Assembly: GCA_012964335.1 (NCBI GenBank)
Contig: DTUF01000022.1
Coordinates: 94,195-157,113 of the forward strand
Source of the DNA: Candidatus Poseidoniales archaeon
GTDB lineage: Archaea > Thermoplasmatota > Poseidoniia > Poseidoniales > Thalassarchaeaceae
Direction: 5' to 3'
DNA: 62,919 nucleotides
Shown here: in pieces, positions 1 to 62,919 of the stretch
Layout: each line of letters starts with the position of its first letter
Position numbering within the stretch: the first letter of the stretch is position 1
Notes under the pieces: model-generated
The model's database searches: none
Told to the model about the DNA's origin: nothing
What the model saw: the letters and a program-made list of their open reading frames with translations, nothing else
Made by a program: the position numbers and the translations under genes

Positions 1-1298
1 TTGAACGCGTTTTTGATGTCACCGAAAATGTTTACGAAGGTTGGTGCCATCTTCGCTAATCCAAGGAACCCACCACCTAGAATTGCTCCGATTGCAATTA
101 CTCTAATCAGTGTAGAATATACTTTCATCTGCACGTATGGAGTGTATGGAACTGTTTCTGGGTTGCCAAAATCTGAGAGTTTGAAGTATGCACCAAGGTT
201 AGCATCATACACTGGCACATCAAGACCAACTGCTAAAGGAACCAAATAAAACCAGGCAACAAGGGTCCCTAGGTTAACCAGAATTGCCACCCTTAAGCGC
301 ATGAACCAGCCAATTGCGAAAAGGGTTGGAGACATCTCAATCCCAAGATATGTGTACTCAAATGGATTGAATTTCTCAGCATCGTAATGAGTAATTCCAT
401 TCGAAACGCCTTCCCAAGTCCCATGTTCTCCTTCTACAGTAGTTATTCCAGCCGGTTGGTGAACTGCATGATGGCTGAAAATAGATGCAAGTCCTGTTTT
501 CGCAAAAGTAAGCTTTTGGGCTATTACATCAACTAATGATGATGACACTCCATCAAGATGACGTTTCCAAGATAATGGATAATCTATAACGAACATAAAT
601 AACATCGTGGCAACAGTAGATATCCCCACCGTTTTGAGAGACTCTTTTGCTTGTTCTGCAGCACCGCTAGACACATCACAGGCGATATCAAGTAGCACAA
701 GAGTGGCTTCAAAGCCAGGCATTGGTAAAGGGTCTTCTACTAACCAAACCCGTCTAAATATGATAAAGTACATCACACCTAAGAAACCTGCAAACATTGA
801 GGCAATAATTCCGATAAATGCCAACTGAAAAGTATCAACACTACTTATCAAGTGCCCTCCCCCAACCTCATAATTAGGACTAGAGGCTAACAGAAATATT
901 GCTGGAAAAGTGAATATGAAGCCCGTAGAAGCATGGGTTGCGCCCGTGGTTGCACTTGTTGCAATATTAACCTCGGAAGGTGACCATCGAAGAGCCATCC
1001 CGAGTAGGTAAGCAATATACCAAGCAGCAGAAACTGCTAATCCAATTTTCAAGCCTATGTACGCGGTAACCCCACTGAAAACTGCACCAATCAGAATTCC
1101 AATGAGGACTTTTCCAAGTGACCAATGACTTACTTCAAACGCTTCTTCAAGATTCTTCTCTTCAAGATATTGTTCGAGAACACCTGTATTGAGATTTTTA
1201 TACATGTCTTGATCAAGCCAAGTTAGAGTTCCGTCCTCAATTGCCTTCAAACCGTCAGCTGTAACCGGCTGGCGGTATGCTGAGCGTTTTACTGACAT
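1..1298 (-). CDS. OPT-family oligopeptide transporter, 3' end beyond window
   Basis: Reading the minus strand from the ATG at 1298 gives an uninterrupted frame of over 430 residues that runs off the left edge, so the C-terminus is missing. The first 60 residues are hydrophilic; after that hydrophobic helices follow one another. The stretch around residues 81-92 (IGLKIGLAVSAAW) and the motif NIATSATTGATHASTGF from residue 111 resemble the conserved N-terminal helices of the OPT (oligopeptide transporter) family, which imports peptides or metal-chelator complexes by proton coupling. Bacterial and archaeal OPT proteins usually have 600-700 residues, so about one third is absent. The gene stands alone; the next gene upstream (aIF5A) ends 76 bases away. 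The substrate cannot be told from sequence. Confidence 0.8.
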   Translation of the reverse strand, partial: MSVKRSAYRQPVTADGLKAIEDGTLTWLDQDMYKNLNTGVLEQYLEEKNLEEAFEVSHWSLGKVLIGILIGAVFSGVTAYIGLKIGLAVSAAWYIAYLLGMALRWSPSEVNIATSATTGATHASTGFIFTFPAIFLLASSPNYEVGGGHLISSVDTFQLAFIGIIASMFAGFLGVMYFIIFRRVWLVEDPLPMPGFEATLVLLDIACDVSSGAAEQAKESLKTVGISTVATMLFMFVIDYPLSWKRHLDGVSSSLVDVIAQKLTFAKTGLASIFSHHAVHQPAGITTVEGEHGTWEGVSNGITHYDAEKFNPFEYTYLGIEMSPTLFAIGWFMRLRVAILVNLGTLVAWFYLVPLAVGLDVPVYDANLGAYFKLSDFGNPETVPYTPYVQMKVYSTLIRVIAIGAILGGGFLGLAKMAPTFVNIFGDIKNAF

Positions 1299-1374
1299 AT
1301 CGTTATCCCCGCTCCGTATCCATGTTGGTCGAACCCGACCACCTTCAAATCAATTCCTCTAAAATTAGATGACC

Positions 1375-1800
1375 TCAATGGTCTCGAATGATTCTGAATC
1401 TACCTAGTGCTTCCATCCACTGGATTTCCCTACCTGATTCAAGGTTTAATCCATCTTCCAGAGGTAGTACCATCATTTCGAAAGTTTTTGCATCCATTGC
1501 GTGAACATCCACTCCTTGAATATGGGTTACTGTTGCTGAACCCTTCTCAATGATTGGGATACTAATCTTGTCAGTTACTGTACCTACATGACTTTTTTTA
1601 GAACCGGTAAAAAGATCCTCTAAATCAAGCCTAGCCTTTGCACTCCCGTGCTTGCCTGGCTTCGACTTTGAAATCTTTAGAATCTTGAAAGCACTATCAT
1701 CAACTGCGCAGTAACGTCCAACTTTCAGTGTCCGAATTTCTACCTTCTCTGTACCTGCCACTTCTATCCCTAAGTGCACCCCGTAGTACCCTCTTATCAT
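1375..1800 (-). CDS. eif5A: Translation factor aIF5A (hypusine-containing)
   Basis: This 141-residue protein is archaeal initiation/elongation factor 5A, which binds the ribosome between the P and E sites and relieves stalling. The hypusination loop SKPGKHGSAKARL is intact; the modified lysine would be K50 counting from the ATG at 1800. An SH3-like N-terminal domain precedes it and an OB-fold follows. A TTG lies 21 bases further upstream in frame, but the ATG at 1800 has a GAGG motif about 9 bases before it, and family members start near there; a GTG at codon 14 is another possible start. A TATA-like element lies at 1851-1862. The hypusine precursor is made from polyamines, which is of interest because a polyamine-enzyme homologue is encoded at 61369. 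Confidence 0.95.
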   Translation of the reverse strand: MIRGYYGVHLGIEVAGTEKVEIRTLKVGRYCAVDDSAFKILKISKSKPGKHGSAKARLDLEDLFTGSKKSHVGTVTDKISIPIIEKGSATVTHIQGVDVHAMDAKTFEMMVLPLEDGLNLESGREIQWMEALGRFRIIRDH

Positions 1801-1850
1801 AATTGCCTCAAGTAAAAGCAATTCTCAGAAAGATGCTGTAAACAAAGTTG

Positions 1851-1862
1851 GTTTTAAATAAT
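1851..1862 (-). promoter_or_regulatory. TATA-like promoter element of aIF5A
   Basis: On the minus strand the sequence reads TTATTTAAAACC, an A/T-rich TATA-like element about 55 bases upstream of the aIF5A ATG. Transcription would begin near 1827, leaving a short leader that carries the GAGG ribosome-binding motif. No mapped start is available, so this is pattern-based. Confidence 0.45.
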
Positions 1863-1870
1863 TTATTTTT

Positions 1871-2722
1871 TCAAGAATACGAATAGAACCCTTGACCACT
1901 CTTACGTCCCAGTTTACCTTGGTCAACCATTTCCTTTAGTAAATCTGCAGGAGCATACTTGTCATCCTCAAACCCATCGTGAAGAACGGTCATAATGTGT
2001 AGAACAGTATCAAGTCCAATTAAATCACAAAGAGCAAGGGGCCCAATTGGATGATTCATTCCTAGTGTCATTATCCCATCTATTGCTTCTGGTTCAGCAA
2101 TACCCTCTTGGAGTGCAAGCACTGCTTCGTTTAGCATCGGGCACAGAAGTCTGTTAGAAATGAAACCCGGTGAATCTTTACAACATAGAGCAACTTTACC
2201 CATTCTTTCAGCAGCTTCAACTACAGTTGATGACACCTCTTCATCAGTTTTTGAGCCAGTGATAACTTCTACTAACCTCATAATCGGCACTGGATTCATA
2301 AAATGCATTCCAATCACTTTGCTTGGGCGGTTTGTTGCAGCAGCAATCTCGTCAATGCTGATACTACTCGTATTACTTGCAAGAATGGTTTCTGGTTTAC
2401 ATATGCTATCTAATTCTTCAAATGTTGAAAACTTAAGTTCAGGGATTTCTGGAATTGCCTCAACAACAAGATCTGCGTCGGCCGCTGCCTTTTTGTCTGT
2501 GGATATTGAAATATTTGAAAGAGCGGAATCTGCCTCTTCTTGAGTTATCCGTTCCTTAGAAACTAATTTTGCCAAAGAGTACTCAATAGATTGCAATCCT
2601 CTATCAATAAAATCTTGCTTGACATCAATCATCACCACCTCATAACCAGCACAGGCAGCAACCTGAGTAATCCCATTCCCCATCTGACCTGCGCCTAAAA
2701 CCGCAATCTGTGCTATCTCCAT
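1871..2722 (-). CDS. hbd: 3-hydroxyacyl-CoA (3-hydroxybutyryl-CoA) dehydrogenase
   Basis: The 283-residue product has the length and layout of the monofunctional NAD-dependent 3-hydroxyacyl-CoA dehydrogenases. The Rossmann motif GAGQMGNGI is at residues 10-18. The catalytic region includes the SNTSS segment (about residue 116) and GMHFMNPVP with the catalytic histidine near residue 138. The C-terminal helical domain contains NRLLCPMLNEA. The enzyme oxidises 3-hydroxyacyl-CoA in beta-oxidation, or runs in reverse in butyrate or hydroxybutyrate synthesis. The gene ends 70 bases upstream of aIF5A on the same strand and no other beta-oxidation gene lies nearby, so direction and pathway cannot be assigned. 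Fatty-acid or amino-acid catabolism is the usual use in heterotrophic marine archaea. Confidence 0.92.
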   Translation of the reverse strand: MEIAQIAVLGAGQMGNGITQVAACAGYEVVMIDVKQDFIDRGLQSIEYSLAKLVSKERITQEEADSALSNISISTDKKAAADADLVVEAIPEIPELKFSTFEELDSICKPETILASNTSSISIDEIAAATNRPSKVIGMHFMNPVPIMRLVEVITGSKTDEEVSSTVVEAAERMGKVALCCKDSPGFISNRLLCPMLNEAVLALQEGIAEPEAIDGIMTLGMNHPIGPLALCDLIGLDTVLHIMTVLHDGFEDDKYAPADLLKEMVDQGKLGRKSGQGFYSYS

Positions 2723-2759
2723 GGTTCTTCGAAAGAGCGGTTATTCATAGCGGTTGGCA

Positions 2760-5700
2760 TCATTCCCATTGAGCCCAGTAACCGCTATCATCTCTGAACC
2801 ACCAAATATCACTTTCTTCTGGCCATTCTAGCCATTCAAAACCATCATCTCCAACAACTCCTTCAATTTCCATATTCGGTGGTTCTAGAGACTCAGCACT
2901 CATTGCTGACTCTCCGGCAAGAGGTCGTTCTGACCTTCCTGATGATTTCTTCTTCGGCTTTTTCTGTTTCATTCCAATTGCAACTACTAAGCCAATTATT
3001 CCTGAAACAACTAAGAATACAATCACAATTAACATTATTGGGAGGCCACCGTCAGATGACCCCGTATTCCCATAATCCAAAATTGAACCTTGTTTAACAG
3101 GACAACCAGGATCAGGGTATGCAGAATCTGAAGCGTTTAAAGGACATTTGTCCCCAAATCTAGCACCTACCACGTACTTACCTGGCCAATCAGATTCACG
3201 AGTAGCTGTCCATGCTGTATTGTCATAATTATCATAATAACCATCGCCATCAAAATCAGACCATTGGGTAACTTCACTTTTCCACGCGTCAGCACCATCA
3301 GATAATCCCCATCCTGAACCAGGGTCACTGTATCCATCACCATCTGTATCTTTACAGCCTCTTCGATCTTCAGTTGAAGTGCCATGGATTTCTGGACAGG
3401 AATCTCCGTCTGTCCCATTGGGATTGTCACCAAAACCATCCCCATCACTGTCTGCGGATTGTGTTGGATCATCTTTGTAAATTCCGTCTGGCCCATCTAT
3501 AGTATTGTATACTCCATCGCCATCATCATCACTTTCGGCTTCTGAACAACCATTCATTTTTACAAATGCGGCTTGTGAAAGCGGGGTATTAGGACATTGA
3601 TCAATATCATCCTTCACACCATCTGAATCAGTATCTCTCTCGGAAGGGCCACAACCCTCTTCGTTAACATATGGCACTTCAAATAACGGTGTTTCTAAAC
3701 ATTGGTCTGGACTCGCTCCGTCCCAATTATCACCATAACCATCACCATCACTATCTGCCCATTGTGTCACCTCATTTGGAAACATATCAGCTGGATTTGA
3801 ATACCCATCACCATCATCATCAGGGCAACCAACACTATCGATAGTTGAAGTACCTGCAGCATCTGGGCAATCATCACTTGCTTGCCCTAATTCATTATCC
3901 CCAAAGCCATCACCATCACGGTCAGACCATTGAGTAATATCATCATCAAACGCATCTCCATTTTGAATCCTCAATCCGTTTTCGTCAAGAGTAAAAGTGT
4001 AGTTATCCCCATATCCATCTTTATCATTATCTATCCACTGTGTCTCATCTGTTGGGAATTCATCTGCACCATCAGAATGAGCCCAATCACCATCGGCATC
4101 CGACCAACCATCTCCGTCTGAATCAGGACAACCAAGTCTGTCGTTGGTAGAGTTACCAGCAAAAATAGGACAGTTGTCAGCGTTTAAGCCCGAACTATTG
4201 TCGCCATAACCATCACCATCGCCATCAGCCCACTGGGTTGGGTCTGCAGGGAAAGCATCTGAGGAATTAGCCCAACCATCTCCATCATCATCTACACAAC
4301 CAAGTTCTGGCCATAGAGAGGACCCGCTCACATTTATACAATCATCTTCGTGGTTGAAATACCCGTCCCCATCAGTATCGATTTGATTTGAGGCACAACC
4401 ATTTTCATCTACTACCCAACCAGTTGAAGTCTGTGGGCAATGATCTTTCCCATCCCAAATACCATCACCATCTGCATCAGGTAGAAGATGTGTGGCATCA
4501 ATCCCTAATCTTGCCCAAGAATCTACTCTAGCCAATAAACTTAGCCTGACAAATCCCATAGCATCCCATTCGTCTTGTCCATCATCAGTTAACAACCAAT
4601 TTAATAGTGATAACTTGTCATCCAACTCGGCATAATTGATAATGAATTTGTAATCTAATTGTGCAGCGTAAATCCCATTTGAACTATTGTTGTACGATGG
4701 CAGCACCCCAACCCCGCCAGCTGCAATGTGATCCTTAGCACTATGAGTCCAATTATCGGAAATTGGAACATGCCAAATTCCAGAGTAATTATTTGAAGCC
4801 CTCATCTCAGTAAATCCAAGAGCCTCATCATTCTGTGCGACAGCGAAAAGAATGTCAGTTCTTGATTCTTCATTGAATCTATATCGTGAAGTAGTACTGG
4901 CGTAGAAATTCTCGGCAAATTGGCAACCAGCACAGGTCAAAAGTTGTTCAGCCATTATCGGCACAGAACGGTTGTCCCATCTACCAAAAACGTGCAAACC
5001 TTCATTTGGGCATGAGGGGTCAAGATCAATCCATTCCGCCACGCCGTTACCATCATCATTCGGTGCAATGCTTGCCATATTCATCCCCGGAGCCCAGCCC
5101 GGCTGAGTTAGTGTTGAAACACTTGCACTCGACATAAGCCACCTAAGTTGTCCCATTGAAAGGCCGCCTATGGTTTTCAGGCACGCCTCAGCTACTCCGC
5201 CCGCTTGGACAAAGAATGATGCTGGCATCCTACCAACAGGGACCTCAAGCAACTGTGTACCAGTTGATGTGCAATTAAGCAATCCAGAAGTAGAATAGTT
5301 TGCTATCGGTGAAGCGATTTGGTGTGCTGTACTGAAATTGACACCAATTTTATTTCCTATGTTTGTGTTACAGAGATCTTGTGTCATCTGAAGCAGAGTA
5401 GAATTGTACTGGGCTAGGGGTCGCCCATCACCAATCCAGTTACTGCGCCATCGGTTTTCCATCAACTGTGCCGTCACATCCCCTCTCAACTGAAGGAACC
5501 CTTCAGGAAGAATGTAGACCGTTGCTCGACCTCGCTGCTGAGCAAGTCCAATTTTAGTGCTATCTGGAGACCACTGCACGGCCCTAACGCCACGGTTGCT
5601 ACCACTACTTCCAAACGAACCAAATCTAGCCACCTCTGAGTAGTTCGATACATTTGCTACGTTATCAGGACTCAAATAGATGCGAGCCTCATTATCACCA

Positions 5701-6680
5701 CCTGCAACAACGAAGAATGCCCCGTCGGGTGAGAAAGCGATTGAGTAGACGTCGCGAGAACTATCAGTGAATCCCACAACGTGAGAAGCGTTTGTGACAT
5801 TGTAGATGTTGACGCGATTGTCAAACCCACCAGTCAGCAACCAGCGACCATCTGGGCTGAATGTAGTGCCAAGAGCATGGGAGCCAGTATGATTGGCGAA
5901 TTCCATGTATTTTGTACCGTTGTTAGTCCAGAAGACTTTCAGTTCTCCACCCGCTGCTAAACCCGCGATTAAACGATTATCTGGGCTGGCATCAATACTC
6001 CAAACAGTATCCCCCGGAGCAAATGAATAATTCCTAACCATGGTCCAGTTATTCGCAGCAAATTGGCGGAGTTCGCCTTCACCGCTACCGGTAAACAGGT
6101 AGGAGCCATTGGATGACCAAGTCACGCTAGGCACGTCATCAAAGTGATAGCTACTAAGATTGGCTAGAACAGTTGCAGTTTTGGTTGGCCAATCCATCTG
6201 CAATACGACAATTTGGGACATATTATCTCCACCGTTGAAATAAGCACCTGCTGCTAGAAGGGAGCCATCAGGTGAGAAAGCTAATGACCGAATGTATTCG
6301 TCAGGAAATGAGAACAATGTTGCAATAGTCAAGCCATTTGCAGTATAGAGAATGACATCGCTCCCACCACCAACCGCCAAATATATCGAATCTGGAGCCC
6401 ATGATACCGCTCTTGAACTCCCATCACTAGAATACAGAGCCCTCATTGAATCGTCCCAGTCACTGAGTTGAGTGTTGGTAAAATCAGGGTCACCATTCCC
6501 ATCACCATCAGGGCAACCAGAGTAACCAATGGTACTATTTCCCCAAGCAAATGGACAATCATCAACGGCATCATCAATACCATCGTTGTCACCATCTAAA
6601 GCAGTTACCATTGCTGCATTAAAAATGGTGGTTATAAGAAGAATCGAGGCAATGAATACTGATTTCCTGATGCCGCCCAT
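2760..6680 (-). CDS. Secreted WD40 / thrombospondin type 3 repeat surface protein
   Basis: This 1306-residue protein starts with a signal peptide (about residues 1-28) followed by a short TSP3-like unit. A WD40-type beta-propeller covers roughly residues 60-400, with repeated SFSPDG / SPDGRW units. A non-repetitive middle domain follows. From about residue 740 to 1200 there are many calcium-binding thrombospondin type 3 units built on DxDGDG with paired cysteines. A transmembrane helix near 1212-1237 is followed by a basic stop-transfer stretch and a tail of about 70 residues ending in a tryptophan-rich block (EWLEWPEES, then WWFRDD). The start is supported by GAGGGG just upstream and a TATA element at 6724-6740. 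The function is unknown; adhesion or polymer binding on the cell surface is an inference. Confidence 0.85.
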   Translation of the reverse strand: MGGIRKSVFIASILLITTIFNAAMVTALDGDNDGIDDAVDDCPFAWGNSTIGYSGCPDGDGNGDPDFTNTQLSDWDDSMRALYSSDGSSRAVSWAPDSIYLAVGGGSDVILYTANGLTIATLFSFPDEYIRSLAFSPDGSLLAAGAYFNGGDNMSQIVVLQMDWPTKTATVLANLSSYHFDDVPSVTWSSNGSYLFTGSGEGELRQFAANNWTMVRNYSFAPGDTVWSIDASPDNRLIAGLAAGGELKVFWTNNGTKYMEFANHTGSHALGTTFSPDGRWLLTGGFDNRVNIYNVTNASHVVGFTDSSRDVYSIAFSPDGAFFVVAGGDNEARIYLSPDNVANVSNYSEVARFGSFGSSGSNRGVRAVQWSPDSTKIGLAQQRGRATVYILPEGFLQLRGDVTAQLMENRWRSNWIGDGRPLAQYNSTLLQMTQDLCNTNIGNKIGVNFSTAHQIASPIANYSTSGLLNCTSTGTQLLEVPVGRMPASFFVQAGGVAEACLKTIGGLSMGQLRWLMSSASVSTLTQPGWAPGMNMASIAPNDDGNGVAEWIDLDPSCPNEGLHVFGRWDNRSVPIMAEQLLTCAGCQFAENFYASTTSRYRFNEESRTDILFAVAQNDEALGFTEMRASNNYSGIWHVPISDNWTHSAKDHIAAGGVGVLPSYNNSSNGIYAAQLDYKFIINYAELDDKLSLLNWLLTDDGQDEWDAMGFVRLSLLARVDSWARLGIDATHLLPDADGDGIWDGKDHCPQTSTGWVVDENGCASNQIDTDGDGYFNHEDDCINVSGSSLWPELGCVDDDGDGWANSSDAFPADPTQWADGDGDGYGDNSSGLNADNCPIFAGNSTNDRLGCPDSDGDGWSDADGDWAHSDGADEFPTDETQWIDNDKDGYGDNYTFTLDENGLRIQNGDAFDDDITQWSDRDGDGFGDNELGQASDDCPDAAGTSTIDSVGCPDDDGDGYSNPADMFPNEVTQWADSDGDGYGDNWDGASPDQCLETPLFEVPYVNEEGCGPSERDTDSDGVKDDIDQCPNTPLSQAAFVKMNGCSEAESDDDGDGVYNTIDGPDGIYKDDPTQSADSDGDGFGDNPNGTDGDSCPEIHGTSTEDRRGCKDTDGDGYSDPGSGWGLSDGADAWKSEVTQWSDFDGDGYYDNYDNTAWTATRESDWPGKYVVGARFGDKCPLNASDSAYPDPGCPVKQGSILDYGNTGSSDGGLPIMLIVIVFLVVSGIIGLVVAIGMKQKKPKKKSSGRSERPLAGESAMSAESLEPPNMEIEGVVGDDGFEWLEWPEESDIWWFRDDSGYWAQWE

Positions 6681-6723
6681 GAAATCCCCTCTAATTCTTA
6701 TCGTTTGATGTTTTTGTTTACTT

Positions 6724-6740
6724 GAGTAATATATCTTTTA
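6724..6740 (-). promoter_or_regulatory. TATA-like promoter of the WD40/TSP3 gene
   Basis: The minus strand reads TAAAAGATATATTACTC about 50 bases upstream of the ATG at 6680. This would place transcription start near 6705 and leave a leader of about 25 bases with the GAGGGG ribosome-binding motif. Confidence 0.45.
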
Positions 6741-6856
6741 CTTATTGAAGGAATGTTGACAGCCATTAGATGCAGTAATTAGTGCTAAGGTTGAGTTGAA
6801 AGTAAGCGCATCAAAAGAGCCGTTAGCACTATGGAAAGCCTTTGATTCGCCTTGGT

Positions 6857-9800
6857 TTATTTTTTTGTCTTTGTGTCCTTACTGTCTTTGACTTTTTGTA
6901 AAATTGTTGCATCAGCAATTGCAATCTCGTCGTCACTTGATGGAGGTGCCCCGATTGGCCCATGACTAGAAGGAATAGAAAGTTCATCCAAGTCTTGTTC
7001 CTCAATATCAATCTCAGGTTCATCAAGCAATAATTCAGGGTCTAATGGGGTAGGCATTTGTTCTGACCTAAGGTCAATATTAGAACGCCTTCTCTTGCTA
7101 ATATACATGAAAATAACCAGTAAGCCGAGTAATAACATGATATTAGCCATAGAGCCGGGAGTAGAAGCCTTGGTTGAAAGTGAGGCTTCTTGGGAAACAA
7201 AGAGATCATCTACAGTGTATAATTGACGATTTCCTGCTGCGTCCTCAACAATCAATTCAGCCGACCAAGTCCCCGGTCTTCCTTCACTACCTAAGTTAAT
7301 AATTACAAAATTTGATTCTGAGGAACCACCCATTTGCGAGGTTATGAATTGCCTATCTCTCTCTACTGAAATTGACCAAAACGAGATATCTGGGTCAAGG
7401 AAATCAGCTCTCAATTCTAAATGACAAGAAGCAATTGGGTCGAGATTAAACACTGTTGAGACGGGTTTTAGTTTACAGCCGGGTTCTAACCATTGTAAAC
7501 TTGCTCGAGGAGCGTTTCTATCAATTAAAATTGTATGTGAAACCTCAGCCAAATTATCAGCTATATCCCAACTTTGAACCGTTATGGTTTCTAATCCTTC
7601 ATTAATTAAAAAGTCAACAAATACGAAATAATTTCCTTCTAAATTACACTCTTTCGAATATTTTGAGCCCGATTCCAATTTGATTTCAACTATTAAGCCA
7701 ACTTCACACTCACCAGTGACATTCCATTGCAATAATGGTGTCGCAAAACCATCCAATGGAGACGAAATAGTAAGATGAGGCCTGCGACTATCAAGTAAAA
7801 CTGTTAACTCAAACAGGTACATTAACTCAAGAGCTTCTACTTCAAATCGCAGTGAATTATTCCCTTCATTTAGGTGAATGGCAACAATTAAGTCACCACT
7901 CGAAAGTTCAGAACCATTTTGAATGACCCAAGAAGAACCATCCCAAATTTGTACTGACCAACCTTGTTCTGGCCCAATATGTAGGTCTACAAATTGTCTT
8001 GAGGAATTTACAACACCACCATCCCATGGAGCTACTAACGTTGGTTCATAAGCTTCTGGCGTTAAATAGACATCAATACAATCAGTTACTACATTTGCTG
8101 ATGGTCCAACAGTCAAATCTGAAGCAAGCAAACATAGTTGATGCCACCCTGTTTCATCCAATTTAACTTCAGTTTGCATAGTCAAGTCTCCTGTGGAAAA
8201 TTCGCTGACCACGACTCCATCAATGGTAAGAGATTGGTCAGATATTTCAGAAATATTCCAACTAACTGGCACATTATGATTCCAAATAGTAGAATTGTTC
8301 ATCGGTGTGTCCCATTCTATTGTGGGTGCCTTTCGGTCTAATAATAAAGTAAAATTCTCATAACCCCAGTTCCCTGACCAGTCTAAAGTTTCAACAAAAA
8401 TCTGCCATCTCCCATCAGTTAATCCGGTATGGTTCACCTGTAAAGAAAACGGTAAGTAAATGTTTGAGGGAGGTGGGGGCGCGCCTTCACGTAGATGAGA
8501 AGAATCATTCAAACCCCACGGTGGTGAGTACTCTGAAATACAAGCAGAAGTATGTTCTATCCCTGCCTCATCAATGAAGTAAGTGCATACTTGTTTTGTA
8601 TCAAAGTATACGTCAACATTTACTCTTAATGGGATTTGTTTAACATTCAGGCGGTCTGGAGCAATCAAGTCTTCAACAAGCCAAACCTCACCATCCGAAA
8701 TACCTCCGTAACTGGTTAGTACAATCTGTTGTTCAGGACCATTGTTATGCGCCCCCCATCCATCATAAGCGACCTCAAATTCTCGGCTATTCCAATTCCC
8801 CGCCAAGTCACGTGCGGTGATTCTGAAGTTGTTTAAATCAACCCAATCCCATGTAGACACATTGTTTGGATCTCCAGTTCCTACAACCCAATACGTAGGA
8901 TGAAGAGCAAGTTGTATTTCTGCAATTCCTGTTTCATTGATTGCTATCAAAGTACTATTCAACCACAATTCAGCACCAACATCAGTCTGCACAATTATTG
9001 GCATATGGGAATTATTTGATAGGAAATCCCATCCGGTAATAATAATTGGTGGTGCTAAATCATCAAACTCAACCATCAAAGTAGAACTATTTTCTCGACC
9101 AGCAACATCGATAACTTCTGCTGAGTAAGTTCTCCACCCATTGTCGGCAGGGAGGGAGAGGTTAAGCCAAGCTGAACGCAGTGTTAGGTCAACGTAAGGT
9201 GATTTCGAGGTTTCAATACCTGATGGGACAAAACTCCATGAATCTGTAATCAATAACTGATCAATCGCCACCCCATCTTCAGATGCCCAGATATTGATAG
9301 TATGCCTGCCTGGATTGGTAACTTGAAACTGTACTGCAGTAGATTGACTTTGATCTAGCGCCATATTTGTCCATTCCCAGGTTCCATAAGTACTGGTGTA
9401 CATGCCTATGGGCGTACTTGTGATAGCAGTCTGGTCAATCCCAATATGCACAGCATGACCATAGACGTCTACTGCATTCATTCTTAGCCAAATATAGTAA
9501 GTTCCATTCGTTGGGAAATCTATAGAGTAATCCATCCGGGGGCCAGAATCATAATTAATTGCAGTCCAACCGTTATCTCCATCAGTAGTTAAGAATCTGT
9601 TTTGGCTGGAATTATTAGACGTACTGACGACCCAATCTGGTGCTAAGGGATCTGTGCCTTCAGCAATTGATGTGGGTTCATCAACCTCTAAAGTCACAAA
9701 ACCACCAGATTCATGGAAATGAGAACCTAGAGTCTCATTGTTTACAGAATTCCAGTGTGCCCATGAATCTGCGTAATCAGTAGAGACTCCATCTCTCTCA

Positions 9801-12800
9801 GATATCGCCTCTAGTGTAAATGATTCATTTGCCCAATCAACTAATGGTTGCGTTTCAATGGTTAAAGAAGATAGATTGAATCCACCACCAAAATCATGTG
9901 CCTCAAGTGTAACAGGAATTGATTGATTTGTCCTTGTCAGATTCAAAGGGGTTAAGAAATCTAAAATCGGCACTAATTCTTCCAATTGATAATCATAACT
10001 TAGCCGAATAGACCCTCCCGAATCTAGATTAACGACCAAAAACCCTTGCCAGTTACCCGGCATCTCTGGCATCTCATAACTAATATTTACATCAAAAGCA
10101 CTTACGGGAATCATCCCCCCAAGAGCACTGCTGCCGTTTGGAAATCTAGAATTTATTTGCGAAGTATTCAGAGTTGAGATATTCCCAACAGTTAGAGAAT
10201 CTCCAGCAACTACTGTTTCCCTTAACCAAAAAGAAGCCGTGCCATTTGGTACGTCAAAGCCATGGACAACTGCCCACCAAGTCCCAGATGTAGGTGATTC
10301 AATGAGAATCTCCTCATCTGAATTCCAGTTGCCACTCGTTTGAATCTGTTCACTACCAAAATCAATTATTCCATTATTATTTTTATCACGATAAAGAGCT
10401 AAATCTAAATCTGTTCTAGGAGATATAGAGTCTATTTCAACCTTAAATAATTCAGCATCTTGGACTTCAATTTGATGTGAATATCCAGATGATGACCAGC
10501 TTCCTGCTGTATCTTGTGTAGCAGTTTCAGATGGTAGAAGTACTGGACGAGTCCACCCAAATCCTTCAATTGATGAAACATTTAGAGGCAAAGTTGCACC
10601 AATTGTTATGACTTCATCCCCCACAGCATCTGCCCAATCATCCACTACCTTGGAAAGTGAGCCATTAATTGCATTTACGAGTCCAACACTAATATTCAGC
10701 GGGTTATCATTAGTGTTTACACCATGACGTATCGAATGCAGCATCATTTGTTTCATACCAGGGGTTGCATCAGCTACCAAAATTTCATGGCTACCACCTG
10801 TTGAAGTCTGCCATCGGTATTTGCCCGAGCCAATATCCTTGTTTTCAGATGAAACTTCAGGGACTAAGTTGTATTGGCCATAAGCAACAGGATCTTCCAA
10901 AGAATATGGGTGGCCATTTTCTGACATCCAAATTACATCAACATCTGTGTAATTATTATCTGGCCAATCAACATCTATCACTATAGCACCATTTCCTGAG
11001 AGGTTGTAAGGCCAATCAAAAGTTAGGAATTTCCAATCCCCTGATTCTGAACGCCAACCCCATCTCTGAGCACCTTGTAACCAAGTTTCACTGTATAGTG
11101 TTTGATTGCTCATATTTCCATCAATAGATTTTGGAACTAGATTAATTGGGCCATTCGATGCGACATTAACAATTACTGGTAAAGCCCAATCATAAGATGA
11201 ATTATTTGACTCAAACTGAAACCTTACCTGTTCCTGACGCAACTGTGGTAAAGCATTCTGCGGAACTTCAACTCGGCAATTAACGTAAAGAGTGCCATTC
11301 GCAGGAATTGTAGAATTCCCGGCACACGGTGAAAGCCACGATGAATTCTCAGATGGAGTAAAAGCAGTCCAATCAATTTCTATCTCTAAAGGATCCATAA
11401 CATTTGTTCGCATATTCCTTCGATAAACGCCTAGAAGGATCCCATCTCCGTCGCGCTGAGTAGGAAAACCAAGGCGCACCTCAGCCTGCCCACTCGCATA
11501 TGAATGATAAGTTACCATTGAATATTCACTGTTAGCCTCCATCTCTCCGGAATCAACGAGGGAGTTGTTGTTTGAATCATTCCACCATTTCCCGTCTCCA
11601 TCATCATCGTGCCAACGCATCAACTCAATGTACACTCGATTTTCTTCGTACATGTCGTCATTGCCATCAAACCCAGCACCTGGAAGAGTAACCCGAGCAC
11701 GAATAATGGAAGTGTCGTTAGAGAGTGAGAGGTTTGCATCTCCTTTTATGTGAACAGGAATCAAAATATCTGGCCTGTCCGCCTGATAACCATCCCATCC
11801 TAAAGTGGTTGAAGAATTCCATACTTGCGTATAGTGGGCTGTCGGCTCAAGAGAAGCACCGTCCCAAGAAATATTGACGGGGGTACCGCCTGTTCCGTTT
11901 ACCGTAAAGTTCGCCCAAGCGGATTGACCAGGGAATAGGATATTCGTATTTGCATCCCTGTGAACCCCATGATTTGAGCCAGCCATCCACGAGGCGGGTG
12001 TTATCCATGCCGAACCATTTGCACCTTGGATTACTGCTACTGCTCTGCTGATATTTGCAAATCCACCACCTTGTACTAATGGGTCGTAACCACGGTCGTC
12101 AGCTGTTGACATCAACAAGTCACGAACTGTTTGCGAATCTGGATAGACTCCATATTCCTGCATCCATGCATCATAAATTAATGCAACTAATCCTGCGGCG
12201 ATTGGTGTTGCAAGTGAAGTACCACCCCAAGTTCTGTAAGCAGAATTAGCATTTGTTACATCGTTCAGGCCTCTATTTCCAGTAGCCGACCATCCAACTG
12301 TTACGATGTCAGGGTCTAGTCGACTTGCAGAATTTGGGCCCCGATTTGACCAAGGAGCCGCATCCCCCCAAGTTCCACCATGAGATTGACCTGCTTGTGA
12401 AGAGAACGCACCAACAGAAATGATTCCATGTGAACCGCCTGGAGAAGCAGCGGTGCCATATCCATGGCCGCCATTACCCATCGCAACAAGGAATGTTGTG
12501 TTCTTGGAGTGCACCCTTGTTAACCAATCTAGATACAGTGACATTTGGTCAGTACCGTCATTATGAACATTTGACCAGCCAAATGAGAACGAACCTATCT
12601 GGGCTTCGTCCCCACTATCCGTTACCCCATCATAGCCTTCGGCTAGAAATCTCCATGCATCAAGGAAAGAGCCGCCCGCATAAAAATCTGCAACTGAAAT
12701 CAATTCTGAATTAGGTGCCATCCCCAAGACCTTCCCATTTGCGATTTCCCCTTGTGCAGCAACTGCTGATGCACAGAGTGTACCATGATTCCCACCAGGA

Positions 12801-13978
12801 TCGTTGACGTCGTCAATCATGAATAATGTCAAATTTCCTGAACCGGCAATTCGGTTCTGAAATCCTGCTCTAGCTGCATAAGTAGCCCCGTAAGGAACTC
12901 CATTGACACCATCACTAATCCAATACAATAATCCACCAGATTGGTCCCATAACCCATCACTATCAGTATCTATTCCAGAGGTTTCACTACCTCTACGCAT
13001 TGGTTTTTCTTCACTGAAATTTCCATCTCTGTCAAAGTCAACATATACCGTATCATAAACTCCAGCGGTAAAATCGTCAACAACTAAAATATTGACTTCA
13101 CCGCCAGTTCTTACTATTAATTGAGAGTCAGGATGGAGTCCATAATGATAAATTCCAGAAAGTGAAGGAAGTAAACCTGAAACATTGAATCCTGTTGAAT
13201 CAAGGATAGAATTGTTGTTTGAGTCATTATCTAGATTTGTCGTGTCCGAATAATATGAACCACGATTCAACGGATATGAATCACCATCTTTCAGCCAAAT
13301 ATCAACACTCCGCGGGTCCCACATTATTGGCCAGCCATCATATGGGTTGTTGGGGTCATCAACCCTAGCCTGAGTTCCATTCAAATCGGGATGAGCAAAG
13401 TCAATGCCTGAGTCTACTACTGCTACCTTTACTCCAGTTCCATTAACACCCATTGCCCATGAATCAGTTGCACCGTGTAACTCACCAGTACGTACGGAAA
13501 AAGGTTCTGCTGAGTCAATTGAGAATGGTTCTGGCGAGCCGGGGTTTTCAAAAATGGACATTACACCGTTGATTCCTAGTATCTTCGGAACAACATTAGC
13601 AGGTAAAATGAGTTTACGATGTTCAAGTATTCCTGATGAGGGAGTAGTTTCAACTAATAATTCCCCGTTCAAGGGTTGGGATTGTTTTACTTCATATCCA
13701 AACGATTTTTGCCATATATCAAGAGAGAATAAATCCCGAGTAATCACGAAGACTTCAACTTCTTCTTCACCACGCATCCACCAATCTGAAGATGGTGGCC
13801 AAATCTGTGCTTTATTCGAATTTAGATAAATATTGTCTGAATTATCCACTGGTTCTTTATCGTCTGATTGAACTGAAATGGTTTCAATTGGCTCGAAATC
13901 CGTGGCAACAGACCATGGCATTAGAAGCATCAGAAAGATAATGAGAACAGCCCTCAAGACCAAAGGTCCCCTAACCAT
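6857..13978 (-). CDS. Giant subtilisin-like (S8) surface serine protease
   Basis: The 2373-residue product begins with a signal peptide (about residues 1-25) and a propeptide-like region. The subtilisin catalytic triad is intact: D189 in VAVVDSGIDFAHPDLNG, H398 in GGNHGTLCAS, S588 in GGTSLATPIAAG; N502 in AMGNGG fits the oxyanion hole. About 200 residues, including Asp-rich calcium-like segments, separate Asp and His, an insertion larger than in ordinary subtilases. Some 1700 residues of beta-sandwich-like domains with many N-glycosylation sequons follow. A single transmembrane helix lies near residue 2290, then a basic RRRR-type stop and an acidic cytoplasmic tail ending in lysines. It probably degrades proteins at the cell surface. 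A hairpin just upstream (13998-14014) may lie in the leader. Confidence 0.93.
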   Translation of the reverse strand: MVRGPLVLRAVLIIFLMLLMPWSVATDFEPIETISVQSDDKEPVDNSDNIYLNSNKAQIWPPSSDWWMRGEEEVEVFVITRDLFSLDIWQKSFGYEVKQSQPLNGELLVETTPSSGILEHRKLILPANVVPKILGINGVMSIFENPGSPEPFSIDSAEPFSVRTGELHGATDSWAMGVNGTGVKVAVVDSGIDFAHPDLNGTQARVDDPNNPYDGWPIMWDPRSVDIWLKDGDSYPLNRGSYYSDTTNLDNDSNNNSILDSTGFNVSGLLPSLSGIYHYGLHPDSQLIVRTGGEVNILVVDDFTAGVYDTVYVDFDRDGNFSEEKPMRRGSETSGIDTDSDGLWDQSGGLLYWISDGVNGVPYGATYAARAGFQNRIAGSGNLTLFMIDDVNDPGGNHGTLCASAVAAQGEIANGKVLGMAPNSELISVADFYAGGSFLDAWRFLAEGYDGVTDSGDEAQIGSFSFGWSNVHNDGTDQMSLYLDWLTRVHSKNTTFLVAMGNGGHGYGTAASPGGSHGIISVGAFSSQAGQSHGGTWGDAAPWSNRGPNSASRLDPDIVTVGWSATGNRGLNDVTNANSAYRTWGGTSLATPIAAGLVALIYDAWMQEYGVYPDSQTVRDLLMSTADDRGYDPLVQGGGFANISRAVAVIQGANGSAWITPASWMAGSNHGVHRDANTNILFPGQSAWANFTVNGTGGTPVNISWDGASLEPTAHYTQVWNSSTTLGWDGYQADRPDILIPVHIKGDANLSLSNDTSIIRARVTLPGAGFDGNDDMYEENRVYIELMRWHDDDGDGKWWNDSNNNSLVDSGEMEANSEYSMVTYHSYASGQAEVRLGFPTQRDGDGILLGVYRRNMRTNVMDPLEIEIDWTAFTPSENSSWLSPCAGNSTIPANGTLYVNCRVEVPQNALPQLRQEQVRFQFESNNSSYDWALPVIVNVASNGPINLVPKSIDGNMSNQTLYSETWLQGAQRWGWRSESGDWKFLTFDWPYNLSGNGAIVIDVDWPDNNYTDVDVIWMSENGHPYSLEDPVAYGQYNLVPEVSSENKDIGSGKYRWQTSTGGSHEILVADATPGMKQMMLHSIRHGVNTNDNPLNISVGLVNAINGSLSKVVDDWADAVGDEVITIGATLPLNVSSIEGFGWTRPVLLPSETATQDTAGSWSSSGYSHQIEVQDAELFKVEIDSISPRTDLDLALYRDKNNNGIIDFGSEQIQTSGNWNSDEEILIESPTSGTWWAVVHGFDVPNGTASFWLRETVVAGDSLTVGNISTLNTSQINSRFPNGSSALGGMIPVSAFDVNISYEMPEMPGNWQGFLVVNLDSGGSIRLSYDYQLEELVPILDFLTPLNLTRTNQSIPVTLEAHDFGGGFNLSSLTIETQPLVDWANESFTLEAISERDGVSTDYADSWAHWNSVNNETLGSHFHESGGFVTLEVDEPTSIAEGTDPLAPDWVVSTSNNSSQNRFLTTDGDNGWTAINYDSGPRMDYSIDFPTNGTYYIWLRMNAVDVYGHAVHIGIDQTAITSTPIGMYTSTYGTWEWTNMALDQSQSTAVQFQVTNPGRHTINIWASEDGVAIDQLLITDSWSFVPSGIETSKSPYVDLTLRSAWLNLSLPADNGWRTYSAEVIDVAGRENSSTLMVEFDDLAPPIIITGWDFLSNNSHMPIIVQTDVGAELWLNSTLIAINETGIAEIQLALHPTYWVVGTGDPNNVSTWDWVDLNNFRITARDLAGNWNSREFEVAYDGWGAHNNGPEQQIVLTSYGGISDGEVWLVEDLIAPDRLNVKQIPLRVNVDVYFDTKQVCTYFIDEAGIEHTSACISEYSPPWGLNDSSHLREGAPPPPSNIYLPFSLQVNHTGLTDGRWQIFVETLDWSGNWGYENFTLLLDRKAPTIEWDTPMNNSTIWNHNVPVSWNISEISDQSLTIDGVVVSEFSTGDLTMQTEVKLDETGWHQLCLLASDLTVGPSANVVTDCIDVYLTPEAYEPTLVAPWDGGVVNSSRQFVDLHIGPEQGWSVQIWDGSSWVIQNGSELSSGDLIVAIHLNEGNNSLRFEVEALELMYLFELTVLLDSRRPHLTISSPLDGFATPLLQWNVTGECEVGLIVEIKLESGSKYSKECNLEGNYFVFVDFLINEGLETITVQSWDIADNLAEVSHTILIDRNAPRASLQWLEPGCKLKPVSTVFNLDPIASCHLELRADFLDPDISFWSISVERDRQFITSQMGGSSESNFVIINLGSEGRPGTWSAELIVEDAAGNRQLYTVDDLFVSQEASLSTKASTPGSMANIMLLLGLLVIFMYISKRRRSNIDLRSEQMPTPLDPELLLDEPEIDIEEQDLDELSIPSSHGPIGAPPSSDDEIAIADATILQKVKDSKDTKTKK

Positions 13979-13997
13979 AGGGCACCGGATTCCTACC

Positions 13998-14014
13998 GAG
14001 CCCTTGAAGGGCTC
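13998..14014. promoter_or_regulatory. Inverted repeat upstream of the S8 protease gene
   Basis: The sequence GAGCCCTTGAAGGGCTC is a perfect 7-bp inverted repeat with a 3-base loop, about 20 bases upstream of the protease ATG at 13978. It could be an operator or an mRNA leader hairpin; nothing decides between these. Confidence 0.4.
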
Positions 14015-14091
14015 GCACGGATGATTAGCAGTTGTAATTACATTCTCAAAGCGTCAAGGTCAAAACCAAGTGGCTTTTCGCCGACTCCACT

Positions 14092-14167
14092 AGTTCCGTA
14101 GTGTAGTGGTCCATCATCTCTGGTTTTGGTCCAGGGGACGCAGGTTCGACTCCTGCCGGGACTACCA
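14092..14167 (+). tRNA. tRNA-Gln (TTG)
   Basis: A full 76-base cloverleaf can be folded. Acceptor strands AGTTCCG and CGGGACT pair, with one T-G wobble. The anticodon loop TTTTGGT carries TTG for glutamine, and the T arm contains GGTTCGACTCC. The 3' CCA is encoded in the DNA. No intron is seen. Confidence 0.93.
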
Positions 14168-14271
14168 GTTATTCTATTCTGAGAAGTGAAAACTACCCAT
14201 CTAAATGACACTAATGGCCCGGAATTTATTGAAAATACGACAGCCCACCTATTCCGTATGTTACTCAAAGA

Positions 14272-14346
14272 TGCTCGTGCCGGGATTTGAACCCGGGTCG
14301 ACGGATCGAGAACCCGTCATGATGGGCCGAACTACACCACACAAGC
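14272..14346 (-). tRNA. tRNA-Glu (CTC)
   Basis: On the minus strand the acceptor GCTTGTG pairs with CACGAGC, with discriminator A. The anticodon loop TTCTCGA gives CTC for glutamate, and the T arm contains GGGTTCAAATCCC. The CCA end is not encoded. The gene converges with the tRNA-Gln gene about 100 bases away. Confidence 0.93.
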
Positions 14347-14406
14347 CAAGCAACCCGCCGACTAACCATCGGTATATCAACAAACAGGGTGGCTAGAAAT
14401 CCCAGA

Positions 14407-14496
14407 TTCACTTTCACTTTCACTCACCATTGGCTTGCATACTCACATTTCAGTTTCACTTTCAGTTTACTCTCTCCATCGTTGGTTCATATACCT
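14407..14496 (+). promoter_or_regulatory. TTCACTTTCA element array and TATA box upstream of 14516
   Basis: Three sense-strand copies of TTCACTTTCA lie at 14407-14416, 14413-14422 (overlapping) and 14455-14464. A TATA-like TCATATACC follows at 14488-14496, 24 bases after the last copy. The ATG at 14516 lies about 24 bases past the TATA centre, so the transcript is probably leaderless. The same element sits in the same place before two other genes in the window (see 39076-39146 and 44516-44590), which argues for a shared regulator-binding site. Confidence 0.6.
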
Positions 14497-14515
14497 CCCC
14501 TGTCTGGTTCTGTCC

Positions 14516-14776
14516 ATGCAAACAAGCATAACGAACAGAGAATTGATATTGGCAGAAGTGGTTGTTGAAACGCCCTTTCGAAGCCTAAGAATGAGCAGTA
14601 GGGAGAATGATACCATACAAGATGTAAGTCATAGATTAGTACGTCTAGCGACATCCAGTGGAAGATTGGTTACATCTAGTACAGATACTGATGAATTCAA
14701 CAAAAATAGTAGGCCAGGTTGGAGGACTCTCCGCCTCAGAGCAAAGGCAACATCAAACGTTGAGGTGATTGCTTGA
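14516..14776 (+). CDS. Small conserved-looking protein of unknown function
   Basis: An 86-residue protein starting at the ATG at 14516; the longer frame from 14435 covers the repeat elements and TATA box and is less likely. The N-terminal half (EVVVETPFRSLRMSS) looks like a beta strand. It continues with a polar segment containing TSSGRLVTSSTDTDEF and ends in a basic strand (GWRTLRLRAKATSNVEVIA). I do not recognise a family. Its stop overlaps the next start (TTGA), so the two genes are probably co-translated and their products may act together. TATA spacing suggests a leaderless mRNA. Confidence 0.7.
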   Translation: MQTSITNRELILAEVVVETPFRSLRMSSRENDTIQDVSHRLVRLATSSGRLVTSSTDTDEFNKNSRPGWRTLRLRAKATSNVEVIA

Positions 14777-15036
14777 GTCGAACGAAAAGATTGAGACAAG
14801 CAGTTGCAGAATACTTAGCAGAACATGGCAGTTCCAACACTGTTGATATCTTTGACCACCTCAATGATAGATTCTCTTGGGGAGCAACAATGAATCAAGT
14901 GGGAAACATTCTTGCTAAAGACCTTAGATTTCAGAAAGTAGGTCATGTAAGGGATTTCTTTCGTGGCGGTCGATATACCGTATGTGTATGGGACCTATCT
15001 TCAGTTCAAAACGAGAGATTAACGGCGCAGGCATGA
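14773..15036 (+). CDS. Small winged-helix-like DNA-binding protein
   Basis: This 87-residue protein begins with TTG at 14773, which overlaps the previous stop. The motif GAGGTGA five bases upstream supports this start. The chain RLRQAVAEYLAEHG, then VDIFDHLNDRF, then MNQVGNILAKDL has the helix-turn-helix rhythm of a winged-helix domain. RFQKVG and GGRYTVCVWDL would form the wing strands. This fold usually binds DNA, so it is a candidate regulator, but no specific family is recognised. It is co-expressed with the gene at 14516 under the TTCACTTTCA element and could be autoregulatory (inference). Confidence 0.75.
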   Translation: MSRTKRLRQAVAEYLAEHGSSNTVDIFDHLNDRFSWGATMNQVGNILAKDLRFQKVGHVRDFFRGGRYTVCVWDLSSVQNERLTAQA

Positions 15037-15064
15037 AGTGCCAAGCCCGTCTCACCGCTGTTGA

Positions 15065-15964
15065 ATGACAGGCCGAGACTGGTGGACCCTCGCAAGAGGG
15101 GTCAATGTGATAATGGGTATTCTCACAGTACCACTTGGTGCACTAATTGTTGGTGCTGCAAGCCAAGATAACATCGTAATCCCACTGTTACTCCACACAC
15201 TGAGTGTCGCTTTCTTCATGGCAGGGTGGAATGCATTGAATGATTTACTAGATATCAACGCTGATCGTATTAATCACCCCACAAGACCACTAGCATCTGG
15301 TGCTATCTCTGAAGAAGCTGCCAAGAAATTCTCTTTAGTTTGCTTTTCTCTTTCAACAATAATGTTAGTAGGAATTGTATTCCATACAGAGAAAACAATA
15401 GGCAATCTAGAATGGTTAGATTCAGTAGTAATATGGGGAATAGCATTAATTTTAATGTCAGCATACGAATTTGATGGGATCCCATTCAAACCTTGCTTGA
15501 AAAAGAGTGGTTTATTTGGCAACCTTTCGGTCTCTGGACTCATCGCTGTAGTGATAGTATTCGGCGCTGCTGCAGTTGGGCATGGAACTGAACTATTCCC
15601 ATGGACTGTGGCAATCTGTGCTATGATGATAGGAACTGCAAGAGAAATTATCAAGGATGTAGAGGATATGGAAGGGGACTCTGAGCGCAATACTCTACCA
15701 ATGAAAATTGGTGCTGATAAAGCAAGAATGGTAGCTTGGATTTGCACATTAGTAGCATTCATCAGTATGGGCATGCCTTTTGCTTTAGACCTGCTACCAC
15801 TTGCTTACATCGTATTCTTAACACCAGCCTTGGTTTACCTAACAATGGTCAAAGCACCAATAGTAAAAGGAGAAGATACTAAGGCTTCAAAATTCCTAAA
15901 ACGTGCGCTTCTATATGGCCTTCTAGGATTCACAACAACTGGACTCATTCCAATTCTATTTTGA
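15065..15964 (+). CDS. ubiA: Geranylgeranylglycerol-phosphate geranylgeranyltransferase (DGGGP synthase, UbiA family)
   Basis: A 299-residue polytopic membrane protein of the UbiA prenyltransferase superfamily. The first aspartate-rich motif is NDLLDINADRINHPTRP (about residues 59-75) and the second is KDVEDMEGDSERNTLP (about residues 197-212); both bind Mg-prenyl diphosphate. In archaea this clade transfers the second geranylgeranyl chain onto geranylgeranylglyceryl phosphate, giving the backbone of ether membrane lipids. The length and the PLASG / TLPMKIG context fit DGGGP synthase better than quinone-specific members, although a menaquinone-type role cannot be excluded without phylogeny. 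The gene follows the small-protein pair by 28 bases and may share their transcript. Confidence 0.85.
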   Translation: MTGRDWWTLARGVNVIMGILTVPLGALIVGAASQDNIVIPLLLHTLSVAFFMAGWNALNDLLDINADRINHPTRPLASGAISEEAAKKFSLVCFSLSTIMLVGIVFHTEKTIGNLEWLDSVVIWGIALILMSAYEFDGIPFKPCLKKSGLFGNLSVSGLIAVVIVFGAAAVGHGTELFPWTVAICAMMIGTAREIIKDVEDMEGDSERNTLPMKIGADKARMVAWICTLVAFISMGMPFALDLLPLAYIVFLTPALVYLTMVKAPIVKGEDTKASKFLKRALLYGLLGFTTTGLIPILF

Positions 15965-15994
15965 ATACAACTTTTTCTAACTAGGGAAATGAAG

Positions 15995-16945
15995 TTAGTA
16001 TTCCATCAATTCAGCATAAGTCAACCATGCCTCATTATCAATTAAGTAAGTTAGTAGTGACATTTGCGCCCACATACGATTCTCTGCTTGGTCAAAAACC
16101 ACGGAGTTATCACTATCGATTACAGAATCAGTTACTTCCTCACCCCGGTGTGCAGGTAAGCAATGCATGAAAATATAGTCATCTTTAGCATGACTAACTA
16201 ATTTATCATTAATTTGAAAACCCTCAAACGCATTTACCTTGTCAAGTAGGTCTTCTTCACCCATTGAGATGAACACATCAGTGTAAATGACATCAGCATT
16301 TTTAACTGCTTCAACAGGATCATTTGTTTCAGATAATGTTGCTCCGCTTTTCTCAGCCAATTTCTGAGCTCGCTCAACAATATCTGCATCTGGCTCATAC
16401 CCTTTTGGAACAGCCCAACAAACATCACATCCCATAATTACACCAGCTAACATTAGGTCATGTAATACATTATTACCATCACCAACCCACGCAATCTTTA
16501 CTTCAGACAAGTCATCTTTATGTTCCATTATTGTCATTAAATCAGCAGCTGCTTGGCATGGGTGATTTTTATATGAAAGCGCATTAATTACCGGAACAGA
16601 TGACTTGTCTGCTAACTCAACAACATCTGAGTGGTCGTAACAACGATAAGTTATCGCGCCAAGATAACGTGAGAGTACCATTGCGGTATCCCCTATGGTC
16701 TCAGATTTACCCAATTGGATATCGCCTTTTAACAATGTTAACGGATACCCGCCCAACTTGTTAATCCCAACCTCAAATGAGACTCTAGTTCGAGTACTTG
16801 GTTTTTCGTAAATTGAACCAATAGATATCCCATCTAATGGTGTAAAAGAAGGAGCAACTTCTTCATCGCCTTTGAAAATGATTGCCCATTCCAATATTGA
16901 GGATAAATCATCAGCAACATCATCAATAGCAAGTAAATTAGTCAT
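15995..16945 (-). CDS. argF: Ornithine carbamoyltransferase
   Basis: The 316-residue product carries the transcarbamylase signatures in order. The carbamoyl-phosphate loop EKPSTRTRVSFE is near residue 50. HPCQAAADLM is at about residue 132, and the ornithine-binding region with HCLPAHRGEEV lies near residue 265. The enzyme makes citrulline from ornithine and carbamoyl phosphate, or runs in reverse in arginine catabolism. A frame extends 105 bases upstream, but the ATG at 16945 gives the usual OTC length and overlaps the end of the GPN-GTPase gene by 8 bases, a typical translational coupling. Carbamate kinase, a possible partner, is encoded far away at 58562. Confidence 0.94.
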   Translation of the reverse strand: MTNLLAIDDVADDLSSILEWAIIFKGDEEVAPSFTPLDGISIGSIYEKPSTRTRVSFEVGINKLGGYPLTLLKGDIQLGKSETIGDTAMVLSRYLGAITYRCYDHSDVVELADKSSVPVINALSYKNHPCQAAADLMTIMEHKDDLSEVKIAWVGDGNNVLHDLMLAGVIMGCDVCWAVPKGYEPDADIVERAQKLAEKSGATLSETNDPVEAVKNADVIYTDVFISMGEEDLLDKVNAFEGFQINDKLVSHAKDDYIFMHCLPAHRGEEVTDSVIDSDNSVVFDQAENRMWAQMSLLTYLIDNEAWLTYAELMEY

Positions 16946-17777
16946 TCCACCCATCTCTCTCAAAGCCAATATCTTCGGCGAATCCATCCTTGGTATCTGC
17001 CATCCCACCAAACAGGTTTTGGGCAAAGGAAAGAATATCCGCAAGACCATCTTCTTCTTCGCTCGAAAGTGGAATTAAACCCGGTTGTACCTGACTATGT
17101 TGCATCATTCGCAACTGTCCTATTGCAAATTCAGTGCGTTGACCACCGGCTTCTTCGTACAATGCTGCTTCAAGAGTATCAAGTCTTTCTCCCCACTCGA
17201 GAATTCTTTCTAAATCATCAGGTTCAAGAAGATCTGACTTTGAAAGGAAATTTGCAGTTGGTAAACCAAGTCTAAAGTGTACAATGTTTGAAAGAAGCAT
17301 TTGTGATACAAATCCAGATGCAGATTGTGAAAGCATTGGATCAAAAAGGAATATCAGGGCAGCTCTTCCCTGACCTAAAACTTCTACGAAATGACTAGAT
17401 GCTTCGCGGAATGCAAATAATTCCACCTGCCCAGGCGTATCTATTACAATTAAATCACCAGATAACCCTTCTAATTCATCTTGAATTTCATATGCTCTTG
17501 CTGCTACTAAATCTGCTGCAAGAATTTGTGCACCGTTTGGCCCAAGGTCATATTCGTCCATGACATCAGATAGTGAAATAATATCGCGAACGTCAAATTC
17601 TGGGTCATAATGGACCCTTTCTGCTCCCGGATCTAGGTTAATTGTTAGAGCATCTACTTCTAGAAATCGTGCCCATCTCTGAAACGCAGTGACTAGTGTG
17701 CTCTTACCAGCCCCTGCAGTTCCAACGATAAAAAGTACGGGGGGTGCGGTTGTATCTCCGGCTGCCATCAAAGTCAA
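16938..17777 (-). CDS. GPN-loop GTPase
   Basis: The 279-residue protein belongs to the archaeal/eukaryotic GPN GTPases (XAB1/GPN1-like). The P-loop GTAGAGKST is at about residues 19-27. The diagnostic Gly-Pro-Asn insert is seen in DLGPNGAQI (about residue 77). The switch II motif is DTPGQVELF near residue 113, and SKSDLLEP is a guanine-specificity-like motif. Eukaryotic relatives help assemble RNA polymerase; the archaeal homodimer's role is less clear. It is the first gene of an apparent two-gene operon with argF, an association without obvious functional logic. ATGs at codons 1 and 4 are both possible starts. Confidence 0.93.
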   Translation of the reverse strand: MTLMAAGDTTAPPVLFIVGTAGAGKSTLVTAFQRWARFLEVDALTINLDPGAERVHYDPEFDVRDIISLSDVMDEYDLGPNGAQILAADLVAARAYEIQDELEGLSGDLIVIDTPGQVELFAFREASSHFVEVLGQGRAALIFLFDPMLSQSASGFVSQMLLSNIVHFRLGLPTANFLSKSDLLEPDDLERILEWGERLDTLEAALYEEAGGQRTEFAIGQLRMMQHSQVQPGLIPLSSEEEDGLADILSFAQNLFGGMADTKDGFAEDIGFERDGWND

Positions 17778-17923
17778 CCCCGACGCTTACAGTTTTTCAA
17801 GGATTCGTCTTTATAGTGAATATTATACACCACGCCCGTAGTAAATCCTTCAACCACCACTTGACAATAGTTATAGAAGGGTACTCGTTGGCGAGGCTTA
17901 CCCATAATATGGAGATTGTTAAA

Positions 17924-20812
17924 ATGAGTGAAGAAGATAGTAACAACCCACCCCCACCACCACCCGGAATGGCGCCACCACCACCACCTGGCATGGATGC
18001 GCCACCGCCACCGCCACCTGCACCACCTGGAATGGATGCCCCTCTACCTCCACCTCCTGCACCACCAGGAATGGATGCGCCTCCACCTCCACCTCCTGCC
18101 CCTCCAGGTATGGATGTACCTCCTCCTCCACCTGCACCTCCGGAAATGGATTCACCCCCACCACCCCCACCTAACCTTGAAATGCCAGATGAAACAGATC
18201 CCGAAACAGACTCTGATGATTCACCATCATCCCATGATTTACTAGGTGATATTTCCTTAGAATCAGATGGTGGCGATGATGAAGCAGAGGGTGGAGCAGA
18301 TGCGCTTCTCGATTCAGCATCAGCAAGCCTAGATCTACTTGAAATTTCTTCAGACGAAGAATCAAGTGAAGAGGAAGCAACGGAAGAAACACCTTCTATT
18401 GACCTATTAATGACTCCTGACTCACTAGGTGAAGATTCTGAAGTAATTGAAGGTTCAGAAGATGTTGAAGAATCAGAAGATGCTGAGCAACCTGAAGAAG
18501 AGGAAGAGTCAATACATGCAGGCGCCGATATCAGGACATTAGATGAAGTTGACCAAATCCCAGGTGACAAGTTAGAAGGTTCCCTACACGAAGTAGAATC
18601 CTCTACCCAAACTGTTGACGGAGAGATTGTAGACCAAAATGTAACTGGCTTACTAACAATTAACAATCCAAGTGATAAAGATAGACTTTGGGATATTGAC
18701 ATCTTCTTGAATGAACTTAAGGCAACTGATGTAGATGATGGACACATGCCATTGCAAGAATTGGAAGCTGGTAGCGACCACACTCTGGATTACTCAGTCT
18801 CTGGACCTGTGATGTTAAGTGTAAGAGAACGTTTTGACACCAAGCCTGACCGTAATCAAGAAATGAGTACTTCAGCTGTGTGTACAGATGTTGCCCAAGA
18901 AATAACACTTGAACTTGAAGTTGAAAATGTGGGTCCTGTTGACCTTAACGATGTAGTAGTTACAAGGGAAATCCCCTCACAGATGACTATTACTAGTGAA
19001 AGGGACGACTATAATGTCTCAAAGAATAATCTTACATGGACCGTAGGCACATTATCTCCCGGTGGCAAAAGGACCTTGCCTCTAAATGCAGACTTGGTTA
19101 CAGAGGTAATAGACGAAGTATCTGCAGGAAAGACCAGTGCAACTTACAATGCTGATGCAACCCTATCTGGCATGTCAATAGTTGAATTGGACGCATTCTG
19201 TAGAGGATTCAGTTACATGGATGTTGATGAAGACGAGCGACCAGACAACTGGCGCTGTCAAGCGGTTTTTGAGAACCGTTCTTCGTTCGCAGTTGACCTG
19301 GTAAAATTACAGGTAAAGCAAGCTGGTTCAAACAACCTGCTTTTTGATATCACAGATGTTGAGAAAGATGTTCATCCAGATGGGCGTTGGGAAAGCGAGA
19401 TCGTGGTTGTTCCAGCAACTGAAGAACCTAACTTCAATCAGGAACTTGGTTTTACTGTAATTCCCCGCGTAACCCATTCAACTGAAGGGTCAATTGACTT
19501 GGAACAATATGTAATCAAAGTTCTTGAGGCTAACGTCAGTAAGACTTACTCTACTGAAATACTCAGAACCTACCGCGAAGCAAATGTCACGGCTGAGATT
19601 TCAATCAAGAATACAGGTTCAGCAACAATCAACCTAATGCGCCTAACCGAAGATGTGCCAGGTATTTTTAACAGTCCTGATACTGAACAAGTTGCATGTA
19701 CAATTGATGGCAACGAACTCGTCAGCGACCAATTCCGAATTGAAGTGAGAGAAGGTGTAACTTTGGAAGAAACCTCATTGAGCCCTGATGGCTCAGGCCA
19801 CACAATGTTACTAACCATCGGAACAAAAGGTCCAATTGGGCTTGAACCAGGTCAAGAAATGACAATTTCTTACCCACTTGTTGCTCCAGACCCAACGCCC
19901 GATAACGACGTGGTTGCTGCACCATTGAGGTCAGACTTCAGTGCAGAACGATACGGACCTGTTGCAACTCGATTGCTTGATGAAATTCCATCAATTAGAG
20001 TTATTCACAAGCGAAGAAAGTTCAGCACCGGTAAGGAAGTATTCCCTGCAGGAGGCGCAGGAAGATATGAGGTACTCATTATGTTCCAAAACCGATCTGA
20101 CTCTGCGTTACAAGATTTGATGATTCACGATATCGTACCTAGTGACTTTGAAATCAAAGGATACAATATACGCAGTGACTCAGGTGTAAAAGAAGCTGAA
20201 ATGGAAAAGGCTGACGATGAGAATGGAATCAAAGTTAGCTGGCACATCCCTGTTATTGAAAAGGACGAAAGAATTGAAGTTATTTACGAACTTGTAGGCG
20301 ATGCAGGAGCAGAATACAAAGTAAGTGATGCTCAAGAATTCCATGGTGCAACTTTCGGAGATGAATTGGATGTTGACCTACCTCCCGCTGAACCAGAAAA
20401 AGAAGTTGAAGAAGATACTGAGGAAGAAGAATCCGTTGAGGAGGACACTGGAGACGTTGGAGATGAAACATCATCAGAGGATGAATCTGAAGATGAGGCT
20501 GAATCAGATGACGAAGGTGAGGCCGAATCAGATGATGATGAATCTGAAGACGAAAATGATGGTGGTTCTGAAGATGAGGCTGAATCAGATGACGATTCGA
20601 GCGATGATTCAGAAGACGGCGATGATGCAACAATGGATGCAGCCCTCGCCCAAATCACTGGCGGCGATTCCGAAGAATCCGAAGAAACTGCCGAAGAAGA
20701 ACCAGCGGAAGCACAACCAACGGACTCAGACTCACAGGTTTGCCCAATATGTAGTTCAGAAAATGCACCAGGAGCAAATGTCTGCTCTACCTGTTCATTT
20801 GATTTTGAATAA
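17924..20812 (+). CDS. Proline-rich, acidic protein with beta domains and C-terminal zinc ribbon
   Basis: From the ATG at 17924, preceded by GGAG 9 bases upstream, this is a 962-residue protein. Residues 8-85 are a proline tract made of repeated PPPPPGMD / PPAPPGMDA units. A strongly acidic Ser/Glu/Asp linker follows to about residue 190. The middle (about 200-830) consists of several beta-sandwich-like repeats that resemble DUF11-type surface domains (for example LELEVENVGPVDLNDVVVTR). A second acidic Glu/Asp/Ser tract runs to about residue 930. The last residues form a zinc ribbon with CPIC and CSTC pairs. No signal peptide or membrane helix is visible, so it appears cytoplasmic, which is odd for DUF11-like domains. 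The function is unknown; a scaffold is a guess. Confidence 0.8.
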   Translation: MSEEDSNNPPPPPPGMAPPPPPGMDAPPPPPPAPPGMDAPLPPPPAPPGMDAPPPPPPAPPGMDVPPPPPAPPEMDSPPPPPPNLEMPDETDPETDSDDSPSSHDLLGDISLESDGGDDEAEGGADALLDSASASLDLLEISSDEESSEEEATEETPSIDLLMTPDSLGEDSEVIEGSEDVEESEDAEQPEEEEESIHAGADIRTLDEVDQIPGDKLEGSLHEVESSTQTVDGEIVDQNVTGLLTINNPSDKDRLWDIDIFLNELKATDVDDGHMPLQELEAGSDHTLDYSVSGPVMLSVRERFDTKPDRNQEMSTSAVCTDVAQEITLELEVENVGPVDLNDVVVTREIPSQMTITSERDDYNVSKNNLTWTVGTLSPGGKRTLPLNADLVTEVIDEVSAGKTSATYNADATLSGMSIVELDAFCRGFSYMDVDEDERPDNWRCQAVFENRSSFAVDLVKLQVKQAGSNNLLFDITDVEKDVHPDGRWESEIVVVPATEEPNFNQELGFTVIPRVTHSTEGSIDLEQYVIKVLEANVSKTYSTEILRTYREANVTAEISIKNTGSATINLMRLTEDVPGIFNSPDTEQVACTIDGNELVSDQFRIEVREGVTLEETSLSPDGSGHTMLLTIGTKGPIGLEPGQEMTISYPLVAPDPTPDNDVVAAPLRSDFSAERYGPVATRLLDEIPSIRVIHKRRKFSTGKEVFPAGGAGRYEVLIMFQNRSDSALQDLMIHDIVPSDFEIKGYNIRSDSGVKEAEMEKADDENGIKVSWHIPVIEKDERIEVIYELVGDAGAEYKVSDAQEFHGATFGDELDVDLPPAEPEKEVEEDTEEEESVEEDTGDVGDETSSEDESEDEAESDDEGEAESDDDESEDENDGGSEDEAESDDDSSDDSEDGDDATMDAALAQITGGDSEESEETAEEEPAEAQPTDSDSQVCPICSSENAPGANVCSTCSFDFE

Positions 20813-20919
20813 TGTTAAGCCGATCTAAGGAGCTCCGCTCCCAAGTATCAGTAGACCTTGTTGAGTGATAACGAAGTACAATTTAATGGAATTAATCTGT
20901 TAGATGACATATTTGTAGA

Positions 20920-21834
20920 TTAAATATCAGGCCAGTCATCAAACGGGTCTTCATTAGTAGATCTAACCTCACTCTGTGGTTCAGCACTTTCTTCACTAGA
21001 ATCGTCAGCTGATTCTGGTCCTCCATTGATGTCAATATCAACAACATCTTGAACATCATTATTCTCAACATTTTGAATCTGGGATGAAATATCAACCTGC
21101 GGAGAATGAGATTCTTCAGGCGGATTCTGAAGAGCAGATAGATCAATGCCTAGAGATGTGCCACCGCTCCCAGTTACATCCAATAAATCATCTGTGGGTA
21201 ATTCACCACTTTCAACCAAAGTAGCTCGGTCTACACCGGCCATTGCCTCAAACGAGCCTGCAGCGAATGTATTTTCAGCAAGTCTTGGGTCTGGTTTCCC
21301 TCTTCGTACACTTTCAATATTAGAATCAATGATTGCAGTATCAAACTGATCTAAAGAAGGTACACTAATTCCTGTCTGCGGCGATATTTCTTTTAGCAAA
21401 CCATGCAATACTTTTGACTTATTACCCGATGATTTGAATTGTACGATTGCCTTTTCCCAAGCAAGATGATGTTGTGAACGTATTACTAATGAGCGGGCTA
21501 TGCCTAAAGTAGCATCATCGAGGCTTAATCCAAGACCAATTCCTCGAGAATACAACTTTTCTGCAAGTTTTCCCTTTCCTGTCTGAATAGCACATTCTGC
21601 GGCCCCAATACAAGCGTCTAATCGCTCAGGGGATTTCTTCATCACTTTCCTATAGACCTTGAGTGCTTGACCATGTTTACCTTGCTTGACCAGTACATTT
21701 GCATGACGTACCGCAAACTCTGGTTCCTTTTTCCATCTCTTTCTTGCATCTCTTAATGCACTTTCAGCACTCTCTAAATCCCCTGAAGACATGGCTTTGC
21801 GCACTGTTGCGAGTACTTCTTCGGGACTAGTCAT
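20920..21834 (-). CDS. TPR-like repeat protein with acidic tail
   Basis: This 304-residue soluble protein contains about three tetratricopeptide-like helical hairpins in residues 5-130, for example GDLESAESALRDARKRW, HGQALKVYRKVMKKSPERL and GKGKLAEKLYSRGI. A further helical region is followed by a disordered, Asp/Glu/Ser-rich C-terminal third ending DPFDDWPDI. TPR proteins usually hold protein complexes together. It converges with the proline-rich protein gene and is divergent from the DUF106 gene, whose start is 137 bases away. No partner can be named. Confidence 0.75.
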   Translation of the reverse strand: MTSPEEVLATVRKAMSSGDLESAESALRDARKRWKKEPEFAVRHANVLVKQGKHGQALKVYRKVMKKSPERLDACIGAAECAIQTGKGKLAEKLYSRGIGLGLSLDDATLGIARSLVIRSQHHLAWEKAIVQFKSSGNKSKVLHGLLKEISPQTGISVPSLDQFDTAIIDSNIESVRRGKPDPRLAENTFAAGSFEAMAGVDRATLVESGELPTDDLLDVTGSGGTSLGIDLSALQNPPEESHSPQVDISSQIQNVENNDVQDVVDIDINGGPESADDSSEESAEPQSEVRSTNEDPFDDWPDI

Positions 21835-21970
21835 GCTATACAGCGCGCCAGATGAGGCATCTCACTCAAAACTACCGCCTCGCTGACAGGTCAATACAAC
21901 CCATGATTGTGCTAAAAGTTATGATAATTCAAACGAAGGGTTCATTCGATTCGGGCATGGCCGACGACCC

Positions 21971-22876
21971 ATGGCAGAAGGTGACGAAGGTGAGGAATTG
22001 CCCGGCTTGGGTTCGATGATGACCCCACTATTGCTCCTAGTAGTCATGTCTGTACTAATCATTAACCCTTCAATCAGAACATATCTCGCAAACGGTGCTG
22101 ATACAGTTCTAACGCCTTTGATTCCGTTCTCCGACCGATGGTTCGTGATAACTGTGGCCTTACTAGGTTCATCAATTATGATTGTAAACACAGTATTTCG
22201 TTCATTCTTCATGGACCCTATGAAGCAAGCCCACCTTGCACATCGAAACAAACAAATCCGTAAGTTGTTGAATGAAGCCAGAACTGACCGTGATAAAGTT
22301 AGAATGGATAAAATCCAGAAACTTCAACAAAGATTGATGCCAGAACAGATGAAATTACAAAATTCAATGATGAAACCAATGATGTTCACATTTGTTTTTA
22401 TTATCGCCATCTTTTCTTGGATGGCACTAAATGTAGAGTCATTCAGAGTTGATTACGTAAGTTTACCGTGGCGAGCAGAATGGAATTTAATGGATGATAA
22501 AGTCATTATCTTCCCAGCTTGGATAGCAACATACATCACAACCTCGGCACCACTTGGGAGAATTGTAGATAGGCACCTCAAATTGCTACGCTATCGCAAT
22601 CATCCTATCGTAGTTAGTGGTGAGACTTTACCTGAACCACTGCTTAAAGAATTAGAAGATGTAAACAGTTCATCAACCTCAAAGAGACAAAAGAGAAGCA
22701 GAGATGGACCCCGGAAGAGAGCCAGTACAGGTTCCAAAACCAGCGACAAGACTCAATCATCAGTTGCTGCACCTATGGCTGGTTCAGTTTGTCCTGATTG
22801 TGACTCCACAGAAGTTGAGAGAGCACCAGATGGTCGTTTACGATGTGTGATTTGCAGAAATGTTTGGAGGCGATGA
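21971..22876 (+). CDS. DUF106 / EMC3-TMCO1 family membrane insertase with C-terminal zinc ribbon
   Basis: This 301-residue protein has three membrane helices (about residues 17-37, 55-75 and 135-158) and a charged cytoplasmic loop between the second and third (MKQAHLAHRNKQIRKLL onward). This is the hallmark of the archaeal Oxa1-superfamily proteins annotated DUF106, related to eukaryotic EMC3 and TMCO1, which insert membrane proteins together with SecYE. A basic linker follows the core, then a zinc-ribbon-like end with CPDC and CVIC, which I do not recall as usual for the family. The gene heads a block with cmk and truB, a conserved archaeal arrangement near secY-adk. The ATG at 21971 is the only good start. 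Confidence 0.88.
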   Translation: MAEGDEGEELPGLGSMMTPLLLLVVMSVLIINPSIRTYLANGADTVLTPLIPFSDRWFVITVALLGSSIMIVNTVFRSFFMDPMKQAHLAHRNKQIRKLLNEARTDRDKVRMDKIQKLQQRLMPEQMKLQNSMMKPMMFTFVFIIAIFSWMALNVESFRVDYVSLPWRAEWNLMDDKVIIFPAWIATYITTSAPLGRIVDRHLKLLRYRNHPIVVSGETLPEPLLKELEDVNSSSTSKRQKRSRDGPRKRASTGSKTSDKTQSSVAAPMAGSVCPDCDSTEVERAPDGRLRCVICRNVWRR

Positions 22877-22877
22877 T

Positions 22878-23420
22878 GTGGTTCACCTCACGGTGAGTGG
22901 GCACCCTGGAAGTGGGACCAGCACGTTGGTTGCTAATCTTTGTACGAAACGAGGTTGGTCATTCCTTAACGGTGGCGCTGTATTCCGTTCTATTTCTGAA
23001 GAACGAGGAATCTCATTAGAAGATTTTTCAGCGCTTTGTGATTCTGAACCAGAGGTAGACAAATCCCTTGATGAAAGACTCATTACTGCAATGATGGATG
23101 AAAACGGTCCGGAAATCGTCGAATCTAGACTTAGCGGTTGGTGGGCATATAGAGAAAATATAAATTGCCTCAGACTTTGGATATCAGTAACTCCAGAAGA
23201 AAGAGCAAGGAGAGTTGTGAAAAGAGAAGGGGGGAGCCAAACAGATGCACTGGCAAGGATTCACAGCAGAATGGAAACCGATCAAATCAGATATCACAAC
23301 CTCTATGAGATTTCATTAGGAAATCTTACACCCTACAATCTAATCATTAATTCAGACACACTTTCGGCTAATGAAGTGACTGAACTTGTAGAAGCTGAAC
23401 TAGTGAAAAGAGGAGTTTGA
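22878..23420 (+). CDS. cmk: Cytidylate kinase
   Basis: A 180-residue archaeal-type cytidylate kinase that phosphorylates CMP/dCMP. The P-loop is SGHPGSGTST near residue 8. The CMP-binding region includes NGGAVFRSISEERG. The lid region follows with RLSGWWAY, and VTPEERARRVVKREG matches archaeal CMK. I chose the GTG at 22878 because a perfect GGAGG lies 7 bases before it. An ATG at 22860 would add six residues, overlap the preceding gene and place the GGAGG inside the coding sequence. It sits between DUF106 and truB with gaps of 1 and 4 bases, so the three are almost certainly one operon. Confidence 0.92.
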   Translation: MVHLTVSGHPGSGTSTLVANLCTKRGWSFLNGGAVFRSISEERGISLEDFSALCDSEPEVDKSLDERLITAMMDENGPEIVESRLSGWWAYRENINCLRLWISVTPEERARRVVKREGGSQTDALARIHSRMETDQIRYHNLYEISLGNLTPYNLIINSDTLSANEVTELVEAELVKRGV

Positions 23421-23424
23421 TAGC

Positions 23425-24384
23425 ATGGTAAAAATGACAATTATAGACTCAGAAGCTACTACTGACTCAAAGTATGGATGCCCACCAGAGCGAAGAACTG
23501 TTGATGAATTATTGACTGGTGGTTGGGTTCTCTTGGATAAACCAGCAGGACCAAGCAGTCACCAATTAGCAGCATGGATTAGAGATATGTTGGGTGTGGA
23601 GAAATTAGGTCATGGCGGCACCCTAGATCCGTTTGCCACAGGTGGACTAGTACTTCTTTCTGGTAACGCAACCCGTCTAACAGGTCGAATATTGAAAGGT
23701 GATAAAACGTATATTTGTATTTTCAAATTACCAAAGGGCATAACTGATGTTGCACTTGGAAAGGCAATTGCCTCGTTAACTGGACGCATTCACAATGTCC
23801 CTCCAAAAGAGTCTGCTGTGAAGGTTCAAGTGAGGCAGAGAACTATTTCTACTTTTGATTTGATTGAACGGGATGAGCGAATTATTCTTACCGCTATTCA
23901 TTGTGAAGCCGGAACTTATGTTCGAACCATTAGCCGAGATATGGGCCTATTACTTGGTGGTGAAGTAGAACTGCTTGAACTACGACGGAGTAAAAGTGGT
24001 GCATTTACAGAAAATGATGCAGTTAGTATGCACCAGTTGACCGATGCTATTCATTTATGGAAAGAACATGGACAACCCGCAGCAATGAAGAAAATTCTTC
24101 TTCCTGTTGAATCACTGCTATCAGGAATCCCAATAATCACTTTAAAAGATGGTGCTGTTGCTGCTGTTGCACATGGTGCTCCCTTGGCTTCAGTAGGTGT
24201 AGTTGGGCTTAACAGTGATGTACAGAGAGGAGATGAAGTGCTTATGGTATCACTAAAAGGAGAGGCTGTAGCATTGGCTTCAATGACCGTTAATGGGGAA
24301 GATGTTGCTAACATGAAAGGTGGAGAAGTCGCTAGACCGAATCTAGTATTGATGGCAACGGATGTTTATCCAAAACGCTGGTAA
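23425..24384 (+). CDS. truB: TruB/Cbf5-family pseudouridine synthase
   Basis: The 319-residue product has the TruB catalytic motif GHGGTLDPFATGGLVL, with the catalytic aspartate at about residue 68. KTYICIFKLP (motif II-like) and RTISRDMG follow. A PUA domain occupies the last 80 residues (PIITLKDGAVAAVAHGAPLA onward). The archaeal Cbf5 branch works in H/ACA guide ribonucleoproteins on rRNA and can also modify tRNA U55. The PUA domain and the cmk neighbourhood support the archaeal branch. It is the last gene of the DUF106-cmk-truB block. Whether it acts with guides or alone cannot be decided here. Confidence 0.93.
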   Translation: MVKMTIIDSEATTDSKYGCPPERRTVDELLTGGWVLLDKPAGPSSHQLAAWIRDMLGVEKLGHGGTLDPFATGGLVLLSGNATRLTGRILKGDKTYICIFKLPKGITDVALGKAIASLTGRIHNVPPKESAVKVQVRQRTISTFDLIERDERIILTAIHCEAGTYVRTISRDMGLLLGGEVELLELRRSKSGAFTENDAVSMHQLTDAIHLWKEHGQPAAMKKILLPVESLLSGIPIITLKDGAVAAVAHGAPLASVGVVGLNSDVQRGDEVLMVSLKGEAVALASMTVNGEDVANMKGGEVARPNLVLMATDVYPKRW

Positions 24385-24450
24385 CCCAGCAAATCAAGAT
24401 ATATCCAGTATGAAGGAGTCAAATCCAAATTAATTGGATTGAGCAAGACT

Positions 24451-24516
24451 TCAATTCAAATCATATTCTTCGTATATCCACTCTTCAGTTTCAAGGCGAA
24501 TCTTCAGCTTTCCCAT
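24451..24516 (-). CDS. Possible 21-residue microprotein
   Basis: In the 309-base gap between truB and the next gene, the minus strand carries ATG at 24516 and TGA at 24451. The 21 codons give MGKLKIRLETEEWIYEEYD plus two residues. The composition is amphipathic and non-random: a basic strand, then an acidic aromatic end. A GGGGGT stretch lies about 9 bases upstream, and a TATA-like GGTTATAGG (near 24594) lies further up. It may be a small protein or chance; no family is recognised. The rest of this gap shows only a 5-bp hairpin (GTCAG/CTGAC, near 24542-24557). Confidence 0.35.
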   Translation of the reverse strand: MGKLKIRLETEEWIYEEYDLN

Positions 24517-24693
24517 CGCAAGTACCCCCGCTTACGCCCCCTGTCAGACGCTGCTGACATTGCGCAAGCAGTTTTTTCAGACACGGACTACCTATAACCA
24601 TTTTCCGAAAATTAAGGATTATCCGTCTTAAAGCCTATTCCATCTTACTGAATTCAATTAGTTTGAAAAGCAACAATGTTCGCTTTTGCGGCT

Positions 24694-27087
24694 TTAACTC
24701 TCTCGCCTAATCTTGCCAGGTCCTAATTGTAAAGCAATGATTGCGGCCAAGATTATACTTGCAGCTACTATCCACATTGCACCTGAAGGGAGATTCGCCA
24801 TCCACGCATCCTGTTGTACACCTGTGTTTGCAGAGTTATCTAATGGGAGGACTTGAACAGATGATGAGTACTCATTATTGGTTTCTGAAATTTCAAAAAT
24901 ATCGTGAGTGGGGTCAACATACACCCTCAATGAAGTGTTTCCTGGATCCATTGGCAATTGCCAATAACATGATGCGGATTCTAACCCCTGTGCAGAAATG
25001 TGAGTTATATTCGCGCTGTCTATCAGTGTTTGGCCATTGAAACAACGGATACTGACCAGAGATGCTGGGCTCCATCCATCATTACGCACCCACACCTTGA
25101 TTTCGTTAACTGAGCCAACAATCATTTTTTCTGAATCAAACTCAACACTTTCAATCAATAAATCTGGGTCTGATGTTGCTAACACAGTTATTGATTCAGT
25201 AAACGTTGTTGTACCATCGGTGAATGAGATGGAAATATCGAATGTCCCGGGGGATAGAGGTGCTAAGTTTAGGTTACGGTATTGGTCAATGGTAGCCCAT
25301 GATGTATCAGTAAGAATTGAAACTTGACCTATTTCAGTATCAATATCCTGAACATTTAGTGTGATTGTAATCGGTTCCCCAACTGGAACGAGCACCTCTT
25401 TTGGAAGCAGATCGTACGTGGGTGGGTCATCTACTGATGCAACCAAGACATCAATAGTGGTTGACCACAAATTACCTCTCTCGTCGAATACATTGATATC
25501 AACTGGAGCAACACCTGATTGCTCTTCCTGCTGGTTGAATACTAACCTTCCATCTTCAACACTGACTTGAACAAGAGATTGATTCTGGCTTTCGGCTGTA
25601 ACAATAAGATTGTTGATTGGAGTAATGTCATCACTACATGTATTTCTAAATGATACAACATCCCCAATATCATCTTCATTCAGGTAGACATCAGCAGGCC
25701 TTTCACAAATTGGATCATAATCCCATTCAACAAGGAATCCGCCCGAGAGAGTAATACCCTCAATTTGCGCTACAACTGTTTCAGGAACACCATTAGATGA
25801 CCAGTAAAATCTTGCTCCAACACCAATATCTAAATTTTCACCATTGGCAGGAAGAAATCTTCCAACAGGGATTGAAAGTGAAAATGAACCAACTGTCATC
25901 GGTTGAGTGGATAACAAATTGGTTCCTAGCGCGAAACTGAGATAACTGTACTCTGCCTGTAATCCATCAGTCATTCCAGTAATTTCACCGTTAATTGAAA
26001 GTGTTGGGTCATTGAAATCAATTCGTAAACCAGATACACAGCCATCAAAAATAACGACATCAGCGCGGAGATAGTTAGCTGCTGAAACTAAAGAACCGTC
26101 TGTGATTCCAACTCCTGAACTCCAACTAGTACCATCTGTACTGCTCTGTATTTCGATTGAAACACTAGCATTACCAAAGAAGTGGATTCTCCCCCACGAC
26201 TGGTCATGTGGTAACTGTAAAGCAGGTGTAACCCAACCACCAGGGCTCCCACCAGTCACTACCTCAAGTCCACAACTAGTAGTGATGAGATTATTCTGAC
26301 TACCTGATGACAAATCAAAATCCTCGAATGGTGTCATTGCTAGTGGTTCAGAATACACTGCCTTACCTGAATCAAGCCCTGACCACTGTGTCTGATGCAA
26401 AATCTTGATTCCAACTGCATCAACTCTTACTTCACTATCATCAACCCCTCCAACTGAAACATAATCTACTGTCACAAGTAAATTTTCTAACTGGGTGTAA
26501 GTCCAGTTTGCGATGCCATCAAGAGATAACTCCAGTGGATTCCCTTGCATATTGTCAATCGCTGAAGGTGTATGAGCAAAATTCGTTAGCAATTCAATGT
26601 TCCCATCCCACTCAATTTCAATTCGGACTTGATCATCCTGAAGTGTTTCAGGGATTGCAAAAGCAACCATCAATGTTGCATTCAAAAGTGGGTCGACTGT
26701 CAATCCAGTCATATCAAAATTTGTAAGTTCTATTTCAGGTCCTTTACTCCAACTGTAACCGCCGTCGGGAACGCCCAAAGACAGATTACTGCTCGTGGGC
26801 GAATATAAAGCCCAACTTATATCCTCAGCAACATTTTGAGGCCTTTGATGAGTAAAAGATAGATGACTATCAGTAATCATTGATTCTGTCCAGTGGGCTT
26901 GAACACCGGGAGTAAACCCATATTGGGTTGTAAGAGCCCATTCGCTTGAGTTATCAAAAGTGCCAGATGGGAAAAGGTCAACCACTTCGGAACGTATTAC
27001 CACATCTCCAGCCACGGGTATAGGTATACTCACGAGCATCAATAGAACCAGTAAAGCGGCTACTCCTCCATTTGTGCGTTGTTCCAT
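24694..27087 (-). CDS. Secreted CARDB-domain surface protein
   Basis: A 797-residue protein with a signal peptide (MEQRTNGGVAALLVLLMLV onward). Several beta domains follow, and two Ig/cadherin-like segments lie around residues 500-640. A CARDB-like domain sits near residues 640-750 (VNEIKVWVRNDGWSP, then FEISETNNEYSSSVQV), a fold common in archaeal surface proteins. One transmembrane helix near 768-787 is followed by a very short basic tail ending in RRES. Of the surface proteins in this window, this end is the most like a sorting signal for the archaeosortase encoded at 28303. No enzymatic motif is visible. It stands alone and is divergent from tRNA-His. Confidence 0.83.
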   Translation of the reverse strand: MEQRTNGGVAALLVLLMLVSIPIPVAGDVVIRSEVVDLFPSGTFDNSSEWALTTQYGFTPGVQAHWTESMITDSHLSFTHQRPQNVAEDISWALYSPTSSNLSLGVPDGGYSWSKGPEIELTNFDMTGLTVDPLLNATLMVAFAIPETLQDDQVRIEIEWDGNIELLTNFAHTPSAIDNMQGNPLELSLDGIANWTYTQLENLLVTVDYVSVGGVDDSEVRVDAVGIKILHQTQWSGLDSGKAVYSEPLAMTPFEDFDLSSGSQNNLITTSCGLEVVTGGSPGGWVTPALQLPHDQSWGRIHFFGNASVSIEIQSSTDGTSWSSGVGITDGSLVSAANYLRADVVIFDGCVSGLRIDFNDPTLSINGEITGMTDGLQAEYSYLSFALGTNLLSTQPMTVGSFSLSIPVGRFLPANGENLDIGVGARFYWSSNGVPETVVAQIEGITLSGGFLVEWDYDPICERPADVYLNEDDIGDVVSFRNTCSDDITPINNLIVTAESQNQSLVQVSVEDGRLVFNQQEEQSGVAPVDINVFDERGNLWSTTIDVLVASVDDPPTYDLLPKEVLVPVGEPITITLNVQDIDTEIGQVSILTDTSWATIDQYRNLNLAPLSPGTFDISISFTDGTTTFTESITVLATSDPDLLIESVEFDSEKMIVGSVNEIKVWVRNDGWSPASLVSIRCFNGQTLIDSANITHISAQGLESASCYWQLPMDPGNTSLRVYVDPTHDIFEISETNNEYSSSVQVLPLDNSANTGVQQDAWMANLPSGAMWIVAASIILAAIIALQLGPGKIRRES

Positions 27088-27181
27088 AGCCTGTGCGTGT
27101 AGGGAACAGCCTTCAACCCCTCGCTTTCATGACACCGTAGAACGGTTGATTAGGAAGGGGTATGTGGGCGGGACACCTATT

Positions 27182-27254
27182 GGCTGCGGTGGTCTAGGGG
27201 TTAGGACGGTAGGTTGTGGTCCTGCCAGCCCGGGTTCAATTCCCGGTCGCGGCC
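27182..27254 (+). tRNA. tRNA-His (GTG)
   Basis: The acceptor GCTGCGG pairs with TCGCGGC. The extra G at 27182 pairs with discriminator C at 27254, the G-1:C73 identity element of histidine tRNAs. The anticodon loop TTGTGGT carries GTG, and the T arm contains GGGTTCAATTCCC. The CCA end is not encoded. Confidence 0.94.
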
Positions 27255-27342
27255 CTCACTCTCTTTAATTAGCATGAAATAGGAACTGATGTTAGTATTA
27301 ATAGCAGAAGTTTCGTTTAGTTCACAATGAGAATAGGACCTC

Positions 27343-27984
27343 TCATTTTATGTCATTTATTGAATCAAGGTCTATCGAATGTCCCATTCTTTGAACTTTA
27401 GTTGAGAGATATTCAAGATTATCTGCTCCAACGCCAACAACAAGAGGTAATTGGTCAACCACTTCAATCCCAAGATTATTCATCTGTTCAACTTTGTCAG
27501 GGTTATTTGTCAGTAGGCTGACTTCTGTGATATTTATTGCCTTTAGAATCTCAGCAGCAATTCTATAATCCCGAGCATCAGCAGGATGCCCGAGAATAAT
27601 ATTAGCATCTAAAGTATCTACTCCTTCATCTTGAAGATGGTAAGCTTTTATCTTCTCACGCAGGCCGATTCCTCGCCCCTCTTGGCGTAAATATACAACA
27701 CAACCCCAACCTGCTTGATGGATCATCTCCATCGCTGATTTTAATTGTGGCCCACAATCACACCTTAGACTTCCGAATGCATCTCCCGTCAAACACTCTG
27801 AATGAATACGTACGAGTACTGGGTCAGGTCCAATCATGTCGCCAAGGGTTAAGGCTACATGGTCTAAATTAGTTGTTTGTTCATGAAAAACCCGGATTCT
27901 AAACTTTCCATATTCAGTTGGAAGACTAGCATCAGCTGGAATATCCTTAGCCTCACGAATTGAAATATTGTTGTTTGAAGCCAT
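27343..27984 (-). CDS. ribA: GTP cyclohydrolase II
   Basis: The 213-residue protein carries the complete bacterial-type GTP cyclohydrolase II signature. The segment VRIHSECLTGDAFGS is followed by RCDCGPQL; the cysteines of ECLTG and RCDCG bind zinc. YLRQEGRGIGLREKIKAY contains the catalytic arginine region, and LTNNPDKVEQM is the substrate-binding end. The enzyme opens GTP in the first step of riboflavin synthesis. Most archaea use the unrelated GTP cyclohydrolase III (ArfA), so this is probably an acquired bacterial gene. It follows the tusA-like gene by 9 bases on the same strand, suggesting an operon. No other riboflavin gene lies in the window. Confidence 0.94.
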   Translation of the reverse strand: MASNNNISIREAKDIPADASLPTEYGKFRIRVFHEQTTNLDHVALTLGDMIGPDPVLVRIHSECLTGDAFGSLRCDCGPQLKSAMEMIHQAGWGCVVYLRQEGRGIGLREKIKAYHLQDEGVDTLDANIILGHPADARDYRIAAEILKAINITEVSLLTNNPDKVEQMNNLGIEVVDQLPLVVGVGADNLEYLSTKVQRMGHSIDLDSINDIK

Positions 27985-27993
27985 ATTCTCAAC

Positions 27994-28212
27994 TCACTGT
28001 TTCTCAATAATGAATCTAATTTCGCCAGCATCTTCTACAATCGATATCAGTCTGGCTTCAATCCTGTCCAGCAACAACGGGATATCATGCTTTGTCTCAG
28101 CATCATCAGCAATTACCTCTAGAGTTGTGCCTTTTTCCATTCCGACCAAAGCCTTTCTAGTCTCATAAACCGGTACAGGACAATGATAGCCCAGCAAGTT
28201 TAGGGTTAGCAT
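27994..28212 (-). CDS. TusA/SirA-family sulfur-carrier protein
   Basis: A 72-residue protein with the family motif CPVPVYETRKAL (cysteine at about residue 10) and the usual two-layer alpha/beta pattern ending in IRFIIEKQ. TusA-type proteins pass persulfide sulfur from cysteine desulfurases to acceptors for tRNA thiolation, molybdenum cofactor or sulfur oxidation. A frame extends to 28296, but the ATG at 28212 has GAGG 8 bases upstream and gives the standard family size. The longer form would begin only 6 bases from the divergent archaeosortase start. It is coupled to ribA. The acceptor is unknown. Confidence 0.85.
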   Translation of the reverse strand: MLTLNLLGYHCPVPVYETRKALVGMEKGTTLEVIADDAETKHDIPLLLDRIEARLISIVEDAGEIRFIIEKQ

Positions 28213-28302
28213 CAATGGGTCCTCGCTTACTTCGAGGATACTACCACTTTTCAACCCATTCAGAGATATTGTTTTGATAAGGAGGGGGCTCATCAAGCAT
28301 AT

Positions 28303-29235
28303 ATGGAACGGCCGGAGGATGATGTCTCATGGTCAGAAATCTTTGAAAGATTGAAAATAATTGGTATAGTCGTTGGACTACTAATGGTGGCTGACCTTTT
28401 CTATCGATGGCTAACTTTCCCCACTGACAGTTTCGCAATTTACCAAGAAGCACTAACTTGGGTATGGTATCACACGCACTCACTAATTTTTGGTCCAGAG
28501 AGCATTTCTTATGTTAGCACAGATGGGCCGGCTACAATTCTTGAATTCAGTCATTCTTCATTCGTTGGGGCCGGCATGTACCCGTTGGAGGTCACTGACG
28601 AATGTGCTGGAATACATGAGATAGTATTCGTATCATTCATGATCTGGATGACCCCAGGGGTTTCAACACGTTTGAAATTACGAGGTATATTAGTCATGGC
28701 AGGAGTTCTCAGTATGCTAAACTTAGTTCGCCTATTAGTTCTCTATCCGTTGGCTGTGAACGGATGTGTTGAGAATCCTGGCGACGGTTGTTGGGCGCCA
28801 ATGTGGGAATTCCATCAATTTATGCTTGAAATAGGCTTTCTGTTAGTAATTGTCCTAGGCTGGACTGTGTGGTATTTGGTAGTAGGAGGCCCTGCCAAAA
28901 CAAAACAAGCTGGTGACCTAAGCCTACGATTCTCTCTACCAACTAGGATTTCACAACGAAAGCCATTACCACAGTTTTCTCTAGTAGTTCTATTGTTAGC
29001 AGGAATTTTAGGAATTTATTCTGTTCACACCCTCGGGTTTGATGACCAAGCCGAACAGCAACGGCTTGAGGCAGAGGGTTGTGAAGATATTATCAGCGCT
29101 TATTGTGCAGAAGAAACAAGACAATGGGATGATATTTCTGGGAAAGCCTGGAGATATTTGTTAATCAGCGGCATTGCAGCGTCGTTTGCAATACTCAAAT
29201 TTCATTGGGGGAATTCATCAGAAGAAGAGGAGTAG
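28303..29235 (+). CDS. Archaeosortase/exosortase-family membrane transpeptidase
   Basis: The 310-residue polytopic protein has about seven or eight membrane helices. The exosortase/archaeosortase triad can be read: C101 in TDECAGIHE, R143 in NLVRLLVLYP and H171 in EFHQFMLEIG. In this family the cysteine attacks a C-terminal sorting signal and the protein is transferred to a lipid or other anchor at the outer membrane face. The loop between R143 and H171 has two further cysteines (C155, C163), possibly a disulfide. After the catalytic core there is a C-terminal extension with two more helices and more cysteines (C260, C268). Most surface proteins in this window lack a short sorting tail; the one at 24694 is the best candidate substrate. 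Confidence 0.8.
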   Translation: MERPEDDVSWSEIFERLKIIGIVVGLLMVADLFYRWLTFPTDSFAIYQEALTWVWYHTHSLIFGPESISYVSTDGPATILEFSHSSFVGAGMYPLEVTDECAGIHEIVFVSFMIWMTPGVSTRLKLRGILVMAGVLSMLNLVRLLVLYPLAVNGCVENPGDGCWAPMWEFHQFMLEIGFLLVIVLGWTVWYLVVGGPAKTKQAGDLSLRFSLPTRISQRKPLPQFSLVVLLLAGILGIYSVHTLGFDDQAEQQRLEAEGCEDIISAYCAEETRQWDDISGKAWRYLLISGIAASFAILKFHWGNSSEEEE

Positions 29236-29261
29236 TGTCTCATTCTATTCAAAGACTGACA

Positions 29262-30698
29262 CTATCGCCTGATTTCAAGGTTAACTGAATCACCATTCCA
29301 AACTCGGTTTGCCATCACTTTTACGACGGCTTCAACTTTGTCAAGATGAATCTCAACCTCGCTTGAATCGTCTTGAATAGAAACCTCGCCGATAGCAAGT
29401 TGGTCAAGTTTTGCTTCATTGGAAAACCAATTTGTCAAAGTATGATTTGTTGCACCTTGGTCCCTACCAATAGAGATTTTCACAGGAACCATACCAAAAT
29501 TATTTGCAACTTCTTCCCAATCTTGCTGTTTACGTACCGGATCTCTATCGACACCTTTCGGCAATGCTGGTGGTTCTGATTCAGGAATGTTAAGGTTCCA
29601 TGTTGCGGCTATTTTCTTCAACTGCCCTTTATCCTCACTGCTGACAAATGACCAAGCTGTTCCTTTACGGCCCATTCGGCCAGTCCTTCCGATTCTGTGG
29701 ACATAACTTTCAACATCAATCGGAAGATCGTAATTTACTACAATTGTGACTCCATCAACATCAATTCCTCGAGCGGCAACATCTGTACAAATGAGAATCT
29801 TCTCACTACCATCTTTGAAAGAATCAATAATTCGGCCACGTTTATTTTGCGGCATATCACCATGTAGTCCAACTGCATTAAAGCGGAACTTACTAAGTCG
29901 TTGAGCAAGTAAATCAACCATCCTTTTGGTATTTGAGAAAATCATCATCTGGTCATCATCATCCATATTTACAAGGATTCTTCCCAATGCCCACAATTTA
30001 TTGGCCCGACCTATTGAGATATGCATCTGATCAATTTCTGGAATGTCAACCTCTAAATCATCAGACATTACATGCTCAGCGTCAGTGATGAAGGTATTTG
30101 CAGCTTCCAATACCTCTTCCGGAAAGGTTGCGCTGAAAAGCATGGTTTGCTTTCTGTTTTCCATCTTTTCTAGAACCCATAGAATATCGGGAAAGAAACC
30201 CATGTCAAGCATGCGGTCTGCCTCGTCTAGGCATAGGGTTGAGATGGTTTGGAGTTTAAGATGTCCTCTTTTACTCATGTCAATAATTCGACCAGGGGTT
30301 CCAACAACAATCTCAACGCCATCATTCAATTTTTTGGCCTGTTTGTCTACATCTGTACCACCATAAACGGTGATGATTCCTAATCCTTTATCTCCCTGAA
30401 GCCATTGTAATTCATCTGCGACTTGTTGGGCTAATTCCCTAGTAGGGGTAATGATTAATGCTTGAAGATTACCATTTGCCTCAGTTGACTCAATCGTTGG
30501 GATACCAAATGCAGCAGTCTTGCCTGAACCAGTCCTAGCTTGACCGACAACATCTCGGCCGCTACGAGCCAAGGGAATTGCTTCGGCTTGAATTTGAGTT
30601 ACGTATTCCCAGCCTTTCTTAGAAATAGCTGTAAGAATTGAAGGATCCAAGTCCCAAGATGAGAACTTTACTTTGGTTAATGCTGTTTGATTTGTCAT
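29262..30698 (-). CDS. DEAD-box RNA helicase with DbpA-like RNA-binding domain
   Basis: A 478-residue ATP-dependent RNA helicase. The helicase motifs appear in order: a Q motif near the N-terminus, GQARTGSGKTAAFG, PTRELAQQV, DEADRMLDMG, SATFP, then ICTDVAARGIDV and HRIGRTGRMGRKG. The last 75 residues (VKISIGRDQGATN onward) resemble the RRM-like domain of bacterial DbpA and CsdA helicases. Such enzymes remodel rRNA during ribosome assembly or melt structures in the cold. The bacterial-type domain suggests acquisition or an old shared architecture. The gene follows the small protein gene at 30716 on the same strand, with a 17-base gap. Confidence 0.94.
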   Translation of the reverse strand: MTNQTALTKVKFSSWDLDPSILTAISKKGWEYVTQIQAEAIPLARSGRDVVGQARTGSGKTAAFGIPTIESTEANGNLQALIITPTRELAQQVADELQWLQGDKGLGIITVYGGTDVDKQAKKLNDGVEIVVGTPGRIIDMSKRGHLKLQTISTLCLDEADRMLDMGFFPDILWVLEKMENRKQTMLFSATFPEEVLEAANTFITDAEHVMSDDLEVDIPEIDQMHISIGRANKLWALGRILVNMDDDDQMMIFSNTKRMVDLLAQRLSKFRFNAVGLHGDMPQNKRGRIIDSFKDGSEKILICTDVAARGIDVDGVTIVVNYDLPIDVESYVHRIGRTGRMGRKGTAWSFVSSEDKGQLKKIAATWNLNIPESEPPALPKGVDRDPVRKQQDWEEVANNFGMVPVKISIGRDQGATNHTLTNWFSNEAKLDQLAIGEVSIQDDSSEVEIHLDKVEAVVKVMANRVWNGDSVNLEIRR

Positions 30699-30715
30699 TT
30701 GCTCACCTGTCCTGC

Positions 30716-31000
30716 TCAGTAGGACTCGGCTTCGCGAATTTCTTCCTGTAGTTCACCCATCCAGTACTTCCGACAGTATTCCTTTGTGAAGAAACGATTT
30801 TCATCCATGTGTACACCACCACCCTCTTTACGTTCTCTGCCGCCACTGACAGACTTGATGTCAGGAACCTTTTGGCGAACGTGCTCACGCATGTATTGGC
30901 GGAACTTTGCTGCCTTCACAGGGTTATCACCTTTGATACTGCGTCCGTTCCACAAACGCTCAAACTGCTCGGCCTTCCAATCGCCTGATTTTGCACTCAT
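30716..31000 (-). CDS. Small basic protein of unknown function
   Basis: A 94-residue hydrophilic, highly charged protein from the ATG at 31000; a GTG at 31024 is an alternative. It is mostly helical: GDWKAEQFERLWNGR, then AAKFRQYMREHVRQK. Near the end is NRFFTKEYCRKYWMGELQEE. I recognise no family. It lies 17 bases upstream of the DEAD-box helicase gene and 69 bases downstream of the HEAT-repeat gene on the same strand, so it probably shares a transcript with the helicase and could be an RNA-binding partner (inference). Confidence 0.7.
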   Translation of the reverse strand: MSAKSGDWKAEQFERLWNGRSIKGDNPVKAAKFRQYMREHVRQKVPDIKSVSGGRERKEGGGVHMDENRFFTKEYCRKYWMGELQEEIREAESY

Positions 31001-31068
31001 GTAATCACTCAGCGAGCCGCCCACCTAACGCCCCTCTTTAATAATGACGCAAAGGTGAAATTCCCGAA

Positions 31069-32274
31069 TCACTCTTTAGATTTGGGTTCATCTCTTTTTT
31101 CTTGGCTTGATAGTTGCTTTTGAGGGGGTACATCAACAGGAGGTAAAATTGGTATTCCGTCAATGTCTGTTGCTGGTGGCGCCTTCGCCAGGTACCGGTT
31201 TTTCTCATCTTCACTACCATCAATTTCAGGATCTCTAGCCAACTCTTCAAGTAATAAAATCAAATCTGGCTTAGTCTCCTGACGTAATAGTTCCGCAGCC
31301 TGTATTCGCATCTCTGATTCAGTGAATAATCGAGGCATCATCAATATACACGCCCTCCTAATCGATGGGTCGGTATGGCGAGCACCGTCTACACAGAGGC
31401 GATTCATTCTAAATCCTGTGATGTCCATAGAATTGAGAGCACGCAATGCTGGTTTTCTAACAGCTGCACAGGTATCAAACAATGAGTTTTCGATAAGAAT
31501 TTTAGCCATTCTTGGTTGTGATGCAGCGAGCGTTGGCAATGTACGAGCAGCTTGAGTCCTAACTTGGTCTGAATCATCTCCTAGAGCCCAGCCAATCAAA
31601 TCCCAAACCGAAGCTGACTTGGTACGAGCAAGAGAAGGTAGGATTTTTGCTGCTTCGACCCTTAACTTATCATCCTCAAGGCGTAATAAGTCATCGAGAT
31701 GAAAGACCACCACTTCTGGCCAAACCTTGGACATTTCTTTCAGTGCATCGTAAGCAGGTTTGCGGCGATTAATATTACTTGAGCGTAACTCTTGGGACAA
31801 AATTTCTTCAGTTGCCGAAGGGAAAACTGGAGACACGATTTCTAGGCATTTTGATGCTGATTTCCTTACAAATGGGTCTACATCATCAAGTAATTCGTTG
31901 AGATGCTCAAATAAATACTCTGCTTCAACTAAAGCACAGTATGGTAAAGAAAAAAGAGCGGCAACCCTGATTTCTGAGTTGATATCCGATAGAGCAAATT
32001 TCAATTGTTCTTGGACTGCATCAGGGTCACTACGCATGACTCTAGGCAAAGCCCTAATGCCATCTGCTCGAGATACAAGTTGCGGTTTTTCCCTCCAACG
32101 AACTTCCAATGCTTGAACAGAGCCACTGGCTAATGGGATAATGTCAAAATGTTTGATTGCATCCCAATATCCTCGCGGAGCTCGATACGCTTCATCAACA
32201 TGGCCAGGAATACCTTTTTCTCCAATCTGTAGAGGCAAGCCAGTCTTTGGGTCTCTTGCGATATATCTATCCAT
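31069..32274 (-). CDS. HEAT-repeat-like helical protein
   Basis: A 401-residue protein whose middle (about residues 65-340) is a chain of helix pairs with HEAT/armadillo spacing: DINSEIRVAALFSLPYC, DVDPFVRKSASKCLEIV, EDDKLRVEAAKILPSLA, DSDQVRTQAARTLPTLA and TDPSIRRACILMMPRLF. The pattern of Asp/Val/Arg at each turn is clear. Such solenoids act as protein scaffolds or, in some archaea, bind DNA (the AlkD type). The C-terminus is a disordered Pro/Lys/Glu tail. The ATG at 32274 is preceded by AGGAG. The helicase and the small protein lie downstream on the same strand. Confidence 0.8.
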   Translation of the reverse strand: MDRYIARDPKTGLPLQIGEKGIPGHVDEAYRAPRGYWDAIKHFDIIPLASGSVQALEVRWREKPQLVSRADGIRALPRVMRSDPDAVQEQLKFALSDINSEIRVAALFSLPYCALVEAEYLFEHLNELLDDVDPFVRKSASKCLEIVSPVFPSATEEILSQELRSSNINRRKPAYDALKEMSKVWPEVVVFHLDDLLRLEDDKLRVEAAKILPSLARTKSASVWDLIGWALGDDSDQVRTQAARTLPTLAASQPRMAKILIENSLFDTCAAVRKPALRALNSMDITGFRMNRLCVDGARHTDPSIRRACILMMPRLFTESEMRIQAAELLRQETKPDLILLLEELARDPEIDGSEDEKNRYLAKAPPATDIDGIPILPPVDVPPQKQLSSQEKRDEPKSKE

Positions 32275-32412
32275 CACATAACACTCCTGCCTTTGACCCT
32301 ATTTTAGGGATTCACTCTCATTACCTGAGCGCCCGCAATAGTTCATCCGTTTTTGTTGTTGTGTTTATTCCGAAACACAGACTTGATGCACTTAACCTAT
32401 TCAGCAAGGGTT

Positions 32413-32997
32413 ATGGAACGGAGGGCGAGGTTCGTTTGGGGTATTGATGGCTTGTGGCCAGGGCCCGTTGATTTCGATGACCCTAGACTTCAAGGTTACC
32501 CTCTACATATTGAGTTTCGAAATCAAAAAGTTTCGGGATTGCCTTTCAGTATTCTAAGGGAATTTATTGAAGGAATTGGAGATGTTCAAATTGATGCAGC
32601 CGCAACCTCTCACAAAGATGTAATGGATTTATTGATGATAGGATGTCAACGGACAACTATCGATCTCTTTTCAAAAGACAAAGAAATCGCACTCGGTCAT
32701 GCGGTAACAGAGCAAGTAATTGTGCGTATTAAACTGCCAAGTGAAGTTTCCCTTACTTACATCACTGATACGCTAACACCGAGGCTACTAGAAGTAAAAC
32801 AATTCGGCCCACTTTCAGCTTTGTTAATCAGTCAGAGGAAAGGGGACCTTTCTTTTGTGATGAATAGACTGCCTTCTACGTTGAGGAATTCCTTCTCTTG
32901 GTGGCTTGCTCCAGATGAAGGACAAATGGTGTCACTTAGAAGTGACGAGCATATCGCTGGATGGGTACTAGATGGTGAGCGCATGCTAGGTGATTAG
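32413..32997 (+). CDS. Unknown alpha/beta protein
   Basis: A 194-residue protein from the ATG at 32413. An upstream in-frame start at 32353 would place the gene closer to the divergent HEAT gene and has no better ribosome-binding site. The order of strands and helices (FVWGIDGLW, PLHIEFRNQK, VQIDAAATSHKDVMDLL, TTIDLFSK) is suggestive of half a TIM barrel, distantly like HisA/HisF-type phosphate-binding barrels, but no catalytic motif is certain. It is coupled to the DUF2240-like gene: its stop at 32995 lies within a few bases of the next start. Function unknown. Confidence 0.75.
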   Translation: MERRARFVWGIDGLWPGPVDFDDPRLQGYPLHIEFRNQKVSGLPFSILREFIEGIGDVQIDAAATSHKDVMDLLMIGCQRTTIDLFSKDKEIALGHAVTEQVIVRIKLPSEVSLTYITDTLTPRLLEVKQFGPLSALLISQRKGDLSFVMNRLPSTLRNSFSWWLAPDEGQMVSLRSDEHIAGWVLDGERMLGD

Positions 32998-32998
32998 A

Positions 32999-33652
32999 TT
33001 GAGTCAGGTAAGCGAGGCTGAAAATGACATTCGCCGCCTTTTAGCCATGACTTGGAGAACTTGGGGTAATGAACCCCTTGATGCAAGTTCAATCACTCGA
33101 ACTTGGAGCCTTGATCTTGGTTGGTTAGCGCCAACTGATGCTGAAATATTACTAACAAAACTTCTTGCCAAAGGTTGGTTAATATCCAAAAATGACATGC
33201 TTTCAACAAATGCTGTACTTGATGATGTATCTGTCCCACTTGGCTGGTTTCCAAGGACTACTGTACTAGAAGAGCCACCTACTTGTCCTCAAAATAATAA
33301 TGAAAGCCGGAATATAAGTAAATCAGTTAACAGTATTTCAAAAGAGACTGCTAGTTCAACTACAACTGTAGTGAAACCAGAAAAAGGAGATAATAAACCA
33401 CCTAATAGTGAATCAATCCCCACTATTACAAAATCTATAGTCAATGATGCTGGTCAAAAGTCTTTCAATGTCCCAGCGCTATTACAAATAATCTCAAAAG
33501 AATCTAATCTTGCCCGCCAAGAAGTAATGAGAAGGGCCCAAAGAAAGCGAAAATCCCTAGGCCATATTACTGCTTGGATGGCTTTGATTCTAGTAGCAAG
33601 AGAATTGAAAATTGATATTGATAATCTAATTCCATCAGATGAAAAGAATTGA
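32999..33652 (+). CDS. DUF2240-family winged-helix-like archaeal protein
   Basis: A 217-residue protein. The N-terminal 90 residues (NDIRRLLAMTWRTWG, then DAEILLTKLLAKGWLI) form a winged-helix-like domain. A Ser/Thr/Asn-rich linker covers about residues 90-150. The C-terminal helical domain (LLQIISKESNLARQEVM, then ITAWMALILVARELKID) matches the pattern I associate with the archaeal DUF2240 proteins; the family name is from memory. Both TTG at 32999 (AGGTGA five bases upstream) and GTG at 32990 are possible; the ribosome-binding spacing favours TTG. The family's role is undescribed; a nucleic-acid-linked function is likely from the fold. Confidence 0.72.
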   Translation: MSQVSEAENDIRRLLAMTWRTWGNEPLDASSITRTWSLDLGWLAPTDAEILLTKLLAKGWLISKNDMLSTNAVLDDVSVPLGWFPRTTVLEEPPTCPQNNNESRNISKSVNSISKETASSTTTVVKPEKGDNKPPNSESIPTITKSIVNDAGQKSFNVPALLQIISKESNLARQEVMRRAQRKRKSLGHITAWMALILVARELKIDIDNLIPSDEKN

Positions 33653-33658
33653 ATGATG

Positions 33659-36250
33659 TCAATCTATGTTGGCATTTCCATTTTCTCTAAGGCTATCAGC
33701 AGTAAGCAGAAGAGGCATCAAACCAAGAGCCAAAACTAGAGAGAAGAAGACTGTTAGGGAAGTTACCACTCCAAAATCCTGAACAACTGGCATCGGCGAT
33801 AGCCTGAGGACTAAGAATCCACAAATGGAGGTACCAGCAGAAAGAAGAAGCGCTACGCCTGTTGTGGCGTGCATTTCCTTGACAGCCTCCCAAGGTTCTA
33901 ATCTCTCTTTTAGATCCTCGTACTTTCGCCACACGTGAATTGAATAATCAATCCCTAAACCAATAGTAAGTGCCGTGACCATCACTGTCAATACATTCCA
34001 ATTGAGATTCAACAATGCCATTGCTCCTACAACCCAGATAGCCGCAATAGCCACAGGAGTCACTACAATGATTGAGAGGCCGATGCGGCGGGTCAATGCA
34101 AATAGAACAAGAGTTGAAACAATTAGGCTGATGACTGTTGATTCTAGTTGAGAAGTAGTTAGTCCTTCTAAGACCAGATTTAATCTCACAGCGTCCCCGC
34201 TAACGAACATTGCTGCCTGAACACCATATTTACCACTAGATTGAGAAATCGCGGTGTCTAAACCTTCAACTGCTTCTATCGATTCACTATTGCTTGAAAC
34301 TTGGACCATAATTTCAGTCCTCATAAATAGTAAACATCCATTTGAACATCCATTTTGCGGGTCAAATGACAAGTGTGAAACACCACTTACTCTCTCAGAC
34401 CATGTTGCCCCCGTTAGTGCATCGCCGACAGACTGATTCTCACTTAATTCTATGAGTGCTTCTACAGCGTCACCGGTATTGTAATCATTTTCGACTAAGT
34501 CGTTTCCAATAACTCTCAGTCCATGGCGATTTCCAAATCCTGCGTCTTTTTCTATTGCGTCTCGCAACACAGTGTGCATTGACTCAATCATTGGCTGGCC
34601 ATCCCCAACAGCGCGTGGAATAACCACCCGCGGAGCCAATTCTAAACGATGATTCATCAGATTAGTAGCTTCAATGAATTCTAAATCATCAATTATTGCT
34701 ACCTCGCCAGGGAGTGGTTCTGATAAAATGTAAATCGGTCGCCAACCTGTTGCCTCATATGACTCGTAGATATCAGTACGAACCTGCATGACATCCATCT
34801 CATCGTCCAAGAAATCTGTTAGGTCAAATTCAGTTTCCAATTTTGCCGCCGCAGCAATAACACTAGTAACTGTCATCATGACAACAAAAATTAGTGCAAA
34901 TGCTTGAGTTTTTCTTTGGGTGATTACAACTTCTCGGGCTTTGTTCTTTAATCCGTCCCAATGGCTTTTAGGTCTGAATTTTTGTGCGCTTTTCTCCATC
35001 AATACGTGCATTGAACCAACAACAATTGTTGAGGTTATGAATGCTGATACTACGCCAAAAGCCAATGCCAAACCAAAAGAACGAACAGGGGGTAAAGGAG
35101 ATACTACATTTGACAAGAATGCTGCTACTGTTGTAATGACCGTTAACGTGAGTGCGAGATACAATTCATTGAGCGCCAGTGCCCAAGCTTCAGGTGTATC
35201 TGACCCCTCTGACCGTCGTTTCTCATAACTCCTCTGAAGGTGAATTGAATAATCAATTCCAAGACCCAAAACAACTGGTGCTACTGCGACATGTAACACC
35301 GAAAATGTAGGAGTTATTGCTGCCAATGCTCCGTAAGTCCATACAATTGCCATTGAAAGAGCCGCTAGTGGGAAAAGGACCCCCCTAACCGAACGAAATG
35401 CGAATGCTAAGATAATCACGACTACGAGTAGTGCCCCAGCAATCAGCCAAACCAGATTGTCTATTGTGCCTTCATTAATATCATGACTAAGTACATCATC
35501 TGAGATTAATCCATAAGTCAAGTTTCCTTCTTCACCCAATGTATCAAATTGTTGACGTAAAAGGTTGACCATATTTTCCCTGGTCTCATCTTCAAGGTCT
35601 GGTCTGATGTAAAGTACCCACAGATTACTTGAAGCAAAAGGTGTAGCATCTCCGGATGTTCTGTTCGAGTCAAGCCACATACATGTTGTCGACTCAAATT
35701 GCAAATCTTTGTTGAGCAATGCATCCCTGCCAAAACTTGCAAGCATCAGTAATTCTTCATTAGAAGCCCCGTCAGAGCATGTTTGCCCTTCGTCTAAAGT
35801 ATCGTTAAGCAATTGTTCCCAAGAACTTGCTTCATTCAATTTCGCTCCCGGTGATGTTTCGTCAAGCCCCCGCTGAATGATATCTGGAATTGCAATGTAT
35901 TCGGAAATTACTGGACCGTGGGACTCGGACCACGCCAATACTTCATCTAAATCTGATTGTTGTTGTACAAGTGACTGGATTGACAGAACATTACTACCAT
36001 CATCAACTTCAACATGAACAAAAAGAGGAATACGCTCCTTTCCGAACGCTTCTTCAATCCGTTTTTCAGCCTCATCATTTGGCCCATCTGGGGCAAATGC
36101 TTCTAAATCAGTATGAAATGAAGGTAAAGGGAAGAGAAACAAGCCGAAAATAAGAGTAATTACCACAGCCGCAAAAAGAAGTGCTGGAGAGCCTTTCTCA
36201 AACACAGAAATCAGGAGTGATGTACGTTCATCCGAAACACCCTCTTTCAT
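33659..36250 (-). CDS. RND-superfamily (MMPL/HAE3-type) membrane transporter
   Basis: An 863-residue protein with the two-fold RND layout. Each half has one N-terminal helix, a large extracytoplasmic domain and a block of five helices. The diagnostic transmembrane motif occurs twice: GLGIDYSIHLQRSYEKR (first half) and GLGIDYSIHVWRKYED (second half). Such proteins export lipids, hopanoids or amphiphiles by proton flow, or have sterol-sensing-like roles. The start is the ATG at 36250 with a G-rich stretch just upstream; the longer frame begins with a TTG. It is convergent with the DUF2240 gene and divergent from rpoL. A second, distinct RND protein lies at 46145. The cargo is unknown. Confidence 0.88.
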   Translation of the reverse strand: MKEGVSDERTSLLISVFEKGSPALLFAAVVITLIFGLFLFPLPSFHTDLEAFAPDGPNDEAEKRIEEAFGKERIPLFVHVEVDDGSNVLSIQSLVQQQSDLDEVLAWSESHGPVISEYIAIPDIIQRGLDETSPGAKLNEASSWEQLLNDTLDEGQTCSDGASNEELLMLASFGRDALLNKDLQFESTTCMWLDSNRTSGDATPFASSNLWVLYIRPDLEDETRENMVNLLRQQFDTLGEEGNLTYGLISDDVLSHDINEGTIDNLVWLIAGALLVVVIILAFAFRSVRGVLFPLAALSMAIVWTYGALAAITPTFSVLHVAVAPVVLGLGIDYSIHLQRSYEKRRSEGSDTPEAWALALNELYLALTLTVITTVAAFLSNVVSPLPPVRSFGLALAFGVVSAFITSTIVVGSMHVLMEKSAQKFRPKSHWDGLKNKAREVVITQRKTQAFALIFVVMMTVTSVIAAAAKLETEFDLTDFLDDEMDVMQVRTDIYESYEATGWRPIYILSEPLPGEVAIIDDLEFIEATNLMNHRLELAPRVVIPRAVGDGQPMIESMHTVLRDAIEKDAGFGNRHGLRVIGNDLVENDYNTGDAVEALIELSENQSVGDALTGATWSERVSGVSHLSFDPQNGCSNGCLLFMRTEIMVQVSSNSESIEAVEGLDTAISQSSGKYGVQAAMFVSGDAVRLNLVLEGLTTSQLESTVISLIVSTLVLFALTRRIGLSIIVVTPVAIAAIWVVGAMALLNLNWNVLTVMVTALTIGLGIDYSIHVWRKYEDLKERLEPWEAVKEMHATTGVALLLSAGTSICGFLVLRLSPMPVVQDFGVVTSLTVFFSLVLALGLMPLLLTADSLRENGNANID

Positions 36251-36360
36251 AGCACGCCCACCCACCACCCATTGATAAATGAGAAGGCGACGAGGGGTAA
36301 ACAACTGCTGTTTTTTTCCAAAGGTTCAAAATGGGGTCGCAAGTCGCCGGAACGATAGAC

Positions 36361-36621
36361 ATGGCAATCAAGGTACTACTCAATGAGGGAAACGAACTCC
36401 GAATTCGGCTAATTGGTGAAAACCATACAGCATTACAACTGTTCAGAGCACAATTGAATGATAACAAGGATGTTGAATACTCCAATTACTTTACTGGCCA
36501 CCCAGGACTAGATGAGCCAGAACTCTACTTAAGAGTCAAGAAAGGTAAGAATGCAATAAAAATTCTCAAGTCTATCAGTACTGACTTAGTATCTGAATTC
36601 TCTTCGATTAAACTCTCTTGA
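36361..36621 (+). CDS. rpoL: DNA-directed RNA polymerase subunit L
   Basis: An 86-residue homologue of archaeal RpoL and eukaryotic Rpb11. The strand-helix pattern (AIKVLLNEGNELRIRLIGE, then HTALQLFRAQLNDNKDVEYS) and the FTGHPGLDEPELYLRVKK segment match the family, which pairs with RpoD (Rpb3) as the alpha-like assembly platform of RNA polymerase. The ATG at 36361 gives the standard N-terminus; an in-frame ATG at 36331 would add ten residues. It lies 12 bases upstream of truD on the same strand and probably shares a transcript. Confidence 0.9.
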   Translation: MAIKVLLNEGNELRIRLIGENHTALQLFRAQLNDNKDVEYSNYFTGHPGLDEPELYLRVKKGKNAIKILKSISTDLVSEFSSIKLS

Positions 36622-36633
36622 GGCGAATTGTGA

Positions 36634-38031
36634 ATGGACTCTGCTGGCATAGCAGCCAATTTAGGGCTTGACCAGTGGATTTGTGATGGCAGTGGTATTG
36701 GCGGGCTCATCAAAGTAAGAGTGGCTGACTTTCGTGTAACTGAAGAAGGGGCAATCCCAGCTCTTGACCCTAAAGGGCGTTTCACAGTTGCACGTGTCAC
36801 TTTAGATAACTGGGAAACTAATCGTTTTGTTAATCGCCTAGCAAAACATTTGAAAATGTCTCGCAAGAGAATTTGGTTTTCTGGAACGAAAGATAAACGA
36901 GCCGTTACCACACAACTTTTCGTTATAGATGCACCAACAAGAAAGGTTTCCGAGGTTGAAATTGCTGATGTACAAATTGAAGTTTTAGGCCGCACACATC
37001 AAAAATTGTCAATGGGCGCTCATACAAGCAACAGATTCAGCATTACAGTAAGGGGTTGTGCAGATGAAAATGGTGACCCATTGGATGAAGAAGCCGCAAT
37101 TCAAGAAGTTGAAAAAATTCACAGAGCACTGGTTGAAAAATTGGGAGATGGGTTCTTTCCAAATTGGGTTGGGCCTCAGAGATTTGGGTCAACTCGTCCT
37201 GTGACTCCCGTAGTTGGGCGACATGTTGTCAATGGCGAATGGGAAGATGCTGTTAACGCATATCTCGGAATGGAAGGACTAAACGAACGAGATGAAGTTG
37301 CTAAATTTAGGAGTCATTGGAGAGAAAACCACGATGTTAAAGCTGGAATAGAAATGATTCCTAAACAATTAGGATATGAAAGGGATATTCTATATTCTTT
37401 GAAAAATAAACCTGATAATTGGGTTCAAGCCTTTAGGAAATTACCAAATAATCTACAATTAATGACCATTCATTCACTTCAATCTCTTGCGTTTAATCAT
37501 ATATTGGGTGAACGAATACGTTCAGGAATTTCAATTTCAAAACCAGTTGTTGGCGATGTGGTTGGGCCAATGGATGGGTCATCTAAAATTGATACTGGGA
37601 AATTAGCTACTGTCACTGAGTCTCTAATTGAAAGAATTACTAGAAATTGTTTGATGGGTCGTCTAGCAGTTTGTGGAACCCTTCTAGGAACAGAACCATC
37701 CAATTCAGGTGGTGAAATAGCAAAATTAGAACAAAAAATTCTGACACAATTAGAACTAGACTCTGTGACTTGGGTTATTGACGAAATTCCTCGCTTGACT
37801 ACACGTGGTACGAAACGCCCTCTAACAGGAAGTTATTCTGATTTGACATTTCAGGTTCAAACGGTTGTTGACTTATCTGAAAATAGTAGCCGGTGGGCCG
37901 ATGGACCGGGGGAAAATGATCGCTGGCATGAAGATGGAGCATGTATAAATTTCAAGTTTAGTTTGCCACCTGGAACCTATGCCACGACATTGTTGCGAGA
38001 GTTCACTAGAGCACCCATTCATCAATCGTGA
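36634..38031 (+). CDS. truD: tRNA pseudouridine synthase TruD
   Basis: The 465-residue protein is the TruD-type synthase that makes pseudouridine 13 in tRNA. The catalytic motif SGTKDKRAVTTQ is near residue 89, with the catalytic aspartate. NRFSITVRG, GDGFFPNWVGPQRFGS and the TRUD insertion domain follow, and the C-terminal PPGTYATTLLREFTR matches the archaeal family end. Archaeal and eukaryotic members (Pus7) are longer than the bacterial enzyme (about 350 residues), as here. The start is the ATG at 36634, 12 bases after rpoL. Confidence 0.94.
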   Translation: MDSAGIAANLGLDQWICDGSGIGGLIKVRVADFRVTEEGAIPALDPKGRFTVARVTLDNWETNRFVNRLAKHLKMSRKRIWFSGTKDKRAVTTQLFVIDAPTRKVSEVEIADVQIEVLGRTHQKLSMGAHTSNRFSITVRGCADENGDPLDEEAAIQEVEKIHRALVEKLGDGFFPNWVGPQRFGSTRPVTPVVGRHVVNGEWEDAVNAYLGMEGLNERDEVAKFRSHWRENHDVKAGIEMIPKQLGYERDILYSLKNKPDNWVQAFRKLPNNLQLMTIHSLQSLAFNHILGERIRSGISISKPVVGDVVGPMDGSSKIDTGKLATVTESLIERITRNCLMGRLAVCGTLLGTEPSNSGGEIAKLEQKILTQLELDSVTWVIDEIPRLTTRGTKRPLTGSYSDLTFQVQTVVDLSENSSRWADGPGENDRWHEDGACINFKFSLPPGTYATTLLREFTRAPIHQS

Positions 38032-38104
38032 ATTCAATAATTGAATCGTTATTGACTAATTTGATTGTTTGGCCGAGGCTTGATTAACCAAATTTAGAAT
38101 TGAA

Positions 38105-38377
38105 TCACATTAAGCGACCCATTTCGAGAACTTCGATTTCACCAACACCAGTTAACGCGCGGATTGCATCCTCAAAGTTGTCAACTGTCCCATCACCTTC
38201 TTGGATGACACAATATGCATCAACGTATTTCATGCCGAATGCCAATGGTACCGTCTCCACTGATTGAACTACTCCGACATCATTTTCCATCTTTGAAAGA
38301 TCGGCAGCAATATCATCTGCGTCAACTTCAGCATTAGGATGAACCATTATCTTGTATCTAATCGCAACTTCACCCAT
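38105..38377 (-). CDS. ef1b: Translation elongation factor 1-beta (aEF1B)
   Basis: The 90-residue protein matches archaeal elongation factor 1-beta, the GDP/GTP exchange factor for aEF1A. It has the alpha-beta plait pattern: VAIRYKIMVHPNAEVD, IAADLSKME, VETVPLAFGMKYVDAYCVI and VDNFEDAIRAL. The stop of the small zinc-finger gene is 10 bases upstream on the same strand, an arrangement conserved in many archaea. It converges with truD. Confidence 0.95.
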   Translation of the reverse strand: MGEVAIRYKIMVHPNAEVDADDIAADLSKMENDVGVVQSVETVPLAFGMKYVDAYCVIQEGDGTVDNFEDAIRALTGVGEIEVLEMGRLM

Positions 38378-38387
38378 TCAAATCACC

Positions 38388-38555
38388 TCAAGGTCCTTGG
38401 AATCCACAAGAAACGCAGATGTAAGGTACGCCTTGATTTCGACACTGTGCTGAACGGCCTACTGGTGCATTACATTTTGGACAAGGGAATGAAGTGGAAT
38501 CGCGCTCAACTAGAGGTTTACCTGAAGCATTGCAGATGGTTGCTGTCTTTACCAC
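38388..38555 (-). CDS. HVO_2753-like small zinc-finger protein (55 residues)
   Basis: This gene is shorter than common ORF cut-offs. The minus strand from the GTG at 38555 (GGTGA six bases upstream) to the TGA at 38388 encodes 55 residues with FPCPKC, QCRNQG, YICVSC and the end GFQGP. This is the pattern of the archaeal small two-zinc-finger family typified by haloarchaeal HVO_2753, which usually sits beside aEF1B as here. The first knuckle normally reads CxxCG, but here it is CNASG, so one zinc ligand is replaced by serine. Homologues are thought to bind RNA or ribosomes. Confidence 0.88.
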   Translation of the reverse strand: MVKTATICNASGKPLVERDSTSFPCPKCNAPVGRSAQCRNQGVPYICVSCGFQGP

Positions 38556-38637
38556 TATCAATCACCGAATGAGCCGCCGACCGGCCACTCCCTTTTGATG
38601 GTTACCCATAGGGTTGGAATGTTACTCAGCCATGAGT

Positions 38638-39051
38638 TCAAGTTTGAACTACTGACAACTTTCCCGTTCGTCCCGAACTTACAACTAATTCCCCATGTGA
38701 TCTGCGGCACCATCCATTGGAAATTATGATGACATCCCCCGTTCTAACTTTGTCAACTTGCTCACCCCAAAGCACCAATCCAACAACTCCTGTTTCATCC
38801 CTGCCGCAAGCGGCTGCAACTGGGCCTCTGTAATTAGCTGAATTGACTTGTCGGCGAGGATATCTTCGTAACACTAAGACTTCCAGTTTGCCAACTTGTT
38901 GGCCTGCATTGAGTTGATTGACTTTCATCAATTGTTTCTCGTTTTGGGTCACAGAATTTTTTGTAACTGAATGGACATGACGTAGTATTGCTGCACGCCT
39001 CGCATTTCTTCTTTCATCATCGTTCACTTTTTGGCTCATTGTCTGGGTCAT
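38638..39051 (-). CDS. Single-OB-fold nucleic-acid-binding protein (RPA/SOSS-B-like)
   Basis: A 137-residue protein with a basic N-terminal helix (RRNARRAAILRHV) and one OB-fold (about residues 40-137). The order LEVLVLRRYPRR, then CGRDETGVVGLVLWGEQ, then VRTGDVIIISNGWCRR resembles single-domain archaeal RPA-like and SOSS-B proteins that bind single-stranded DNA. The GDETG/LxLW-type strand is diagnostic. The start at 39051 is favoured because a TATA element (39076-39083) lies about 28 bases before it, giving a leaderless mRNA; a GTG at 39066 and an ATG at 39039 are alternatives. Two TTCACTTTCA elements precede the TATA box. Confidence 0.82.
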   Translation of the reverse strand: MTQTMSQKVNDDERRNARRAAILRHVHSVTKNSVTQNEKQLMKVNQLNAGQQVGKLEVLVLRRYPRRQVNSANYRGPVAAACGRDETGVVGLVLWGEQVDKVRTGDVIIISNGWCRRSHGELVVSSGRTGKLSVVQT

Positions 39052-39075
39052 AATACCATCAAACACCTTGCAGTA

Positions 39076-39146
39076 GTATAGGGTTACGCAGAGAGTGACC
39101 TGAAAGTGAAACTCAGGGGGCTATGCCCCCATCAATTGAAAGTGAA
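39076..39146 (-). promoter_or_regulatory. Paired TTCACTTTCA elements, hairpin and TATA box of the OB-fold gene
   Basis: On the minus strand TTCACTTTCA occurs at 39137-39146 and 39101-39110, with starts 36 bases apart. Between them is a perfect 6-bp hairpin, GGGGGCTATGCCCCC, at 39116-39130. A TATA-like CCTATACT follows at 39076-39083, about 18 bases after the nearer element. The hairpin also lies 45 bases past the rlmE stop and may double as that gene's terminator. The same spacing is seen before genes 14516 and 44678. Confidence 0.6.
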
Positions 39147-39174
39147 AGGTTTCAAATTCCCAATACGTTAAAGA

Positions 39175-39921
39175 TTATTTAGCCCGATGAACTGAAAATC
39201 CAATAGGGCCAGAATCTTCCGGTTCTTCGTCATCTGGGTCAATAATATATCCTAGATCTACCAACTCATTCTCTACAGCAACCCTAATTGTTGTCTCACC
39301 TGCATCAATTTTATTGGCAGGTAACTTATTCCTACAAACGAGGTACACTTCGGAGGATGAATTTCTACTAGCAATAGGTGAGTATCGCTGAACTTTTGAA
39401 AATCGGATTCTCGCAGCCCTTACAATTGCCTCAATCCCTCGCCCTTGAAACACCTTAGTAACAAATGAACCTCCATTATTTAGTAAAGGAATTGCGAAAT
39501 CCATTACCATGCAAACCAAATCAACTGAAATCGCTTGGTCCATTTCGTATTGCCCCGATAACTTAGGTGAAATATCAGAAACTATGGAATGTATTTTTTC
39601 TCCTTCAAGCATCTCAATAATCCGCTCTTGGGTACTCTCTTCAGTGATATCTCCAACCATTAATTCAACGCCTGGAATCGGCTCACAAGGCCTAATGTCA
39701 ATTCCAATCACACGACCGGTTTCACCAGTCAACTCAACAGATACTTGTGACCAACCACCTGGATGGCATCCAACATCAAGAACAATATCTCCTTCTCTGA
39801 TTAGATTGAACTTTTCTTGGCACTGGAGTAATTTGTATGCAGAACGTGAGCGATACCCCGATGACTTCGCCTTTCGGCGCCAGTGGTCGCGGCGGTGCTC
39901 ATTGTACCACCTCTTACTCAT
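39175..39921 (-). CDS. rlmE: RlmE/FtsJ-type 2'-O-ribose rRNA methyltransferase
   Basis: A 248-residue FtsJ-like SAM-dependent methyltransferase. The N-terminal SKRWYNEHRRDHWRRKAK and SGYRSRSAYKLLQ carry the first catalytic Lys of the K-D-K-E tetrad. LDVGCHPGGWSQVS is the SAM motif, SDISPKLSGQYEMDQ carries the catalytic Asp, and FVTKVFQGRG carries the second Lys. The archaeal branch modifies 23S rRNA, and its members often add a TRAM-like domain; the last 50 residues here are short and end FSVHRAK. The ATG at 39921 is preferred over 39969, which is only 2 bases from the divergent gene start. Confidence 0.92.
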   Translation of the reverse strand: MSKRWYNEHRRDHWRRKAKSSGYRSRSAYKLLQCQEKFNLIREGDIVLDVGCHPGGWSQVSVELTGETGRVIGIDIRPCEPIPGVELMVGDITEESTQERIIEMLEGEKIHSIVSDISPKLSGQYEMDQAISVDLVCMVMDFAIPLLNNGGSFVTKVFQGRGIEAIVRAARIRFSKVQRYSPIASRNSSSEVYLVCRNKLPANKIDAGETTIRVAVENELVDLGYIIDPDDEEPEDSGPIGFSVHRAK

Positions 39922-39971
39922 AGAAACCGCGCCGCCGGCGCGCCTATGTAAAGGAGACCCGTCCGACAACT

Positions 39972-40991
39972 ATGCGCAAGAATCACTTGATGGCCTTACT
40001 AATGGTCACAACCTTGTTGATTCTACCATTGAACCACCAAATGAACCCTGTGGGTGCTGAATCAACATCATGTGAGGGGCTTTCATGTGCAAATTCTTGG
40101 TCAGGTTCTGTTGACCAAGTTGTGGTGCTTAGAGAATCAACAGCAATTTGGTGTGAGGTCTGCGCAGAAGTTGACCCAGTGATATCCGACTTCATTGAGG
40201 AGAGACCGGACCAAGTTACAAGAATTGCATTTCATCCAGATGATGGCATTGATTATCTCGGAAATCGGCTATCAACTCAACAGTCTTGGAAGATGGGCCA
40301 GAATCCATTAGAAGCTGCTTATCCAACAATTTGGATGGGTGACCAGCAAGCAACTAGCGGCCTGATTAGTAAAAATACACTTCACAAGCAATTTCTCGCT
40401 TCTGCTGGCACAAGTCAACAAGAAATATCTGTCATCACCCATAATAGATCCTCGTATGGAGATGTACAGGACGACTATTGGTCGTTGGAAATTCGGAGCC
40501 ACCTGCCTACAACTATGAATGGCACCTATACATTCATTATCTCAGAAGATAGAGTTGAAATTGAATACCCCGCATCATACAACGGTATCAAATTCCATGC
40601 AGGTGTTGCTAGAGCTGGTGCGGTTATCAATTCGTCAACTGGAGAAATAATTTTTTCAGAACCCGTAAACTCTTGGATTTTGGGCAACATTTCAAATCCA
40701 TCTGGAGATCAGACATTCATCAACCTAACTTATCAATTTCCATACCATCAAGAACATATTTCAGATAACTCAAAATTGACTATTATTGCTGAGAACTCAA
40801 TTGGACAAACAATCGCCGCTGCCACTACTCCAAAATTTGTGGTACAGTCTAATCCAACCTTCTCTTCAACAGCTAAAATCGGGTTGTCGCTAATGTTAGT
40901 TGGGTTGCTCCTAGCAAGCCCCTTGTTGAATAGTAGAAAAATGGCTAAAACCGAATTAAATGAAAAGGTAGCAGCGGAATCTGAGGAATGA
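39972..40991 (+). CDS. Secreted membrane-anchored thioredoxin-like protein
   Basis: A 339-residue protein with a signal peptide (about residues 1-27), a thioredoxin-like domain and a C-terminal membrane helix (about 296-316). The likely redox motif is WCEVC at about residue 60, in TAIWCEVCAEVDP, which fits a CxxC thioredoxin site. The following beta-rich domain (about 150-290) resembles Omp28-like extracellular redox proteins. Many N-glycosylation sequons indicate an outside location. It is one of four redox proteins within 4 kb (with 41543, 42179 and 42786) and may reduce, shuffle or form disulfides in surface proteins. Confidence 0.78.
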   Translation: MRKNHLMALLMVTTLLILPLNHQMNPVGAESTSCEGLSCANSWSGSVDQVVVLRESTAIWCEVCAEVDPVISDFIEERPDQVTRIAFHPDDGIDYLGNRLSTQQSWKMGQNPLEAAYPTIWMGDQQATSGLISKNTLHKQFLASAGTSQQEISVITHNRSSYGDVQDDYWSLEIRSHLPTTMNGTYTFIISEDRVEIEYPASYNGIKFHAGVARAGAVINSSTGEIIFSEPVNSWILGNISNPSGDQTFINLTYQFPYHQEHISDNSKLTIIAENSIGQTIAAATTPKFVVQSNPTFSSTAKIGLSLMLVGLLLASPLLNSRKMAKTELNEKVAAESEE

Positions 40992-41078
40992 TTTCAGTTT
41001 CCCCCCAAACACAGATATTTGAAAGTGGACCCAAATAAACTGTTTGTCTTCCTGCTTCAGAAGCAAGGCTTCGCTGCA

Positions 41079-41086
41079 TTTATACC
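41079..41086 (+). promoter_or_regulatory. TATA box of the 41110 gene (leaderless)
   Basis: The sequence TTTATACC is centred about 27 bases upstream of the ATG at 41110. In archaea transcription starts about 25 bases after the TATA box, so the mRNA would have little or no leader. Confidence 0.55.
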
Positions 41087-41109
41087 CTACCAGTGTACTA
41101 TTTACACTA

Positions 41110-41394
41110 ATGGACGGGAAAACCGGAACACCAGAGGAGCACGATACTGCACAGCTCCCAATGCGTGAGTGGCTCGTTGAGTACTACGTAGAGCGTGCAC
41201 AGAAAGAAACCCTACATTGCCTGACCATCTTGAGAGGGATAAATGTAGAGGATGTACAGACTAGACTGTATTCTGAACTTCGTGATAATTTCCCTCTAGA
41301 ACTCAAACTTGAAGTCACTGTGACTCGAATGGTGACTATTGATGTGGATACAGATGAAACACTTTTTGAAATGCAGGGCACATACCAACCTTGA
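41110..41394 (+). CDS. Small protein of unknown function
   Basis: A 94-residue soluble protein starting at the ATG at 41110, placed by the TATA box. It has an N-terminal helix (MREWLVEYYVERAQKE), then ILRGINVEDVQTRLYSEL, and a paired-strand end (LELKLEVTVTRMVTIDVDT). An alpha/beta two-layer fold is likely. I recognise no family. It lies between the secreted thioredoxin and dsbB genes on the same strand but has its own promoter, and 148 bases with two inverted repeats separate it from dsbB. Confidence 0.7.
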   Translation: MDGKTGTPEEHDTAQLPMREWLVEYYVERAQKETLHCLTILRGINVEDVQTRLYSELRDNFPLELKLEVTVTRMVTIDVDTDETLFEMQGTYQP

Positions 41395-41471
41395 GCCAGA
41401 AATCTCAGATTGTTTGGGAAATAGGATAATCAAGTTAGTTAGATTCTCAATAGAATGTAACCTGATTTGCG

Positions 41472-41488
41472 TCGTGATTAAATCATGA
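41472..41488. promoter_or_regulatory. Palindromic operator-like site upstream of dsbB
   Basis: TCGTGATTAAATCATGA is an 8-bp inverted repeat around a central base, with one mismatched pair. It lies 55-71 bases upstream of the dsbB start. A dimeric regulator is the usual reader of such sites; none is identified. Confidence 0.4.
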
Positions 41489-41508
41489 TGACTGCTCAGA
41501 AGCCTCAT

Positions 41509-41526
41509 CAGAGACCTCGGTCTCTG
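41509..41526 (+). promoter_or_regulatory. Hairpin just before the dsbB ribosome-binding site
   Basis: CAGAGACCTCGGTCTCTG forms a perfect 8-bp stem with a 2-base gap, directly before the ribosome-binding site AAGGTGA at 41532-41538. In RNA the closing pairs would open to make a 4-base loop. It could control translation of dsbB or end transcription of the preceding gene. Confidence 0.45.
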
Positions 41527-41542
41527 GCAAAAAGGTGATAAC

Positions 41543-42109
41543 TTGACGCCCGAAGAAGCAGGAAATCTATTCGGCTACCTAGCATTAGCAGCAGGAATCT
41601 CCGGAATTATTCTAATTGGATTATTAATTGCTAGTAAAAAGTCCACACCTATTGCTCTGAAGATCGCTGAACTTCGCTTAGAACACAGTAGAGAAGCGCT
41701 ATTTCTTGCGGGATTTGTCGCACTATTCGCAATGATGGCAAGTTTGTATCTTTCTGAGATTGCTCATTTCTTGCCCTGTAAATTGTGTTGGTATCAACGC
41801 ATTATTATGTATCCTCTAGCATTTCTCTTGACCTTTGGCGCATTTAGAAATGATTTCGGGATTAAACCATACGGTTTGGCAATGGCTGGGTTTGGTGCAT
41901 TCGTATCGATTTACCATTATCAACTGCAAATGAATCCAGAACAGCATTCCCCTTTCTGTTCAGCCTTTGAGTCATGTACGGTTCAATATCTCAATGTATT
42001 TGATTTCATGAGTATTCCACTGATGGCTCTTATGGGATTCATCTTCATCTTCTCTCTATTACTATTCGCTGAACCAGTAACAGAAGAAGTATCTGATTCT
42101 GAAGAATGA
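41543..42109 (+). CDS. dsbB: DsbB-family disulfide bond formation protein
   Basis: A 188-residue protein with four or five membrane helices. The quinone-linked motif PCKLCWYQR (about residues 76-84) is the first redox pair of DsbB. The second pair is in HSPFCSAFESCTVQY (about residues 137-147). DsbB reoxidises a DsbA-like thiol oxidase and passes the electrons to quinone, so disulfides can form outside the membrane. The start is a TTG at 41543 with AAGGTGA five bases upstream. It converges with the VKOR-like gene. DsbB is mainly bacterial, so the gene may be acquired. Confidence 0.93.
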   Translation: MTPEEAGNLFGYLALAAGISGIILIGLLIASKKSTPIALKIAELRLEHSREALFLAGFVALFAMMASLYLSEIAHFLPCKLCWYQRIIMYPLAFLLTFGAFRNDFGIKPYGLAMAGFGAFVSIYHYQLQMNPEQHSPFCSAFESCTVQYLNVFDFMSIPLMALMGFIFIFSLLLFAEPVTEEVSDSEE

Positions 42110-42139
42110 TACCTCAATATCTGAGGGCAATTATTGCCC
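42108..42139. terminator. Convergent double hairpin between dsbB and the VKOR-like gene
   Basis: Two inverted repeats stand between the convergent stops: CCTCAATATCTGAGG (5-bp stem), followed by the perfect palindrome GGGCAATTATTGCCC at 42125-42139 (7-bp arms around one base). They are placed to end transcription from either side. Confidence 0.45.
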
Positions 42140-42178
42140 ACTTCAGTTGTTTGAACATTAACTGTTCCGAGAAAGTAT

Positions 42179-42793
42179 TCAGTTAGAATTCCAACTGCTA
42201 TCGGTATGTGACGCTAACAACAAATTGAATTGCATCAATGTCACAATATTTGCAACTAACAGGACAATACATATTGGGCAGATTGCTGGAGAATCATCAA
42301 CCATTAGTAGATGCGTAATAGTCATCCACAGTGCAATTAGTGTAGAAATACCAGCTATTGTTCTGCCCCATGATAGGAATCCACCAACCTTAGACCAACC
42401 TGGTTCAAGGTGGATGCTTAATGCCATGAATCCAAGAACGCTGAATATTAATACGAAAAACAATCCGAAGTCCATATTTGAAAATGGAATTGTATTCATC
42501 GACTGGCTTGAAAGGGCTTGAGCACAACCGCTTGAAGGTACACAGAGTGTAGTGCTTCCAATGATTGATTGCCTTTGGATTACCCATACCCAAACTGCTG
42601 CTAACATTCCGCCAGAAATGCTTGCTAGAGTCCCAACCAACATTCTTCGGCTAACTGGTGCAGAAACTAACTCACCCATACCTAAAGTTGAGAAAAATGG
42701 CCTCGTTGACTCCATGCGCGACATTGCCCCAAACAAAACTGTTAGAGAGGAGATGACCAGTACTACTGATGTTGACATTACCATCTTATTCAC
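42179..42793 (-). CDS. VKOR-family membrane thiol oxidoreductase
   Basis: A 204-residue protein with four or five membrane helices. The vitamin K epoxide reductase family pattern is present: a loop cysteine pair in LCVPSSGCAQALSSQ (about residues 84-90), the serine and the NTIPFS-type segment after it, then the quinone-facing CxxC in AICPICI (about residues 170-175). VKOR homologues replace DsbB in many microbes as the quinone-linked source of disulfides. The start overlaps the TlpA-like gene by 8 bases (an ATG at 42784 is an alternative), so the pair is co-translated and the partner is probably its redox substrate. Confidence 0.82.
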   Translation of the reverse strand: MNKMVMSTSVVLVISSLTVLFGAMSRMESTRPFFSTLGMGELVSAPVSRRMLVGTLASISGGMLAAVWVWVIQRQSIIGSTTLCVPSSGCAQALSSQSMNTIPFSNMDFGLFFVLIFSVLGFMALSIHLEPGWSKVGGFLSWGRTIAGISTLIALWMTITHLLMVDDSPAICPICIVLLVANIVTLMQFNLLLASHTDSSWNSN

Positions 42794-43478
42794 CTACCTG
42801 TGGCAACATACTAAAGAGAGCATTACCAACATCCTCACCGCCATGAGCGGCTTGATTCCAAGCCACAATCCCATCTGGTTGTACAATTACAACGAAGGGT
42901 GTACCCTGTACTTTCCAAGGATTCAAGGTAGATTGTGATAGGTCATCAAAATATGCCCAATCATGAGGTTCACCTGGACGTGATGAGCAATCCGTATCGC
43001 CGCCTTTGCATTCAATAAGTGATGATTTTTCTTGGAAGGCAATTACTTCTTCTCTTGACGATGAGTGTGAAGGAATATCTAGACTTAGTGCCACACTGAT
43101 GAATGTCACTCTTTCCCTAAATGCCTCTTCAAGTTGGCTCATCTTTTCTGCTTCATCAAAACAGTAAGGGCAATCGGTATCCATAAACTGAATGAAGAAC
43201 CATTTTGTTTCAGGGTTTGAATCTGCATCCCAACTTGTATCTATCTCTTCATATAATTCAAAATCAACCCACCCTGTTGTTCCCAATTGGTGAACTTCAC
43301 CTTGAAGGTTTGGAGCTAAATCCCCCTCATCCGGACCAATTGGGGGCAAATCTGTGAACAATACCACTGCAAGTAGGATGAATGTGATCCCACCCGCAAC
43401 CACAAACCCTGCAGTTATCCTCGCATCTCCATTCTCATCTGTTATCAGATTCCTATTGCGTCTTAATTTATTCATCAT
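42786..43478 (-). CDS. Membrane-anchored thioredoxin-like (TlpA/DsbA-type) protein
   Basis: A 230-residue protein with a cytoplasmic basic start, one N-terminal membrane helix (about residues 22-42) and an extracytoplasmic thioredoxin fold. The active site is CPYC in QFMDTDCPYCFDEAEK (about residue 103). The cis-proline strand is in VQGTPFVVIVQPDG (about residue 200). Four further cysteines/charges near residues 150-160 (IECKGGDTDC) may form a structural disulfide. It lies upstream of and overlaps the VKOR-like gene, as expected for a DsbA-like partner reoxidised by it. It overlaps the epimerase gene by 11 bases on the same strand. Confidence 0.87.
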   Translation of the reverse strand: MMNKLRRNRNLITDENGDARITAGFVVAGGITFILLAVVLFTDLPPIGPDEGDLAPNLQGEVHQLGTTGWVDFELYEEIDTSWDADSNPETKWFFIQFMDTDCPYCFDEAEKMSQLEEAFRERVTFISVALSLDIPSHSSSREEVIAFQEKSSLIECKGGDTDCSSRPGEPHDWAYFDDLSQSTLNPWKVQGTPFVVIVQPDGIVAWNQAAHGGEDVGNALFSMLPQVGE

Positions 43479-44415
43479 CTATTCCAATCTCCTTCATAAG
43501 AATTTGAGCAGTGTGTCTCACGGCCCCCTCTGAATCATATTTAGTGTCAAAACCAGCTGCACGCATGCGACTTGGGTCTAGCATCGCCTTTGGAACATCT
43601 CCGGCCCAACCACGGTCTCCACCGGTGTATTCAATCGAAACACCAGATAAACCTGATTCTTCAATCACAATTTCTGCAATTCTACTTACACTACAAGTAT
43701 CATCACTTCCTAAATTGTAGTAATTTATTGCGTCATCAGTATTGGTTACTAGGTGAATCATTGCCATTGCACAATCTCGTACTTCCATATACGATTTTGC
43801 TTGTCTTCCATTTCCAAGTACTTCCAATCTGCTAGGATCTGCACGTAATTTGTGAATGAAATCAAAGATTACGCCATGTGTTCCTCGGGCACCGACAATA
43901 TTTGCGAATCTGAAAAGCCAGGCTTGAAGACCAAAGGTTCCCACCCACGAAGTAATTAGTGCCTCAGACCCAAGTTTACTCGCACCATAAAGAGAAATCG
44001 GGAAAAGTGGACCATAGTCTTCTGGGGTTGGCATCACATCAGCTTCACCATAAACCACTGAAGAAGAAGAAAAAGCGATTTTCTTTACACCGCAAACTCT
44101 CATCGCTTCTAGCACATTATAGGTAGCAACTGTACCTTGGTTTAAGTCGGTATCAGTGATTGTAGTTCCAAGTCGAATGTCAGGGTTGGCAGCAAGATGG
44201 AAAACAATGTCAATTCCATCCATTGCAGATTTCACTGCGTCTAAATCCAACAAGTCTCCCTCAATGACGGCTACATTATCTCCATGGTGAGAGAGGAATT
44301 CGCGACGTCCGGATGAGAAGTTATCGTAGATGCTAACGGTGTGGCCAGATTGTAGAAGTAAATCGACTAGATGAGAGCCGACAAAACCCGCACCTCCGGT
44401 AACTAAGCAGTGCAT
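43468..44415 (-). CDS. galE: NAD-dependent sugar epimerase (UDP-glucose 4-epimerase-like)
   Basis: A 315-residue extended short-chain dehydrogenase. The Rossmann motif VTGGAGFVGSHL is at residues 5-16 and IYDNFSSGRREF at 31-42. The catalytic pair is YGASK (near residue 150) with upstream FSSSSVVYG. The nucleotide-sugar-binding end contains RFANIVGARGTHG. Such enzymes invert glucose or N-acetylglucosamine at C4 or make related sugars for surface glycans. The start at 44415 (MHCLVTGG) is clear; the frame runs on upstream without a plausible start. It shares a transcript direction with the redox genes but is probably a separate function. The exact sugar cannot be read from sequence. Confidence 0.87.
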   Translation of the reverse strand: MHCLVTGGAGFVGSHLVDLLLQSGHTVSIYDNFSSGRREFLSHHGDNVAVIEGDLLDLDAVKSAMDGIDIVFHLAANPDIRLGTTITDTDLNQGTVATYNVLEAMRVCGVKKIAFSSSSVVYGEADVMPTPEDYGPLFPISLYGASKLGSEALITSWVGTFGLQAWLFRFANIVGARGTHGVIFDFIHKLRADPSRLEVLGNGRQAKSYMEVRDCAMAMIHLVTNTDDAINYYNLGSDDTCSVSRIAEIVIEESGLSGVSIEYTGGDRGWAGDVPKAMLDPSRMRAAGFDTKYDSEGAVRHTAQILMKEIGIDDE

Positions 44416-44515
44416 GATGGAGTGGCCGACATAGCAAGCCCACTTGACTATTGCGTGCGTCTGTAGAACAAGTTTTATCTTAATCCATGAATTTAATGAA
44501 ACTGGTATTGGACGA

Positions 44516-44590
44516 TTCACTTTCAGCAATTTTCCCAAAGGGAACCTTACTCTTCACTTTCATTATTTAGCAAGCCGTCTCCGATAATAT
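44516..44590 (+). promoter_or_regulatory. Paired TTCACTTTCA elements and TATA box of the 44678 gene
   Basis: TTCACTTTCA occurs on the sense strand at 44516-44525 and 44553-44562, 37 bases apart. A TATA-like GATAATAT follows at 44583-44590, about 21 bases after the second copy. This matches the layout upstream of the genes at 14516 and 39051. Another, inverted, copy-like GTGAAAGTG lies near the ribosome-binding site at 44654-44662. The leader of about 65 bases to the ATG at 44678 carries AAGGAG. Confidence 0.6.
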
Positions 44591-44677
44591 GGTGGACCTT
44601 CGCTTCTCAGGGCTAGTTCTCGGCACCGAATCAGAATTCGTAAAACCATGAAGTGAAAGTGTCAAGGAGTTGAAAAA

Positions 44678-44944
44678 ATGAGTAAAAATACAAAACAAGT
44701 AGCCCAGAATGAGAACGAAGAAAATGAAGAACCACAGACCCTGTTGGTTGGATATGTGAGAAAAAGCAACGCTGGTGGCGCCCTAAAGGTGTCTATCAAC
44801 AGTAGTGCCTTTTCGGACTGCTCAACTTACAGCACATCAGATGGACAGAAATATGTCCCTCTAATCATTAATTTAAATGCTCTATTAAGAGTGTTAGATG
44901 GTGAGCGAGCTGTGACCACGGTCAGTCAATTCATTGAACAGTAA
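44678..44944 (+). CDS. Small acidic protein of unknown function
   Basis: An 88-residue soluble protein. The first 20 residues are a polar, Glu/Asn-rich tail; then comes LLVGYVRKSNAGGALKVS, and a strand/helix segment ending LNALLRVLDGERAVTTV. The fold may be a small alpha/beta or swapped-hairpin domain, but I recognise no family. The ATG has AAGGAG eight bases upstream. It stands alone, under the TTCACTTTCA promoter, and is followed by a strong hairpin at 45018-45050. Confidence 0.72.
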   Translation: MSKNTKQVAQNENEENEEPQTLLVGYVRKSNAGGALKVSINSSAFSDCSTYSTSDGQKYVPLIINLNALLRVLDGERAVTTVSQFIEQ

Positions 44945-45017
44945 TCATCCTCAAAATGATGTGTGACATCTCAAACTCTGACTTTAATCAGTAGTTTCAG
45001 AACAAGTAAATACCCTC

Positions 45018-45050
45018 GTGTCGGGGAGACTGCGAAGATCTCCCCGGCAC
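45018..45050 (+). terminator. Strong stem-loop with T-rich tail
   Basis: GTGTCGGGGAGA and TCTCCCCGGCAC pair as a 12-bp stem with a single T-G wobble and a 9-base loop. A T-rich TCTACTTTTCT follows. It lies 74 bases after the 44944 stop and resembles an intrinsic terminator, which is uncommon in archaea; it could also be a small RNA's hairpin. Confidence 0.6.
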
Positions 45051-45122
45051 TCTACTTTTCTATAATTAATTGATTATGACTGCTAAACGGCTAAATACGG
45101 CGCGGTCAGCGGATATAATAAG

Positions 45123-46070
45123 ATGGACGAAAATACCGTCCGGGGCCCCGTAATCGTGGGGATGCCTCTCTACAACGAAGAAGAAACCGTGGGCAGTGTT
45201 GTTCTACAATGCCTCTCACATGCGGATGAGGTGCTTTGTGTTGATGATGGGTCATCAGATTCTTCCGCTCGCATCGCTCACAATGTTGGTGCAACTGTCA
45301 AACATCACCGAGCGAACAAAGGCTACGGGGCTGCATTAAAATCGATCTTTCAGCATGCCTTAGAAAAAGATGCTAGTGCTTTAGTAATCCTTGACAGTGA
45401 TGGGCAGCATGACCCGAACGATATTCCGATTTTGTTAGAACCAATTCTATCGGGTGATGCAGATTTCGTCATCGGTTCAAGATTTATTGAAGGTGGTTCC
45501 GGAGATGATATGCCTGCATATAGAAAGTTGGGCGTCAAGGTGATTACTGCCGCGTCTAATCTCACTAGTGATCTATCCATCAGAGATACTCAAAGTGGAT
45601 TTAGGGCGTTTTCACGCAACGCATTAAATAGAATTAAATTTGATCAAAACGGTATGGAATCAACATTAGAGATGCTTGAACAATGCAACGAATATGGCTT
45701 GGCAGTTAAAGAAGTCCCAACAATAATTCGCTACGATGTACCTAAAGGTTCTAGATTCACAGCAATGAGCCATGGATTCACGGTGCTATCTTATGCATTA
45801 ATTTCACTCTCTCAGAAAAAACCGTTCCTAGCATTTGGATTACCTGGAGCGGGACTCGTTACATTAGGGTCGGCAATCGGTATGAGGGCCCTCAATCGAG
45901 TCAATGATTTCACTGGAGGGACAATTGACCTGAACCTCACGGTAGGTCCTGGGTTAACTGCAGCTTGGATTTCAATGCTCGGGATTAGCCTAATATTTAC
46001 TGGATTAGTTCTCCAAGGAACTCGTTCTATTATGAAGCGGTTAATTGTTAGGAATTTCGGATTAGATTAA
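45123..46070 (+). CDS. Family 2 glycosyltransferase (dolichol-phosphate mannosyltransferase-like)
   Basis: A 315-residue GT-A fold enzyme. It starts VIVGMPLYNEEETVG, with VDDGSSDSS (nucleotide binding, about residue 40) and the catalytic/metal motif DSDGQHDP (about residue 96). GSRFIEGG and TDTQSGFRAFS-type acceptor motifs follow (here RDTQSGFRAFS). Two membrane helices lie near residues 230-250 and 280-300. This is the DPM1-like architecture used to make polyisoprenol-phosphate sugars for N-glycosylation of surface proteins. That role is likely here because nearby surface proteins are rich in sequons. The acceptor and sugar are not certain. Confidence 0.88.
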   Translation: MDENTVRGPVIVGMPLYNEEETVGSVVLQCLSHADEVLCVDDGSSDSSARIAHNVGATVKHHRANKGYGAALKSIFQHALEKDASALVILDSDGQHDPNDIPILLEPILSGDADFVIGSRFIEGGSGDDMPAYRKLGVKVITAASNLTSDLSIRDTQSGFRAFSRNALNRIKFDQNGMESTLEMLEQCNEYGLAVKEVPTIIRYDVPKGSRFTAMSHGFTVLSYALISLSQKKPFLAFGLPGAGLVTLGSAIGMRALNRVNDFTGGTIDLNLTVGPGLTAAWISMLGISLIFTGLVLQGTRSIMKRLIVRNFGLD

Positions 46071-46144
46071 GGCATCCTCCAACTAGCCCTCATTATCATA
46101 TTGAGGCGAACTATTGATGATGGTCAAGGCAACACGAAGGCACA

Positions 46145-49100
46145 ATGGTAGAGGATGAAGCGAGTTCGAAGGGCAACTTTGACCTACGCCGTAGACTCTC
46201 ATCATTGAAACAACACCCCGTTTTAGTCACCTACGTAAATATCAGTGACAAGTTTCGTGACAGAGCAGCAGTGGTAGGAGACTGGACTCATTCATTCATT
46301 GATGGTCAAACTAGGAGATTCTATCGGACGATATTTAGATCACCTGGACCAATTGTTATCGTAATGATTCTCCTGACCTTACTCGTAGGCAAAGATGCCA
46401 TGGATTTTGGCCAACAAATCAATGGAGATCTCGAAATATACCTTCCAGATGGAGCTGATTCTACCGAATTGTTACTAGATGTCAGGGAACAATGGTCAAC
46501 AGATATTGTGTTGCTGTATATTCACACTGATAACGCTATAGATGATGAATCTAGACGTGGAAGTGAAAACATCACAGATGTCGCCATTCTTCAACAGATA
46601 AGTTTCCTTGAAGGCGACGACGACAATAAAGAGATGGGGCGATACGCTAGAGGGATTGATTGGAATAAAGACGATAGAGGGACGGAAGACGGAGTAGTAT
46701 GGATTCTAAGTGCTTCACAACTTATCAAGGAAGGGAACTCTGCACCAAGCCGCTTTACTTGCGCAGTAGAGAAATATGGTCTTCCAATCTTAACCTCATC
46801 TGAGTGTCAAATTACCAGTCAAGACCCTCGTGACACATACGTTATTCCTAACAACCAAGACCAAGTTAACAATACAGTTGAGAATCTTGGGGCTGCTCTA
46901 AATAACCTAGTTGTTGATTCGAATGGAGACGGGGTGTGGGATACTGCTGTCGTAATCATGGGAATCCGTTTTGAAATGGATGGGACAGATGTTGACCCGC
47001 GAACAGACCCTGATGGTAATGAGATTCTTGACCATAAAGCATTCATCCAGCATGTTAAATCAGTAATTACTGACTGTAAAAGCAATCCAGATATTTACAA
47101 TCAATTTGATGACCCATTGTGCGCTCGTGATTATGGTGGAGTAAAACTCTCAAGTATGAATGAAGAAAGATGGGAAGAAATCCCTACGCGCCACGCAGTA
47201 ACTGTAACAGGACTTACACCTGTTCTTCATGATGTATCAGATGCTATATACCTTGCATTAGAAGATATGTTGCCAATTAGTCTAGCATTGGTTTGTTTAG
47301 CAATGATTGCATTACACCGAAACCCCAAGGTAATTATCATCTGTGGAACACCAATTATCCTTTCATTGGCAGTAACTTTTGGAACCACTGTAATTCTAGA
47401 TATTATGCTTACTCCAATGATTATTGCCGCTGGCCCGATATTAATTGGATTAGGAGTTGACTATGCCCTTCATTTAATCAACAGGATTGAAGAAACTAGA
47501 AACAAATTGTTAGAAGAAAATGCCGAAGCTGTTGCTCGAGCAAAAAGAGATGGTGAAATTGCAGAAGAACTAGATCCTTGGGATAAAAAACTGTATTTGG
47601 ATGCTACAGTCCACTCTATGATGACAACTGGGCACGCAGTTCTACTCTCAGCGATAACCACAATAATTGGATTTAGTGTTTTAGCATGGGAATGGTTAGT
47701 ACCAATCCAGCCAATGAGAACAGTTGGAATAACTCTAGTTCTAGGTATCTCATGTACCTTCTTTTTCAGTATAATATTAGTTCCTGCTCTTGGGTGGCTG
47801 GTGCGCTATAGAAAGACAGGCGGGAAGAAAGCAGAGAAAGTTTGGGAAAAGATTGGAGAGGTACCGGTAAGAGGTGCTTTTTTTGTAATCATCATCGCAT
47901 TCGCCATTAGCGGTGTCGGTGCATTTATCCTTCAAGATGAGTTTGGTCAGGACATTACTGGTTCAAGTGACGAAGTACCGCCAGGATTAGAGTCATACGA
48001 AGCATTGGCTGAGTATTCTAGAGTGTTTGAAGGTGGACAAACAAACATGTTCATCATTGATGCGAAAGACCGCGGCCGAGTTGATAATGTGGCCCCTATT
48101 CGTCACTTGGAGGTGTTGGATGCGATAGAATACATGCAAGAAGAGAAAATCAATCATGTTGAAAACACCACTTCAATTAGCCTTGTCACAATTCTGAAAG
48201 CAGTTCATATTAATGTAAATTTGTCAGGTCAACAAATGTATGACCGCTCATTATGGGAAATATTGCATTCACCTTGCTGGGATGACCCAGCGCAATTGGA
48301 ATGCATAATTACCGGTGACATCGTTATCACCTCAGCAACATCAAGAGAGACTATGATAAACATCGCATTTGATACTCTTTCTTACGAAATTCGTTCAATG
48401 TTAATGAATGAGCCATTAGCTAATTTGGGCGAAACAAAATCATTGGTTTATGTCAATCAACCTTACATCTCATTGGGTATCGCTGGAGAATTAAGAGACC
48501 AACTAGATACTTATCTTTCTGAAGGAGGGTGCGATGATGCATTATCATGCAATGCACTGGGGGTTGAAGGAGTGAAAAACTCGTTATTAACCGGTGGACT
48601 CCCTGTTTCATTAGACATAAACAAAGGGATTCATAAGGCTCAAATGGACGCTACTATCGCCACGATGATTGTCTTATTAATCACTATGACAATTCTGTTT
48701 AGAAGCCCAAGACTTGCTTTCTTTACTATGGTTGCCGTTGGAGTCGTTGTACTTTGGCAACCACTTTTGATGAATAGAGGAGATGTGAATGTGAATGTAT
48801 TCACAGCGATGATTAGTACCATTGTATTTGGAATTGGAGTAGATGATTCCATCCACGTTATGGATCGCATTAGGGAAGAAGGTGAGACCCCTGGTGGTAT
48901 AGTCAAAGCCGTCGCAAGGACTGGACAGACTATCTTTGAGACAACTGTGACAACAACTGCTGGATTGGCTGCAGGCCTAACATTAGCGATTCCAGGGTTA
49001 CGGAACTTTTTCACTCTAATGATGATCTTAATTTTCCTTGCCTTGCTGACTAGTGCAATCCTTCTTCCAGCAATGATTGTGGCTTATCGTCAAATTATTG

Positions 49101-49189
49101 CGTGGGTAAAAGGTGAAGGAAATTGGCAGGATTATGACAATGTTGTTACCCTTTCAGAATCAACAATAGATGCAGAATTAACCGGTTGA
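46145..49189 (+). CDS. RND-superfamily (MMPL-type) membrane transporter
   Basis: A 1014-residue protein with two RND halves. The first transmembrane helix is near residue 70, then there is a large extracytoplasmic domain. The motif GLGVDYALHLINRIEE and a five-helix block (about 390-560) follow, then a second domain (about 590-840) and GIGVDDSIHVMDRIREE with a final helix block. The second motif has Asp in place of Tyr. It is larger than the RND protein at 33659, mainly through its soluble domains. It lies between the glycosyltransferase and the SGNH surface protein on one strand and could export glycolipids or polymers (inference). Confidence 0.87.
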   Translation: MVEDEASSKGNFDLRRRLSSLKQHPVLVTYVNISDKFRDRAAVVGDWTHSFIDGQTRRFYRTIFRSPGPIVIVMILLTLLVGKDAMDFGQQINGDLEIYLPDGADSTELLLDVREQWSTDIVLLYIHTDNAIDDESRRGSENITDVAILQQISFLEGDDDNKEMGRYARGIDWNKDDRGTEDGVVWILSASQLIKEGNSAPSRFTCAVEKYGLPILTSSECQITSQDPRDTYVIPNNQDQVNNTVENLGAALNNLVVDSNGDGVWDTAVVIMGIRFEMDGTDVDPRTDPDGNEILDHKAFIQHVKSVITDCKSNPDIYNQFDDPLCARDYGGVKLSSMNEERWEEIPTRHAVTVTGLTPVLHDVSDAIYLALEDMLPISLALVCLAMIALHRNPKVIIICGTPIILSLAVTFGTTVILDIMLTPMIIAAGPILIGLGVDYALHLINRIEETRNKLLEENAEAVARAKRDGEIAEELDPWDKKLYLDATVHSMMTTGHAVLLSAITTIIGFSVLAWEWLVPIQPMRTVGITLVLGISCTFFFSIILVPALGWLVRYRKTGGKKAEKVWEKIGEVPVRGAFFVIIIAFAISGVGAFILQDEFGQDITGSSDEVPPGLESYEALAEYSRVFEGGQTNMFIIDAKDRGRVDNVAPIRHLEVLDAIEYMQEEKINHVENTTSISLVTILKAVHINVNLSGQQMYDRSLWEILHSPCWDDPAQLECIITGDIVITSATSRETMINIAFDTLSYEIRSMLMNEPLANLGETKSLVYVNQPYISLGIAGELRDQLDTYLSEGGCDDALSCNALGVEGVKNSLLTGGLPVSLDINKGIHKAQMDATIATMIVLLITMTILFRSPRLAFFTMVAVGVVVLWQPLLMNRGDVNVNVFTAMISTIVFGIGVDDSIHVMDRIREEGETPGGIVKAVARTGQTIFETTVTTTAGLAAGLTLAIPGLRNFFTLMMILIFLALLTSAILLPAMIVAYRQIIAWVKGEGNWQDYDNVVTLSESTIDAELTG

Positions 49190-49225
49190 CGGGCAAGCGA
49201 CAAGTTAAACTTCATCCGCCCACAT

Positions 49226-51973
49226 ATGGTGAGCGTGGGAAAGACCAGAACTTCTCATCCGAGTTTTTTGGCGCTGTGCTTGACAATAATGCTAATCCTA
49301 CCATTGATAGGGAATTTGACGTCAGCCAAAACCGGAAAAACAATTACTGGAAATGAAGAAATTTCGATTGAAATGGAAAGTTATGGCTCCCTTGAAAATG
49401 TTCACGCATTTGAAACGGGGAAATTCATCAATTGGAATATTACTTGGGATGGGATTGACAATTCCACTCACAATCAGTACCAATACGACTACACTTTTTA
49501 TGCAGGATACATCAATAATGGAACTCTGATGTTTTCTAGTAATGGCACCGGTTTCCCTACAGTAAATGGTTCTATTTCATTTTCCATGGCTGCTTTTGAA
49601 ATCTGGAATGGGTCTTACGAATACACATTGAATGTCTCATTATGGAATAATAATCATACCCAAATTTTAGATTCAGATGAAGTTAGATTTATCATTTTTC
49701 AAACCGTAATCACCCCTTCCCACTCAGATTTACTAATATTTGGAGACTCATTGAGCGACATGGGTAATTCCAAAGCAACGTACGGTACTCCTGAATCACC
49801 TCCTTACTATGCCGGGAGATTTTCTACTGGCCCTATGTGGAACGAACATGTTGCTTCAGGAATGGGACTTTCAATATCACCTGGTACAGGAAGTAACTCA
49901 GGGTCAAACCGCGCATTCGGTGGGGCTGAAGCTGGAGGGGGATTGAACTTCTTTGTAATCCCAAACCTTGGGAAACAAATTGAAGATTACACTAACAACT
50001 ATTGGATTGGACCTAATGAAAAAGTAGCAGTATGGGGTGGTGGAAATAACTTCTTGAATAGTGGAGAAACAGACACGCAGAAGGTAGTAAACTATCTCGT
50101 TGACCATGTGAATGATCTGGCCTCTAACGGAGCGTCTGATGTTATTGTCCTAAATATGCCACCGCTTGAAAAAACCCCAACTTATTCAGGTGAATCCGAC
50201 AGTGATAAGCAAGCATTACATGCTAGAATGATAGATTTTAATTCAAAACTTGACACCGCAATGGTTGCAACAGAAAGTGCATTGAATATTAGCATTCAAA
50301 TAATCAACATCTTTGAAATGTTTGAGTCTATTTACTGGAATAGTTCGTTCTATGGGTTCTCAAATGTCACTCATGCTGCGTGCCACCACGATGGCTACAC
50401 CTGTGACTCGAATGATTATATTGAGCCGACTGTTGATGAGTTTATTTTCTTTGATGACATCCATGTTACAGGCACTACACATTTGCTGTTGGGTTTGTAT
50501 GTATATGAGCAAATTGGCAGCCCAGATACTGATGGTGATGGGGTTGAAGATAACTCAGATAATTGTGCCTCCACCCCCATCGGAGATTCCGTAAATCACT
50601 TTGGATGCCGTTTAGTAGATCTTGATAGTGACTACGATGGTGTCAATGATTTGATTGACCAATGTCCTGGTACAGCGCTAAACGTTACTGTAGATGAAAA
50701 TGGCTGTTCTGACTATCAAAAAGATAGCGATGGCGACGGGGTAAATGATGCAGAAGATGTTTGTCCAAATACATCACCTATTGGAATCACTGTGGATGAT
50801 TATGGCTGTGCTGACTATCAAAAGGATACTGATGATGATGGTGTAACAGATGATATGGATTCCTGCCCGAACACAGAAGAAAACTGGAGTGTCAATATCG
50901 TAGGATGTGCAGATAACCAAATTGACAGTGATTGGGATGGTGTGATGAATTATTTAGACATCTGCCCAAATACTGAATCAGGATTAGAAGTGGACCAAGA
51001 CGGTTGCTCGCTCTCACAACTTGACAGCGATTCTGATGGGGTCAATGATTTAGATGACCTTTGCCCTGATACCCAATTGGGAACAACGGTTGATAATTCA
51101 GGATGCGCGCTTTCTCAATTAGACAGCGATTCTGATGGAGTCAATGATTTGATAGACATTTGTGACTTAACACCAATTGATGAAACTGCAAATTTTGAAG
51201 GTTGCTCTCCTAGCCAACGTGATAGCGATAATGATGGGCGAAACGATGCACTTGACCAATGTCCATTTTCATTTGGCTCTATCAGAGGTTGCCCAAGCAT
51301 GTCAGTTGGAATTGAAGTGATACACTGGCCTGACAATCATGATGACTTTGCAATAATGCAAGTAAACTTCAGTTGCGAAAAGAATTGCCTATTCACAACA
51401 ATTATTCTTTCAGAACAGCTGGAAAACCAGAGTTCTAGGGTATTTGACCTAACGATTGAACCGCACGATGGAGAATTTGAGGCTGTGCTTAGGATTGAGC
51501 ATCTCTCTTCATGGGCAGAGAAACGAGTTACTTTCTACTGGCCTGCAGCTCCCGTTGAGGTTGAAGAACCTGGAACTGAAATTGATGATAATACTTCATC
51601 GGATCAATTAGATAAAGGAAACGAAAATACTATTGAAACAGAATCGTGGGAATCATCAACAACGGTAAATTATCTTCTAGTCATTTTATTGATCATTGGT
51701 ATTACTCTAACTATTGGTTCTATTATGAGAAATTCGAGGAGAGGCGGGGCTAGGCTGAATCTGCAGCGCATATTGCACGACCCATCAACCATCTCAACAA
51801 GAGAAGTTGAAAGGGAATTGAGAAAAATGCCAAATTTAAGTACCGATTCTTTGGTAATTAGTAGCGATTCAAATTCACAAGATGACACAAAGTCAGTAAC
51901 TAATAACTTACAAGAAACAATGGAATCTTCAAATGAACATAATCTATTGATTGAGGAAAAGAATTCACTTTAA
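49226..51973 (+). CDS. Surface SGNH/GDSL esterase with thrombospondin type 3 repeats
   Basis: A 915-residue protein with a signal peptide (about residues 1-32) and an N-terminal beta domain. An SGNH hydrolase domain follows (about 165-430). Its catalytic blocks are visible: IFGDSLSDMGNS (Ser), NRAFGGAEAGGG (Gly), GGGNNFL (Asn) and DDIHVTGTTH (Asp/His). Eight or so TSP3-like calcium units of the type DSDGDGV come next (about 430-690) with paired cysteines. One transmembrane helix lies near 812-832 and a cytoplasmic tail follows. It probably de-esterifies polysaccharides or lipids at the cell surface. The ATG at 49226 follows the RND gene by 36 bases. Confidence 0.88.
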   Translation: MVSVGKTRTSHPSFLALCLTIMLILPLIGNLTSAKTGKTITGNEEISIEMESYGSLENVHAFETGKFINWNITWDGIDNSTHNQYQYDYTFYAGYINNGTLMFSSNGTGFPTVNGSISFSMAAFEIWNGSYEYTLNVSLWNNNHTQILDSDEVRFIIFQTVITPSHSDLLIFGDSLSDMGNSKATYGTPESPPYYAGRFSTGPMWNEHVASGMGLSISPGTGSNSGSNRAFGGAEAGGGLNFFVIPNLGKQIEDYTNNYWIGPNEKVAVWGGGNNFLNSGETDTQKVVNYLVDHVNDLASNGASDVIVLNMPPLEKTPTYSGESDSDKQALHARMIDFNSKLDTAMVATESALNISIQIINIFEMFESIYWNSSFYGFSNVTHAACHHDGYTCDSNDYIEPTVDEFIFFDDIHVTGTTHLLLGLYVYEQIGSPDTDGDGVEDNSDNCASTPIGDSVNHFGCRLVDLDSDYDGVNDLIDQCPGTALNVTVDENGCSDYQKDSDGDGVNDAEDVCPNTSPIGITVDDYGCADYQKDTDDDGVTDDMDSCPNTEENWSVNIVGCADNQIDSDWDGVMNYLDICPNTESGLEVDQDGCSLSQLDSDSDGVNDLDDLCPDTQLGTTVDNSGCALSQLDSDSDGVNDLIDICDLTPIDETANFEGCSPSQRDSDNDGRNDALDQCPFSFGSIRGCPSMSVGIEVIHWPDNHDDFAIMQVNFSCEKNCLFTTIILSEQLENQSSRVFDLTIEPHDGEFEAVLRIEHLSSWAEKRVTFYWPAAPVEVEEPGTEIDDNTSSDQLDKGNENTIETESWESSTTVNYLLVILLIIGITLTIGSIMRNSRRGGARLNLQRILHDPSTISTREVERELRKMPNLSTDSLVISSDSNSQDDTKSVTNNLQETMESSNEHNLLIEEKNSL

Positions 51974-52002
51974 CCTATAATCACATCATAATGTTGTAAG
52001 GG

Positions 52003-52310
52003 TGCGAGGGAGTAGGGAGTAAGCCCCTTTTTGTTCGCCTTTCGGTTAGCTGCATTCAACTTAGCGTCCTACCCGTTCCTCTTCCATACGCGTCAACAGA
52101 ACTGTTTGGACTTGCACCAGCGTGGTTGCTCGTCTCAGCCAGTAACAGACAATCTCCTCCTTTCGGATTCATAGTACTCGACTGCACCGGTTCGTTGCTT
52201 AAGCAGAGCCAGTCCTCCCGGACTCCCGAACTGAATCGGGTCACCTGCATGGTGGAGAGGGGACTTTCCTCAGTGTCGTACACTGTCAGCAGCCCTCCTA
52301 CTCCCTCGCA
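52003..52310 (-). ncRNA. rnpB: RNase P RNA
   Basis: On the minus strand this 308-base region carries the universal RNase P RNA blocks. CR-I is TGAGGAAAGTCC (52264-52275), and the CR-IV/V-type segments GTCCAAACAGTTC and GGGGCTTACTCCC are near the 3' end. The two ends pair as a perfect 14-bp P1 helix: the 52297-52310 strand with the 52003-52016 strand. This RNA removes the 5' leader from precursor tRNAs. The ends are set by P1 and may extend slightly. Reading frames across it are incidental. Confidence 0.93.
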
Positions 52311-52380
52311 ACTCTACCGACCTAGCCACTCTGCTATCAAGGACACGGAATGAAAAAACTGGAATATTGGTTTATGAAAA

Positions 52381-52399
52381 GTATCAAATCCCTTGATAC
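52381..52399. terminator. Hairpin between the giant surface gene and rnpB
   Basis: GTATCAAATCCCTTGATAC has perfect 7-bp arms around a 5-base loop. It lies 12 bases past the stop of the minus-strand surface gene (52411) and about 70 bases upstream of rnpB. On the minus strand it is followed by TTTTC, so it may end the surface-gene transcript. Confidence 0.5.
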
Positions 52400-52410
52400 G
52401 AGAGTCAAAA

Positions 52411-55400
52411 TCAACTTGATGGAGGGGGCTGCCCACCAGATTGATAGTACTCATTATACTGTTGTTGGTAGGCCAGCCATTGAGCCTCTGTCCATTGTTG
52501 TGATTGCTGTTCCGTAGGTTGAGATGCTGGTTGTTGAGGAACTTGTGGTTGAGTTGGGTATTGCTGATTATTCACCTGTGGAACTTGCTGATGATGATAT
52601 CCAACTTGTTCTTGACCCCAAGTTTGCTGGTTTTGATAATTAGCGCTAGGTGATTGAATTGCAGACATAGCTTCAGAAGGTGAAGCATAAGTTGAGACCT
52701 GATCCCCATCTTGTTCCCACTCATCATCCCAATCATCCGTGCCATCAAGTGATGATTCTGAAGAACCTCCAGACCGTAGTGCGAGTGAAACGGTAAGTGT
52801 GAGAATCAATAATAGCACAGCAATAATGACTAACCAAGACATTGGCACACCCTCGAGCACCCCTGAAAGTGCTTCATCGCTCACTTTCCCTTTGATATTG
52901 ATGTGTTTCCCTTCTAATGAACTTCCATCGGCTAGGGCAATTACTACCCATCTCTCACCATTATCCTCAGGAATCCAATCAATGTCGTAAGTCAATCTCT
53001 CATCAACAGGAACCAGCACAGAAATAGGTACTGGCGTTAATGAGCGATTGGCCCCATCAGAACCCATTTCATAAGCAAAGAATTTCACACTTCCTGCAGC
53101 GAAACCCCCGTTTCTGAATTCTATCGTGACCATTGTTGTCTGACCAATTTCAAGCTCACCACTGCGTGAATATGTGACTTGGGTTAATTCAACATCAGCA
53201 GCCAAGTGTTCAATATGCCATGATGCGAATGGTGAAGAACCACTATTGAATAGTGATGAAGACTGCATCCCATTACCTGCTAAATCACTTCCTTTTACCC
53301 AAATTGACAAAATCAATGCATCAGAGTAGGAATCTTCTGGAAGACGACTGGCAACATCGAAGGTTGAGACAGCTAAAATTGATTGCCCAACTGGAGAACC
53401 AGATACGTTCAACGGTGATGAGCCTTCAATCAACGCAGCACCATTTGGTTGACTTGCGTAAGAAACCTTGAAGAAAAGTTGTAGGGAATCAAGATTGAGT
53501 TTTTCTTGTTCTGAGAGCCGCAACTCAATTCTTACTTCAGTTAAATCTGCTAGAGGAATTTTTGTTCCTTCACGAGGTGCATCAATTGAAACTGGCAAAG
53601 GCGGGTTACTATCCACCTCTATCCAAAATAAAGTTCCTGTGGGATCTGTTGCATCAACCGCTTCTGGGGGAAGGCCTGTTAATTCAAACGAAAGAGCGTG
53701 GCTTTTTGATTCAGTTGGGGCGGTAAGTTGAGATGAAAAGTATCCGTTTACAGTAGAAGTTAACGTACGTTGACCATCAAGAAGAATTGACACTTCAAAC
53801 GGTAATGTAGGTGCTAAGCCAGTTTCTACAAAGGTCACCTGACCTGAGATGTTTAATCCCGTACCTGGTTGCACCCAAACACTTTGGTCAATTATTGTAC
53901 CACCTTCTGACTCCAATTGTATGCTCTCAGATGATATTGCTAAATTAGGTGAAAATCGCCATCGCAATTGCGGTAATTCTAACCAAGATTCGGAACCGCT
54001 TCTATCTCTTACAGTAATTGCTGGAGCACGCCGTAAGTCATTCTCAATAGGGAGGCCCCAATCTAATGTAAATTCCATGCGTAATTCTAGTTCCTGAGTG
54101 AATGGTGTGATTTCACCACTACGAGCATGGATGTGGCACGAGCTAACAATCAGATATTGTCCTGTGCCGTTACATCGATTATTAGTTGCATTCCAGAAGA
54201 CTTCTAATGAGTCAACTATTGAATTGCTTGCAAGTTGAAATTGAACATAATCTAAATCGGACAAACCATTCGGTTCATCAAATGGAATAACAATTTCATA
54301 CATCGTTGCTGGATGTAACCAACTATGGTCACCATCAACGAATCCACCTTGACCAACTATCCAAGGTTGACCATCTTGAGCCAATTGGTAAGTGAATAAT
54401 TGCTCATCTGCCCCTGGGCCGCCACCTCTAGTGATTTCATTTCCAGCAGCATCAGAACCAGAGATGTAGCCTGCAACTATTCCTCCGTTAGGACCATCAG
54501 TATCATCAAAGGAAAATGAGTAATTGCCTTGTGCTTTACTCGTATCAGATGGAGCCTGCATAGCATATTCAATGAACTCAGTAGCATTCGGTTTACCATC
54601 AGCGTTGAAATCATCAGTCCAATCCCTCCATAACATCAGCGATAGGTCGTCAGGCAATAGTGGCCTGTCATAGACCTCAATCTTGATCAATTGATTCAAA
54701 GATTGTTCTAGGTGGTCGTATTTTCGAATGTTCTGATTAATCGCCATTGGCGCTAATGAATCAATCTCATAGGTTCGATTCAATGTAATTGAAGATACAT
54801 TCTCTTGCCCGTACAAGGTATATGCATCAATCCTATATTCAACTGGTTGAGAACTAAGAGGTGTGTTTAGATTAAAACCTATAGAACCGTTAACTAATAC
54901 TGTACTATTTGCTATCACAAAACCATTTTCAAACACCCTAACCGCGACGTCTCCAGCTCTTGGAGCGAGCCATCGGTCAATTCCAGGGAACCCAAGATCA
55001 ACTTGAATAGTGATAGGTGAATTTGATTGCAGATATTGCCTGTTTGTTGGTATAGGGTCACCATTTTGGTTGTACATTTCCCACGAAACTACCTCAACAT
55101 CATTCTCAATAGCCAAGTTTTGGCCGACCCCGAAAGCTTGTAACTTCGGTACACTCCTTCTGCCATCAATCAATACCAACCTGACTTTCATCGTCATGCT
55201 TGGTTCATCGTCCCACGACGCATTAAGTCGGAACCTCATCACACTATCAACATCAGAGCCATTGATATTCATTTCACAGCCATCACCCTGCTTCCACTGA
55301 ACCATCTCAGCATCGGATGAACCAAGAACAACTGCCAAAGTTCCATCATTTTGACAAAGCATCCTAACTTGATGCAATGTTCCAATCAAATCCATTTGTA

Positions 55401-57582
55401 CAGCGGCAACCGTTCCTGTAGGCGCGCTGTGAGTGCTATTAACCTCGAGCCATTGTCTAGAAGGAGCAAGGGTCGTTGTACCATTCAATATGGTCAAAGA
55501 ATCAGTGGTCATTTCATTGCTATAATTTAGAGAATTGATAGTTGCAATGAGGGAACCGGGATTACTCATTTGAACTGTAATAGGAACAAGTTTTGAGCCC
55601 CCGAAAATTGTGCTATATGGTAGCAGGTCATTAACTGCCCAAACCATTTCATCTCCTGAATCATAAGTTAAATAGGCAGTTGGATGATGTACTGCAGCTA
55701 TGCCTCCAAGTTGAACCCCCCCATAGTCACTGGTTACAGAAAATACCGCTTGAACATACTCAATTCCAGTTTGAACCCCAGGAGATGGCCAAATTGATGT
55801 GCCGTTTACCAGTAATGAATTGATGTCAGTAATTTCTGCTGGTGTCATTATTACTAGGTTAACTACACTAGTGGTACCAATTGACCGATTCATCACTTCG
55901 GTCCCAGAAATAGTTAGGCTAGTTGAAAGATTCTCAACCCCTGAGGAAGATGGTGATAATGTGTAACTCATCGCATCAAGTCCATCTTTAGGTAACCAAA
56001 CACCGATTTGTTTTGTAGCGGGGCTTGTCCAAGTGAAATCTTTTGAATACGAACCGTCGGAAAGCCTGTCCTGCCATCCCCATTTTCCAATATTAGGATT
56101 GTCAATACCCCACTCAACTATACCATCTTCTCCAACATCGATTCTTGGTAATTCAGGCATTCCCCCAGTATCAATTTGGATGTCTATTGCCATGAGGTCA
56201 GAAGAAGATGAACTACCTATCCAGCGAAATTGAACTTTGTGAGCATAAGTAGACAGGGTTTGCCAATTTCCTTGTGGTGCATTAGCCCATGCATTATCAT
56301 TTATCTTCATCTGCCAAGCACCAGCACTAGATGACGTGATATCTGTCCTTATTCGTGAAATTGGCCGTCTTAACTCTAAAATTGGAGAATCAATTGTACC
56401 ACTACCTGGGAAAGAATTACCATCCCAATTCAGACTTCCAGTCCATCCAGGATTTGAGTTGAATGATGACACATATCTACCTTGAGCATACACCCCATGA
56501 ACAACTGGAGCACCACCTGATGGTTGGTCCAAATGTAATTTAAGTCGTAAGGTTGGGTGCTTTTCTGAGTCAATCCCTCCTAAATCGTAAACATATGTGT
56601 TGATGCCTTCATATCCAGGAATTGGCTGTTTTGAAATCCCATCAAGAACTGACCAAGAAAGTGCTGCCCCACTAGGTACAGTGGCATCAATACTAACTAA
56701 CCCATATTGTCCAACCAATGATTTCTGTGCACCAGTAGCACTCGGTCCAAATGGAGAAGAAGTCCAATTTCCAGAACCAGTTCCGCCACTAGTGGGATTA
56801 AACTCAATATCATCAACCCAAACACGATCTGAACCTGAGTTAACACTTCCATCCTTGTAGTACTTCCAAGTGTAGGTGTGAGTTCCAGCTGCGATGTTGA
56901 AAGATTGTGTGCCACTTGTTGAACCAGACCAACGGTTTGTGTATCCACCATATCGGTAACATCCGGTATTATCAATGCAAAAGAGAAGATAATCATAATT
57001 GCCTTCGGTTGAAGTGCGATACTTGAAAGAACCCGAACCCACCATATTTGATATTGTCACACTCATAGCGGTCCATTGGTTATGAGATATGTAACCAGAT
57101 TGAGGAGTGTAAGTACCACTCAGTTTTGTACTACTCTGAACAACCCAGTTTGAATTGCCAGAAAGAGTCCACGCACTGCCAAATGAGCCTGTTTCAAAAT
57201 CCCAACTATATCCTGTCGGGAGAACTGTGAGACCGCTTGAAGAGTTGAAATCCACCCCATCAGTAACCACTCCACTCATATTCCAATCTGAAAGTGAATC
57301 CCATGAAATTGACTCGGTTCGAGGTAAAATATGAGGTTCAAGGGAAAGCCCAAGGCCAGTAACTGCATGGTCAACTGGGACTTCTAATTGCAACGCATTT
57401 GATGTTCCATCGGGGTGGCTAGTGACAGAAACTGTAGTCGGTGTATTCAATCCTGTCTCCATATTTTTTACGGTATCAGGTAGGGTTGTAGGTTCCATCA
57501 ACAATGGTGCCAAAGAAGATATGACAAAAATTAGAAAAAGAAATGCGGGGACAAGAAGGGGTCTTGGACTACGCCACATCAT
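52411..57582 (-). CDS. Giant surface protein with Gln-rich cytoplasmic tail
   Basis: A 1723-residue protein: signal peptide (about residues 1-30), a jelly-roll/MAM-like module near residues 125-265 (ETGSFGSAWTLSGNS onward), then many Ig-like and fibronectin-like beta domains with sequons. One transmembrane helix sits near residues 1573-1594. The tail is unusual: an acidic block (DDWDDEWEQD), then about 90 residues very rich in Gln, Pro, Tyr and Trp (NQQTWGQEQ, PQVPQQPASQPTEQQSQQ), ending QPPPSS. Such low-complexity tails can drive self-association. No enzyme motif is seen. The gene is alone and ends at a hairpin before rnpB. The function is unknown; adhesion or a structural coat is plausible. 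Confidence 0.83.
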   Translation of the reverse strand: MMWRSPRPLLVPAFLFLIFVISSLAPLLMEPTTLPDTVKNMETGLNTPTTVSVTSHPDGTSNALQLEVPVDHAVTGLGLSLEPHILPRTESISWDSLSDWNMSGVVTDGVDFNSSSGLTVLPTGYSWDFETGSFGSAWTLSGNSNWVVQSSTKLSGTYTPQSGYISHNQWTAMSVTISNMVGSGSFKYRTSTEGNYDYLLFCIDNTGCYRYGGYTNRWSGSTSGTQSFNIAAGTHTYTWKYYKDGSVNSGSDRVWVDDIEFNPTSGGTGSGNWTSSPFGPSATGAQKSLVGQYGLVSIDATVPSGAALSWSVLDGISKQPIPGYEGINTYVYDLGGIDSEKHPTLRLKLHLDQPSGGAPVVHGVYAQGRYVSSFNSNPGWTGSLNWDGNSFPGSGTIDSPILELRRPISRIRTDITSSSAGAWQMKINDNAWANAPQGNWQTLSTYAHKVQFRWIGSSSSSDLMAIDIQIDTGGMPELPRIDVGEDGIVEWGIDNPNIGKWGWQDRLSDGSYSKDFTWTSPATKQIGVWLPKDGLDAMSYTLSPSSSGVENLSTSLTISGTEVMNRSIGTTSVVNLVIMTPAEITDINSLLVNGTSIWPSPGVQTGIEYVQAVFSVTSDYGGVQLGGIAAVHHPTAYLTYDSGDEMVWAVNDLLPYSTIFGGSKLVPITVQMSNPGSLIATINSLNYSNEMTTDSLTILNGTTTLAPSRQWLEVNSTHSAPTGTVAAVQMDLIGTLHQVRMLCQNDGTLAVVLGSSDAEMVQWKQGDGCEMNINGSDVDSVMRFRLNASWDDEPSMTMKVRLVLIDGRRSVPKLQAFGVGQNLAIENDVEVVSWEMYNQNGDPIPTNRQYLQSNSPITIQVDLGFPGIDRWLAPRAGDVAVRVFENGFVIANSTVLVNGSIGFNLNTPLSSQPVEYRIDAYTLYGQENVSSITLNRTYEIDSLAPMAINQNIRKYDHLEQSLNQLIKIEVYDRPLLPDDLSLMLWRDWTDDFNADGKPNATEFIEYAMQAPSDTSKAQGNYSFSFDDTDGPNGGIVAGYISGSDAAGNEITRGGGPGADEQLFTYQLAQDGQPWIVGQGGFVDGDHSWLHPATMYEIVIPFDEPNGLSDLDYVQFQLASNSIVDSLEVFWNATNNRCNGTGQYLIVSSCHIHARSGEITPFTQELELRMEFTLDWGLPIENDLRRAPAITVRDRSGSESWLELPQLRWRFSPNLAISSESIQLESEGGTIIDQSVWVQPGTGLNISGQVTFVETGLAPTLPFEVSILLDGQRTLTSTVNGYFSSQLTAPTESKSHALSFELTGLPPEAVDATDPTGTLFWIEVDSNPPLPVSIDAPREGTKIPLADLTEVRIELRLSEQEKLNLDSLQLFFKVSYASQPNGAALIEGSSPLNVSGSPVGQSILAVSTFDVASRLPEDSYSDALILSIWVKGSDLAGNGMQSSSLFNSGSSPFASWHIEHLAADVELTQVTYSRSGELEIGQTTMVTIEFRNGGFAAGSVKFFAYEMGSDGANRSLTPVPISVLVPVDERLTYDIDWIPEDNGERWVVIALADGSSLEGKHINIKGKVSDEALSGVLEGVPMSWLVIIAVLLLILTLTVSLALRSGGSSESSLDGTDDWDDEWEQDGDQVSTYASPSEAMSAIQSPSANYQNQQTWGQEQVGYHHQQVPQVNNQQYPTQPQVPQQPASQPTEQQSQQWTEAQWLAYQQQYNEYYQSGGQPPPSS

Positions 57583-57696
57583 GTTCGGAGAACATGGGAA
57601 GGTTTGTCAATGATTCGGCGGTAAGTTACAACCTATTCAGGCATGATTTAGCCCCAAATGATATGCTCTGTCCACCCCCCCGGCCGTTTGAGAGCG

Positions 57697-58398
57697 ATGG
57701 ATGAGGTTGAGGCGGCTAAACAATCAGCAGGCATTGCAGCCTGTGAATTTGTGACTTCTGGAATGGATGTCGGACTTGGTACTGGTTCAACTGTAAAACA
57801 CACCGTAATTGAACTTGGCAGAAGGATGGCTGAAGAAGGTCTGGAAATTAGAGGAGTTCCAACAAGCATTGAAACGGAAAAATTGGCTAGAAGTCTTGGA
57901 ATCCCACTGCTTCAATGGGACCAAGTTGAGCGCCTGGCAGTAACTATAGATGGAGCAGATGAGTTCGATTCACAGTTTCACCTAATCAAAGGAGGAGGTG
58001 GTGCTCTAACCCGTGAAAAGATTGTTGCACAAGTATCAGATTCAATGGTTGTCGTGACAGACCCGCGCAAAGATGTACCCACACTAGGAGAGTTCCCATT
58101 ACCTGTTGAGGTCGTTCAATTTGGCTGGGAAATCACCTCAAGGCACCTTCAAAATATCTGTCCTGGAAAAGCCATGAGGCGTGGTGGTGATCAACCTTTA
58201 ATCACCGATAATGGGAATTTTATCATTGATTGCAAGTTCGGACCTACTATTTCTGACCCTGTAGCCCTTGAAGCACAGATTCGCAGCGTTGCTGGAGTTG
58301 TTGAAGTCGGGCTATTCACAAACATGGCAGATGTAGTCATCATCGGTTCAAACGATGGAACAGAAGTGAGAATCAAACCGAATGGTAGACTGTCCTGA
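57697..58398 (+). CDS. rpiA: Ribose-5-phosphate isomerase A
   Basis: A 233-residue enzyme that interconverts ribose-5-phosphate and ribulose-5-phosphate. The substrate loop GLGTGSTVKH (about residues 26-35) and the catalytic DGADEFDSQFHLIKGGGGA (about residues 87-105, with the catalytic Glu in GALTREK just after) are complete. The C-terminal strand VVIIGSNDGTEVRI is typical. The ATG at 57697 gives the usual length; an ATG at 57658 would add 13 residues, including Pro. It lies 58 bases before the tRNA-Lys gene. Confidence 0.94.
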   Translation: MDEVEAAKQSAGIAACEFVTSGMDVGLGTGSTVKHTVIELGRRMAEEGLEIRGVPTSIETEKLARSLGIPLLQWDQVERLAVTIDGADEFDSQFHLIKGGGGALTREKIVAQVSDSMVVVTDPRKDVPTLGEFPLPVEVVQFGWEITSRHLQNICPGKAMRRGGDQPLITDNGNFIIDCKFGPTISDPVALEAQIRSVAGVVEVGLFTNMADVVIIGSNDGTEVRIKPNGRLS

Positions 58399-58446
58399 TT
58401 TCCAGCATCCGTTTCGGTCAAATAGGGGAGGCACGCCCGGCAAGTC

Positions 58447-58523
58447 GGGCCACTAGCTTAGTCAGGTAGAGCGACGGACTCTTAATCCGTCGGTCGCGGG
58501 TTCGAACCCCGTGTGGCCCGCCA
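58447..58523 (+). tRNA. tRNA-Lys (CTT)
   Basis: The acceptor GGGCCAC pairs with GTGGCCC, discriminator G, and the CCA end is encoded. The anticodon loop CTCTTAA gives CTT for lysine, the stem is ACGGA/TCCGT, and the T arm contains GGGTTCGAACCCC. Confidence 0.94.
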
Positions 58524-58561
58524 ATTTACCAACATGTAATTACTCAATTTAGTTGCAAGAA

Positions 58562-59551
58562 TCATTGTGTGATAGTTGTTCCAGCGACCCCTCTCATTGC
58601 TTCAATAACATCACCGGGTTTGCATAGAGATACTGATAATTCGGGATTTTTTTGTTTAGCAAATAGCATTGCTTCAATCTTTGGCCCCATACTACCCTCA
58701 GGAAATTGTCCGTCATCTAGATATTGCTTAGCTTCGGAAATTGACATTGTTGTAATTTGACGTTCATTATCACTACCGAAATCTAATTTCACCGAATCTA
58801 CAGCAGTTGAGATGAAAAGAAAGTCAGCATTTAATGACACAGCCAACAAAGCGCTTACTCGGTCCTTATCAATCACTGCTTCAACCCCTTGAATACCTCT
58901 ATTATGGCAAATCACTGGAATACCTCCACCTCCAGCACATAACACCACTGCTCCAGCAGATATCAGGGCCTCAATGGCATCTGAATCAATGATTGAAATC
59001 GGCTTAGGAGAAGCAACAACCCGGCGAGGACCCACATCAACATCAGTAATCCCAATTTTCCAATTACTTGGTACCGCATCTAAGTTGTCTATAATAGGGC
59101 CAATCGGTTTTGTTGGCTGACTAAATGCGGAATCATTTGCATCAACTTCAACCCGGGTAAGTAATGTTGCAACCTGTTCGTGTCTACCTCTTGCCTGTAG
59201 AATGTTATCTAAGTTAGTAGCAATCTCGTGACCAAGGGTTCCTTGAGTTGCTGCTACCCAATTATCTAGGCCGAGCGGCTGTGGTGTGAAATTTGTGGAT
59301 TCTACTCTTCTGCGGTCAAAAAGGGATTCCTCCATCAACAATAATTCGCCTACCTGTGGCCCGTTCCCATGTGTTATTACAACCCTGATACCGGCCTCTA
59401 ATAGGTCAACTACATCCTCTAGAACATCATCCATTACTGCTTCTGCTGCGCTGCGTGCTTCAGCCCCTTTCAGAGCAGGGTCAGAAAGGGCATTTCCGCC
59501 AATCGCATAGACCGCTAATCGGGGAGATGACCTCAGTGGAACATCAGTCAT
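58562..59551 (-). CDS. arcC: Carbamate kinase
   Basis: A 329-residue amino-acid-kinase-fold enzyme. VYAIGGNALSDP (phosphate loop), ITHGNGPQVGELL, and the C-terminal GSMGPKIEA and GDVIEAMRG are signatures of carbamate kinase, with VLCAGGGGIPV as a substrate strand. The enzyme makes ATP from carbamoyl phosphate in the last step of arginine fermentation, or makes carbamoyl phosphate in reverse. Ornithine carbamoyltransferase is encoded at 15995, 42 kb away; no arginine deiminase is in the window. The ATG at 59551 gives full length. It is divergent from asnS, with 95 bases between. Confidence 0.92.
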   Translation of the reverse strand: MTDVPLRSSPRLAVYAIGGNALSDPALKGAEARSAAEAVMDDVLEDVVDLLEAGIRVVITHGNGPQVGELLLMEESLFDRRRVESTNFTPQPLGLDNWVAATQGTLGHEIATNLDNILQARGRHEQVATLLTRVEVDANDSAFSQPTKPIGPIIDNLDAVPSNWKIGITDVDVGPRRVVASPKPISIIDSDAIEALISAGAVVLCAGGGGIPVICHNRGIQGVEAVIDKDRVSALLAVSLNADFLFISTAVDSVKLDFGSDNERQITTMSISEAKQYLDDGQFPEGSMGPKIEAMLFAKQKNPELSVSLCKPGDVIEAMRGVAGTTITQ

Positions 59552-59646
59552 AGAGAATCTTGGCTGTGCTACTTACGAATAGATGTATCCGGCCGTTGTA
59601 AGGGCTCGGTTAAAATGGAAGTAGTGATTCGCCAAGCCAAGGGTGG

Positions 59647-60984
59647 TTGACGGTGGCCAAGGATGTGTGGGTCAGTGATGTGCATGATGGTACCTTTGAT
59701 GGCCAAGAAATTGAGTTGAAAGGATGGGTTCATAGAACTCGTGGCTCAAACAAAATTTGGTTCCTTGTTTTACGCGATTCAACAGGTATTGTACAGTGTG
59801 TAATCAAGCGAAATGATGTCGGTGATGAATGTTTTGAAAATTTGAAATCTGCATTGATTGAGGCAAGTGTGACTATCACAGGTAAGGTCAATGTCGATGA
59901 AAGAGCCCCTGGTGGCCATGAAATGGTGGTTACGGGTGGACAAATTATTGGTGCTGTCAACGCTGACAACCCATTCCCAATAACCGAGTCAGCAATGGAA
60001 GGTGCTGAAGGAGGGGAGACTGAATTCTTATTGGATAATCGTCATCTCTATCTCAGAACTAACCGCATGACAACAATGTTGAAAATTCGCTCATCTGTAT
60101 TTGGAGCCATTCATTCTTACTTTAGAGACCTTGATTTTATTGAGTATCACGCACCAAATTTTGTGGCTGGTGCAGTAGAAGGCGGTTCAACTTTGTTTGA
60201 AGTACCTTATTTTGGGCGAAAAGCGTATCTTACCCAATCATGGCAACTATACGCTGAAGCAGCAATGCCTGCGCTTGAAAGACTGTACACAATTGCACCA
60301 TCATTTAGAGCTGAAAAAAGCAGAACCAGACGTCACTTGACTGAATTTTGGCATGCTGAAATGGAAATTGCATGGGGAGGGAACGCAGATGTTATGGAAC
60401 ACGGCGAGTCGTTAGTTCGTAACATCGCATCAACCTTACTTGATGAGCGGTCAGATGAATTGCAAAGCCTTGGCAGAGATTTGGACCTCGTTGCTAGATA
60501 TGCTGACACTCCTTATCCTAGAATTAGATATGATGAAGCAATTGAAACTCTACAAGGCATGGGTGTTGATATTGAATGGGGCCAAGATTTGGATTACTCA
60601 AAAGAGAAAATCCTGACACAAGATTTTGATGTACCACATTTCCTAACCCATTATCCTAGGATTGCAAAACCATTCTACCATAGGCCAGACCCAGATGACC
60701 CGAAGTATGTTCTATGCCATGACCTCCTAGCACCTGAGGGGTATGGTGAGATAATCGGAGGAGGTGAGCGCACATGGAGTGAAAAAGAAATTCTTGAGCG
60801 TATAGACGAGGAAGGTACCCCACGTGATGCTTACGAATTTTACATTGATGTGCGACGATACGGTGGTGTACCACATGGTGGATTTGGACTTGGAGTTGAC
60901 AGGGTATGCTCTTGGTTAGCAGGTGCAGACCACATCCGAGAAGTGATTCCTTTCCCGCGTGACTCACGTAGAGTAACCCCGTGA
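59647..60984 (+). CDS. asnS: Asparaginyl-tRNA synthetase
   Basis: A 445-residue class IIb synthetase: OB-fold anticodon-binding domain (about residues 22-110), LDNRHLYLRT linker, then the catalytic core. GGSTLFEVPYFGRKAYLTQS and YTIAPSFRAEKSRTRRHLTEF (motif 2) are diagnostic, and GGFGLGVDRVCSWLAG is motif 3. The related AspRS often has a similar PFPRD-type end, but the LTQSWQLYAEAA and EFLLDNRHL segments are of the archaeal AsnRS kind. So asparagine is probably charged directly here, rather than through an Asp-tRNA amidotransferase. The gene is divergent from arcC and starts with ATG or GTG near 59647. Confidence 0.85.
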   Translation: MTVAKDVWVSDVHDGTFDGQEIELKGWVHRTRGSNKIWFLVLRDSTGIVQCVIKRNDVGDECFENLKSALIEASVTITGKVNVDERAPGGHEMVVTGGQIIGAVNADNPFPITESAMEGAEGGETEFLLDNRHLYLRTNRMTTMLKIRSSVFGAIHSYFRDLDFIEYHAPNFVAGAVEGGSTLFEVPYFGRKAYLTQSWQLYAEAAMPALERLYTIAPSFRAEKSRTRRHLTEFWHAEMEIAWGGNADVMEHGESLVRNIASTLLDERSDELQSLGRDLDLVARYADTPYPRIRYDEAIETLQGMGVDIEWGQDLDYSKEKILTQDFDVPHFLTHYPRIAKPFYHRPDPDDPKYVLCHDLLAPEGYGEIIGGGERTWSEKEILERIDEEGTPRDAYEFYIDVRRYGGVPHGGFGLGVDRVCSWLAGADHIREVIPFPRDSRRVTP

Positions 60985-61026
60985 AAGTGGTAGGACTCAG
61001 CAACTCGGTTGTTTTGGGTTGTTAAT

Positions 61027-61365
61027 TCACATTAGAGGTGTGTCAAACCCCTCATCTAGAGGATCTGGTAAAGCAGAATCTGACAATTGAGAACTGTTAG
61101 GGGTAGTTTGTTCGGTTTTGGAAGAGGTCGGAGCCTCCCTCATTTCATTGGATTCAGGTGCTGATAATACAATAAAACTGAACATTCCAATAAACAAAAT
61201 CAGCAAGACTGCAATAGCCTCTTGCGAGATTCCACCAGCATCCTGAGTTTTCAGTGCAACTACTAGCAACATTAGAGCGACCACAAGCAAAGCTGGTGTG
61301 AGCCGCCGCCACTGCATAAACAACCGATTCGCCGGCCACTTGATGAACCCAACCCATCTGCGCAT
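61027..61365 (-). CDS. Small membrane protein with two helices
   Basis: A 112-residue protein from the ATG at 61365, with two membrane helices (TPALLVVALMLLVVAL and AIAVLLILFIGMFSFIVL) and a polar, Ser/Pro/Asp-rich C-terminal tail. The longer frame to 61479 would overlap the divergent arginine-decarboxylase-like gene and has cysteine-rich, unlikely sequence. The start is 3 bases from that gene's ATG, so they share a promoter region. It is convergent with asnS. I recognise no family; role unknown. Confidence 0.7.
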   Translation of the reverse strand: MRRWVGFIKWPANRLFMQWRRLTPALLVVALMLLVVALKTQDAGGISQEAIAVLLILFIGMFSFIVLSAPESNEMREAPTSSKTEQTTPNSSQLSDSALPDPLDEGFDTPLM

Positions 61366-61368
61366 CCC

Positions 61369-62010
61369 ATGGACTTCAAAGTCGAAACTGGACGTAGGCG
61401 AGCAGAAGGCTCCTGTACAGGCTGGTTGATGACATCCGTAGCACCATGGGGTGATACCAAAGAAGATGCGTTTGACCAATGTTTAGTTGAATTGGGTCTT
61501 GGGGATTCAAGACTCATCCGTATGGAGGGAGCAATGCTGCCAATGGGATTTGAACCATCTCCTCCTGAAGATTTGGCAATGGGTTCCCTTGTTGAATGTC
61601 ATATTGCAGAATCATACACCTACGATGGAGGCATTGCATCAGCAGGTGTTGCATGGGCACAATGCATCACTCCTGAAGGTGACGAATGTTCAATCGTTGC
61701 AACCTTATCAACAGACCAATCATACGAAGAAACTGAATTGATGCTCAAAATGAATTTGAAGCGTAAATTAGCATCTCGTGACCTTGAAGTAGTGAAACAC
61801 GAAATTGCAGTTGATGAAGTAAATGCAGCAAAGGACCACCATGGTTGTGCTCTAGCGGCGCTAATCTTACCAGATACTATGAATATGCAATCAGGACCTG
61901 TTGGAAGAGTTAGAGGTGGGTTCACGAAGAGTGCTGGAACCAGTTTCACACCCGGGTCAGGCACCAGTAAACCGGCACAGAAAACCAATAGCGGTGACTT
62001 CTCCTTCTAA
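61369..62010 (+). CDS. Pyruvoyl-dependent arginine decarboxylase homologue lacking the catalytic serine pair
   Basis: A 213-residue protein aligning over residues 27-165 with the archaeal PvlArgDC family. DAFDQCLVELGLGDSRLIR matches the conserved helix-strand, LAMGSLVECH the next strand and HHGCALAALIL the family's C-terminal strand. The family makes agmatine for polyamines using a pyruvoyl group formed by self-cleavage at Ser-Ser. Here that site (IRISSIMPP in the M. jannaschii enzyme, from memory) reads IRMEGAMLP, with E53-G54 instead of Ser-Ser, and the acid residue (Glu109 there) is also not conserved. So it is probably not a decarboxylase. A disordered Gly/Ser/Lys tail of about 45 residues follows. 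It could be a regulatory pseudoenzyme. Confidence 0.75.
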   Translation: MDFKVETGRRRAEGSCTGWLMTSVAPWGDTKEDAFDQCLVELGLGDSRLIRMEGAMLPMGFEPSPPEDLAMGSLVECHIAESYTYDGGIASAGVAWAQCITPEGDECSIVATLSTDQSYEETELMLKMNLKRKLASRDLEVVKHEIAVDEVNAAKDHHGCALAALILPDTMNMQSGPVGRVRGGFTKSAGTSFTPGSGTSKPAQKTNSGDFSF

Positions 62011-62026
62011 CTATGAGGCGCCATTA

Positions 62027-62476
62027 ATGACAGATGAACAAAGGGTTTTTTTGGTAATCCGTTGCACCTCTTGTGAGAGACATTTTGGTAGTTTAAGAAA
62101 TGATAAATCATTCCTATGCCCAGCGTGTGGTGAGCATGGAGAATACCCCATAGTTGGTCGAGCAAAAGATGGTGAAGACCTCAGAAAAAGGGTATCAATT
62201 GCCAATGTACCACCTGAACTTAGAGAAGAAATGAAACGGAAAATCAAGGTTGATGATTATCAAGACTACCAAGAAGATAGTGCATCAGCGCCTTCTTTGC
62301 TAAAACTTCTAACTAACCTAGTTGACGAGGAAGGAAAGCTCACCCTTTCCACTGTTCAAAATGAGTTAGATAGAAGGGGAATTGTGCTACCTGATGCTCA
62401 AGAATTGATTGATATGGCCGAATCTCAAGGATTACTGTTACGTGATACCACGACCGAATGGAAGTTGTTGGAATAA
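62027..62476 (+). CDS. Zinc-ribbon and winged-helix-like protein (DUF5817-like)
   Basis: A 149-residue protein starting at the ATG at 62027, 16 bases after the preceding stop. The N-terminal part has a zinc ribbon (IRCTSC and FLCPACGEHG). A hinge with KDGEDLRKRVS follows, then a helical domain ending in a winged-helix-like pair (LTLSTVQNELDRRG, LIDMAESQGLLLRDT). Small archaeal proteins with this layout have been called DUF5817, which I list from memory only. It is probably a nucleic-acid-binding factor and may be co-transcribed with the arginine-decarboxylase-like gene. Confidence 0.7.
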   Translation: MTDEQRVFLVIRCTSCERHFGSLRNDKSFLCPACGEHGEYPIVGRAKDGEDLRKRVSIANVPPELREEMKRKIKVDDYQDYQEDSASAPSLLKLLTNLVDEEGKLTLSTVQNELDRRGIVLPDAQELIDMAESQGLLLRDTTTEWKLLE

Positions 62477-62514
62477 ATAGGTTCTTGAAAGGTAGGCAGG
62501 TCGAAGCGTTGTTG

Positions 62515-62589
62515 GGGCCCGTGGGTTAGCCTGGCCTATGCTTGGGCGTTTGGGACGCTTAGACTCCGGTTCAAATCCGGACGGGCCCA
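62515..62589 (+). tRNA. tRNA-Pro (TGG)
   Basis: The acceptor GGGCCCG pairs with CGGGCCC; discriminator A, no encoded CCA. The anticodon loop TTTGGGA gives TGG for proline, on a stem with two G-T wobbles. The T arm is CCGGTTCAAATCCGG. Confidence 0.93.
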
Positions 62590-62775
62590 CTTTGCAATCA
62601 CTTCACCAAGGTCTGCATGTTGCATACCAGCATCCCACCTAACCTATTCTTGGCATCACTATACAGTGGTAATTGGGTATCTCCGTTGTATTGGTTCTCT
62701 CCTTCCTATCACCCACTTATGGCATAAATCCGCTCTATATTTTCCCTTGCTTTCATAGCAGTGATTTTCTAGGGG

Positions 62776-62919
62776 ATGAGTACGGGCCAATCGGTGGCAA
62801 GAAGGAGTGAGGTACACGTTCCACTTCCCTACCGCTCCTCTAGCACCATCATCAAATCATTCAAGAAGAACACACCACCTCAATGGATTATGGAATACAA
62901 AATAGTAATGTGCATCCAA
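62776..62919 (+). CDS. Start of an unknown gene, 3' end beyond window
   Basis: An open frame of 48 codons begins at ATG 62776 (MSTGQSVARRSEVHVPLPY at the start) and is still open at the window edge. A TATA-like TCTATATTTTC lies about 40 bases upstream. The residues are hydrophilic and give no family. It may continue as a real gene, or be a short open frame. The 186 bases between tRNA-Pro and this start show no other gene. Confidence 0.45.
   Translation, partial: MSTGQSVARRSEVHVPLPYRSSSTIIKSFKKNTPPQWIMEYKIVMCIQ

Follow-up and report, generated by a model that had tools for sequence, protein, structure and literature searches.

Introduction

Can a protein that keeps the fold of a self-cleaving decarboxylase serve its host once the residues for self-cleavage are gone, and if so, in what role? 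The window analysed here, a stretch of 62,919 nucleotides from a Candidatus Poseidoniales archaeon, raises this question with a gene for a homologue of pyruvoyl-dependent arginine decarboxylase (PvlArgDC), which we call pseudo-PvlArgDC (Table 1). An original prediction, made from the letters alone, had noted the missing Ser-Ser pair and proposed a new role for the protein, as a regulator or as the subunit partner of an active paralogue. Among the closest known systems are the archaeal PvlArgDCs, such as the M. jannaschii enzyme (1MT1/1N2M), Haloferax HVO_1958 and T. kodakarensis TK0149. Our analysis suggests that pseudo-PvlArgDC probably has a new role without enzymatic activity, together with a zinc-binding protein encoded next to it, and that this role is dispensable in several genera. 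Catalytically dead relatives of pyruvoyl decarboxylases are already known, namely the prozyme of trypanosomes (PMC5201418) and AaxB of Chlamydia (PMC2720952), as is SpeDA in Poseidoniales. In the literature that we searched on Poseidoniales and polyamines and on inactive PvlArgDC, we came across no account of a dead PvlArgDC that selection maintains throughout an order.

Table 1. Features of the pseudo-PvlArgDC locus and of the putative agmatine genes elsewhere in the genome
Feature	Coordinates	Strand	Evidence or remark
Non-cleaving PvlArgDC homologue, 213 aa (pseudo-PvlArgDC)	61369..62010	+	ORF, Pfam, PDB sequence match, AF2 and Foldseek
Codon for R48, replacing M. jannaschii Asn47 (active site)	61510..61512	+	Arg in 81/81; N47A mutant structure is 2qqd
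Codons for E53-G54-A55, replacing the Ser-Ser cleavage site	61525..61533	+	Alignment with 20 canonical relatives; S/T/C in loop 0/81
Codon for T112, replacing catalytic Glu109	61702..61704	+	T, K or S in 81/81
C-terminal tail, residues 173-213, absent from canonical enzymes	61885..62007	+	pLDDT below 50, alignments, motif tally
Partner gene, 149 aa: zinc ribbon, helical hairpin and winged helix, DUF5817-related	62027..62476	+	Alignment, AF2, Foldseek
Divergent small membrane-protein ORF upstream	61027..61479	-	Position conserved in 55 loci (cluster 4); no Pfam match above cut-off
Aspartyl-tRNA synthetase-like gene	59647..60984	+	Pfam; upstream neighbour in this genus only
SpeD homologue (SpeDA candidate)	G000:C33:85320-85646 (= L194:5270-5698)		ESH cleavage site, without the AdoMetDC-diagnostic Pro
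Second DHS-like gene (speY-like), adjoining the SpeD homologue	G000:C33:84329-85225 (= L194:4303-5265)

Fold and family of pseudo-PvlArgDC

The homology to PvlArgDC extends across the whole domain, as had been predicted. The window protein matches Pfam PF01862 (PvlArgDC) with 36 bits (E 8.4e-9; curated cut-off 22.7) over residues 28-167, which correspond to profile positions 14-160 of 161, and it carries the C-terminal HHGCALAALIL. By sequence, its closest solved structures are those of the M. jannaschii PvlArgDC, 1n2m (E 2.6e-4) and 2qqd (E 5.4e-4), which are the S53A proenzyme and the N47A mutant, respectively. An AlphaFold2 model built from 38 relatives has high confidence over most of residues 12-172 (core pLDDT mostly above 85), with both ends disordered. 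Foldseek aligns this model to 2qqd and 1n2m at E about 1e-13 and TM(target) of 0.81-0.88. The predicted fold is that of PvlArgDC and is intact, in line with the earlier expectation, and its best matches are uncleaved mutant chains. Against NCBIfam TIGR00286 (equivalog, EC 4.1.1.19), the protein reaches 33 bits for a cut-off of 106.95. Most of its relatives score under the PF01862 threshold, and the profile detects 6 of 244 Poseidoniales genomes compared with 142 when the window protein is the query.

The tail predicted disordered at the C terminus holds a conserved G-R-x-R stretch and a near-invariant Phe close to its end, mostly within DFSL or DFSF. Its lack of a counterpart in canonical enzymes bears out the claim that the protein has a tail of its own.

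Loss of the catalytic residues

The cleavage loop reads R-L-I-R-M-E-G-A-M-L-P in the window and N-L-V-S-V-S-S-x-L-P in canonical relatives. The original reading of EG instead of SS was right apart from one extra residue, since E-G-A substitutes for Ser-Ser and makes the loop longer by one. Ser, Thr and Cys are absent from positions 49-58 in all 81 aligned family members from Poseidoniales; Gly54, Ala55 and Arg48 are invariant among them, and the residue before Gly54 varies (x-Gly-Ala). The region of the catalytic Glu had been read as TLS, and the alignment places the Glu109 equivalent at T112 within ATLST. A third change, from Asn47 to R48, was absent from the original prediction. All three elements, Asn47 included, are kept in 20 of 20 canonical Thermoplasmatota proteins, and Ser-Ser and Glu also in the more divergent canonical proteins and the sister-order proteins that we inspected. 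Asp36 and the GxxxAAL C-terminal core are retained in the pseudo-PvlArgDC family. A Ser-Ser pair elsewhere in the chain would have spoken against a lost cleavage site, but no such pair is conserved across the 81 members; the sole conserved pair of Ser, Thr or Cys residues, S114-T115 (68/81), lies in the strand that lost Glu109. Assembly or sequencing error and chance are ruled out as causes of the missing Ser-Ser by the presence of the protein in 142 genomes and by its uniform loop.

S53A, N47A and E109Q mutants of the M. jannaschii enzyme are present in the PDB. In Chlamydia, AaxB self-cleaves at Ser53, making the pyruvoyl cofactor, and Glu109 facilitates the cleavage (PMC2720952). With all three catalytic elements gone from pseudo-PvlArgDC, the pyruvoyl group should be unable to form by the known route. 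Judged from these residues, the pyruvoyl chemistry has almost certainly been lost and the protein would have no decarboxylase activity.

Distribution and selection

Of 244 Poseidoniales (Marine Group II) genomes, 142 carry pseudo-PvlArgDC, nearly all of them with an intact reading frame, and the protein occurs in 15 of 22 genera. In several f1 genera it is cleanly absent with synteny preserved: a gap of 330-410 nt separates the conserved preceding gene from the zinc-ribbon gene. At this syntenic site upstream of the zinc gene, no copy too diverged for detection was found in the genera without a match. Pseudo-PvlArgDC is an optional extra, and the set of genera that lost it has smaller genomes. 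A search of 50,697 phage records gave no relatives. One record titled Deltaproteobacteria (L073, isolate AH-558-G13) carries the Poseidoniales locus and is probably mislabelled or contaminated.

The family alignments, which cover two families of archaea, contain more than 50 invariant positions. Pairwise dN/dS within the family lies at 0.03-0.08 (Nei-Gojobori), rough values because several dS are near saturation. This constraint leads us to reject pseudogene decay and supports the retained role suggested in the original prediction; that pseudo-PvlArgDC still has a function is hardly in doubt. In a tree with canonical relatives, the family forms a single clade (100/100) with a stem of 4.5 changes per column and short internal branches, placed beside the short-type PvlArgDC of Thermoplasmatota, although the exact branching at the long stem is unsure, with forks left open. 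The M. jannaschii row of this tree agrees with the PDB alignments where the two overlap. Read from these sequences, the pattern is one of a single burst of change followed by strong constraint, which would mean repurposing, not decay.

Source of agmatine

The suggestion that pseudo-PvlArgDC might be the subunit partner of an active paralogue found no support. It is the single PF01862 match in its genome, and neither a second PvlArgDC homologue nor an active one was found there, although a completeness of 85.5% weakens the case for absence in this one genome. In addition, no canonical copy was detected in the 244 Poseidoniales genomes, and 35 genomes with a completeness of at least 90% gave no match to the PvlArgDC profile. 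A prozyme-type arrangement, with an active paralogue in the same genome, is therefore not what we find.

Agmatine appears to come from an unrelated enzyme. Our checks of the genome itself rest on family searches, which found a SpeD homologue adjoining a speY-like gene, likely the agmatine/homospermidine cluster to judge by sequence. A gene resembling those for DDAH and arginine deiminase follows the pair (L194:3407-4222). SpeD homologues are present in 83 of 89 Poseidoniales genomes. All 24 that we inspected keep the Ser cleavage site (DESH) without the Pro diagnostic of true AdoMetDC; two further rows of the listing are wrong ORFs and stand outside the 24. Arginine decarboxylase activity, and not activity on ornithine or lysine, has been measured for SpeD proteins of Poseidoniales and marine groups II/III, whose genes cluster with speB and speY (PMC10407285). 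Further genes in the genome are that for TiaS, an enzyme that uses agmatine in its action on tRNA (PMC5178350), and an agmatinase-family (SpeB-family) gene. With the SpeDA, speY-like, TiaS and agmatinase-family genes present, the pathway looks complete without pseudo-PvlArgDC. The original prediction had tied the importance of the gene to agmatine as a precursor for polyamines and hypusine. That link is indirect, since the order uses SpeDA and pseudo-PvlArgDC is not needed for agmatine. An intact PvlArgDC and a SpeD homologue coexist in some other Thermoplasmatota, so that gain of SpeD need not displace PvlArgDC.

The downstream zinc-ribbon/winged-helix gene

The neighbour that had been noticed is a conserved gene for a zinc-ribbon/winged-helix protein. 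Of 80 fetched loci, 72 have it directly 3' of pseudo-PvlArgDC and in the same orientation, mostly with gaps of -4 to +38 nt; contig ends cut several of the other loci. The zinc-ribbon residues C13, C16, C31 and C34 are invariant in the alignment of the partner. Against DUF5817 (Pfam PF19134, cut-off 31), the window partner has no match and a Poseidoniaceae member reaches 17.7 bits, whereas four homologues located beside canonical PvlArgDC score 29.6-56.5 bits. By profile, the partner appears to be related to DUF5817, and we do not file it as a member. We found no paper on DUF5817. Foldseek of the partner gave nothing below E 0.001, and its resemblance to winged helices such as MCM8 and SSO6202 is confined to the C-terminal part.

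The same pairing exists with canonical enzymes. In other Thermoplasmatota, a relative of the zinc gene directly adjoins or overlaps the stop codon of a canonical PvlArgDC gene in 8 of 20 loci (HMM, E below 1e-3), more weakly in two further loci and, by eye, in four more of these 20; in another family, the pairing is seen in 6 of 8 loci. The gene pair therefore existed before catalysis was lost, and the locus was inherited, which makes the Poseidoniales gene the positional orthologue of the canonical enzyme. It also follows that the pairing alone does not indicate a new joint function. Two kinds of canonical PvlArgDC are found in Thermoplasmatota (L219-L226, L147-L166, L227-L229, L232-L241): a short kind with a core of about 150 aa (VTSG...NAFD...YVAEGH) and a long kind of about 185 aa (TKG...SFE...YGYLSEHH). 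The zinc gene is seen beside the short kind only. The sister order within this class carries another canonical PvlArgDC, which is of the long type and has Ser-Ser, and within short flanks no zinc-gene match lies beside it.

In the wider context, where names other than that of the aspartyl-tRNA synthetase were assigned by reading sequences, the Poseidoniales neighbourhood contains a metallo-beta-lactamase/KH-like gene of about 634 aa, which we take for aCPSF1, a proteasome beta gene and, upstream, the divergent small membrane protein. The aspartyl-tRNA synthetase takes the place of the upstream neighbour in this genus. The true start of the membrane-protein ORF probably lies downstream of the listed one, in which case the two divergent genes would share a promoter region. 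Two genes upstream of pseudo-PvlArgDC is an amino acid kinase family gene (window 58562-59551, -), carbamate-kinase-like by sequence reading, with a possible link to arginine or carbamoyl phosphate.

Discussion

The history of this locus may be reconstructed as follows. The PvlArgDC gene would have started out paired with that of a DUF5817-like zinc-ribbon/winged-helix protein, as elsewhere in Thermoplasmatota. Arginine decarboxylation may have passed to SpeDA, a SpeD-derived enzyme working with SpeB and SpeY, in the common ancestor of Poseidoniales. Self-cleavage would then have disappeared from PvlArgDC (Ser-Ser to x-Gly-Ala) along with Asn47 and Glu109, and the protein would have changed very fast before coming under strong new constraint. 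The present form would be an uncleaved, non-enzymatic protein of the PvlArgDC fold, probably trimeric. Either the old inter-subunit pocket with its invariant Arg or the new C-terminal tail might serve as a ligand-sensing or docking element, and the docking target would be the presumably co-expressed zinc-ribbon/winged-helix protein. We infer the order of events, the trimer, the interaction and the ligand sensing; by gene order, the zinc protein is the most likely partner, and we think that the Arg48 pocket position and the Phe-motif tail are candidate working parts. A non-enzymatic role in partnership with the zinc protein is the best explanation overall, and we favour it tentatively. A regulatory role, as proposed in the original prediction, is possible. 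The more specific version is rather doubtful: a pyruvoyl-free sensor of arginine, agmatine or polyamine would control the zinc-ribbon/winged-helix protein as a nucleic-acid-binding protein, once agmatine synthesis had passed to a SpeDA acquired by horizontal transfer. If true, an ancient metabolic enzyme would have turned into a dedicated non-catalytic sensor or scaffold.

The strongest competitor, though an unlikely one, is a new enzyme in which the PvlArgDC pocket was rebuilt for chemistry without pyruvoyl. Its candidate site would consist of the lineage-specific invariant residues D46, R48, E76 and H78, together with the retained C77 and D36. At many positions, canonical proteins have one invariant residue and Poseidoniales proteins have another, R48 falls exactly at the catalytic Asn47, and the strong purifying selection would suit an enzyme. 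However, the gene-order comparison reveals no conserved metabolic gene beside pseudo-PvlArgDC, and we know of no enzyme of the PvlArgDC fold that works without a pyruvoyl group.

It is quite improbable that pseudo-PvlArgDC acts as a prozyme-like regulator, binding the SpeDA that replaced PvlArgDC and activating or inhibiting it. A dead AdoMetDC paralogue does likewise in Trypanosoma brucei (PMC5201418), and the low in vitro kcat/Km of marine SpeDA proteins leaves room for an activator (PMC10407285). SpeDA, however, is no paralogue but a member of another family, it also occurs in genera without pseudo-PvlArgDC, and the two genes are unlinked.

The view that the gene is a functionless relic heading for loss, already deleted in part of the order, draws on its clean absence in f1 genera and on the decay of pyruvoyl arginine decarboxylases elsewhere, as with AaxB in Chlamydia (PMC2720952), but it is largely refuted by the low dN/dS, the invariant positions across two families and the intact frames, and it is very hard to maintain. 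That the protein is still an arginine decarboxylase, by cleavage elsewhere or with another cofactor, is scarcely credible: the overall fold and Asp36 are kept, but the loop has no Ser, Thr or Cys in any member, the equivalents of Asn47 and Glu109 are gone and SpeDA is already present.

In a comparison with the closest known systems, pseudo-PvlArgDC is like archaeal PvlArgDC in whole-chain homology, predicted fold, Asp36 and the GxxxAAL core and, in parts of Thermoplasmatota, in the same downstream zinc-ribbon gene. It differs in lacking Ser-Ser, Asn47 and Glu109, in the inserted loop residue, in the extra tail of about 40 residues and in its strong lineage-specific conserved residues, and it would not be the source of agmatine for its host. 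Like the trypanosome AdoMetDC prozyme (PMC5201418), it is conserved and catalytically dead, and it is related to a pyruvoyl decarboxylase that self-cleaves and serves polyamine synthesis, but the prozyme activates an active paralogue, which pseudo-PvlArgDC appears to lack, and the protein families differ. The AaxB pseudogenes of Chlamydia trachomatis (PMC2720952) are likewise PvlArgDCs that fail to self-cleave or are truncated; their inactivation is recent, limited to some strains and not via the Ser-Ser site, whereas that of pseudo-PvlArgDC is old, order-wide and selectively maintained. SpeDA shares its genomes, with arginine decarboxylase activity measured for Poseidoniales proteins, but belongs to the AdoMetDC family and is still self-cleaving and active (PMC10407285).

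Profile-based annotation can label the gene an arginine decarboxylase, and any pathway reconstructed from that label would be in error, in a host group that is among the most abundant archaea of the surface ocean. The locus also offers a clear natural example of an enzyme that was replaced and then repurposed: with another agmatine enzyme present, the displaced one has kept its place in the gene pair, has shed its chemistry and has then been guarded by selection.

The zinc gene is present in 88 of 89 Poseidoniales genomes, including the f1 genera without pseudo-PvlArgDC, so that the idea of a joint loss of the two genes, expected if pseudo-PvlArgDC served the zinc protein alone, is false. This persistence indicates that the zinc protein has a role of its own, independent of pseudo-PvlArgDC, and the gene may merit study in its own right. 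A tRNA-Pro (TGG) gene follows it directly (window 62515-62590, +).
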